Assembly (NCBI GenBank): GCA_030656035.1
Contig: JAUSOK010000085.1
Coordinates: 1-42,205 of the forward strand
Length of the DNA stretch: 42,205 nt
Direction: 5' to 3'
Source of the DNA: Syntrophales bacterium
Lineage (GTDB): Bacteria > Desulfobacterota > Syntrophia > Syntrophales > Fen-1087
The notes under the pieces are model-generated. The model searched no databases. It was not told where the DNA came from and saw only the letters and a list, made by a program, of their open reading frames with translations. Positions 1-42,205 of the stretch are shown piece by piece. Position numbers and translations under genes: made by a program. Each line of letters starts with the position of its first letter. Positions within the stretch are counted from its first letter, which is position 1.

Positions 1-180
1 TATACTGAGATGGTTCACATCAAAGATCAACAATGGCATCCTTGAGGGGATCAACAGTCTCATCCAAGCCGCTAAAGCCAAGGCCAGAGGATATCGTACA
101 ATGAAAAACCTGATCACGATGATTTACCTCATCGGCGGTAAGCTCCAATTCAGGTTACCCACATGAAACAGCGAGGAACC
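1..180 (+). mobile_element. Right end of an ISL3-type insertion sequence, truncated by the window edge
   Basis: Transposase C-terminus reads to 166. Homology of the neighbouring cobT-like gene is lost at ~180, so the IS boundary is placed around 175-181. The putative terminal sequence (reverse complement) is GGGTTCCTCGCTGTTTCATGTGGG. The exact end is approximate. Confidence 0.65.
2..166 (+). CDS. ISL3-family transposase, C-terminal fragment (5' end outside window)
   Basis: Open frame from the window edge: ILRWFTSKINNGILEGINSLIQAAKAKARGYRTMKNLITMIYLIGGKLQFRLPT*. The NGxxEGxNxxIxxxKxxxRGxxxxxxF/L pattern is typical of the DDE_Tnp_ISL3 C-terminus. Confidence 0.85.
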   Translation: MLRWFTSKINNGILEGINSLIQAAKAKARGYRTMKNLITMIYLIGGKLQFRLPT

Positions 181-367
181 CTATTGTTTTTCTTTTCAGC
201 GGCGGCTTAAGGCTGCCGGTCATTCCTGCGAGGTCCTCGGCCAGGTCCAGCAATCGGCCCAGCGCCCAGTGAGGCATGATAAGCTGTTCCAGCCTGGCCC
301 TTGCGCGTTGACGGGCAGTGCCGTCCTGGCCGGTAATATTTTGGATGGTTGACTCAAGTAGCTTCAT
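155..367 (-). pseudogene. cobT: Truncated nicotinate-nucleotide--dimethylbenzimidazole phosphoribosyltransferase (N-terminal ~60 aa only)
   Basis: MKLLESTIQNITGQDGTARQRARARLEQLIMPHWALGRLLDLAEDLAGMTGSLKPPLKRKTI matches the CobT N-terminal pattern (LExTI..I...D......R...L..P..LGRL.DLA..LAG..G...P...RK.I). The frame then runs into IS sequence (GFLAVSCG*). Confidence 0.75.
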
Positions 368-399
368 GGAAAGTATCCGCCTTTTATAATGAACGACCC

Positions 400-1821
400 C
401 TATACTCCTTGAATGGCGAATGTGTCTTTCATCCCTTTGTCCCAACCGTCCCATAGGTATGCATCAACCTTTTTGTCGGCTATGACTCGCAAAGCGTATC
501 GCACTTGCTCTTCATAAAACTCACAGAAAGCTCCGGTCTTATGCATATCGCCGTTCATTTCATAGGCTTCAGCAGGACATGGCGATCCGCAGAAGTGCCG
601 GATAGCGCAGCGGCGGCAGGGTTCGATGTCCTCAACTTTTCGGCCGGTGACCAAGCGAAACGGCTCTGTTTCAAGGACGGCGGGAATATCGTTTTTAAAA
701 AGGTTCCCACCCCGGAAGCGATCAACGCCGATAAATTCACTGCAGGGAAACATATCGCCGTTAGGAGCCAAGGCAAAGAAACATCGGCCGCCTCCGCAGG
801 GAGATATATCACACATTAATCGACGGGCTGCCGGCGCAATGATAGCCAGCAAAATATTTGCAAAATTGCCTATCGGCAGTCCCCGGCCGGTCTGCTGGTA
901 AAGCTCGCAAGTTCTGTCCAGAGCGGCCAGGAAATACTTGGCCGCTTGCTCATCCCCCGGCTTTATGCTGCGGGACGGCGGGAGTGTGCAGCGTAGGATG
1001 TTCATCAGACAGGTTGGCACCTCTTGCTCGTGGAAAAAATCCACAAGGTTTGTAAGCTGCCGCATATTGGCGATAGAAATCGTACAGATGACACTCCAAC
1101 CTTCGTAACCCTTAAGGCGCTTCATGGCGGCAATCACCTGCTTGAACGTTCCCTGGCCGTCCCAGTTTTTGCGTGTTTTGTCGGCTATGCGTGCCGTCGG
1201 CGCGTCCAGGGAAATACCAATACTCACATCGTGGCTCGTCAGGAAATCGACGGCTGCATCGTCCAACAGTGTGGCATTGGTCTGAATACCAAAAAGAAAA
1301 TCTTTCCCGTATGCCTCAATACCTGCAAAAACAGCATCACGATTGAGCAGGGGCTCAGCACCATGGAAGATGATCTGAGGCTTGGAACTTTTAGGTAAAG
1401 TTGAACGGAAGTATTGCTTGAGAATTTCGAGGGCCTCAAACAGTTTTTTCTCCTGCATATGCTTGCCATCATGCCGCATTTTCTCCGGAATATAACAGTA
1501 GGTACAGTTCATATTACAGCGCTCGGTTGGGTTAAAGTAAACCGCCGAAGGCTTGAGTCCGAACCGCAGGTTATTCATCTCCTTGGCAAATTGATGAGAC
1601 TTTTTGGCGTAGGCGCTGGACAGAGCACCTCCCGAAAGCACATCGGCAAGCTTTTCGCGCTTCACCAGGGACCAGAAGGCCGTATCCGGATCGATCACCG
1701 CCGCATAATCCGCATGGCCGATGTCGATAACCTGAAAGGTGGGGCCATTGCCGGTGTTTACGAAGCGGCCCCGCGAGGGGGCCGTCGTACCTGTTACGCT
1801 TTTGTTTTTCGTGATCGCCAT
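400..1821 (-). CDS. Radical SAM/SPASM-type peptide-modifying enzyme (CbpB-like)
   Basis: 473 aa. Radical SAM motif CNMNCTYCYIP near aa 107; C-terminal Cys-rich SPASM-type region (CDISPCGGGRCFFALAPNGDMFPCSEF...CRRCAIRHFCGSPCPAE...GAFCEFYEE). Start overlaps the stop of the upstream small ORF. Confidence 0.85.
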   Translation of the reverse strand: MAITKNKSVTGTTAPSRGRFVNTGNGPTFQVIDIGHADYAAVIDPDTAFWSLVKREKLADVLSGGALSSAYAKKSHQFAKEMNNLRFGLKPSAVYFNPTERCNMNCTYCYIPEKMRHDGKHMQEKKLFEALEILKQYFRSTLPKSSKPQIIFHGAEPLLNRDAVFAGIEAYGKDFLFGIQTNATLLDDAAVDFLTSHDVSIGISLDAPTARIADKTRKNWDGQGTFKQVIAAMKRLKGYEGWSVICTISIANMRQLTNLVDFFHEQEVPTCLMNILRCTLPPSRSIKPGDEQAAKYFLAALDRTCELYQQTGRGLPIGNFANILLAIIAPAARRLMCDISPCGGGRCFFALAPNGDMFPCSEFIGVDRFRGGNLFKNDIPAVLETEPFRLVTGRKVEDIEPCRRCAIRHFCGSPCPAEAYEMNGDMHKTGAFCEFYEEQVRYALRVIADKKVDAYLWDGWDKGMKDTFAIQGV

Positions 1822-1943
1822 TACCTTGCTTTCCTGTCCATCAGGATGTAATGGGAAAGCCCGGTCCCCTCGGCCTTGCAGCCCTTGCGGTAGGCGATCA
1901 CCTCTTCCTTAATCTGCTTTTCCTTCTTTGTCTCCATTTCCAT
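1821..1943 (-). CDS. 40-aa putative modified-peptide precursor (CbpA-like), partner of the radical SAM/SPASM enzyme
   Basis: ATG at 1943 with a GGAGA Shine-Dalgarno: MEMETKKEKQIKEEVIAYRKGCKAEGTGLSHYILMDRKAR*. Its TAA overlaps the radical SAM ATG (TAATG). Not in the supplied ORF track because of length. Family assignment is from memory of the CbpA/CbpB pair. Confidence 0.75.
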   Translation of the reverse strand: MEMETKKEKQIKEEVIAYRKGCKAEGTGLSHYILMDRKAR

Positions 1944-1970
1944 TCTCCTTTCCTTTCAGTTTTGTGCAAC

Positions 1971-2012
1971 AAAAAAGGGTCCCAACAAACGCATGGCGTT
2001 CGTCAGAACCCT
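1971..2012 (-). terminator. Intrinsic terminator downstream of the cobalamin riboswitch (likely its expression platform)
   Basis: Minus strand: AAAGGGTTCTGACGAACGCCATGCGTTTGTTGGGACCCTTTTTTGTTG. GGGTTC..ACGAACGC pairs with GCGTTTGT..GGACCC, followed by a U-run. Confidence 0.8.
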
Positions 2013-2034
2013 TTACCATCGGATTCGAGATATT

Positions 2035-2205
2035 TTCAGTTCCAGCAGGTCTTCTGGCTCTCGGGTCGTCAGTCCTTCAGAAGCCTTCCCACCGGGTTTC
2101 CCCCGGCAGTGACTTGCTTTCCGCCATTCTGAAGGACCTCGCCGATTACAGCGGCGGGTCCGCCACGGATTCGCACCGTGTTCCGGTATGCGTGAACCGA
2201 TTTAG
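2035..2205 (-). promoter_or_regulatory. Cobalamin (AdoCbl) riboswitch aptamer
   Basis: Minus strand contains the B12-box elements: CCGGAACACGGTGCGAATCCGTGGCGGACCCGCCGCTGTAATCGGCGAGG ... GTCACTGCCGGGGGAAACCCGGTGGGAAGGC ... GACTGACGACCCGAGAGCCAGAAGACCTGCTGG. Confidence 0.93.
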
Positions 2206-2210
2206 AGGGT

Positions 2211-2239
2211 CATTTACAGGCGCGGTGGGCTAATGTCAA
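2211..2239 (-). promoter_or_regulatory. Putative sigma70 promoter of the riboswitch operon
   Basis: Minus strand TTGACA - 17 nt - TAAATG, placing the start just upstream of the riboswitch aptamer. -35 is perfect, -10 is weak. Confidence 0.4.
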
Positions 2240-2478
2240 GCTTTTTCCATGAAAGAATGTTGACACCATTGATAACGATTTGAACTCCTGCATTTTCATC
2301 AAGATTATAGCTTTGCGCATAACAGGAAGCACATCTCAACACCGATCATCCCCCGAAAATGCCACATTTCATCAGGGATTCAGTAGTATACCTTGATAAC
2401 CAAAATTGACTTTGTATTTGAAGTTTTTGCGCGTTACCGAACATGGCAAGCCGGCGAGAAATCTTGGAATTGTTAGTG

Positions 2479-2844
2479 CTATAGAGTCTCTTGGTTTGGC
2501 GGTTCGACAGCGCTCTCCAGAAGTCTTCGACAGACTGATTCCAGCGGACCCAGTTTGTTTTGAACCACATCCCATACAATGGGCAAATTGATACCGAAAT
2601 ACTCATGAATGAGAATGTTGCGTAACCCTGCAATCTTGCGCCAATCGATCTCCATCTCACCCTTTTGAATTTGCTCAGGCAGCTTTCCTGCGGCCTCACC
2701 GATGATCTCAAGGTTTCGGATGATGGCGTCCTGGGTTTTTCGGTCTTTTGTGAAAGCCTCTTCGCCCTGGTCCGACAAATACGTTCGGATTTGGTGGATG
2801 GCTTCTAAAATGTCATCGAGATAGAGCCGGAAATCCCTACGCAT
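2479..2844 (-). CDS. hepT: HepT-like HEPN-domain ribonuclease toxin (DUF86)
   Basis: MRRDFRLYLDDILEAIHQIRTYL...TQDAIIRNLEIIGEAAGKLP...IDWRKIAGLRNILIHEYFGINLPIVWDVV. RNxxxHxY (RX4-6H) active-site motif; start overlaps the 3' end of the MNT gene. Confidence 0.9.
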   Translation of the reverse strand: MRRDFRLYLDDILEAIHQIRTYLSDQGEEAFTKDRKTQDAIIRNLEIIGEAAGKLPEQIQKGEMEIDWRKIAGLRNILIHEYFGINLPIVWDVVQNKLGPLESVCRRLLESAVEPPNQETL

Positions 2845-3127
2845 AGGCCACCTCGCGGGTGATGATTGGCTTGAGACGGGGCTTCAATGAATCAGCCAAG
2901 ACGAGGTCTACGGGCCTTCCCAGTTTATCCTCAAGGAAGAACTTCAGATCCATATATTGATCGAAGGTTGGATGAGCCAGTTCGACCAGAATGTCCACGT
3001 CGCTCCTGTCACTATCGGAACCGCGGAGGACAGACCCGAACAAGCCGATCCGTTTCACGGAGAACCGTGCTTCGAAGTCTCCCTTGTGCTGCTTGAGAAA
3101 ATCAAGAATCTCATCGCTTCTCAACAT
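2837..3127 (-). CDS. mntA: MntA-like nucleotidyltransferase antitoxin
   Basis: MLRSDEILDFLKQHKGDFEARFSVKRIGLFGSVLRGSDSDRSDVDILVEL: minimal nucleotidyltransferase GS(X)nDxD motif. ATG at 3127 preferred over the longer ORF start at 3184. Confidence 0.88.
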   Translation of the reverse strand: MLRSDEILDFLKQHKGDFEARFSVKRIGLFGSVLRGSDSDRSDVDILVELAHPTFDQYMDLKFFLEDKLGRPVDLVLADSLKPRLKPIITREVAYA

Positions 3128-3352
3128 ACTTTGCCTCCTTTCCACATTTATAACGGCGGCAATTCGATGAAGGGACAGCCACATCCAGTTGGCTCAATCC
3201 ACCATTCCACTCGTGGAGAAAGCTGTCACTCCGAGTAATATTGCATACTTTTCGAGATCAGTCAATCAACACATTCAAAAACAGCGCGCATTACAAACAG
3301 GATTCAATAACATGGCTCGATCAGCCACAGTGTTGACTTTTGTATTTCAAGT

Positions 3353-3514
3353 GAATGTTGATGGTCTCGTCAAAAGTATATTTCCCCCTCCCCTGGCGGG
3401 AGGGGATGAAGGGGGAAATAACATGTAGAAATACGGATGCTTATCACCCCCACCCTGACCCTCCCCCATCAAGGGGGAGGGAATTTTTGACTTTTGACGA
3501 GTTCATCAATGTTC
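3353..3514. repeat. Palindromic MITE/REP-like intergenic element with imperfect terminal inverted repeats and two internal GC-rich hairpins
   Basis: Left end GAATGTTGATGGTCTCGTCAAAAGT; right end reverse complement GAACATTGATGAACTCGTCAAAAGT. Interior: TTTCCCCCTCCCCTGGCGGGAGGGGATGAAGGGGGAAA and CCCTCCCCCATCAAGGGGGAGGG. Confidence 0.75.
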
Positions 3515-3544
3515 GTGGCTTATGAAAATATAACATGTGCAAGA

Positions 3545-3808
3545 TTAGGCATTTAATTCTTTCGAGAGACGCTCAAATAAAAATATTTTGATGAGCGATT
3601 GATATGGAACATCTCTCTTGTTGGCTATGAGTTTTAACTCATCAATCATGAGTTCGGGCAGGCGCAGAGAAATTGTTTTGAGCGAAGGCTTGATGTTGGG
3701 AAGTAACACTTTTCTTGCCTTCGACCAATCAACATAGTCGGTGGAATCAGCTTTTGCCCAAAAATCACGTTCTTCGGCTTCCGTTTTAAACTTAGGTATT
3801 TTTTTCAT
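3545..3808 (-). CDS. brnA: BrnA-like / CopG-type antitoxin
   Basis: MKKIPKFKTEAEERDFWAKADSTDYVDWSKARKVLLPNIKPSLKTISLRLPELMIDELKLIANKRDVPYQSLIKIFLFERL: 'KFKTEAEERDFW' and ribbon-helix-helix 'ISLRLPELMIDELKLIANKRDVPYQSLIKIFL' are characteristic. Confidence 0.85.
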   Translation of the reverse strand: MKKIPKFKTEAEERDFWAKADSTDYVDWSKARKVLLPNIKPSLKTISLRLPELMIDELKLIANKRDVPYQSLIKIFLFERLSKELNA

Positions 3809-4106
3809 GGTATTTATACGCATCCCTTTCCTTGCGATTCATGTCTCTGGCTGAAATGATTCTTATGAGGTTATTCCTCACGGTAAAGACGATAAAAAGA
3901 TGTTTCCCTGAATCACTTTTCCCGAGAGTATAGAACCTTGCCTCATAACTGGAATGCCCACCATCGGGGCTTGTGACGATTGGCCGGTTGAAAAACACCT
4001 GCTCACATTCAGATGCTGACACACCATGCTTCTCCCAATTCTTGAGCAAGTTGCCATCATCCCAGTCAAAGCCAACACATTTGGAAATTATTTCATCTGT
4101 ATCCAT
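3792..4106 (-). CDS. brnT: BrnT-like ribonuclease toxin
   Basis: FDWDDGNLLKNWEKHGVSASECEQVFFNRPIV...EARFYTLGKSDSGKHLFIVFTVRNNLIRIISARDMNRKER: canonical BrnT motifs; overlaps the antitoxin gene. Confidence 0.88.
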   Translation of the reverse strand: MDTDEIISKCVGFDWDDGNLLKNWEKHGVSASECEQVFFNRPIVTSPDGGHSSYEARFYTLGKSDSGKHLFIVFTVRNNLIRIISARDMNRKERDAYKYHEKNT

Positions 4107-4397
4107 GGGAGCATGTATATTCCAAACATATACAACTGTCAACAGAAAAGATCAAACGGCCATGGGGTAGCGGTAATTGGAATAAATCAGAAAGAAATAC
4201 ATTTCCAGCAAGCACGGAAAAGTCGAATGAACCAGCCCGTTGCCTCATATTAAAATGTTACCCAAGGAAGAGAGATTAGGAGGGCCAGCAGTTAGTCGTG
4301 GAAAATGGCGGCCTTCCATGCTATGATTCAATTCGCCCTGATACCGTTGAGGGTCTTCAATAACGCAATCATAATAAGCACAATTAAGGAGGAAAAA

Positions 4398-6461
4398 ATG
4401 AAATCGATCAGCAATTTGGACGCACTCTTCAGGCCGCGGAGTGTGGCCATGATCGGGGCTTCGGCCAGCCCCGGAAAGCTCGGCCATGACATTCTTTACA
4501 ATCTGATCCATGCCGGGTTCAGCGGGCCCATTTATCCCGTCAATCCCAAGGCGGATCAGCTGCTGGGGCTGACCGTTTACAAAGACATCGCCTCCCTCCC
4601 GGCTCCGGTAGACCTGGCTGTCGTCGTCATTCCTTCAAGGATGGTTTTGGGGGCCATTGAGGAATGCGGCAAGCTGGGCGTCAAGGCGGCCGTCGTCGTG
4701 ACCGGCGGTTTCGCCGAGGCAGGGCCGGATGGAGAAAAACTCCAGAAAGAGCTGGCGGATATAGCCGGCCGCTATGGTCTTCGCGTCGTCGGCCCCAATT
4801 GCCAGGGGATCAACAGCCCGCACCACCGCCTCTGCGCTTCCTGGCCCTTGATTACCGCCGCCGGCAAGATTGCTTTCGTTTCACAGAGCGGCACTGTCGG
4901 GGCGGCGCTCATCGACTGGGCCAGCCAGGATCAGATCGGTTTCAGCGTGTTTGTCAGTCTGGGCAACCGCGCGGACGTGGACGAGGCCGACTGCATCCGG
5001 TATTTTAACGACGATCCGGACACAAAAGTGATCGCCCTTTATATGGAAGGAGTCAAACGGCCTGCCGTTTTTCTGGAATCCCTTGCCGGAGCCACGAAGC
5101 CTGTTGTGATCCTGAAGTCCGGGCGAACGGCCCGTGGCCGTGTCGCGGCCGAGAGCCACACAAAATCCCTGGCGGGCAATGACGCCATTTACGGGGCCAT
5201 TTTCAACAAATACAAGGTTCATCGGGCGGATAACCTCGAAGAACTCTACGACTTTGCCAAAGCCCTGGCCTATATGGAGAAGCCTTCCGGAAAACGCCTG
5301 CTCAATATTTCCAGTTCCGGCGGCGCGGCCATTCTGGCTATTGACGAGGCGGAGAAACTGGGATTTGAAAACCCGGCGCCGTCGAAAGCGCTGCAGCAGA
5401 AATTGAGGGCCTTTCTGCCGGCCCATTGCGGCGTCAGCAATCCCATTGATCTCACGGGCGACGCCATCTCGGATCCCAGCCTTTACGCCAAAGTCATTGC
5501 CGCCGCCAAGTCGGACTATGACACAAGCGTGGTGATCTTTGGCGATCCCATTCACGGCGCTTCCGACATGGTTACCGGCAAAGGTGAACTGATCGTTTAC
5601 TGCGGCGGCGCCGACGTGGAGCGCGAGGAAGCCGGACTGTTGCATCGCAAAGGGATCCCAGTCTACCCCACGCCGGAGCGCGGCATCCGGGCCCTCTATC
5701 AGCTTGTCCGATTCGATAAAGCCCGGCCTGTAAAAAAATCGCCCCATGCGGCCGCACCGGAAACGGCTCTGAACCTCATGCCGGCCCAGAAGGCAGCCGC
5801 CTTATTAAAGAAATACGGGGTTTCCACCGTAACCGCAAAACTGGCGCCGGCATCGAAGGATGCGGTCGCACTGGCAAAAAAATATAAAAAATCGGTTGCC
5901 CTCAAGATTGCTTCCCCCGATGTCTTTCACAAGACCGATGTCGGCGGGGTCCGGCTCAATCTGGCCAGACCGTCGGAGGTCAAGAGCGCCTTTGAGGACA
6001 TCATGAAGAACGTCCGGAAGAAGGCGCCGGGCGCGCGGATTGAAGGCGTCACGGTTTCACCCATGGCCGATCCGGGCGGGCTGGAGGTTATTCTGGGCGT
6101 TGTCAAGGATCCCCAGTACGGACCTGCCCTGATGTTCGGACTGGGCGGGATTTTCACGGAGATTTACAGGGATGTGCAGTTCTGTCTCCTGCCCGGTGTG
6201 GTTCATGAGTTCAGGCGCATGATCAGAAGCATCAAAGGTTATCCGCTGCTTGCAGGCGTTCGGGGCCAGCAGCCCAAGGACGAGAAGACCCTGATCGGGG
6301 TCATGAAAGCCCTTTCAAAACTGGTCAAGGATCATCCGGAAATCGATCAGATCGATCTGAACCCGATTCTGGTTTATGCGCAGGGCGTATCGGTGGTGGA
6401 CTACCGGATTTATACCCGGCAGGGGGATGAACCGGCGTCCGCCGGATTCAGTCGGCGCTGA
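4398..6461 (+). CDS. ADP-forming acetate/acyl-CoA synthetase, fused alpha-beta (CoA-binding, CoA-ligase and ATP-grasp domains)
   Basis: MKSISNLDALFRPRSVAMIGASASPGKLGHDILYNLI...VGPNCQGINSP...GGVRLNLARPSEVKSAFEDI...GLGGIFTEIYRDV. Shine-Dalgarno AAGGAGG upstream of ATG at 4398. Confidence 0.92.
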   Translation: MKSISNLDALFRPRSVAMIGASASPGKLGHDILYNLIHAGFSGPIYPVNPKADQLLGLTVYKDIASLPAPVDLAVVVIPSRMVLGAIEECGKLGVKAAVVVTGGFAEAGPDGEKLQKELADIAGRYGLRVVGPNCQGINSPHHRLCASWPLITAAGKIAFVSQSGTVGAALIDWASQDQIGFSVFVSLGNRADVDEADCIRYFNDDPDTKVIALYMEGVKRPAVFLESLAGATKPVVILKSGRTARGRVAAESHTKSLAGNDAIYGAIFNKYKVHRADNLEELYDFAKALAYMEKPSGKRLLNISSSGGAAILAIDEAEKLGFENPAPSKALQQKLRAFLPAHCGVSNPIDLTGDAISDPSLYAKVIAAAKSDYDTSVVIFGDPIHGASDMVTGKGELIVYCGGADVEREEAGLLHRKGIPVYPTPERGIRALYQLVRFDKARPVKKSPHAAAPETALNLMPAQKAAALLKKYGVSTVTAKLAPASKDAVALAKKYKKSVALKIASPDVFHKTDVGGVRLNLARPSEVKSAFEDIMKNVRKKAPGARIEGVTVSPMADPGGLEVILGVVKDPQYGPALMFGLGGIFTEIYRDVQFCLLPGVVHEFRRMIRSIKGYPLLAGVRGQQPKDEKTLIGVMKALSKLVKDHPEIDQIDLNPILVYAQGVSVVDYRIYTRQGDEPASAGFSRR

Positions 6462-6551
6462 TAAAATCCCTTTTCCACCGGGACTTTTCCCAAGGCCGGC
6501 TTTCAAAGATTTCTTCGCAGGGATGATGATATTGACACAGATGCAGAGGAT

Positions 6552-7097
6552 TCATTGTTCTGGCTGTTGAATCAGCTTTTTCAGTTCCCCTGCGAAAATA
6601 TCGTACATTTTCCGGCTGAACAGCACGAAGCGGACCAGCTCCAGGTCGCTGTGTTCCCCGATGTAGTCCATGACTGTCATCAGGGCAATGCGGGCTGCCT
6701 CCTCCAACGGATAGGCGTACACGCCCGTGCTGATGGCGGGAAAGGCAAGGCTTTTCAAACCTCTGGCCGACGCCAGCTTCAGGCTTTCCAGATAGGCGCT
6801 TTTGAGCTGGGCCGCTTCTCCACTACCGCCGCCCTGATAAACAGGGCCGACCGTATGGATGACGAATCGGGCCTTGAGGTTGCCGCCCGCGGTGATCACG
6901 GCCTGACCGGTCGGACAACCGCCGATCTTGCGGCATTCCGCCATAATGGAAGGTCCTCCGGTCGCGTGAATGGCGCCGTCGACGCCGGCCCCCCCTGCCA
7001 GCCTTGTATTGGCGGCATTGACGACAGCGTCTGTTTCCTGCAGGGTAATATCACCCTGAATGAGGGAGAGTGTGGCGTTTTTTATTTTAATATCCAT
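6552..7097 (-). CDS. Macro domain protein (O-acetyl-ADP-ribose deacetylase-like)
   Basis: IKIKNATLSLIQGDITLQETDAVVNAANTRLAGGAGVDGAIHATGG...GNLKARFVIHTVGPVYQGG...FPAISTGVYAYPLEEAARIAL. Confidence 0.93.
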   Translation of the reverse strand: MDIKIKNATLSLIQGDITLQETDAVVNAANTRLAGGAGVDGAIHATGGPSIMAECRKIGGCPTGQAVITAGGNLKARFVIHTVGPVYQGGGSGEAAQLKSAYLESLKLASARGLKSLAFPAISTGVYAYPLEEAARIALMTVMDYIGEHSDLELVRFVLFSRKMYDIFAGELKKLIQQPEQ

Positions 7098-7298
7098 TGC
7101 AGGGCTCCTTTACTGCCCTTTCGTATAATGAAATGACGAAAAACTGTAAAGGAAAACTTAGCGGCCCTGATAGCGAAGCCTTATCACTTGAATATTGGGC
7201 TCTTGAATGATATAAAAGACAGACCATCGGGTCCTGTCGGTTGCGGGAATGATCACTGTCGGCAGGCTCCCTTTTCTTTTTTTGTCAGTCAATGAAAG

Positions 7299-7700
7299 AT
7301 GGCATTGAATAAGAATAAAAGTCCTGAAGATGTCCTTCAGGAAGAGTTCCTTCGGGAAAGAGCGGCTGTCCTGGGCCGGGCGGGTGATAGTGTTTCCAGT
7401 GCCCTCGAAAAATTACACAGCATTGAAAACGGTCTGGAGGAAAGGATGAGCCGGTTGGCGGATATTGAACGGCTCGTCTCGCAAGGTTTGACCGATGCCC
7501 GCAGCCTGGGTCGATTGCGTTGTCACATGGTTATTGAAATAAATCGGGAGATCAGTAAATTTAACGGGGCGCGCGAATATGCCCTGAGGAGGCACTACTA
7601 TCTGATCGTCACCCGGGAAGCGATAGGAATGAGACGGCATCACTGGGTGGACCAGCACTACCGTGTGCCGCCGCAGAAAAAACATCTGCAGGATGGCTGA
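7299..7700 (+). CDS. Hypothetical protein, 133 aa, helical/charged, translationally coupled to pcm
   Basis: Clean ORF whose TGA overlaps the ATG of pcm (TGATG at 7698-7702). No family recognised. Confidence 0.65.
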
Positions 7701-8353
7701 TGAATAGATATGCCAAACAACGCATGAGGATGGTGGATACGCAGATCCGCGCCAGAGGGGTCAAGGATGGACGCCTCTTGAAGGTGATGCAGACGATTCC
7801 CCGTCATCTGTTTGTGGAAGAGGCGATGACGGATCAGGCCTATAACGACAATCCCCTCCCCATTGGTGAGAAGCAGACCATATCGCAACCCTATATTGTG
7901 GCGTTGATGACGGAGGCGCTGTCCTTGACGGGAAAAGAAAAGGTGCTCGAGATCGGGACCGGTTCCGGTTATCAGACCGCCATTCTGGCACAGCTTGCCG
8001 ACCGGGTTTTTTCGATCGAGCGGATTGCGTCATTGGCCGGCAGGGCAAGAAAAATGCTCGATTACCTGAATGCCTTTAATGTAGCGATCCGGGTGGGAGA
8101 CGGGACATACGGATGGAAGGAAGAAGCGCCCTTTGACGCCATCCTCGTAACAGCCGGCGCCCCCAAGGTTCCATCCCTCCTGGTTGCGCAACTCAGCCTG
8201 GGGGGCAGACTGGTTATTCCGGTGGGGAGCCGCTCGACGCAGACCCTCCTGAAGGTGACGCGCCTTTCCGAGGATATCCATGATATCAAGAAGGAAGATC
8301 TGGGCGGATGCCGGTTTGTCGATCTCATCGGGGAGCACGGTTGGGAAAATTGA
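7700..8353 (+). CDS. pcm: Protein-L-isoaspartate O-methyltransferase
   Basis: [64 protein letters not shown]...[27 protein letters not shown]. Confidence 0.95.
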
Positions 8354-9435
8354 GCACACATCACCGTGGACTTGTCAGCAGATGGATTGTTATTCTGCTC
8401 GTCGGTTTCCTTTTTCCTGCCTGTTCGGGATATCCCCTCAAATCCATGAAGACGTATCAGGTCAGTGGTATTTATCACCGCGTAAAAAGCGGAGAAACCC
8501 TCTACCTCATCGCGCGGGCATACAATGTGAGTGTGCAGGAACTGGCAGAAGCAAATAATATTCAAGATCCGAGCCGGATTGAAGCGGACAGTGTTGTTTT
8601 TGTTCCCGATGCCAGGCAGGTTATCGATGACATCATCGCATCGATGGATACAAGACGTCCCACGACGGGCGCTGTTTTGCCAAAAGCCGGTCAAACCGGG
8701 GTCAAGCAGCCCCAGGAAGGTGATCGGGCGCCGGTGAAGCCGCCCGTCCGGGAAGCGACCATCCAATCCCGAGCGGAAATGTTATCCGGATCGCCGACCA
8801 TCCGCATCAAACCGGGAAAGGTGCTGGATCGTTTTCATGATGCCTCCCGGGAAGAAGGCAAGGGCGCTGCTTCCGGGACCGAAGAAGCTCCGCCTGCCCA
8901 ACCCGCGGGCCACGCTTCCATTCCGGTTCAAAAATCTGAACGGGTAAACGAGCAGGCAGCGGTTCCGCAAGCCATTGCAGCCGGGGAGGCCCCGGTCGGA
9001 CGCGAGCGTTCAGTAGAGTCGCCCCCGTCGAAGGTAGAAGCCGAGACCCTTCAGTTTGACCGGAAGCGGTTTGTCTGGCCCGTGCAGGGCAAGGTGGTCT
9101 CGCGGTTCGGCATCCAGCCGAATGGCATGTACTATAACGGGGTTACCATCGCTGGAGGGGAAGATATGCCGGTGGTTGCCGCCGCCTGGGGAACCGTCAT
9201 CTTCTCAGGTCCCCTGAAGGATTATGGAGAAACGATCATTATCAAGCACGAAGATCGTTATGCCACCGTTTATACCCGCCTGGGACAACGGAAGGTCAAG
9301 CTCGATGATCGCGTTAAGCAGGCCGAGAGGATCGGTTATTTGGGAAAAGGTGAAGAAAAAGGGGGCGGACCCCGCTTTAACTTTGAGATCCGCTATCACA
9401 ACAAAGCGCGTAACCCGCTGTTCTTTTTGCCATAG
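8308..9435 (+). CDS. LysM/M23 peptidase-domain lipoprotein (NlpD/EnvC-like)
   Basis: Lipobox-like [11 protein letters not shown], Lys[31 protein letters not shown], degenerate LytM domain [14 protein letters not shown]...[16 protein letters not shown]. True start is probably TTG at ~8342 overlapping the pcm stop. Confidence 0.88.
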
Positions 9436-9473
9436 AGGTACGGTGATCCGTAAAAAGTCAGGAGCTTATAAGA

Positions 9474-10622
9474 ATGGCATTTTCATTTGAACAGGGGCCC
9501 ATCCGGCCGCCTAGCGAACATAGAAGCCTGCTGATCCGTGTGACCAGGAATTGTCCCTGGAACAAGTGCGCCTTCTGTCATTCCTACCGCAATGCGCAGT
9601 TTGCACTGAGATATGTGGAGGAAGTCAAACAGGATATTCAGGCGGCAGGTCAGATTGCCGATGAAATCAGGGCGCTGTCGTGGAAATTGGGAGAAGGAGG
9701 GCATGTCAACGAGAGGATCGCCAATGCCGTCTGGCAGCAGAACGAGCGCTACAATGACCATTTCCGCTCGATCGCCGCATGGCTTTACTACGGCGGCGAA
9801 TCCGTTTTTCTGCAGGACGCCGATTCACTCATCCTGAAGACGAAAGATTTGGTGGAGATCCTTTCCTGCCTCAGAACGACATTTCCTTCGGTCGGGCGGA
9901 TTACCTCTTACTGCCGTTCAAAGACGGCGGCCAGAAAGTCCGTGGAGGACTTCCGGCTGCTCCGGGATGCCGGCCTGTCCCGAATTCATATCGGCATGGA
10001 AAGCGGTTATGATCCCCTGCTGAAATTTATCCGGAAAGGGACCACGGCGGCGGAACATATCGAAGGGGGCAGGAGAATCGTAGCCGCAGGAATTTCACTG
10101 TCTGAATATGTGATCCCGGGGCTGGGCGGTACAAGATGGTCGAGGGAACATGCCCAGGAGACGGCCCGGGTGATCAACCAGATCAACCCGGAGTTCGTCC
10201 GGCTCCGGTCGCTGCATATTGTCCGTGACACCGACCTTTATGATATGATGCAGAACGGGGAATTCACCCCGCTGGGCGAGGAAGCCGTGTTGCACGAAAT
10301 TCGCAGGTTCATCGAGTGCCTCGAAGGAATCGAGACCACCCTGGTCAGTGATCATATCCTGAACCTTCTGGAGGAACTGGAAGGGACATTTCCGGCGGAC
10401 AAGGAAAAGATGCTGTCCCTGATTGACCGGTACTTTGCCTTGCCGTTGCAGGACCGCATCATCTTCCGGCTGGGCCGGCGAAAGGGCCTTTACCGAAGCC
10501 TTGATGACCTTGACGACCGGCAAACCTACCTGAGACTAAAACAGATTGTCAACGAATATGTGTCGAAGGAGCCCGAGCAACTGGATAGAGACCTCAGAAG
10601 ATTGATGCATTCATACATTTAA
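9474..10622 (+). CDS. Radical SAM protein with CX4CX2C cluster motif
   Basis: LLIRVTRNCPWNKCAFCHSYRNAQF ... VGRITSYCRSKTAA ... LSRIHIGMESGYDPLLKFIRKGTTAAEHIEGGRRIVAAGISLSEYVIPGLGG. Confidence 0.88.
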   Translation: MAFSFEQGPIRPPSEHRSLLIRVTRNCPWNKCAFCHSYRNAQFALRYVEEVKQDIQAAGQIADEIRALSWKLGEGGHVNERIANAVWQQNERYNDHFRSIAAWLYYGGESVFLQDADSLILKTKDLVEILSCLRTTFPSVGRITSYCRSKTAARKSVEDFRLLRDAGLSRIHIGMESGYDPLLKFIRKGTTAAEHIEGGRRIVAAGISLSEYVIPGLGGTRWSREHAQETARVINQINPEFVRLRSLHIVRDTDLYDMMQNGEFTPLGEEAVLHEIRRFIECLEGIETTLVSDHILNLLEELEGTFPADKEKMLSLIDRYFALPLQDRIIFRLGRRKGLYRSLDDLDDRQTYLRLKQIVNEYVSKEPEQLDRDLRRLMHSYI

Positions 10623-10628
10623 AAAAGA

Positions 10629-10657
10629 TTGACGAATGAGAAAAATTCTGGTAACAT
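10629..10657 (+). promoter_or_regulatory. Putative sigma70 promoter for carD
   Basis: TTGACG - 17 nt - TAACAT, 38 nt upstream of the carD ATG. Confidence 0.45.
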
Positions 10658-10694
10658 AATTAGTTCAAATTTAGAATGGCAGGTGGTGTGTATT

Positions 10695-11180
10695 ATGTTC
10701 AAGGTAGGGGATATGGCTGTTTATCCCGCCCAGGGCGTCGGTGTGATCGAGGCCATCGAAAACAGGGAAGTGATGGGCAATAAACAGCTTTTCTATGTCA
10801 TGAAAATCATGGGCAATGGCATGAAGATCATGATTCCCATGAGCGGTGCGGATGCCGTCGGACTCAGGGAGGTGATTGCCCGGGAGGAGATACCCAAAAT
10901 CTACGAGATCCTCAGAAACAAGGATGTGACCATCGACAAGCAGACATGGAATAAAAGATACCGGGAATACCTGGAGAAAATCAAGACGGGGTCGGTCTTC
11001 GAGATCGCCCGTGTTTTGCGGGATCTGTTTATATTAAAAAGCGATAAGAATCTGTCCTTTGGTGAGCGCAAGATGATGGATACGGCCAAGAACCTGCTCA
11101 TCAAAGAAATCTCGGTGGCAAGTAATGCTGAAGAGGCCAAGGTTGAGCAGGACCTGAAAACTATTTTTACTATTCAATAA
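10695..11180 (+). CDS. CarD/CdnL-family transcription regulator
   Basis: MFKVGDMAVYPAQGVGVIEAIENREVMGNKQLFYVMKIMGNGMKIMIPMSGADAVGLREV: CarD N-terminal Tudor-like domain plus helical C-terminus. Confidence 0.93.
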   Translation: MFKVGDMAVYPAQGVGVIEAIENREVMGNKQLFYVMKIMGNGMKIMIPMSGADAVGLREVIAREEIPKIYEILRNKDVTIDKQTWNKRYREYLEKIKTGSVFEIARVLRDLFILKSDKNLSFGERKMMDTAKNLLIKEISVASNAEEAKVEQDLKTIFTIQ

Positions 11181-11218
11181 ATCATATTAAAATTTATAAA
11201 GAAAGGAGGTGAGTTTTT

Positions 11219-12226
11219 GTGACCGTAAGAATTCTGTTGGTGTTGGCCTGTTCATTGAGCGGACTCTTTATTGTCCACGTTTACTATGGTTTCCCGATTG
11301 CGATAATTGGCTTATTTATAGGATTTTTGATCGCTTTATTTGTTATCCAGATAGAAGAATCGATCCGGAAAGTATCGTTGCGCGTCATCTTTGGCGGGGT
11401 TGTCGGGATGCTCATCGGCTTGTTGATCGTCTATCTGCTGGCCTATGGTTTGAAGTTTGTCAGCATGGAAAAACAACAGGTTGTCCCCTGGGTTTATGCG
11501 TTGTTGACGGGCATCATGGCCTATCTGGGTCTTTTGATCGGTTCAAAAAAAATTGAAGAATTCAGCTTTTTTGGCTTTGGTCAGAGCAAGGACATCAGTG
11601 ATCACCGGGTTCTCGATACAAGCGTCATTATTGATGGACGGATTGCCGATATTGCCGATACGGGTTTTTTACATGGCAATTTGATTGTCCCGCGCTTTGT
11701 TCTGGATGAATTACAGTATATCGCCGATTCCTCCGATTCCGTGAAGCGCTCCCGTGGCCGGCGAGGGCTTGATATTCTGAATCGGATGCAGCGAAGCGTC
11801 GGGATCAATATCGAGATTATGGATCATGATTTTCCGAAATTAAAAGGGGTAGACGCAAAATTGGTCGCCCTCGCGAAAAAGTTGAATGCCAGAATTGTAA
11901 CCAATGACTTCAATCTCAACAAGGTTGCCGAACTTCAGGGCATCAAAATTCTCAACGTCAACGAACTGGCCAATGCCCTCAAACCGGTCGTTCTTCCCGG
12001 TGAGAGCATGTCCGTCAAAATCATCAAGGAAGGCAAGGAACCGGGGCAGGGCGTTGCCTATCTCGACGACGGCACCATGATTATTGTGGATCATGCACAA
12101 AAGCATCAGGGGGCCAATGTCGAGGTTCTGGTCACCAGCGTCCTGCAGACAACCGCCGGCCGGATGATTTTTTCGGAACTCAAGAGCGTTGCAACTGAAA
12201 AGAAGGTCCTCGGGTTGGCGACCTGA
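11219..12226 (+). CDS. PIN/TRAM domain membrane protein (YacL-like)
   Basis: N-terminal TM helices, PIN domain VLDTSVIIDGRIADIADTGFLHGNLIVPRFVLDELQYIADSSD..RGRRGLDIL, TRAM-like C-terminus. GTG start after AAAGGAGGTGAG. Confidence 0.92.
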   Translation: MTVRILLVLACSLSGLFIVHVYYGFPIAIIGLFIGFLIALFVIQIEESIRKVSLRVIFGGVVGMLIGLLIVYLLAYGLKFVSMEKQQVVPWVYALLTGIMAYLGLLIGSKKIEEFSFFGFGQSKDISDHRVLDTSVIIDGRIADIADTGFLHGNLIVPRFVLDELQYIADSSDSVKRSRGRRGLDILNRMQRSVGINIEIMDHDFPKLKGVDAKLVALAKKLNARIVTNDFNLNKVAELQGIKILNVNELANALKPVVLPGESMSVKIIKEGKEPGQGVAYLDDGTMIIVDHAQKHQGANVEVLVTSVLQTTAGRMIFSELKSVATEKKVLGLAT

Positions 12227-12240
12227 TCGTTACGCGACTG

Positions 12241-12270
12241 AGCCCGGGAAATAATCCCCGGGCTTTTTTT
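12241..12270 (+). terminator. Intrinsic terminator after the PIN/TRAM gene
   Basis: AGCCCGGGAAATAATCCCCGGGCTTTTTTT: perfect stem AGCCCGGG/CCCGGGCT followed by a T-run. Confidence 0.9.
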
Positions 12271-12387
12271 ATCAACTTTGTAAAACCGCCTGTGCCGCGA
12301 TGCGGCGCACCCATCGGACAGAGGGCTTGCGCCTGGATCAAGGATCAAGACGCTTCTTTTACGAGCCCAAAAGAGTATCCATCAACC

Positions 12388-13092
12388 ATGACAACAGTCG
12401 CCATCATCCCCGCCGCCGGATCCGGGAAAAGAATGCAGGGAGGCCTGTCCAAACAGTATCTGCCGGTTGACGGCAAGATGATCCTGCTCCACACCCTCAG
12501 CGTCTTCGAACTTTCGCCGGATATCGATGAGATTGTCCTGGTCGCACCCGAGGAAGATATCCCGATGATCCGGCAAATGATTGTTGAGCACCGGGGAATG
12601 TCCAAGGTCCGTCATGTTATGGCAGGGGGAAAGCAGAGACAGGATTCCGTCCGGAACGGGCTGGCCGCCGTCGAGAACCAGGCGGATATCGTTTTGATTC
12701 ACGATGCGGTCCGGCCGTTTATATCGGAGAACTTGATCCGTCTAACCGTTCAGGAGGCCGAAAAACATGGCGCCGTCGCCGTGGGGATGCCGGTGAAGGA
12801 CACGATCAAAAGGGTTGATCCGGGCGGATGGATCGTCGAGACGCTGAACCGGCAGGTTTTATGGATGACGCAAACGCCGCAGGCATTCAAACGATCCGTG
12901 ATTCAGGAAGCATACCGCAGGGCTGATGAGGATCAGTTTTATGGGACCGATGACGCCTCGCTCGTTGAACGGATGGGATTCCGGGTCAAAATGATCGCCG
13001 CCTCCTATGCGAACATCAAAATCACCACGCCGGAAGACCTTCTCATGGCTGAATTTCTGATAAAAAGACAAAAAAGGGGAAATGTCTCGTGA
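12388..13092 (+). CDS. ispD: 2-C-methyl-D-erythritol 4-phosphate cytidylyltransferase
   Basis: MTTVAIIPAAGSGKRMQGGLSKQYLPVDGKMILLHTLSVF...VLIHDAVRPFISENLI...TPQAFKRSVI. ATG 12388 preferred over 12292. Confidence 0.95.
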   Translation: MTTVAIIPAAGSGKRMQGGLSKQYLPVDGKMILLHTLSVFELSPDIDEIVLVAPEEDIPMIRQMIVEHRGMSKVRHVMAGGKQRQDSVRNGLAAVENQADIVLIHDAVRPFISENLIRLTVQEAEKHGAVAVGMPVKDTIKRVDPGGWIVETLNRQVLWMTQTPQAFKRSVIQEAYRRADEDQFYGTDDASLVERMGFRVKMIAASYANIKITTPEDLLMAEFLIKRQKRGNVS

Positions 13093-13571
13093 GAATCGGG
13101 TTCGGATATGACAGTCATCGCCTGGTGGAAGGGCGGCGACTCGTGCTGGGGGGGGTGGAAATTCCACATGACAAGGGCCTGTCGGGGCACTCGGACGCCG
13201 ATGTACTGGTCCATGCTGTTTGCGACGCCATTTTAGGCGCCCTGGCTGCCGGCGATATCGGCCGTCATTTCCCCGATACGGATCCGGCCTATAAAGACAT
13301 TTCCAGCTTGAAACTGCTTGAGCACGTCCGGATTTTTGGCGCGCAAAGGGGGTACGTCGTTCATAATGTTGATACCACGATCGTTCTGGAAAAACCCAAG
13401 ATATCTGAGCATATCCCTGATATGGCGGCGAAACTGGCCGAAACCTTAAAAATTTCGGTGGAAAGTATCAGTGTCAAGGTAAAAACGAATGAGGGGATGG
13501 GTTTTGCCGGACGCCAGGAAGGGGTTGCCGCTTATGCTGTGGTGACGATCACCAAAAAGGAGGATGAATGA
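13089..13571 (+). CDS. ispF: 2-C-methyl-D-erythritol 2,4-cyclodiphosphate synthase
   Basis: MRIGFGYDSHRLVEGRRLVLGGVEIPHDKGLSGHSDADVLVHAVCDAILGALAAGDIGRHFPDTDPAYK; GTG start overlapping ispD. Confidence 0.96.
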   Translation: MRIGFGYDSHRLVEGRRLVLGGVEIPHDKGLSGHSDADVLVHAVCDAILGALAAGDIGRHFPDTDPAYKDISSLKLLEHVRIFGAQRGYVVHNVDTTIVLEKPKISEHIPDMAAKLAETLKISVESISVKVKTNEGMGFAGRQEGVAAYAVVTITKKEDE

Positions 13572-15034
13572 CCGCCGAGAAACCGCGTGTCCGGTTCGCT
13601 CCCTCGCCGACGGGTGATCTTCATGTGGGTAATGCCAGGACGGCCCTGTTCAACTATCTGTTTGCCAGGCATCATGGTGGTGAATTCATTCTCCGGGTTG
13701 AAGATACGGATTCCGTGCGGACGTCAACGGATTCTGAACGCCGGATACTGGAGGATCTGGCGTGGCTGGCCATCGACTGGGATGAAGGTCCCGGCAGAGG
13801 CGGTGCAAAAGGCCCCTATCACCAGCGTGAACGGCTTGATTTGTATAGCCATTATCTGAAAATACTGATCCAGGCCGGATGCGTCTATCCCTGTTACTGC
13901 ACAGAGAAAGAACTGGAGGCGGAGCGGGCTGAGCTGATTTTCAGAAAAATGATGCCCCGTTATATGGGAAAGTGCCGGAACCTGAACGATTCAGAGCGTA
14001 AAAATCTGGCGGATCAGGGAAGAGAGCCGGCTTACCGCTTCAGGATCGGAACAGAGAGCATCGCGTTCACGGATTTGATCCGGGGCGCCATGAAATTTGA
14101 CGCCGGGGCAATAGGGGATTTCATCATCGTCCGCTCCAACGGCATCCCCGCTTACAATTTTGCCGTCGTCGTAGATGACTACCTGATGAGCATCTCCCAT
14201 GTAATCCGCGGAGAGGATCATCTTTCCAATACTGCCCTGCAGTTGCTGATCTATCGAGCCCTCGGTTTCAAGCCGCCCGTCTTTGCACATCACGCCCTCA
14301 TTCTGGGAAAAGACCGGTCCAAGCTCAGCAAGCGGCATGGATCCGTCACGGTCCGGGAATTCCGGGAAAGGGGTATCCTGCCGGAGGTTCTCCTGAACTA
14401 TCTTGCACTGCTTGGCAGTTCCCTTGGCGGCGGGCGGGAAGTCTGCGCCCTGGAAGAAATGATTACCTCTTTTTCGCTCGATCGCGCCGGAAAGAGCGGG
14501 GCCATCTTTGATGAGGACAAACTCAAATGGCTCAACGGGATCTATATCCGCCAGGGGGATTTGCACAGTTTAACCGAACGATTACTGCCTTTTATCAGGG
14601 CTGCCGGTTATCATAAAGTCGACACCCTTGACCGTGTGTGGCTTGAAAGGGTCATTGATGCGGTCCGGGGCGACCTGTCGACGTTGTCGGACATTGGGGA
14701 CCAGATGGATATTTTTTTCGATGACCGCTATGTCCTCTCCGGCGAGGCGCAGCGGCTTCTCGGGAAAGAACAGGCCCTGACCGTCGTCCGGGCGCTTCAG
14801 GAAGGCCTTGAGCATCCACCTCTTTCTGCCGACAACAGCTATCGGCGGATCATCGAGATTGTAAAAAGGAAGACCGGCGTCACGGGGAAAAACCTCTTCA
14901 TGCCGATTCGCGCCGTTGTGACCGGGAGAATAAGGGGACCGGAACTGGACAAGGTATTTGCGATTTTGAGCCCCGCATCCCTGAAACATCGGGTTGAAAC
15001 AGCGATCAGCGGTCTATCGGGGATAAACCGCTGA
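13568..15034 (+). CDS. gltX: Glutamyl-tRNA synthetase
   Basis: VRFAPSPTGDLHVGNARTALFNYLFARHHGGEFILRVEDTD; KMSKS-like KDRSKLSKRHGSVTV. Confidence 0.96.
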   Translation: MTAEKPRVRFAPSPTGDLHVGNARTALFNYLFARHHGGEFILRVEDTDSVRTSTDSERRILEDLAWLAIDWDEGPGRGGAKGPYHQRERLDLYSHYLKILIQAGCVYPCYCTEKELEAERAELIFRKMMPRYMGKCRNLNDSERKNLADQGREPAYRFRIGTESIAFTDLIRGAMKFDAGAIGDFIIVRSNGIPAYNFAVVVDDYLMSISHVIRGEDHLSNTALQLLIYRALGFKPPVFAHHALILGKDRSKLSKRHGSVTVREFRERGILPEVLLNYLALLGSSLGGGREVCALEEMITSFSLDRAGKSGAIFDEDKLKWLNGIYIRQGDLHSLTERLLPFIRAAGYHKVDTLDRVWLERVIDAVRGDLSTLSDIGDQMDIFFDDRYVLSGEAQRLLGKEQALTVVRALQEGLEHPPLSADNSYRRIIEIVKRKTGVTGKNLFMPIRAVVTGRIRGPELDKVFAILSPASLKHRVETAISGLSGINR

Positions 15035-15049
15035 TCGCCTGAGACGACA

Positions 15050-16618
15050 TTACAGCGGAATGTTATTGTGCTTCTTCGACAGCCGGACCTCCGTTTTGTC
15101 TTTCAGTGCGTCCAAGAGCGCGACAACCCGTTTGCGGGTGTCGCGGGGGGCGATGATCTCTTCGATGATGCCCATGCCGGCCGCAAAATAGGGATTGTTG
15201 AACTGATCTTCGTACGACGCGGCCAGTTCCGCGCGCTTGGCGGCGGGATCTTCTGCAGAAGCAATCTCCCTGCGGTAGATGATGTTGCAGGCGCCCTCCG
15301 CGCCCATCACGGCGATCTCCGCCGACGGCCAGGCCATCACATAGTCCGCGCCCAGATGCTTGCTGCACATGCCGATATAGGCGCCGCCGTAATCCTTGCG
15401 CGTCACCACGGTAATCTTCGGAACCGTCGCTTCCGCATAGGCATGGAGCAGCTTGGCGCCGTGGCTGATGATGCCCGCCCATTCCTGATTCGTGCCGGGC
15501 ATATAGCCGGGAACATCGGAGAAGGTCAACAGGGGGATGTTGAAGGCGTCGCAGAAGCGGATGAAACGGGAGGCCTTATCGGAGGCGTTGACATCCAGGA
15601 CGCCGGCCCCGAACTTCGGATTGTTGGCAATGACGCCGACCGTCCGGCCCATGATCCGGATGAACGCGACGAGCATGTTTTTCGCCCAGAGTTCGTGCGG
15701 TTCAAAGAGTTCGTTATTATCCGCCACGGCCATCACCACCTTCTTCATATCATAGCCGCGCGTGGTCTTGTCCGGGATAATCCCGTCCAGTTCCGGGCAT
15801 TCCCGGTCCGGGCTGTCCGAAGAGTTCACAGCCGGCAGGGGAATGTGGCAGCTGTCGGGCAGGTAAGAGAGCAGGGTCCGAACCTTATTGATGCAGTCCT
15901 CATCATTTTCCGTGGCAAAATGGCAAACGCCGCTCTTGGTCGCGTGGGCCATGGCGCCGCCCAGGTCATCGTGCGTGACCTCTTCGCCGATGACGGCTTT
16001 GATGACATCGGGACCCGTGATGTACATGTAACTGGTTTTCTTGACCATAAAAACCCAGTCCGTCAGGGCCGGAGAATAAACGGCGCCGCCCGCCGTGGGT
16101 CCCATGATCGCGGTGATCTGGGGGATGTATCCGGAACCGATGGTATTGCGGTAGAAGATGCCGCCGTATCCGTCCAGGGCCGGAACGCCTTCCTGAATCC
16201 GGGCGCCGCCGGAATCATTCATGGAGACGAAGGGTTTACGCGCATCGAGGGCCATATCCATAATCTTCCAGATTTTCCTGGAATGCATTTCACCGAGGCT
16301 GCCGCCGGAGCTCGTAAAATCCTGCGCAGCGGCAAAGACCGTCCTTCCGTTGACCTTCCCGAAGCCGGTAATCACGCCGTCGGCATTGATCTCTTTCTTG
16401 TCCAGGCCGAACAGTGTAGATCGGTGTTTCACGAAAAGCTGTACTTCCTGAAAAGTTCCCTGATCAAAAAACCGATCCAGCCTCTCCCGGGCCGTGAGTT
16501 TGCCCAGTTCATGCTGCTTGGCGACCATTTTCTCGCCGCCCATTTTCATCAGGGCTTCCTTTCTGGCTTCAAAGGCCTTGATTTTCGCCTGTGTTCCCTT
16601 CAGTTGCTCTATTTCCAT
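15050..16618 (-). CDS. Acyl-CoA carboxylase/decarboxylase carboxyltransferase subunit (propionyl-CoA carboxylase beta / methylmalonyl-CoA decarboxylase alpha type)
   Basis: GKLTARERLDRFFDQGTFQEV...FTSSGGSLGEMHSRKIWKIMDMAL...MNDSGGARIQEGVPALDGYGGIF...FSDVPGYMPGTNQEWAGIISHGAKLLHAYAEATVPKITVVTRKDYGGAYIGMCSK. Confidence 0.94.
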   Translation of the reverse strand: MEIEQLKGTQAKIKAFEARKEALMKMGGEKMVAKQHELGKLTARERLDRFFDQGTFQEVQLFVKHRSTLFGLDKKEINADGVITGFGKVNGRTVFAAAQDFTSSGGSLGEMHSRKIWKIMDMALDARKPFVSMNDSGGARIQEGVPALDGYGGIFYRNTIGSGYIPQITAIMGPTAGGAVYSPALTDWVFMVKKTSYMYITGPDVIKAVIGEEVTHDDLGGAMAHATKSGVCHFATENDEDCINKVRTLLSYLPDSCHIPLPAVNSSDSPDRECPELDGIIPDKTTRGYDMKKVVMAVADNNELFEPHELWAKNMLVAFIRIMGRTVGVIANNPKFGAGVLDVNASDKASRFIRFCDAFNIPLLTFSDVPGYMPGTNQEWAGIISHGAKLLHAYAEATVPKITVVTRKDYGGAYIGMCSKHLGADYVMAWPSAEIAVMGAEGACNIIYRREIASAEDPAAKRAELAASYEDQFNNPYFAAGMGIIEEIIAPRDTRKRVVALLDALKDKTEVRLSKKHNNIPL

Positions 16619-16865
16619 AACTCTTGCGTCTCCTTTACGATTATTGGGGGACGGATTTCAAGTCTGTCCCCCTTGTTTATGATTTCCGTCTTGACCTCAA
16701 AGCCCCGTTAAGATATGGTTCCCGCTGTCAGGCCATCCTAACACGGCGGTCCTGCCTGGGGAAGAGATGTCCTGGATAAATCTGACGGGTTGCTCTTCGA
16801 AAACATTCTTCATGAATTTCGGGGCGCCTCATAACACGTTTATGGATAAGTTGCAAGGAGGATCA

Positions 16866-18059
16866 GTGAAATATATCGACGCAATTGACATCAAAGGGAA
16901 AAAGGTCATCTTCAGGGTTGATTTCAATGTGCCTTTGGATGGCAACCTGAAAATTACCGACGACACGAGAATCCGAGCCGTTTTACCCACGCTGAATCAC
17001 GCCCTGGATGAGAACGCCAGGATCATTATCATGTCGCATCTTGGCCGTCCCAAGGGCAAACCGGTCCCCCAGTTCAGTTTGGCCCCCGTCGCGAAGAGGC
17101 TGTCCCGGTTTCTGGACAAGCAGGTAACGCTGGCTGCCGATTGCAGAGGGCCGGACGTCAAGAAGCTGATTGAAGACATGAGCCCGGGGGACGTGGTCAT
17201 GCTCGAGAACCTGCGCTTTCACCCCGAAGAGGAAAAAAACGACGACGGCTTTGCGATGGAACTGGCCTCTTTTGCCGATATCTTTATCGATGACGCCTTT
17301 GGCAATGCCCATCGCAGCCATGCGTCCAACGTGGGGATTACGAGGTTCGTCAAGACCTGCGCCGCCGGGTTCTTGATCAAAAAAGAACTGAACTATCTGA
17401 TCCGGGCGGTCGATAAACCGGCCAGACCCTTTGTGGCAATCATCGGCGGTTCCAAGGTGTCGGGCAAGTTAGAGGCGCTGGTCAACCTGGTTGAGAAGGT
17501 GGATAAGCTCATCATTGGCGGCGGGATGGCCTTCACGTTCCTGAAAGCGCTGGGCTACGAGGTCGGCAGATCTATTGTTGAGGATGATCTGATCGACAAG
17601 GCGCTGCAGATCATGGAAACCGCCAGGAAACTGGGGGTCAAGCTTTACTTGCCCGTGGATTGCGTCATTGCCGAAAACATGAGCGCCGATGCGGAAAACA
17701 AAATTGTTCCGGTTCAGGAGATGAACGGCAACTGGATGGGCCTGGACATCGGCCCTGCGACCATCACGCTGTTTACGGAAGCCCTCGGCAACGCCAAGAC
17801 GATTATCTGGAACGGTCCCATGGGCGTTTTTGAAATTGACGCCTTTGGTCGAGGAACGGCGGCCATGGTCCACAGTGTGGCCAATTCCTATGCGCTGACG
17901 ATTGTGGGCGGCGGCGATACGGATGTGGCGGTTCACAAGACAGGAGAGAGCGACAAGATCACGTTCATTTCCACAGGGGGCGGCGCTACCCTGGAACTGC
18001 TGGAGGGGAAGGTCCTCCCGGCGATCAAGGCCCTGGAAGAATGCGGTGGAAGGGCGTAG
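16866..18059 (+). CDS. pgk: Phosphoglycerate kinase
   Basis: [47 protein letters not shown]...[25 protein letters not shown]...[20 protein letters not shown] start at 16866 after AAGGAGG. Confidence 0.96.
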
Positions 18060-18145
18060 AAATAGGCGCTGGTTAAGACCCCTCCTGCGGCTGCAATCTG
18101 GGCTTTTCGGAGTCGTCCTTTATCCCAAAGACCGGACAGACCCTC

Positions 18146-18883
18146 ATGCGCAATCTCAGAATGGTCCTGGAATACGACGGCACGGCCTATCATGGCTGGC
18201 AGCGCCAGACCAACGGTTTGTCGATTCAACAGGTTCTTGAGGAAAAGATCGCGGTCATGACCGGCGAAGCGGTCAAGGTCATCGGCTCGGGAAGGACGGA
18301 TGCCGGCGTCCACGCTCTGGGCCAGGTCGCCCATTTCAAGACGGCATCAACCATTCCGGATATTCGTTTCCTGAATGGAATCAATAGTCTCCTACCCAGA
18401 GACATTGCCGTAAAGGCCCTGCGGGAAGTCGATCCATCCTTTCATGCGCGCTACGACGCCAAAAGCAAGGTTTATCTGTATCAAGTCGTCAATGGTTCGG
18501 TCCGGCCGGTCCTGTTGCGTCAATATGCCTGGTTTGTCCCCGGACCGCTCGATCCGGAAAAAATCCGCGAGGCGGCCGTCTATTTCATGGGGACGCATGA
18601 TTTTTCGTCTTTCTGTTCTACGCACAGTGATGCGCCGGATCATATCCGGACCATTACGGATATCCGAATCGAAGCGGGTTCTCACGGCCTGATCAAAATT
18701 GAAATGGAAGCGGACGGCTTTTTACGGCACATGGTCAGGGGCATCGTCGGAACCCTGATCGAGGTTGGCAGAGGCAAGCGCTTTGTTTCAGACATGCAGG
18801 CGATCATACATGAAAAAGACCGGCGCCACGGGGGCATGACCGCGCCGCCCCACGGATTGTTCCTGAAGGAAGTGATATATTGA
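18146..18883 (+). CDS. truA: tRNA pseudouridine(38-40) synthase
   Basis: MRNLRMVLEYDGTAYHGWQRQTNGLSIQQVLEEKI...GSGRTDAGVHALGQVAHF...LRHMVRGIVGTLIEVGRGK. Confidence 0.95.
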   Translation: MRNLRMVLEYDGTAYHGWQRQTNGLSIQQVLEEKIAVMTGEAVKVIGSGRTDAGVHALGQVAHFKTASTIPDIRFLNGINSLLPRDIAVKALREVDPSFHARYDAKSKVYLYQVVNGSVRPVLLRQYAWFVPGPLDPEKIREAAVYFMGTHDFSSFCSTHSDAPDHIRTITDIRIEAGSHGLIKIEMEADGFLRHMVRGIVGTLIEVGRGKRFVSDMQAIIHEKDRRHGGMTAPPHGLFLKEVIY

Positions 18884-18884
18884 C

Positions 18885-19742
18885 ATGAGAATCCTGATCC
18901 TTGGACATCGCGGAATGCTGGGCAGTGAACTCCTTGGGAGATTGTCGGCCGGTCATGAGGTGACCGGAAAAGATATTGATGAATTCGATATCGCCTCCGC
19001 AGGCGACTGCCGGCGTGTCATTGCGGAAGCGGAACCGGATGTCGTGATCAATGCGGCGGCGTATACGGATGTGGATGGTTCGGAAAAGGCAAGAGAATTG
19101 TGTTTTGCCGTCAATGCGGACGGCGTCAGGAATGTCGCCCTGGCCTGTCGTCCCGGCAGGATAGAAATTGTCCATTTCAGCACCGATTATGTCTTTGACG
19201 GGACGAAGGAGACGCCCTACCGGGAAGAAGACGCGATCCGCCCGCTGAATGTTTACGGCGAGGCCAAGCTGGCCGGAGAAAAAAATCTTCAGCAATACAG
19301 CGAGCACTATCTGCTCATTCGCACGGCATGGTTGTATGGCAGGCAGGGGAAGAATTTTGTCAAAACGATCATGGGCAAGGCCAGAGAGGTCGGGCGTCTC
19401 GAAGTTGTGAACGACCAGAAAGGGTCGCCGACATACGCAAAAGACCTGGCGGCGGCTGTCGAACGGCTTCTGACGGGCCGTCACACCGGCATTTTTCATG
19501 TGACAAACCGGGGGGCCTGCAGCTGGTATGAGTTTACGCTGAAGATCCTGGCCTATGCCGGAATCGACGACGTGCCGGTAATTCCGGTGAGTTCCCGCCG
19601 GCTCACACGGCCGGCGCAGCGGCCCCGTAATTCCGTTCTGGATTGTACGAGATTTGTCGAAGCGACGGGAAAGACGATGCGTTTCTGGCAACTCGCGCTT
19701 CAGGAGTATATAGCCCGGGAACGAATGACCGGCGGGAATTGA
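18885..19742 (+). CDS. rfbD: dTDP-4-dehydrorhamnose reductase
   Basis: MRILILGHRGMLGSELLGRL...DVVINAAAYTDVDGSEKARELCFAVNADGVRNVA...STDYVFDGTKETPYREEDAIRPLNVYGEAKLAGE. Confidence 0.93.
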   Translation: MRILILGHRGMLGSELLGRLSAGHEVTGKDIDEFDIASAGDCRRVIAEAEPDVVINAAAYTDVDGSEKARELCFAVNADGVRNVALACRPGRIEIVHFSTDYVFDGTKETPYREEDAIRPLNVYGEAKLAGEKNLQQYSEHYLLIRTAWLYGRQGKNFVKTIMGKAREVGRLEVVNDQKGSPTYAKDLAAAVERLLTGRHTGIFHVTNRGACSWYEFTLKILAYAGIDDVPVIPVSSRRLTRPAQRPRNSVLDCTRFVEATGKTMRFWQLALQEYIARERMTGGN

Positions 19743-19766
19743 TTTGCCGTTTGTCATGAATTCATC

Positions 19767-19795
19767 TTGACAGACCATGGTAATGGCATTATGTT
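19767..19795 (+). promoter_or_regulatory. Strong putative sigma70 promoter for the envelope-protein block
   Basis: TTGACA - 17 nt - TATGTT, ~120 nt upstream of the ATG at 19916. Confidence 0.6.
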
Positions 19796-19915
19796 TACAT
19801 GAAACAGATATAAGCGGCTGTCCGGAACGATATGGACTTAAAATCGGTCCGTTACAGGCAGCCTGGGGCAATCGGGCGATGCGACGACAGACGTGTGATT
19901 TTTCAAGGTGAAGAG

Positions 19916-21031
19916 ATGAGACGCCTTTCGTTTTTTTTGGTTATCTGTGTAGGTTTTCTGCTCCCTGCTGTTGCCGCTGGACAGGAGAGGGTTCGTGCTG
20001 AAGGAATGGCCTCCATCATGAACAATCGCGTCGATATTGCCCGGGACAGGGCCATTGACAGCGCCCAGCGGAATGCCGTGGAACGGGTTGTCGGAGTTAT
20101 GGTCTCCAGCAGTACGGAAGTGGAAAACTTTCAAGTCAAGATGGATCGTATCCTTTCGGAATCAAAAGGATTTATCAAATCCTACAAGATTGTCAAGGAA
20201 GGAAAAGAGAGCGACGTCTATGAGGTGACCATCGACGCCGTGGTCGAGACGGGGCGGCTGAAGGACCGTCTGGAGGCTATCCAATTGATCCTGGCCAGGA
20301 AATCAAAACCCCGTCTGATGATTCTCTTTAATGAGCAGGTACAGAAGGATGCCATTGCAGAAGCGGCCATGGCGAGGTATTTCATGTCCCAGGGGTTTAA
20401 GCTGGTCGATGCCGGGGTGGCCAGAAAAAACAGAGATGTGCAGGCTCTCCATGATTCCGCCGATCGCCGGCAGATGACCGGCATTGCCCAGCGTTACGGA
20501 GCGGAAGTCCTGATCCTCGGCCGCGTGGAAGCGGCGAGCAAATCTTTCAAGATGGGCGATGTGGAAGTCCAGTCCAGCGATGTGGCCGTATCCGTGAAGG
20601 TCGTGAACGGGGACACGGGGGAGATTCTCGCATCCGACAGCAAGAGCCGGAGGGGAGAATTTAAAACCGTGACGGAAGGCGCGTCCGTGGATCTGGCGAA
20701 ACAGATGAAAGAAGAGATTCTGGAGCGTTGGTCTTCTGAGTTGACCAATACAGTGACCGTCAAATTAACTGTTTCGGGGTTGCAACATTACAGGGACCTG
20801 TCTCGTTTTAAGGAGATTTTGAACACGGAGATCAGGGGACTGAAGGAGATGCATCAACGGTCTTATGCGCGCGGGCAGGTTGAATTGGATCTGGAAATCA
20901 AGGGGAACACGCAGAATGTGGCCGACGACCTGTCTGCGATCACCCTGAATCAAAGGAAAGTAAGCATTCTGGAAATCACCCAGAATCGTATCAAAGCGAG
21001 TGTATCTTCGAAAAAAACGACGGAAGATTAA
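19916..21031 (+). CDS. Exported FlgT-like protein (flagellar assembly protein T N-terminal/middle-domain-like)
   Basis: Signal peptide MRRLSFFLVICVGFLLPAVAAGQ, then VRAEGMASIMNNRVDIARDRAIDSAQRNAVERVVGVMVSS (FlgT_N/LPP20-like pattern) and a Rossmann-like RLMILFNEQV...AEVLILGRVEA segment. Confidence 0.65.
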   Translation: MRRLSFFLVICVGFLLPAVAAGQERVRAEGMASIMNNRVDIARDRAIDSAQRNAVERVVGVMVSSSTEVENFQVKMDRILSESKGFIKSYKIVKEGKESDVYEVTIDAVVETGRLKDRLEAIQLILARKSKPRLMILFNEQVQKDAIAEAAMARYFMSQGFKLVDAGVARKNRDVQALHDSADRRQMTGIAQRYGAEVLILGRVEAASKSFKMGDVEVQSSDVAVSVKVVNGDTGEILASDSKSRRGEFKTVTEGASVDLAKQMKEEILERWSSELTNTVTVKLTVSGLQHYRDLSRFKEILNTEIRGLKEMHQRSYARGQVELDLEIKGNTQNVADDLSAITLNQRKVSILEITQNRIKASVSSKKTTED

Positions 21032-21043
21032 AGGGAGGTAGCT

Positions 21044-23035
21044 ATGAAACGGAAATCCTATCGAATAATTCTAACATCTTTGTTTGTCCTGGTGTTTCTT
21101 TCGGGCTGCGCCGTCAATGAAAGTTACAAAATGGGGCAGGATTTGAGCAACGAAGGACGATGGGATGATGCAATTGTCTATTTACAAAAAGCATTGGACG
21201 AGGAACCCGATAATCAGGAATTCAGGGATGCCCTGCAGGGAGCAAAGCGGGAGTACGCACGCGTCCGGTATGCAAAAGCGAAACAAACCCTGGATGCAGT
21301 GACGCAACCCAATCTGACCCACCTCCAGCAGGCGGCAAAGGAAGCCGACATTGCCCTTGCCCTGGAGCCCGATAACAAGGATATTATTACCTTCTCCGAT
21401 ACCGTGAAGGGGAAAATCACCCATCTCCAGGAAACCATCAAACCTCTCTATGAGCAGGCGCATCTGGATATGCAGAAAGAAGACTGGACGGCGGCAGTGG
21501 CGAAACTTCGCCAGGTCAACAGCATCTTTCCCAACTACGAGGAGACGGCCAGCCGGCTGACCAAAGCAGGACAGGAGGCCGCCCGCTCCCTCTATAAGCA
21601 GGGCGTGAAACTCGGGAAACAGGAGGAATGGAAACTGGCCGCGGCGTCTTTCAAGGCGGTTATGGACATCAACCCCAATTATTTTGACGTGGCCAAACTC
21701 TATCAGGACGCCGTCTCCAAAGATAATTTTGGCTATTATGCCGCTGTTGCCGAAAAGGCGAGCCAGGCGCAGAATTATGCCAAGGCGATCCTGCTCTACG
21801 AGAAAGCGCTGGAATATCAGCCGGACAACAGTGCGGTTATAAAAAAAGTGAAGGCGCTCAAAGACAAAGCCGGAAAGTTCTATTTTGACGAGGCGGTTGC
21901 CCTGGTTAACCAGAACAGATTCTACACGGCTTTAAAACACATCGAATTCATCAAAGCGCAAATGCCCGCGACGCAGGATGACCCCTTCTTCAAGGAGTTT
22001 ATCGACAAATTCTGCAGGAAGATGATGGACCGGGCAGATAGATATGTGGAAAAGGAGCTCTGGGGAAATGCTCTGATCTGGTACGAAAAAGTGGGATCCA
22101 TGAACCCGAACTATCCGGAACTATACGAGAAAATTCGGGATGTCCGTGAGGATCGCATTAAACGCAGAATCAAGAAGTCCATTGCGGTTTTTGATTTTAC
22201 CAGCCCCAGCAACGACAAGGACGCAGGGCGCAATGCCGCCGATAAACTGGTCGCCTATCTGTATCAGAAAGCCAGTTCGGATCTGCGGATTATCGAACGG
22301 GAAAACCTTCAGAATATTCTGAGGGAGATGCAGCTCGGGCAAAGCGGGCTCGTGGATACGAAATCGGCGCAGACCGTCGGGAAAATGAGAGGCATTGACA
22401 CCTTTATCATGGGTACGGTGCTCAAGCATTTCTCTTCAAAAACGGATTACGCGAGTATGGAACAAGTCAAGGTGCTCGTCGATGAGGAAGACGTCCGGAA
22501 TCCTGAATTTTCCGACTGGTTGATCATGAATCCCAAGCCGACCGAAGCGGACATGAAAAACGCTCCGCCGCGGACCATCAAGAAAAGAAACTATCAGTTC
22601 ATCTCCTATAAAAAAGGCGTCGCCAAGATCACGGCGCTCTTCGATATTTCCTACAAGCTTGTGGATACAGCAACAGGAGAAAATATTTTTACCAATACCA
22701 TCGCCGGCCGGCTCATTAAAGAAGACAAATATCAGGATGGGGTTCCGGTGGCCAAAATTCCCCATGATCCGCTGGAGATTCAGGTTGAATCCGAGGTCCT
22801 GGGCGAGCTGACGGATCAGAAAATTGCCGAAATGGGCCAGAGCGTGCTCAAGCATTTTCAAAGTCTTGAACTGGAGTATTATAATCAGGGACTGCAGCTC
22901 CAGAAGAACCGCAGGTATGATCGGGCCATCGAGAAATTTGTGGATGCCGTCTATAATGAAAAATTAAAGGGCATTTCGACACCCGTGTCACAAAATGCCT
23001 TGGAAGCCATTGATCATCTGATTCAGAGAATGTAG
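21044..23035 (+). CDS. Lipoprotein with TPR repeats and a CsgG-like domain
   Basis: Lipobox LFVLVFLSGCAV; multiple TPR-like units; CsgG-type core SIAVFDFTSPSNDKDAGRNAADKLVAYLYQKASSDLRIIERENLQNILREMQLGQSGLVDTKSAQTVGKMRGIDTFIMGTV. Confidence 0.82.
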   Translation: MKRKSYRIILTSLFVLVFLSGCAVNESYKMGQDLSNEGRWDDAIVYLQKALDEEPDNQEFRDALQGAKREYARVRYAKAKQTLDAVTQPNLTHLQQAAKEADIALALEPDNKDIITFSDTVKGKITHLQETIKPLYEQAHLDMQKEDWTAAVAKLRQVNSIFPNYEETASRLTKAGQEAARSLYKQGVKLGKQEEWKLAAASFKAVMDINPNYFDVAKLYQDAVSKDNFGYYAAVAEKASQAQNYAKAILLYEKALEYQPDNSAVIKKVKALKDKAGKFYFDEAVALVNQNRFYTALKHIEFIKAQMPATQDDPFFKEFIDKFCRKMMDRADRYVEKELWGNALIWYEKVGSMNPNYPELYEKIRDVREDRIKRRIKKSIAVFDFTSPSNDKDAGRNAADKLVAYLYQKASSDLRIIERENLQNILREMQLGQSGLVDTKSAQTVGKMRGIDTFIMGTVLKHFSSKTDYASMEQVKVLVDEEDVRNPEFSDWLIMNPKPTEADMKNAPPRTIKKRNYQFISYKKGVAKITALFDISYKLVDTATGENIFTNTIAGRLIKEDKYQDGVPVAKIPHDPLEIQVESEVLGELTDQKIAEMGQSVLKHFQSLELEYYNQGLQLQKNRRYDRAIEKFVDAVYNEKLKGISTPVSQNALEAIDHLIQRM

Positions 23036-23057
23036 GCCCTGATTCAAGGACCGTGTC

Positions 23058-25067
23058 ATGAGAGACTTGCGCATTTTCGGAAAGAAAAAAGGAAAAAAGA
23101 CGACGCTTTTTTCGGTCCTGCTGTTGCTCGTTGTCTTTTTCACACCCCATGCGGCCCATGCCGTGATGCAGGCAAAGACGGCCGTTTTCAATTTTGTCGC
23201 CTTGAACATGGAGGCTTCCGGTTACGGCACGGCGGTGACGAACATGCTGGGCGACTTACTCAAAACCAGCCTGAAATACGATGTCCTGGACCGCAAGGAC
23301 CTGGAGGCATTTTTAAATCTTAACGATTACCGGCAGGATGATAAAGTGGAAAACGCCGTCAATGTCGGCGCCAGGCTGAGCCTCAATATCGTCATCGTGG
23401 GAAATGTTGAGAAAAAGGGAACCTGGATCATTGTCAATTGTCGGGTGGTGTCCGTCGAACGGAAAAAGGTCATTCTCAATACACGTATGGGCGCACAGGG
23501 AGACGCCGGACTGTCTGTCGAACTCAGGAAGTTGACGGGATTGATCAACGAGGCCGTTGCCAAACACGCGTTGAATGCTGAAGGCGATGGGCAATTGAAG
23601 GCGCCCATGAATGTCCAGAAACGGCCGGGCAACAGGCAGATTTATCTCAGTTGGGAAGATCCGCCGGATACGAATGCTGACGGCTATGATATCTTTCGCA
23701 GTAATGCCGCAGCGGGCCCTTTTGCCAAGATCGGCCAGGTCAATCAGAGGGAGTACCTGGATAAGGGCCTGGAAAAAAGCGTAACCTATTATTATAAAAT
23801 CAAATCCTTCAAGACTACGGGACTGCAGAGCGGTTTCACCGGTGTTATCGCGGCAGAGACGGCGCTGACGCCGAATGCGCCGGTGATTCTGAGGACGGAA
23901 GCGCGGGTCAGAAGCGTGCAGTTGACCTGGTCGCCCAATCCCATCGCCGGCGAAGATCCCTTGATGCTCATGGGTTACAAATTATTCCGGGCCAAGCAGG
24001 AGCAGGGGCCCTTCAGGGAGGTGGCTGATCTGAAGGGAGCGGATCTGGGCGTCTCCAACGGCGCCCCGCTGGACAAAATCCTGCGGGTGACCTATGTGGA
24101 CAAGAATCTTGAAGACGGCCAGGAGGTGTATTATCGGCTGGCGGGTTACAATGAAAAGAAAATGGAAAGTGGTTTTTCCAGCATCGTCAAGGGCGTGGCG
24201 ATCCCCGTCGTCGTCGGTCTGTCCGCCCAGAGAGGCCTGGTCCGGGAGATCCGGCTTGCCTGGAATGCGATCGACTCTCCTTATTTGAAAGGTTATAACA
24301 TCTTTCGCCATACGCAGGAAGACGGAAATTATATCCGGATCAAGCAGATTGAAACAGGCAGGGGGCCTGAACCGAAGGTCCAATATACGGATCGGGACGG
24401 GCTGGGAGATGATGTCCGTTATTACTACCGTGTGACGGCTTATGACGATACCGAGCAGCAGACCGCTCCTCTGGCGGCCGTTTCGGCCGTGACCAAGCCC
24501 AGACCGGTCAAACCGGCAGGCTTGCAGGGAGAACCGCTCAAGATCAAATCCGTCCCGCTGTCGTGGCAGGCCAACCCGGAAAAGGATATCGTCGCCTATC
24601 ATATTTACCGCCAGGAAGGGACGACCGGCCGGTTTTCCGCCGTCGCGAAAGTTCAGGGCGGCGATACCCGGTATCAGGATAAAGATTTGAAAGACGGGAT
24701 TTCCTATGGTTATAAAATCCAGGCGGAAGATCAAGATGGCATATTGAGCGACTTTTCCGAAGAAATCCGTGTTTTGACAAAACCCAGACCGAAAAATCCC
24801 GAAGGACTGACCGGCGACTACCGGAATGGGACCGTCGAATTGACCTGGAAACCGGCGGGCGAGGCGGATTTAGCCTATTACAAGATCTACGAGAAATCAT
24901 TCTGGCAAACGGAGGTCGTTCCGGGCCTGGATCGTGTCACGGCCCCTTCTGTGACATTCAAAACGACTCTGGACAAGGGAAAGAAAAAAACATACATGGT
25001 CACGGCGGTTGATCGGGATGGTCTGGAAAGCGACTATAGTCTGGAGATCATCGTGACCGGGAATTGA
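23058..25067 (+). CDS. Exported protein with CsgG-like N-terminal domain and ~5 fibronectin type III repeats
   Basis: Signal peptide; TAVFNFVALNMEASGYGTAVTNMLGDLLKTSLKYDVLDRKDLEAFLNLNDYRQDDKVENAVNVGARLSLNIVIVGNVEK; then five FN3-like units of the form 'YxIFR....GPF..I.......Y.D..L..G..YYYK..A.....G..S'. Confidence 0.82.
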   Translation: MRDLRIFGKKKGKKTTLFSVLLLLVVFFTPHAAHAVMQAKTAVFNFVALNMEASGYGTAVTNMLGDLLKTSLKYDVLDRKDLEAFLNLNDYRQDDKVENAVNVGARLSLNIVIVGNVEKKGTWIIVNCRVVSVERKKVILNTRMGAQGDAGLSVELRKLTGLINEAVAKHALNAEGDGQLKAPMNVQKRPGNRQIYLSWEDPPDTNADGYDIFRSNAAAGPFAKIGQVNQREYLDKGLEKSVTYYYKIKSFKTTGLQSGFTGVIAAETALTPNAPVILRTEARVRSVQLTWSPNPIAGEDPLMLMGYKLFRAKQEQGPFREVADLKGADLGVSNGAPLDKILRVTYVDKNLEDGQEVYYRLAGYNEKKMESGFSSIVKGVAIPVVVGLSAQRGLVREIRLAWNAIDSPYLKGYNIFRHTQEDGNYIRIKQIETGRGPEPKVQYTDRDGLGDDVRYYYRVTAYDDTEQQTAPLAAVSAVTKPRPVKPAGLQGEPLKIKSVPLSWQANPEKDIVAYHIYRQEGTTGRFSAVAKVQGGDTRYQDKDLKDGISYGYKIQAEDQDGILSDFSEEIRVLTKPRPKNPEGLTGDYRNGTVELTWKPAGEADLAYYKIYEKSFWQTEVVPGLDRVTAPSVTFKTTLDKGKKKTYMVTAVDRDGLESDYSLEIIVTGN

Positions 25068-25375
25068 GCGCCAGGCTGAAAAACCGGATCACGGGACTGT
25101 GTCCCGCGGCGTAGCGCAGCGCCCGTCATATCAGCAGGTGGGGGCATTTCCATTTTGAAAGCCTGGCAGGCGTTCGCTGCCCGGTCTGCGCAATTTCGTA
25201 AGCCTGCCCTATCCTGCGGATAAAATTCAATATCTCAAGGGCGCAACCGCGACGCGTCAGCCCTTGGGTTTCGGCCAATGGGATGTTCTTGAAACGCCGG
25301 GCGATACGGAGGATTCCCTCTGCCTTTATCACGAAGCATCGGACGAACGATTAACACATACATGGAGGCCTCGTC

Positions 25376-28144
25376 ATGAATAACCCGCTGAAACTTATCG
25401 GCTCTATGTTAATGATCCTTTTTTTCCCGGTCTTGCTGATCCTGCAGGGCTGTGTGGTTGCGACCAAGGATACTCTCATTTTACCGCAGATCAGGTCTCT
25501 GTTTGAAGGCGCCTACGAGGTGGATCCCTACATGGCGGATCATAAGCCGCGCACGATTGCCGTTCTACCCTTTGTCAATCAGGCAAAAAGCCAGAATGGC
25601 TCCGAGGCCGTCCGCAGGGGATTTTATAATCACTTCAGTTCCCTGCCCTTCAAGGATATGGAACTCCACCGCGTGGACAATCTGCTGCGCAAGGCCGGGT
25701 TAGAGGATCCGGCGGTCATCGGCAAGACCCCTCCGCAGGATCTGGGCAAGATCCTCAACGTCGATGCCGTCATTTACGGGACCATTTCCGATTTTGATAA
25801 GCTGTTTGCCGTCATCTATTCCAATGTGTCCGTCGGGGCGGAAATCAAGATGATGGATACGAAAACGGGGAAAATGCTCTGGCGCGGGAAGCACGTCACA
25901 TACATTCATGAAGGCGGAATTTCCACAACACCGTTCGGGCTGGTGGCCACCGTGATCGCGACTGCAATGAATGTCCGGGATATCCAGTTGCTGCGCGCCT
26001 GCGACGACCTGTTCCGGGAAATGGTCAAGACGATTCCCGCACCGACTATCGCCGATGCCCTGCGGCCGCCTGTGATCACGCTGCTCGTTCAGGATACGAA
26101 GAATCTGCCGAAAAAGTCGGGCGACGAGATCCGCGTGGTGATTCAGGGAACGCCAAAAATGCAGGCCTATTTTCATATAGGCGAGTTTAAAAAGAACATC
26201 GACATGCTGGAGCAGGAAGGGGAACCCGGCGTCTATCTGGGTGTTTACAAGGTCATCCCCGGCGACAACGTGAGTAACGCCGTCATTACCGGCTTTCTGC
26301 GGGATGACGCCGGCAATACCGCAGAATGGGTGGACGCCGTCGGGAGCGTCACCCTCGATACGATTTCACCGGATAAACTGAAGAAAGTCAACACGGTGGG
26401 AAGAAACAACCTGGTGCTGCTCAATTGGGAAAAATCACCGGCGCCGGATCTGGCCGGCTACCGGGTCTATCGCAGCGCGACGCCGCTGAGCGGCTTCGAG
26501 GAGATCGCCGGGATGGAGTTCAGCGAGCTCCGCGACGAAAAGCTCGTCAATAACCAGAAGTATTATTATCAGGTATCCGCCGTGGACCGGGCCGGCAATG
26601 AAAGCGAAAAATCGGACACCGTGATGGGGATGCCCGTTGCGCCGGGTCCGACCCCGGTTTCCGGAGTCATCGAAACCGATACGACATGGTATGCCGGCGC
26701 CAGCCCCTATATTATTGATCGTACGGTCGTCGTCCGGGATAAGGCCTTGTTGACCATCGAACCGGGTACGGAGATCCGCTCCCGCGGCGGAGGGCTGGTT
26801 ATTGAAGGCCGTCTCAGCGCCCAGGGGGATGATGGGCACATTATCCGGTTCGAGACGCTGGAAGCGGGCAAACCCTGGGAAGGGATTGTCTTTAACAATG
26901 TGAAGGAAAAGGAAAACGTCCTGCGCTATTGCCGGATCAGCAATGCCTCAACTGCCGTTACCTGCCGGGCGGCCTCGCCGCGCATCAATTCCTGTGAGCT
27001 GACAGCCAATGGAACGGCGATCCGGATTCAGGGGACCTTCTCGAAGCCCGAAGTGGTGAAAAATACGATCCAAAAGAACACGGAGGCGGCCATTCTGATC
27101 GAGGCAGGAGCCCAGCCGGTTCTTACCGAAAATATCATTCAGGATAATGACCGGGAAGGCATCCGGATTAAGAGCGCATCACCGGTGATCCGCAACAATC
27201 AAATCCGGCAGAACCGCGGCTCGGGGATCACGGCGACAAACATCCAGGCGGTCATTGCCGGCAATAACCTGGTCGATAATAAACCCTTTGACATGGCGGG
27301 CGAGATGACAGGAGAAGCCGTCAATGCCCTGGACAACTGGTGGGGCAGCGTGCAGGGACTCGATATTCTTTCGAGAATCAGAGGAAAGATCAATATCAAG
27401 TCGGTGCTCAATGCCCCCTATCCGGAGGGGAAGTCCGTCGAACTGCCGATCCTTGCGCCGGTCCTGGGCGGGACACTGAAAGGGGATGCCTTCCTGATTC
27501 TGGCCAACAGCCCCTATCGGGTGACCCGGGATGTCGTAATCGATGGCGGCGCCACGCTCTACATCGAACCGGGGGTCGCCATTCAGTTTGATCAGAACAC
27601 CGCCGTGATTGCCCAAGACGGCGGCGTCATGGCCAAGGGGACCCGGGACGATCCCATTGTGTTCACTGCTTCAGCTGCGTCCCCCGTGCCCGGTTTTTAT
27701 GTCAGCGCCGTGAAATTCGTGAAGGAGACGAAGGTCAACAGCGCCTTTGCCTATTGCATAGTCAAATACGCGTCCGTGGCCTTTGACATCTGGTTCGGGG
27801 CGCCGGAGATCTCCTTCTGTCATGTTGCTCAAAACGCGCAAAGCGGCGTTTATGCCCGCAACAGTTCGACCCCGAAGCTCCTGTACAACACCTTTTCCGG
27901 GAACAGGGGAGAGGGGGCGATTACCTGCGTGGGGATGTCGAATCCGTCCATCCACCATAATAACTTCGTTGAGAATGAAGTGGCCATTCAGACGCGTTCA
28001 ACCATCTATATCGATGCCCGGAACAACTGGTGGGGCAGCGCGCCGCCGGATACGAGTTATATTTTCGGCGATCTGGACAGGAATATCAACATCAAGCCCT
28101 GGCTTGATGCGCCGGAAGGAAAGGCTTTCCGGGAAAGAAAGTAG
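25376..28144 (+). CDS. Lipoprotein: GNA1162/DUF799-like domain + FN3 + two right-handed beta-helix segments
   Basis: Lipobox LLILQGCVVA; KPRTIAVLPFVNQAKSQNGSEAVRRGFYNHFSSLPFKDMELHRVDNLLRKAGL...LGKILNVDAVIYGTISDFDKLFAVIYSNVSVGAEIKMMDTKTGKMLWRGKH; FN3 at NLVLLNWEKSPAPDLAGYRVYRSA; beta-helix repeats with two NWWGS-terminated blocks. Confidence 0.82.
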   Translation: MNNPLKLIGSMLMILFFPVLLILQGCVVATKDTLILPQIRSLFEGAYEVDPYMADHKPRTIAVLPFVNQAKSQNGSEAVRRGFYNHFSSLPFKDMELHRVDNLLRKAGLEDPAVIGKTPPQDLGKILNVDAVIYGTISDFDKLFAVIYSNVSVGAEIKMMDTKTGKMLWRGKHVTYIHEGGISTTPFGLVATVIATAMNVRDIQLLRACDDLFREMVKTIPAPTIADALRPPVITLLVQDTKNLPKKSGDEIRVVIQGTPKMQAYFHIGEFKKNIDMLEQEGEPGVYLGVYKVIPGDNVSNAVITGFLRDDAGNTAEWVDAVGSVTLDTISPDKLKKVNTVGRNNLVLLNWEKSPAPDLAGYRVYRSATPLSGFEEIAGMEFSELRDEKLVNNQKYYYQVSAVDRAGNESEKSDTVMGMPVAPGPTPVSGVIETDTTWYAGASPYIIDRTVVVRDKALLTIEPGTEIRSRGGGLVIEGRLSAQGDDGHIIRFETLEAGKPWEGIVFNNVKEKENVLRYCRISNASTAVTCRAASPRINSCELTANGTAIRIQGTFSKPEVVKNTIQKNTEAAILIEAGAQPVLTENIIQDNDREGIRIKSASPVIRNNQIRQNRGSGITATNIQAVIAGNNLVDNKPFDMAGEMTGEAVNALDNWWGSVQGLDILSRIRGKINIKSVLNAPYPEGKSVELPILAPVLGGTLKGDAFLILANSPYRVTRDVVIDGGATLYIEPGVAIQFDQNTAVIAQDGGVMAKGTRDDPIVFTASAASPVPGFYVSAVKFVKETKVNSAFAYCIVKYASVAFDIWFGAPEISFCHVAQNAQSGVYARNSSTPKLLYNTFSGNRGEGAITCVGMSNPSIHHNNFVENEVAIQTRSTIYIDARNNWWGSAPPDTSYIFGDLDRNINIKPWLDAPEGKAFRERK

Positions 28145-28298
28145 GGGGTTGCACGCTGCCGGGTGGGCGGCCACTTTTTCATTGAAAGCTTATGGGTATT
28201 TTGTTATTCCAATGCGTATGAAAAGGCGCCGCGCGGTAGATGCGGCGGATTTGAAACCGATACACAATATGCTATCTAAACCATAGAAGGAGGATTGT

Positions 28299-29234
28299 AT
28301 GAAGTCGAAAGGTGCGGTTATCATCGGGATGATGGCAATGATGTGCTTCCTCTTTGCCGGCGTCTCGGTTTGCCTGGCCCAGGGAGGAGACGGCCAGATC
28401 GGCCAGAAAGAATGGTCCAAGGTCATCGAGTCGAAGGTGGCCGAACAGGCCGGCGACAGGGCGATCATCAATTATGAAGATGGATATGTCGAGGCGGTCG
28501 GAATAGGGGCCGTGGATCCAGCCAGGGTCAAGGGGAGCAATGCGCGTCCCATGTGCCTGAGAGCCGCGACGGTCGATGGTTACCGAAATCTGCTCGAAGC
28601 GACCAAAGGAATCCAGGTCGACTCGCAGACGACCGTAAGGGATTTTGTCACCGAAAGCGACGTCATCAACGCCGCTGTCTCGGGACTTGTGCAAGGGGCT
28701 CAGGTTGTCAGCAAGGACTATCTCTCCGATGGGACCTGCGAGGTCACCTTGAGGATGTCGCTGAGCGGCAAGTTTACGCAAACCATCATCCCCAAAGCGA
28801 TTCAGGAAGAGCAAAAACGCGAGTCGCCTCCGCCTGCGCCGGTTAAACCTGAGCCACCGCCGGTTAAGCCAGAACCGGCGCCGGCAGCCGCGCCGGCTTA
28901 TACGGGAATGGTTGTGGATGCACGTGGCCTTGGAGTCCGGCCGGCCATGTCGCCGAAGATTGTGGACGAAACCGGCGCCGAGGTTTATGGGTCCATGGTC
29001 GTTGACAAAACATTTGCCGTTTCCCAGGGGATCAGCGGGTATGCCCGGGATCTGACAGCGGCCCAGGGCAACCAGCGGGTCACCAACAATCCCCTGACCG
29101 TGAAGGGCGTCGGCGCCGAAGGGGCCGGCAAGGCCGATATCAAAATCAGCAACGATGATGCCAGGCAGATCCGGTCCGCAGCGGAAAACCTGAGCTTCAT
29201 GAAAGAATGCCGGGTCATGATCGTCCTGGATTGA
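28299..29234 (+). CDS. Exported LPP20/FlgP-like protein with Pro-rich linker
   Basis: Signal peptide MKSKGAVIIGMMAMMCFLFAGVSVCLAQ; EAVGIGAVDPARVKGSNARPMCLRAATVDGYRNLLEATKGIQVDSQTTVRDFVTESDVINAAVSGLVQGAQVVSKDYLSDGTCEVTLRMSL; linker PPPAPVKPEPPPVKPEPAPAAAP. Confidence 0.75.
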   Translation: MKSKGAVIIGMMAMMCFLFAGVSVCLAQGGDGQIGQKEWSKVIESKVAEQAGDRAIINYEDGYVEAVGIGAVDPARVKGSNARPMCLRAATVDGYRNLLEATKGIQVDSQTTVRDFVTESDVINAAVSGLVQGAQVVSKDYLSDGTCEVTLRMSLSGKFTQTIIPKAIQEEQKRESPPPAPVKPEPPPVKPEPAPAAAPAYTGMVVDARGLGVRPAMSPKIVDETGAEVYGSMVVDKTFAVSQGISGYARDLTAAQGNQRVTNNPLTVKGVGAEGAGKADIKISNDDARQIRSAAENLSFMKECRVMIVLD

Positions 29235-29264
29235 TCCGGACTTTTTACGAAGCCGTCAATTTTT

Positions 29265-29306
29265 AAGACCGCAGTGATCGCACAACCGTTTGCTGCGGTC
29301 TTTTAT
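29265..29306 (+). terminator. Intrinsic terminator at the end of the envelope-protein block
   Basis: AAGACCGCAGTGATCGCACAACCGTTTGCTGCGGTCTTTTAT: GACCGCAG pairs with CTGCGGTC, followed by TTTT. Confidence 0.75.
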
Positions 29307-29334
29307 CTACACAACCTTGCGAGTTCATCAGATA

Positions 29335-31137
29335 TTGTCCGGAAAAATCGTCATACTTCCTGAAGCGTTGACCCATAAGATCGCGGCGGGGGAGGTCATT
29401 GAGCGGCCGGCGTCCATTGTCAAGGAGCTGCTGGAAAACGCCCTGGACGCCGGGGCGACGGACGTGCGGATCGAGCTTTTGAAAGGCGGCTGCGGCATGA
29501 TCCGCATCACCGACAACGGAGAGGGATTCGCACCTGCCGATGCGCCGAAGGCTTTCGAGCGTTATGCCACGAGCAAAATCTATGAATTTGACGATATCTA
29601 CAAGGTCAGGACCTTCGGTTTCCGCGGCGAGGCCCTTCCCAGCATCGCCGCCATTGCCCGTGTGGAGATGACGACGAGACCGAGAGGGGCGCTTTCCGGC
29701 ATGAGCATGGTGGTGACCGCCGGACGCATCGGGGAGATCATGGATGCGGGTTGTCCGGAGGGCACGACGATAACGGTGACAGGGATTTTTGACCCGGTTC
29801 CGGTCCGGAAAAAATTTCTCAAGACGGATGCCACGGAACAGGGATATTGCATCGATGTCGTAACACGGACGGCCCTGGCGCATCCGCACGTGAGAATCCA
29901 GGTCATGGCCAACGGCCGGGAGGTATTGAAAATACCCGCTACGGACGACCTTTCCGAACGCATGGCCCTGATCCTGGGCATGGATGTGATGGATCAGCTT
30001 CTGTCCGTTCAGGCCGCGAGGGACGACACGCGGCTGCAGGGATTCATCTCCAGACCGCCGTTCACGCGCTCCCATGCAAAGCACCTCTACAGCTTCGTCA
30101 ATGGGCGCTATATCCGGGATTATCTTTTGAATCATGCCGTCATGACGGCTTACCGGAACCTGATCGAGCCCCGCAGATACCCGGCGGCGGTCCTGTTGCT
30201 CGATCTGTCGCCGCAGGATGTGGACGTCAATGTCCATCCGGCCAAGCTGGAAGTCCGCTTCCGCCATCCGCGGGAAATCTACGGCATGATTGTCGAAACG
30301 CTGACGCAGGCCCTGGCGCAGCTCTCGCCTGCGCCTGAATCCGGCCGTTATCGGGAGGCCGCAGACCCACGGCGGGCCACGGATTATCGCGACAGGGTTG
30401 AAGACGCGCTGAAGCGCTATCGGCTTTCCTCGTCAAGGGGAAAGCTCTCCTTTCCGGAAGCGGTCCGGCAGGGGCGCCGGGAATTGTCTTCTGCGCCCCT
30501 GCATCGCGGCGCCGGTGAAATTTTCGCGGAGATGGCCTGCGAGCCGGCGGATACGTTTAAATTCGGCAATCTGGCGTATCTGGGCCAGATAGCGTGCACA
30601 TATCTCGTTTTTTCCGCACCGGAAGGGATCGTCGTGCTTGATCAGCATGCCGCCCATGAGCGGGTTCTTTTCGAGAAACTCAGAAAGAACCGCGGATGCC
30701 AGGGCATCGCCCAGCGGCTGCTGATTCCGGAAGTTCTGACCCTTTCACCGAAGGATATTGTTTTATTTGAAGAATTATTTCCGATTCTGGAGGAGGTGGG
30801 GATCGAAGCAGAGTCTTTTGGCGGCAACTCGGTGGTGATAAGGTCCGTTCCCGTGATCTGTTCCGATCTGGATGCCCGCGCCATGATCCTGGACCTTCTG
30901 GAGTCGCTCTCCGGCAGCGACCGGTTGTCGGGGTTTGAGAACCGACAGGATAAAATCTTCAGTCTTTTGGCCTGCAAGGCGGCCGTCAAGGCGAATCAGT
31001 CCATGTCGCCGCCGGAAGCGGCGGCGTTGTGCCGCGATCTGGATGAGACCCCCTTCGCGGCGACATGTCCCCACGGCAGGCCTGTTTATTTCGTTTTGGG
31101 CCTGGGAGAGTTGGAAAAACGATTCAAACGATCATGA
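29335..31137 (+). CDS. mutL: DNA mismatch repair protein MutL
   Basis: KIVILPEALTHKIAAGEVIERPASIVKELLENALDAGATDVRIELLKGGCGMIRITDNGEGF...TFGFRGEALPSIAAI; C-terminal VVLDQHAAHERVLFE. TTG at 29335 suggested because the longer start (29290) lies inside the terminator hairpin. Confidence 0.95.
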   Translation: MSGKIVILPEALTHKIAAGEVIERPASIVKELLENALDAGATDVRIELLKGGCGMIRITDNGEGFAPADAPKAFERYATSKIYEFDDIYKVRTFGFRGEALPSIAAIARVEMTTRPRGALSGMSMVVTAGRIGEIMDAGCPEGTTITVTGIFDPVPVRKKFLKTDATEQGYCIDVVTRTALAHPHVRIQVMANGREVLKIPATDDLSERMALILGMDVMDQLLSVQAARDDTRLQGFISRPPFTRSHAKHLYSFVNGRYIRDYLLNHAVMTAYRNLIEPRRYPAAVLLLDLSPQDVDVNVHPAKLEVRFRHPREIYGMIVETLTQALAQLSPAPESGRYREAADPRRATDYRDRVEDALKRYRLSSSRGKLSFPEAVRQGRRELSSAPLHRGAGEIFAEMACEPADTFKFGNLAYLGQIACTYLVFSAPEGIVVLDQHAAHERVLFEKLRKNRGCQGIAQRLLIPEVLTLSPKDIVLFEELFPILEEVGIEAESFGGNSVVIRSVPVICSDLDARAMILDLLESLSGSDRLSGFENRQDKIFSLLACKAAVKANQSMSPPEAAALCRDLDETPFAATCPHGRPVYFVLGLGELEKRFKRS

Positions 31138-32135
31138 CCGTCGCCGATTCGAAACCCCGCCTGATTGTCCTTGCCGGGCCGACCGCTGTCGGAAAGACCG
31201 AACTGGCCCTGCAACTGGCCTCGGCTGCCGGGGGGGAGATCATCAGCGCCGATGCCATGCAGGTGTATCGCCTGATGGATATCGGCACGGCCAAGCCCAC
31301 GGCTCAGCAGCGCTCGCTGGTCAAACACCATTTACTGGACGTGGCCGATCCCGACGAGCCCTTCAACGCCGCGCTGTTCATCAAACACGCGCAACCCGTC
31401 ATCGAGGCGCTGCACGCTGAGCGCAAACCCATCTTTGTCGTGGGCGGCACAGGGCTGTATATCAGAGCCCTGCTGGGCGGGCTGTTCGACGGGCCACAGG
31501 CCGACGAGACCCTCAGGACGTCCTACCGGGAGGCGCTATCGGCGCATGGTCCTGCCTGCCTGTATGAAGAACTGAAAAAGAAGGATGAACAGGCGGCTCG
31601 CCGGATCCATCCCCGCGATGCGGTGCGCATCATGCGGGCGCTGGAAGTCCTCGAAATCAGCGGAAAATCGATTGTGGAACAGCATCGTCAGCACCATTTC
31701 GGCGGGCGGCGGTACGACTATCTGAAGATCGGGTTCATGCTGGAGCGGCAGTCCCTGTTCGACAGAATCGGGCAGAGGGCCGAACAGATGATGGCGGGAG
31801 GCTTTGTCGAGGAAGTCCGTCGCCTGTTGGAGATGGGCTACACGGAAACGTTGAAGTCCATGCAATCGCTGGGTTACAGGCATGTTGTCCGCTATCTCCA
31901 CGGGCTTCAGGACCTTTCCACCACGGTTCAAATCATCAAACGCGATACCCGGCGCTATGCAAAAAGGCAAATGACCTGGTTCGGGTCGGATCGGGAAATG
32001 ATCTGGTTCAAGCCCGATGACCGGGACGCGATCGTGAAGACGGTGTCGTCTTTTTTGTCGGAAAGGCCCGATCGCGGTAATCAGGGCGGTATGAATAGGC
32101 AGGCCGGGTCAGGTTTTCTTGAGTCATCAAAATAA
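31134..32135 (+). CDS. miaA: tRNA dimethylallyltransferase
   Basis: PRLIVLAGPTAVGKTELALQLASAAGGEIISADAMQVYRLMDIGTAKPT...HHLLDVADPDEPFNAALF; ATGA overlap with mutL. Confidence 0.95.
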   Translation: MTVADSKPRLIVLAGPTAVGKTELALQLASAAGGEIISADAMQVYRLMDIGTAKPTAQQRSLVKHHLLDVADPDEPFNAALFIKHAQPVIEALHAERKPIFVVGGTGLYIRALLGGLFDGPQADETLRTSYREALSAHGPACLYEELKKKDEQAARRIHPRDAVRIMRALEVLEISGKSIVEQHRQHHFGGRRYDYLKIGFMLERQSLFDRIGQRAEQMMAGGFVEEVRRLLEMGYTETLKSMQSLGYRHVVRYLHGLQDLSTTVQIIKRDTRRYAKRQMTWFGSDREMIWFKPDDRDAIVKTVSSFLSERPDRGNQGGMNRQAGSGFLESSK

Positions 32136-32249
32136 CTTGACTTGAAGGGGCTATAAAGATAGTTTACGCCCGTTTATGAAATAGCGAGAGCAAGTTTGAG
32201 AGGATTAGAGGGTTTGTTATATCGATGCTTCAGGGGAAAGGAGAATGCC

Positions 32250-33449
32250 ATGATTGAATCGTCGCGGTATAAAAAATTATGGGTTTTGATAATGTTTTTT
32301 GCCTGCGTGCTTATGATTTCCTGCGCGCAGAAAGTGCGGGTTCCCACGAGTCAACTGGATACGCCGGATCATCACTTTGCTACGGGTATGAAGTTGCTGA
32401 ATCAGGAGAAATTCGGCGATGCCCAGCGGGAATTTGAGCTGGCCATTGAACTTGATCCCAAGTATGCCGGGGCGCATGCCGGCGTCGGCCTGGCCAAGGC
32501 CTATCAGGCCGATTACAAAGGCGGATTTGCAGCACTGGACAGAGCATTTGAAAATGCGAAATCGGATGAGGAAAAATTGTTTATTCACATCGGCTATATC
32601 CGGGTCAACACTCTGAGCCGCGCCTCCTGCATGCAGGTAGGGGTGGTCTGTAAAAGGGAGAATAAGGACTGGCTCGATCTGTCGCGCGGCGAGTTTGAAA
32701 AGGCCATCCTGATCGATCCGGCTTCCGCCGCCGCCTATTACTACATGGGATTGTGCTATAAAACGGCGCTGGACGTGGTGCAGGCTTCTCAGATGTTCAG
32801 CAAGGTCCTGGAATTCAAAAAGGATTATATCAATGAAGCCGATCGTGAGTGGAACCTCATGCAGAAGATCCAGCGGGCCATGCCGGGGTCCGTCACGGGC
32901 AGGCAGATCGCCTTTGTGGAAAAAATCACGCGGGCGGACGCCGCGGCCCTGTTTATGGAAGAGATGAAGATAGACACCCTTTATCGGAAGCGGACCCCGA
33001 AGACCTTCGATACGAGCTTCAAGAACCCGGAGAAAGCGGCGATAAAGCCGAAAGCCGCAGCGCCTCCGGCCGATATTATCAATCATCCCCTGAAGTCGGA
33101 TATCGAGGGGATTATCGAAATCGGCGTGCGCGGACTGGAAGCGTATCACGATGGTCTTTTCCGCCCCAACGATCTCGTTGAACGGGCGGCCTACGCCATG
33201 ATGATCGAAGACATCCTCATCAAGGTATCCGGGGATAACGCCCTGGCCACGAGGTTCATCGGCAGCACTTCGCCCTTTCCGGATCTGCGCTCCGATCTGC
33301 CCTATTTCAATGCCGTCATGGTCGTGACCACGCGGCAGATCATGGGGGCAAAAAACATCACCACCGGCGAGTTCGTTCCCATGGGGCCTGTGGGGGGCGC
33401 CGACGCGCTTTTGATCATCAGAAAAATCAGGGAAGAATTGAAATTTTAG
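32250..33449 (+). CDS. TPR-containing lipoprotein with C-terminal SLH-like region
   Basis: Lipobox FFACVLMISCAQ; TPR ATGMKLLNQEKFGDAQREFELAIELDPKYAGAHAGVGLAKA; C-terminal SLH-like pattern (DGLFRPNDLVERAAYAMMIEDI...SPFPDLRSDLPYFNAVMVVTTRQIMGAKN..GEFVPMGPVGGADALLIIRKI). Confidence 0.8.
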   Translation: MIESSRYKKLWVLIMFFACVLMISCAQKVRVPTSQLDTPDHHFATGMKLLNQEKFGDAQREFELAIELDPKYAGAHAGVGLAKAYQADYKGGFAALDRAFENAKSDEEKLFIHIGYIRVNTLSRASCMQVGVVCKRENKDWLDLSRGEFEKAILIDPASAAAYYYMGLCYKTALDVVQASQMFSKVLEFKKDYINEADREWNLMQKIQRAMPGSVTGRQIAFVEKITRADAAALFMEEMKIDTLYRKRTPKTFDTSFKNPEKAAIKPKAAAPPADIINHPLKSDIEGIIEIGVRGLEAYHDGLFRPNDLVERAAYAMMIEDILIKVSGDNALATRFIGSTSPFPDLRSDLPYFNAVMVVTTRQIMGAKNITTGEFVPMGPVGGADALLIIRKIREELKF

Positions 33450-33473
33450 ACGCGTTGATCACGGAGAGAATCA

Positions 33474-36131
33474 ATGAACAAGGGGTCTTTGAGCAAAGTC
33501 TATGAGCCGCATGCGGCCGAAGCAAGGTGGTACCAGTACTGGCTGGATCAGGATTTCTTCAGGGCGCAGGATGCCGGCGACAAGCCGCAGTTTTCCATCG
33601 TCATCCCGCCCCCCAATGTGACGGGCATGCTCCATATGGGGCACGCCCTGAACAATGTCCTGCAGGACATCATGACGCGGTTCAAGCGCATGCAGGGATA
33701 CAACGCCCTCTGGATGCCGGGGACGGATCACGCCGGCATCGCCACACAGAACGTCGTGGAGCAGGAGCTTGCCAGAGAGGGCCTGACGCGGCACGACCTC
33801 GGCCGCGAGAAGTTCATCGAACGCGTCTGGCTCTGGAAGGAAAAATACGGCGGCGTCATCATCAACCAGCTCAAGCGGCTGGGCTGTTCCTGCGACTGGT
33901 CGCGGGAGCGCTTCACGATGGATGAGGGCCTTTCCCGCGCCGTCCGCGAAGTTTTCGTGCGGCTCTACCATGACGGCCTGATCTATCAGGGGGACTATAT
34001 CGTCAACTGGTGTCCGCGTTGCCATACGGCGATCTCGGACCTCGAGGTCGAGTACGCGGAAGAACCGGGCTTTCTCTGGAGCATCCGCTATCCCTATACG
34101 GACGGCAGCGGCGATATCGTTGTCGCCACCACGCGGCCCGAAACGATGCTCGGAGATACGGCCGTCGCCGTGAGCCCGAACGATCCCCGCTATGCCGACA
34201 AGGTGGGCAAAGAGGTGATCCTGCCCCTTGTCAACAGAATAATTCCTGTAATTGCAGATGATTACGTAACCATGGACTTCGGTTCCGGCGCCGTGAAAAT
34301 CACGCCGGCGTCCGACCCCAACGACTTTGCCATTGCCGGGCGGCATAATCTCGAAATCATCAAGATCATGGACGGCAGCGCCGTTATCAATGAAAACGGC
34401 GGCCGCTACCAGGGGCAGGACCGCTACGTGTGCCGGGAAAATGTCGTCAAGGATCTCGAAAAACAGGGCTATCTCGCCGGTGTGGAACCCTATACGCGCA
34501 ACATCGGCCAGTGCTATCGCTGCAAGACGGACGTGGAACCCTTTGTTTCCAAGCAGTGGTTCGTGAAAATCCAGCCGCTGGCGAAAGCGGCCACCGCCGC
34601 CGTGATCAAGGGCAAGACGCGCATCATCCCCTCCATGTGGGAGGCGACGTATTTTGAATGGATGAGCAATATCCGCGACTGGTGCATTTCCCGGCAGATC
34701 TGGTGGGGGCACCGCATTCCCGTCTGGTACTGCGACGGCTGCGGACAGGTCATCGTTTCGTCCGACGATCCCGATCGCTGCCCCGGCTGTCAGAACACAG
34801 CCCTGCGACAGGATGAAGACGTTCTCGATACGTGGTTCAGCTCTGCCCTGTGGCCCTTTTCGACGCTGGGCTGGCCGGATCAGACGGCGGCCCTCAAGAC
34901 CTTCTATCCAACATCGCTGCTCGTTACGGGCTTCGACATCCTCTTTTTCTGGGTCGCCCGCATGATGATGATGGGCCTTTACGTCATGAAGGACGTGCCG
35001 TTTAAGGATGTCTATCTGCATGCCCTCGTGCGCGATGAGCAGGGCGACAAGATGAGCAAGTCCAAGGGCAATATCATCGATCCCCTGCAAATGATCGACA
35101 AATACGGCGCCGATCCCTTCCGCTTCACGCTGGCGGCCTTCACGGCGCAGGGGCGCGATGTACGTATGTCGGAGGAGCGCATCGAAGGCTACAAGTATTT
35201 TGTCAACAAGATTTGGAACGCCGCGAAATTTTCCCTCATGAATCTGGAGGATTATCCCGACGATGATCAGGCGGGGCCGGACAGGGCGGCGCTGTCGCTT
35301 CCCGATCGCTGGATCCTGGCGCGGCTTAACCGGACCGTCGGCGAGGTTATCCGGGGCCTCGATGAATACAAGTTCAATGAGGCGACCGGAAGCCTCTACC
35401 AGTTTGTCTGGCATGAATTCTGCGACTGGTATCTGGAGCTCATCAAGCCGGTCCTCTACAGCCGGGATCAATCCACGCGGCGGCGGGCGACGCAGCAGAC
35501 GCTGTCGCAGGCGCTCAGAACGATCCTCAAACTGCTGCACCCCTTCATGCCTTTCCTGACCGAGGAAATCTGGCAGACCGCCGTGGCGGACGGCGCCTCT
35601 GTTATGGTCAGTTCCTATCCGGAACCGGACGAGAGTCTCGCAGACGAAGATGCCGAACGCCGCATGGGCCTGATTATGGATTGCATCACGCGCATCCGCA
35701 ACATCCGCGGCGAAATGAATATCGCCCCGTCGAAAAAGCTCAGGGTCGTCATTTCTGCGCCCGATGAGGCCCTGGAGGGCATTCTGAATGAAGGTCGGGA
35801 TTACATTGCCAACCTGGGCAATCTGGAAACGCTGACGGTGGGCGTGAATCTGGCGGAACCCAAAGGGGCGGCCGTCGGCGTGGTCGGCGCGGCGCGGGTC
35901 TTTGTCCTGATGGAGGGCATGATCGATGTCGCCGCCGAGAAGGCCAGGCTGGAGAAAGAATGGAACCGGGTCGCCAAAGATCTGAGCGCGGTCTCCCGAA
36001 AGCTGGCCAATAGCGATTTTATGGACAAGGCGGCAGAGGCGGTGATCCGGAAGGAAGAGCAGAAATATCGGGATCTGCGTGAAAAACACAATGTCCTGGA
36101 GGCTGCCGTCAAAAAGCTGGAGGCGCTTTGA
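33474..36131 (+). CDS. valS: Valyl-tRNA synthetase
   Basis: FSIVIPPPNVTGMLHMGHALNNVLQDIMTRFKRMQGYNALWMPGTDHAGIATQNVVE; KMSKSKGNIIDP. Confidence 0.97.
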   Translation: MNKGSLSKVYEPHAAEARWYQYWLDQDFFRAQDAGDKPQFSIVIPPPNVTGMLHMGHALNNVLQDIMTRFKRMQGYNALWMPGTDHAGIATQNVVEQELAREGLTRHDLGREKFIERVWLWKEKYGGVIINQLKRLGCSCDWSRERFTMDEGLSRAVREVFVRLYHDGLIYQGDYIVNWCPRCHTAISDLEVEYAEEPGFLWSIRYPYTDGSGDIVVATTRPETMLGDTAVAVSPNDPRYADKVGKEVILPLVNRIIPVIADDYVTMDFGSGAVKITPASDPNDFAIAGRHNLEIIKIMDGSAVINENGGRYQGQDRYVCRENVVKDLEKQGYLAGVEPYTRNIGQCYRCKTDVEPFVSKQWFVKIQPLAKAATAAVIKGKTRIIPSMWEATYFEWMSNIRDWCISRQIWWGHRIPVWYCDGCGQVIVSSDDPDRCPGCQNTALRQDEDVLDTWFSSALWPFSTLGWPDQTAALKTFYPTSLLVTGFDILFFWVARMMMMGLYVMKDVPFKDVYLHALVRDEQGDKMSKSKGNIIDPLQMIDKYGADPFRFTLAAFTAQGRDVRMSEERIEGYKYFVNKIWNAAKFSLMNLEDYPDDDQAGPDRAALSLPDRWILARLNRTVGEVIRGLDEYKFNEATGSLYQFVWHEFCDWYLELIKPVLYSRDQSTRRRATQQTLSQALRTILKLLHPFMPFLTEEIWQTAVADGASVMVSSYPEPDESLADEDAERRMGLIMDCITRIRNIRGEMNIAPSKKLRVVISAPDEALEGILNEGRDYIANLGNLETLTVGVNLAEPKGAAVGVVGAARVFVLMEGMIDVAAEKARLEKEWNRVAKDLSAVSRKLANSDFMDKAAEAVIRKEEQKYRDLREKHNVLEAAVKKLEAL

Positions 36132-36970
36132 TTCCCGAGCCTGCTCTACACCGGCTGATCCGCTCCGCGCTCGAAGAAGACATCGGCGCCGGCGATGCGA
36201 CGACGGCAGCCGTGCTCACCGGGCAAGAGACCGGGACGGCGCAGGCGGCGGCCAAGGCGGACATGGTCCTTGCCGGAATGGGTGTGTTCAGGGAGACATT
36301 TCTTTTCCTGGACCCGGATGTCCGATTTACCGGATGCCTCGATGATGGCCGGGAAATCAAACACGGCGAGATTCTCGCCGAGCTGTCCGGCAGGCTCGCG
36401 AGCATCCTGACCGCCGAGCGGACGGCCCTGAATTTCCTGCAGCGCATGAGCGGCATCGCCACAACGACGCGGCGGTATGTGCAGGCGGTGGCGGGAACGA
36501 GCGCCCGGATCCTCGATACGCGCAAGACGGCGCCGGGGCTGCGCGTCCTCGATAAATACGCCGTCAGAATCGGCGGCGGCCTGAACCACCGCTTTGCCCT
36601 CTATGACGGCGTCCTGATCAAGGACAACCACATCACGGCGGCGGGCGGCATCACGCCGGCCATACAAAGAGCGCGACAGAAAATTGCCCACACGCTGAAG
36701 ATCGAGGTGGAAGTCAGGAATCTCGGCGAAGTCCGGGAGGCGCTCGCGGCCGGAGCGGACGTAATCATGCTCGACAATATGATGCCTGAAGCCATGAGCG
36801 AGGCGGTCCGGCTGATCGGCGGCAGGGTTCCCGTCGAGGCGTCCGGCAATGTCACGCTGGCCAATGTCAGGCAGATCGCCGAAACGGGCGTCGATTTAAT
36901 CTCCGTGGGCGCCTTGACTCATTCCGTCAGCGCGGCGGACATATCCCTGCTCGTCAGCGTCCGGGCGTAA
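36128..36970 (+). CDS. nadC: Nicotinate-nucleotide pyrophosphorylase (carboxylating)
   Basis: SALEEDIGAGDATTAAV...LSGRLASILTAERTALNFLQRMSGIATTTRRYVQAVAGTSARILDTRKTAPGLRVLDKYAVRIGGGLNHR. TTG start overlapping valS. Confidence 0.95.
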   Translation: MIPEPALHRLIRSALEEDIGAGDATTAAVLTGQETGTAQAAAKADMVLAGMGVFRETFLFLDPDVRFTGCLDDGREIKHGEILAELSGRLASILTAERTALNFLQRMSGIATTTRRYVQAVAGTSARILDTRKTAPGLRVLDKYAVRIGGGLNHRFALYDGVLIKDNHITAAGGITPAIQRARQKIAHTLKIEVEVRNLGEVREALAAGADVIMLDNMMPEAMSEAVRLIGGRVPVEASGNVTLANVRQIAETGVDLISVGALTHSVSAADISLLVSVRA

Positions 36971-36996
36971 GGAACGCAGACGCCTCATCCCTTATT

Positions 36997-37800
36997 ATGG
37001 CTGACCTGATTGATTTTACCCAGGAAACACTTTCCGTTCGTCTCAAACGCAATCCATTCATTGCGGAGGTTCATTATTTCGAGGCGGTGGGTTCAACCAA
37101 TACGATTGCCTATCAACTGGCCCTTGCAGGCGCCCGCGAGGGTGAGGTTGTGGTGGCCGACGCCCAGACGAAGGGCAAGGGGCGTCTGGACCGCGTCTGG
37201 CAATCCCCGCCCGGAATCAATCTTTACACATCGATGATCCTGAGGCCGCGCATCGAGCCGGCGACGGCGCCCCAGATCACGCTGATGGCCGGGGTGGCAG
37301 TGGCAGAGCTTTTTTCGGGCTGCTGCACCGGGAGCGTGTCCGTCAAATGGCCCAACGATGTGCTGCTCAAGGGCAGGAAGGCCTGCGGCATCCTGACGGA
37401 GATGAAGGCTTCCGCGGGCCGCGTTGACTTCATCATCCTGGGCATGGGGCTCAACATCAACATAAACCCGGAAGATTTCGATCCAACGCTCCGCGCCGCC
37501 GCCACGTCGCTCAAAATAGAGACAGGGAAAGTCTATGACCGTCTCGAAATGATTTCAACACTCTTTGACTTGATCGAAAAATGGTATAGGGTGTTTCTGC
37601 GCACGGGATTCCCCGGTCTGCGTGAGACTTGGCTGGGGTATGCCGATATTCTGGGCAAGCGGATCAAGGTCGTGTACAAGGACGAATTTCAAACCGGGAT
37701 CGTCACCGGAATCGACGACGACGGCACGATTCGGATGCAGGGTGAAGACGGCGCCGGCCACAGGGTGATCGCCGGGGACGTTCATCTTTTGGGGAGGTGA
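36997..37800 (+). CDS. birA: Biotin--[acetyl-CoA-carboxylase] ligase (no N-terminal HTH visible)
   Basis: [59 protein letters not shown]...[23 protein letters not shown]. Confidence 0.93.
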
Positions 37801-37804
37801 AATC

Positions 37805-38569
37805 ATGCTTTTGGTCATCGATGTGGGGAATACCAATACCGTTCTGGGGCTTTATGACGGGGAACACCTGATTCACGACTGGCGGATCCGGACCGTTGTG
37901 GACCAGACCATTGACGAATACGGGATGCTCATCTACAATCTCTATAAAAACAGCCGGATCCCTTCGCGGAAAATAAAAGACATCATCATTTCCTGCGTCG
38001 TTCCTCCCATGCTCAATATTCTGGAGCCGCTCTGCCAGAAATATTTCGACGTCAAACCGTTGATCGTGGGTCCGGGCGTCAAGACCGGAATGCCCATTTT
38101 CTATGACAACCCCAAGGAAGTGGGGGCGGACCGGATCGTCAATGCCGTCGCCGGCTATGAAAAGTACCGGCAGGATCTGATCATCGTCGATTTCGGGACG
38201 GCCACGACCTTCGATTACATTTCGAAAAAAGGCGAGTATATGGGGGGATGCATCGCGCCGGGGATCATGATTTCGTGCGAGGCCCTCTTTGAGCGGGCGG
38301 CCAAGCTGCCCCGCGTGGAACTCAGCAAGCCGAAAGCCATCGTGGGCAAGGATACGGTCAGCAGCATGCAGGCCGGGATCATGTACGGATACGCAGGCCT
38401 CGTGGACGGCATCTGCGAACGGATCCGGGCGGAGGTTAAATCAGATCCCCTGGTGATCGGGACGGGCGGGTTGGCCAGGATTGTGGCGCCGGAGACGAAG
38501 AGCATCAAGGTGGTTGACGACATGCTGACCCTCGAAGGGCTGCGGATCATCTACCTGCGAAACAAATAG
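37805..38569 (+). CDS. coaX: Type III pantothenate kinase
   Basis: [40 protein letters not shown]...[35 protein letters not shown]...[11 protein letters not shown]. Confidence 0.96.
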
Positions 38570-38701
38570 GACGGCTTCGTAAAATAGAGACGCGCCGAAA
38601 AATTGGCGCCGCCCGTGCCTCAAAAGCCTTTTTCGCCAGGAAGCGTTTTGCGTGCAGCGTGAGGCGTGAGGTGCACGAGATACGAGCTACGCCGCTTGAT
38701 G

Positions 38702-38742
38702 CAAAAAAAGGGGAACTTCCTCAAAGGAAATCCCCCTTTTTG
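38702..38742. terminator. Probable bidirectional terminator between coaX (+) and the MFS gene (-)
   Basis: CAAAAAAAGGGGAACTTCCTCAAAGGAAATCCCCCTTTTTG: A-run, GGGGA.CTTCC / GGAA.TCCCC stem, T-run, between convergent genes. Confidence 0.75.
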
Positions 38743-38760
38743 TTTGTAGTGTTAAGTGGC

Positions 38761-39993
38761 TTATGACCTCTTCGGCGGTTTCATCATGATGAAAGCGATT
38801 ATCATGCCGACAATGGCAAGGCCAGCCGTGGGGTAGAAGGCGACCTGATAGGAGCCGAAGGCGTCTTTCGCCTGGCCCGAGATGATGCCGCCCAAAATCG
38901 CACCGACACCGTAGGCGATGAAGACCAGACCGTAGTTTTTCGCGTAGTTCTTGACGCCGAAGAACGTGTTCGTTGACGTCGGGGCAATGGCAAGCCAGCC
39001 TCCCAGACAGAGCCAGAAGCCGATGAAGCAGATCACATAGAGGATCACGTTGCCCTCGCCGGCGGTCAGCATCCCGAGCGAACTCAGCAGGATGATGATG
39101 AACGAGATGATGGCTGCGCCCCGGGGCGACAGCTTGTCCGTGATGACGCCGAAAATGGGCCGGCCGGCGCCGTTGAAGATGGCAAAAATACCGACGAGCG
39201 TCGCCGCTGTGCCCGGCGCGATTTTGATGATTTCCTGGGCGACGGGGCTCGAGATGCCGATGGCCATGAGCCCGGCGAGGCAACCGATGATGTAGCACAA
39301 AAAGAGGCCGTAGAAGGCGGGCGTTTTCGTCATGCCGCCGATGTCAAGATCGACCACTCCGGTTCCAGCGGCCACCGGCGGCGTCCAGCCGGCCGGTTTC
39401 CAGCCGTCTTTGGGGAAACGGTACGGAATAAAGCACACGCAGACGACGATCAAAAAGGTCAGGCCCAGATACAGGAAGGTCTGCATGGGACCGACGGACT
39501 TGATGAGCGCCGAGGCCACATTGGCGGAGACAAAGGCTGATCCGCCGAAACCGGCCAGCGTGAGCCCCAGGGCGAGGCCCCGTTTATCGGGGAACCACCG
39601 GCCCGACACGGCAAGGGGAACGCCGTAGGCCAGACCGACGCCGCCGCCGCCGATAATGCCGTAGCTGATCGCCAGCATCGTGATGCTCGTTGACTGGCTC
39701 GCCAGCATCCAGCCAGCGCCCAGAATCACACCGCCCAGGATGCCGAGATTCCTCGGTCCCAGCTTGGCCATCAACTGACCGCCGATGAATACCAGGATGG
39801 CGAAGGCCGCCAGAAAGACCATGAAGGGCAGCCCCACCTCGGTGGCGCTGATATTCATCAATGCCCGCACGGGTTTTGCAAACACGCTGTAGGCATAAAC
39901 GCTTCCCAGGCAGATGTTGATGATAAAGCCAAGTGCAATAAACACCCATCGCCCCGATTCCGCAGGCATTCCAAATAATTTTTCGTCACTCAT
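38761..39993 (-). CDS. MFS transporter, OFA (oxalate/formate antiporter-like) family
   Basis: 410 aa, ~12 hydrophobic segments; GRWVFIALGFIINICLGSVYAYSVFAKPVRALMNIS...GVPLAVSGRWFPDKRGLALGLTLAGFGGSAFV. Confidence 0.88.
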   Translation of the reverse strand: MSDEKLFGMPAESGRWVFIALGFIINICLGSVYAYSVFAKPVRALMNISATEVGLPFMVFLAAFAILVFIGGQLMAKLGPRNLGILGGVILGAGWMLASQSTSITMLAISYGIIGGGGVGLAYGVPLAVSGRWFPDKRGLALGLTLAGFGGSAFVSANVASALIKSVGPMQTFLYLGLTFLIVVCVCFIPYRFPKDGWKPAGWTPPVAAGTGVVDLDIGGMTKTPAFYGLFLCYIIGCLAGLMAIGISSPVAQEIIKIAPGTAATLVGIFAIFNGAGRPIFGVITDKLSPRGAAIISFIIILLSSLGMLTAGEGNVILYVICFIGFWLCLGGWLAIAPTSTNTFFGVKNYAKNYGLVFIAYGVGAILGGIISGQAKDAFGSYQVAFYPTAGLAIVGMIIAFIMMKPPKRS

Positions 39994-40111
39994 TAGGATA
40001 CCCCCCTTAACGTATTTTCACATGCCATTTTTAAAAAACCCTCCTTAATAGTCATAATGCGCGAGTCCTTAGCATATTTGATCCGGCGTGTCTAATAAAT
40101 TTTGAGTTTTT

Positions 40112-40690
40112 TTAAGCTTCCCGGGCCGTCAGGCGTTCCAGGTCTTCCCGGGTATTCACATTGACGAACATCCGGTTTTCGGGATCGAAGGTTTGCTGAA
40201 TTGCTGCCGGAATGGTCAGGCATTTTAGGCCCTTATAAAAACCAGTGACCTTCAGTTTGTCCTGGATGATCAGGCGCTGCATGTGGGGAAGGCAGCTTTT
40301 GGCATAGATCGCATGCAGGGGTTCGAGCCCGTCCGGCGACTCCGGGACGACCAGGTCATAGGCAGGCGCCTGTTCCATCATCCAGGCGATAAAACGCGGG
40401 TTCAGGTAAGGCATGTCGCAGGCGGCGACAAAGGCATGCGGACAGGTTGCATAGAAGAGGCCCGTATAGATGCCGCCCAGGGCCTTTTTCCCGGGGTAGA
40501 TGTCGGTTACAAGGGTTACGTCCAGATCAAGATAGTCGAGAGGCGAGTTTGTGACCACAATCACGTCTTTGAAGAGGTCCCTGAAAATTTTCAGGATCCT
40601 GTCAATCAGCCGCTCGCCGTCAATGACGACAAAGGCCTTGTTCGCGCCCATGCGGGAATTTTCCCCGCCGGCCAAGATAATGCCTGTCAT
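40112..40690 (-). CDS. mobA: Molybdenum cofactor guanylyltransferase
   Basis: MTGIILAGGENSRMGANKAFVVIDGERLIDRILKIF...KKALGGIYTGLFYATCPHAFVAACDMPYLNPRFI. Confidence 0.92.
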   Translation of the reverse strand: MTGIILAGGENSRMGANKAFVVIDGERLIDRILKIFRDLFKDVIVVTNSPLDYLDLDVTLVTDIYPGKKALGGIYTGLFYATCPHAFVAACDMPYLNPRFIAWMMEQAPAYDLVVPESPDGLEPLHAIYAKSCLPHMQRLIIQDKLKVTGFYKGLKCLTIPAAIQQTFDPENRMFVNVNTREDLERLTAREA

Positions 40691-41012
40691 GCGCCATCCC
40701 TCACGAAAGCTTTCCTACAGGAATTCCGCGATCCGGTCAAGGATGACGATGTCGGAAAAAGGTCCGGAATTCCCTCCCGCTTCCCTTAATTCCATCTCCT
40801 TCGACATGGTAGGGTTCGGGTGGGGATGATGCAGGAGTGCGGGAAAATTGACTTACGGGTTTGTCAAGGACGCATATCGATTGACGCCGTCATGGCGCGA
40901 ATGAAATCAATCCGGTTTTGACTTATGGACGATGATTGTGTAGAAGAGGTCAGCTAAAGCGGTCATTCAACGTGCTCAAACATTTAAAGGCTTTGATGAT
41001 GACAGGTGGACG

Positions 41013-42205
41013 ATGATGGCAAACGCGGATCCCATATTCGCGCAGGAACCGGAGATCAAGGTCGGCGTCATCGAGGGGGTCCGGGAGCTGAAGTGTCGCT
41101 TCAACGGGCCGTTCCGGCTCGACGACGGCCGTATATTTACGGGTCCCTTTGCGGTTCAGGCGGGCGCGGACGGGATGATTTTTACCGATCAGGCGGGCCC
41201 GCGCTTCGACCGGCAACAGGAGCTCTGTTTCAGGCCGGGGCAGGGCGCTACCTTTTCTCTAATGGATGTGACCATCGGGGCCCGGTTTCACTGGGAACGC
41301 AAACAACAGCAGACCTTTCGAGGAGATCTGCTTCTGAACGCTGCCGGAGGGACCCTGACGGCCATCAACCGGCTGCGCCTGGAGGACTATCTGACCAGTG
41401 TCATTTCTTCGGAGATGAGCGCCGCGGCGCCGCTGGAAATGCTCAAAGCCCACGCCGTCGCCTCGCGCAGCTGGCTCATGGCCATGCTGATGCGACGGGG
41501 GAAGACAACGGAACAGAGAGCGGAGCGTCGCGAGGCGTCAGGACCTGCCGGTGAGATCATGCGCTGGTATGGCCGGGAAGACCATACCCGCTTCGACGTC
41601 TGCGCCGATGACCACTGTCAGCGCTATCAGGGCATCACCAAAATCATTGCCGATCAGGCGGCGGAGGCGGTCCGGTCAACGCGTGGGGTTTTTCTCGTCC
41701 ATGAGGATGAGATCTGCGACGCCCGCTATCACAAAGCCTGCGGCGGCAGGACGGACAATTTTGAAAACACCTGGGAGGAAACGCCCATTGCGTATCTTTC
41801 CTCGATTGCCGATGCGGATGTCCCCCATGATCCCGTCGGTACGGAAGCGGCGGCGCAAACATGGGTGCGCACCCGGCCGGACGTCTATTGCAACACGGCC
41901 GATGCAGCGCTGCTGCGCCGTGTCCTTCCCGACTTCGATCAGGAAACAGCGGATTATTTCCGGTGGCGCATCAGCTACGGGCGTGAAGAGTTGGAAGCAA
42001 TTCTTGCGGAGAAATCGGGCATCGATTTCGGTTCCCTGCAAAGCCTTGTTCCCGTGGACCGAGGCCCTTCGGGGAGAATCATCCGGCTGCGCATCGAGGG
42101 GTCCAAACAAACCGTCACGGTCGGCAAGGAGCTTGAGATCCGGCGCTGGCTGTCCCGGTCCCACCTGTACAGCAGCGCCTTCTGCGTGTCCGTGGAACGC
42201 GATGC
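41013..42205 (+). CDS. SpoIID/LytB-domain protein (3' end outside window)
   Basis: Open frame from ATG 41013 to the window edge (not in the ORF track because no stop falls inside): MMANADPIFAQEPEIKVGVIEGVRELKCRFNGPF...LTAINRLRLEDYLTSVISSEMSAAAPLEMLKAHAVASRSWLMAML. Confidence 0.85.
   Translation, partial: MMANADPIFAQEPEIKVGVIEGVRELKCRFNGPFRLDDGRIFTGPFAVQAGADGMIFTDQAGPRFDRQQELCFRPGQGATFSLMDVTIGARFHWERKQQQTFRGDLLLNAAGGTLTAINRLRLEDYLTSVISSEMSAAAPLEMLKAHAVASRSWLMAMLMRRGKTTEQRAERREASGPAGEIMRWYGREDHTRFDVCADDHCQRYQGITKIIADQAAEAVRSTRGVFLVHEDEICDARYHKACGGRTDNFENTWEETPIAYLSSIADADVPHDPVGTEAAAQTWVRTRPDVYCNTADAALLRRVLPDFDQETADYFRWRISYGREELEAILAEKSGIDFGSLQSLVPVDRGPSGRIIRLRIEGSKQTVTVGKELEIRRWLSRSHLYSSAFCVSVERD

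Follow-up and report, generated by a model that had tools for sequence, protein, structure and literature searches.

A conserved block of FlgT-, CsgG-, GNA1162- and FlgP-like envelope proteins in Syntrophales and its possible link to an MCE lipid transporter

At the outer membrane, the MCE tunnel PqiB is docked by a ring of the lipoprotein PqiC; the authors of that study also mention a PqiC homolog whose gene accompanies mlaFE and an MCE gene (PMC10897342). PelC, which serves polysaccharide export, likewise forms a ring and has a related fold (PMC12141448). In the FlgP family, an insert in the SHS2 domain is associated with ring formation (PMC12222027). A widespread gene set tying FlgT, FlgP and CsgG folds to an MCE operon whose ATPase is degenerate would offer an answer, amenable to testing, to the questions of how lipids pass through the periplasm and how MCE tunnels reach the outer membrane beyond a few model systems. 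Here we describe an ancient and widely conserved gene set, seen first in a Syntrophales bacterium. Because an unusual lipid-transport system is repeatedly encoded next to it or elsewhere in the genomes that carry it, the set may form the outer-membrane end of a lipid pump.

Five exported proteins and their folds

The window (the whole stretch of 42,205 nucleotides analysed) is contig C46 of a draft genome of 1.98 Mb. According to the ORF listing, positions 19916-29234 of its + strand are filled by five ORFs, P1 to P5, in agreement with the initial annotation of five consecutive exported proteins or lipoproteins. Signal peptides and lipoboxes, judged by eye on ortholog N-termini, indicated that P2 and P4 are predicted lipoproteins and that P1, P3 and P5 are of the SPase I type. 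The features are as follows.

19767-19795, + strand: candidate sigma-70-like promoter, TTGACA-17-TATGTT (10 of 12 positions matching)
19916-21031, + strand: P1, exported FlgT/LipL46-like protein of 371 aa (Pfam FlgT_N, 1.7e-8; Foldseek, FlgT; LipL46, 2.4e-17)
21044-23035, + strand: P2, predicted lipoprotein, TPR superhelix and CsgG-like domain (Pfam TPR_2, 6.6e-17; CsgG, 1.7e-9; AlphaFold2 pLDDT 88)
23058-25067, + strand: P3, exported, CsgG-like N-domain and about five FN3 domains (Pfam fn3, 9.3e-18; CsgG, 0.014)
25076-25347, + strand: remnant of an MBL-fold hydrolase gene (tblastn of the L035 MBL protein, E = 2.8e-20, matched in two segments that lie in different frames)
25376-28144, + strand: P4, predicted lipoprotein, GNA1162 domain, FN3 and two right-handed beta-helix stretches (Pfam GNA1162-like, 1.8e-18; Beta_helix, 1.8e-23; fn3, 0.011)
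28299-29234, + strand: P5, exported, LPP20/FlgP-like domain and conserved C-terminal domain (FlgP structures; 5jir; Pfam LPP20, 0.0036)
about 29265-29302, + strand: intrinsic terminator (dG -21.3 kcal/mol, z -6.0)
32250-33449, + strand: TPR/SLH lipoprotein, associated member after mutL-miaA (homologs in the neighbourhoods of 23 of the 58 P1 loci from outside the order)

The domain calls of the initial annotation stood above the Pfam cut-offs for P1 (FlgT_N), P2 (TPR and CsgG) and P4 (GNA1162 and Beta_helix), and fell below them for the CsgG domain of P3 and the LPP20 domain of P5. The terminator called at 29265 was confirmed as a strong one. The promoter called at 19767 is unproven, because 11 such sites were counted against 8.1 +/- 2.9 in shuffled sequences, a number within chance.

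Judged from an alignment of 25 orthologs, P1 begins at 19916, so the ATG found further upstream, at 19832, is not its start. A Foldseek search with the AlphaFold2 model of P1 (pLDDT 75, pTM 0.45) ranked two FlgT structures first among PDB entries, 3w1e (9e-12) and, from the LPHT ring, 8z5n (1e-11); these alignments span about 390-410 columns with low TM-scores (0.25-0.31), leaving the domain arrangement open. Further fold matches were PelC, GNA1162, CsgG and LptE. By profile, the N-domain of P1 resembles FlgP, and the insert after the SHS2 helix aligns.

The P2 model comprises a TPR superhelix, a CsgG-like domain and one long beta hairpin at residues 453-541, in which hydrophobic residues alternate weakly. 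With a single long hairpin and such weak alternation, P2 need not form a pore. A Foldseek search with the whole of P2 was dominated by TPR proteins, CsgG appearing at rank 47 (4uv3, 1.5e-4). Orthologs of P2 are 47-63% identical across nearly the full length; within the order the full-length ones share 50-63%, and split-gene fragments reach 85%. In support of its CsgG call, P3 aligned to the CsgG domain of P2 with an E-value of 2.4e-4 and a probability of 44% (hhalign). A PDB profile search matched the N-domain of P4 to GNA1162 (4hrv, 4.5e-12). The family profile of P5 matched solved FlgP structures (9hmf, 1.3e-13; 8z5n, 2.4e-8), aligned through the insert, and its second half matched a 5jir chain (4e-7), which we take to be TP0624 of Treponema. 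At one relative's locus (L034), two opposite-strand ORFs past mutL match residues 1-182 and 206-311 of P5, perhaps representing a broken second copy.

The gap between P3 and P4 (25068-25375) is not empty, because it holds the decayed piece of the MBL-fold gene listed above. An intact MBL-fold gene lies between P3 and P4 in about eight loci, including L035, L037, L044, L048, L053, L058 and L069. A small, conserved exported protein with a consensus near YLVDTTTGAVWVLTYRTLATGREPIAIPYKFIK is encoded between or after P3 and P4 in L033, L034, L036, L038, L042, L051 and others; no trace of it was seen in the P3-P4 gap of the window.

Conservation within Syntrophales

Counted from the match table, P2 orthologs occur in 45 of the 149 genomes of the order. 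Wherever the contig permits a judgement, the relatives have P1-P2-P3 together and in unchanged order, and in about 28 Syntrophales loci this holds for all five genes. The initial annotation had made its proposal depend on co-conservation of the five genes in relatives, and this is what was found. The usual order is truA-rmlD-P1-P2-P3-P4-P5-mutL-miaA-TPR/SLH. Five loci (L045, L046, L050, L053 and L054) have another upstream flank, yet the five genes stay together. P1-P3 alone are kept in L051 and several Smithella-like loci. The TPR/SLH lipoprotein gene downstream of miaA is a member of the same gene set. Mean column identity is 70% for P4, the most conserved of the five, followed by P2 (63%), P5 (61%), P1 (59%) and P3 (56%).

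The genome of the window also encodes a second pair of FlgT-like and CsgG-like proteins (locus L186, G000:C163, 8538-10738); the 20 kb of sequence inspected there contain no MCE gene.

Linkage and co-occurrence with MCE operons

A scan of genome contigs detected P1-P2-P3 in other Desulfobacterota as well as in Gammaproteobacteria. In two gammaproteobacterial groups, represented by three loci of Catenovulum and by one MAG, P1-P2-P3 are encoded with MlaE, MlaF, an MCE protein, LPP20 genes and an MltC-like transglycosylase (Pfam on L117; the other loci judged by eye). P1-P2-P3 adjoin MlaEFD in L178 and also, among the loci from Gammaproteobacteria, in L117, L118, L122 and L126. A Colwellia locus with P1-P2-P3 contained no MCE genes. 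In a search across the order to which Catenovulum belongs, the matches outside Catenovulum itself were weak ones to P2 in 9 other genomes, so that the gene set is patchy there.

A search of 395 genomes of the phylum with the P1 profile gave 91 matches. Outside Syntrophales, MlaE was found near 14 of the 58 P1 loci whose neighbourhoods were read, across 8 families (binomial p ~1e-9 at an assumed chance rate of 3%, kinship being ignored). Leaving out L222 makes the count 13 of 58; since L222 has an intact ATPase and an MlaE that falls among the canonical ones, its pairing of MlaE and MlaF was considered a probable coincidence and set aside. In six loci (L181, L203, L207, L210, L211 and L214), homologs of P1, GNA1162, CsgG, TPR-SLH and LPP20 are followed by MlaE-MlaF-MlaD, and in two (L202 and L204) the arrangement relative to MlaE-MlaF-MlaD is reversed. 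The best ordered form, in L203, reads P1, GNA1162, CsgG, TPR-SLH, LPP20, an outer-membrane beta-barrel, MlaE, MlaF and MlaD, the beta-barrel gene (14716-15468) matching TIGR04219 at 3e-21, below the cut-off of that family. A second, common form of the set is P5-TPR/SLH-P1-GNA1162-CsgG-FecR-like; the FecR-like gene ends this form in L169, L174, L176, L185, L188, L189 and L191.

Within the order, no MCE gene was found in the window or in 714 kb around the block. MlaD of the type found in the linked operons, encoded away from the block, is present in 42 of 45 genomes with the block versus 50 of 104 others (p = 4e-8), and at a stricter cut-off in 40 of 45 versus 50 of 104 (p = 1.4e-6), E-value cut-offs having been chosen post hoc and related genomes counted as if independent. 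Counted by genus under the same post hoc cut-offs, the figures are 27 of 27 versus 12 of 26 (p = 4e-6) and, at the stricter cut-off, 25 of 27 versus 12 of 26 (p = 2.7e-4). Two points count against the link: the lack of MCE genes near the block in this order, and the occurrence of this MCE subfamily in half of those genomes that do not carry the block. The genome of the window encodes MlaE-MlaF-MlaD at L253 (G000:C126).

These operons are atypical in their MlaF-like gene. In the linked operons this gene lacks the LSGG motif except in L222, and Walker A is often missing, whereas both motifs are mostly retained in canonical operons from these or related genomes. In Syntrophales, the MlaF-like gene was recovered in 5 of the 30 loci compared (L230, L235, L245, L248 and L253), with Walker A or LSGG in none, and in L228 in a separate earlier run. 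The ORFs of these six loci are short (123-162 aa; 154 residues in the genome of the window). Judging from these sequences, the ATPase gene of the partner-type MCE operon in Syntrophales looks degenerate where found. In a tree of MlaE, the canonical rows and L222 stand apart from the rest (support 100/99); the Syntrophales clade has a long branch, and the linked sequences do not group as one clade, which also weighs against the link.

Interpretation and comparison with described systems

We propose that the block supplies a ring or docking module on the outer-membrane side of an atypical, Mla-like MCE lipid transporter, and put the probability of this at about one half. The proposal is based on gene order and co-occurrence, which support a link between the block and the MCE system without showing transport. 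It is favoured because PqiC offers a precedent for docking and PelC for the ring fold, and because the SHS2 insert aligns in P1 and P5. P1 with its FlgT fold, P5 with its FlgP-like SHS2 domain and insert, and P2, P3 and P4 with their CsgG/GNA1162 folds would assemble into rings under the outer membrane, where the lipids of P2 and P4 would anchor them. The rings would take the periplasmic end of the MCE protein carried by the MlaE-type permease, in the genome of the window presumably that of the unlinked operon on C126, in the way that the PqiC toroid receives PqiB, and the cargo would be lipid. Computation shows the folds, the export signals, the conservation of gene order, the linkage in other lineages and the co-occurrence across genomes; assembly into rings, docking to MlaD, lipid as the substrate and the partnership with the unlinked Syntrophales operon are inferred from these. 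As regards function, the initial annotation is supported in its envelope apparatus of outer-membrane or periplasmic ring-forming folds without flagella or curli; adhesion, secretion or syntrophic contact are not supported, and the recurrent partner is an MCE lipid transporter, which is not visible from the window.

The main rival is a lipid-independent scaffold of rings and the TPR/SLH lipoprotein, which would join the outer membrane to peptidoglycan and stabilise the envelope, comparable to LpoB, Tol-Pal or a motorless H-ring. Every part of the set is exported, the TPR/SLH lipoprotein recurs in it, the gammaproteobacterial sets include the MltC-like lytic transglycosylase, Pfam gave a weak LpoB match in P1, and the block is stable beside housekeeping genes. 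A scaffold would, however, leave the repeated MlaE-MlaD linkage and the co-occurrence unexplained, and we regard it as rather unlikely. A port for polysaccharide export, made of CsgG/PelC-type lipoprotein rings and a TPR protein as in PelBC, is improbable. PelC is among the fold matches of P1, P2 combines TPRs with a CsgG fold, and an rmlD-like sugar gene lies upstream of the block (18885-19742); but the neighbourhoods read showed neither a glycosyltransferase nor a synthase nor a PelB-like barrel, and rmlD is part of the truA flank and is missing where that flank differs.

Slightly less probable still is an apparatus for surface adhesion or protein secretion in cell contact, to which the FN3 and beta-helix extensions and the TPR part of P2 would point. 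The model of TraC, known from outer-membrane exchange in Myxococcus, matches 29 of 30 P2 orthologs (best 1.2e-17). The best TraC stretch in P2 of the window, however, is residues 7-113, i.e. signal peptide and TPRs, and the match as a whole reaches 46.7 bits against the NCBIfam equivalog cut-off of 500, so we rejected P2 as a TraC. Adhesion and secretion also found no support: no secreted substrate or curli subunit was seen, CsgF matched in 0 of 149 genomes of the order (the E. coli control was found), and the extension-bearing P4 is the most conserved protein. A role in syntrophic contact is not supported either, the P1-P2-P3 core being present in Catenovulum and Colwellia, which are not known to be syntrophs. 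Relict or accessory flagellar rings, suggested by the FlgT and FlgP folds, are contradicted by distribution and very improbable: FlgI is present in 22 of 45 genomes with the block versus 39 of 104 others (p = 0.21), with no match in 23 block genomes including that of the window. Since FlgI is not associated and CsgF is absent from the 149 genomes, the flagellar and curli readings fail; the initial annotation had likewise seen neither a flagellar gene nor a curli subunit in the stretch.

In the docking-module reading, the block and its partner might together constitute a trans-envelope lipid machine, undescribed in the literature we found, with an outer-membrane port of flagellar-ring and CsgG type and a degenerate MlaF-like ATPase, although we consider this fuller picture tentative, with the odds somewhat against it. 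With a degenerate ATPase, transport would be driven another way. Searches of open-licence literature for GNA1162 with CsgG, and for MlaD with CsgG or FlgT, found no description of the gene set. If the proposal is true, it would point to flagellar H-ring proteins as members of a more ancient family of rings at the outer membrane.

Compared with the flagellar H-ring of FlgO, FlgP and FlgT, the block differs in its lack of association with flagella. FlgT is the top fold match of P1 over most of the chain, with the low TM-scores given above; FlgP matches P5 and the N-domain of P1 by profile, insert included, and P5 differs from it in its additional C-terminal domain. That C-terminal part resembles TP0624, which has an OmpA-type domain missing from P5. 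LipL46 of Leptospira matches residues 24-339 of P1, but the score of 62.7 bits is under the NCBIfam equivalog cut-off of 400. The likeness to the curli pore lies in the CsgG domain of P2 and, weakly, P3; CsgG has two transmembrane hairpins where the P2 model has one, and the order lacks the CsgF of the curli system. Neisseria GNA1162 corresponds to the N-domain of P4, to which FN3 and two beta-helix stretches are added. The Mla and Pqi transporters share MlaE-MlaF-MlaD, here beside related gene sets, and differ in their MlaF, the subunit in linked and Syntrophales operons being, where recovered, without LSGG and often without Walker A. Finally, PqiC and PelC are lipoprotein rings of related fold built from one small lipoprotein, whereas the putative rings of the present set would combine several proteins that have diverged and consist of more than one domain, including TPR, FN3 and beta-helix parts.
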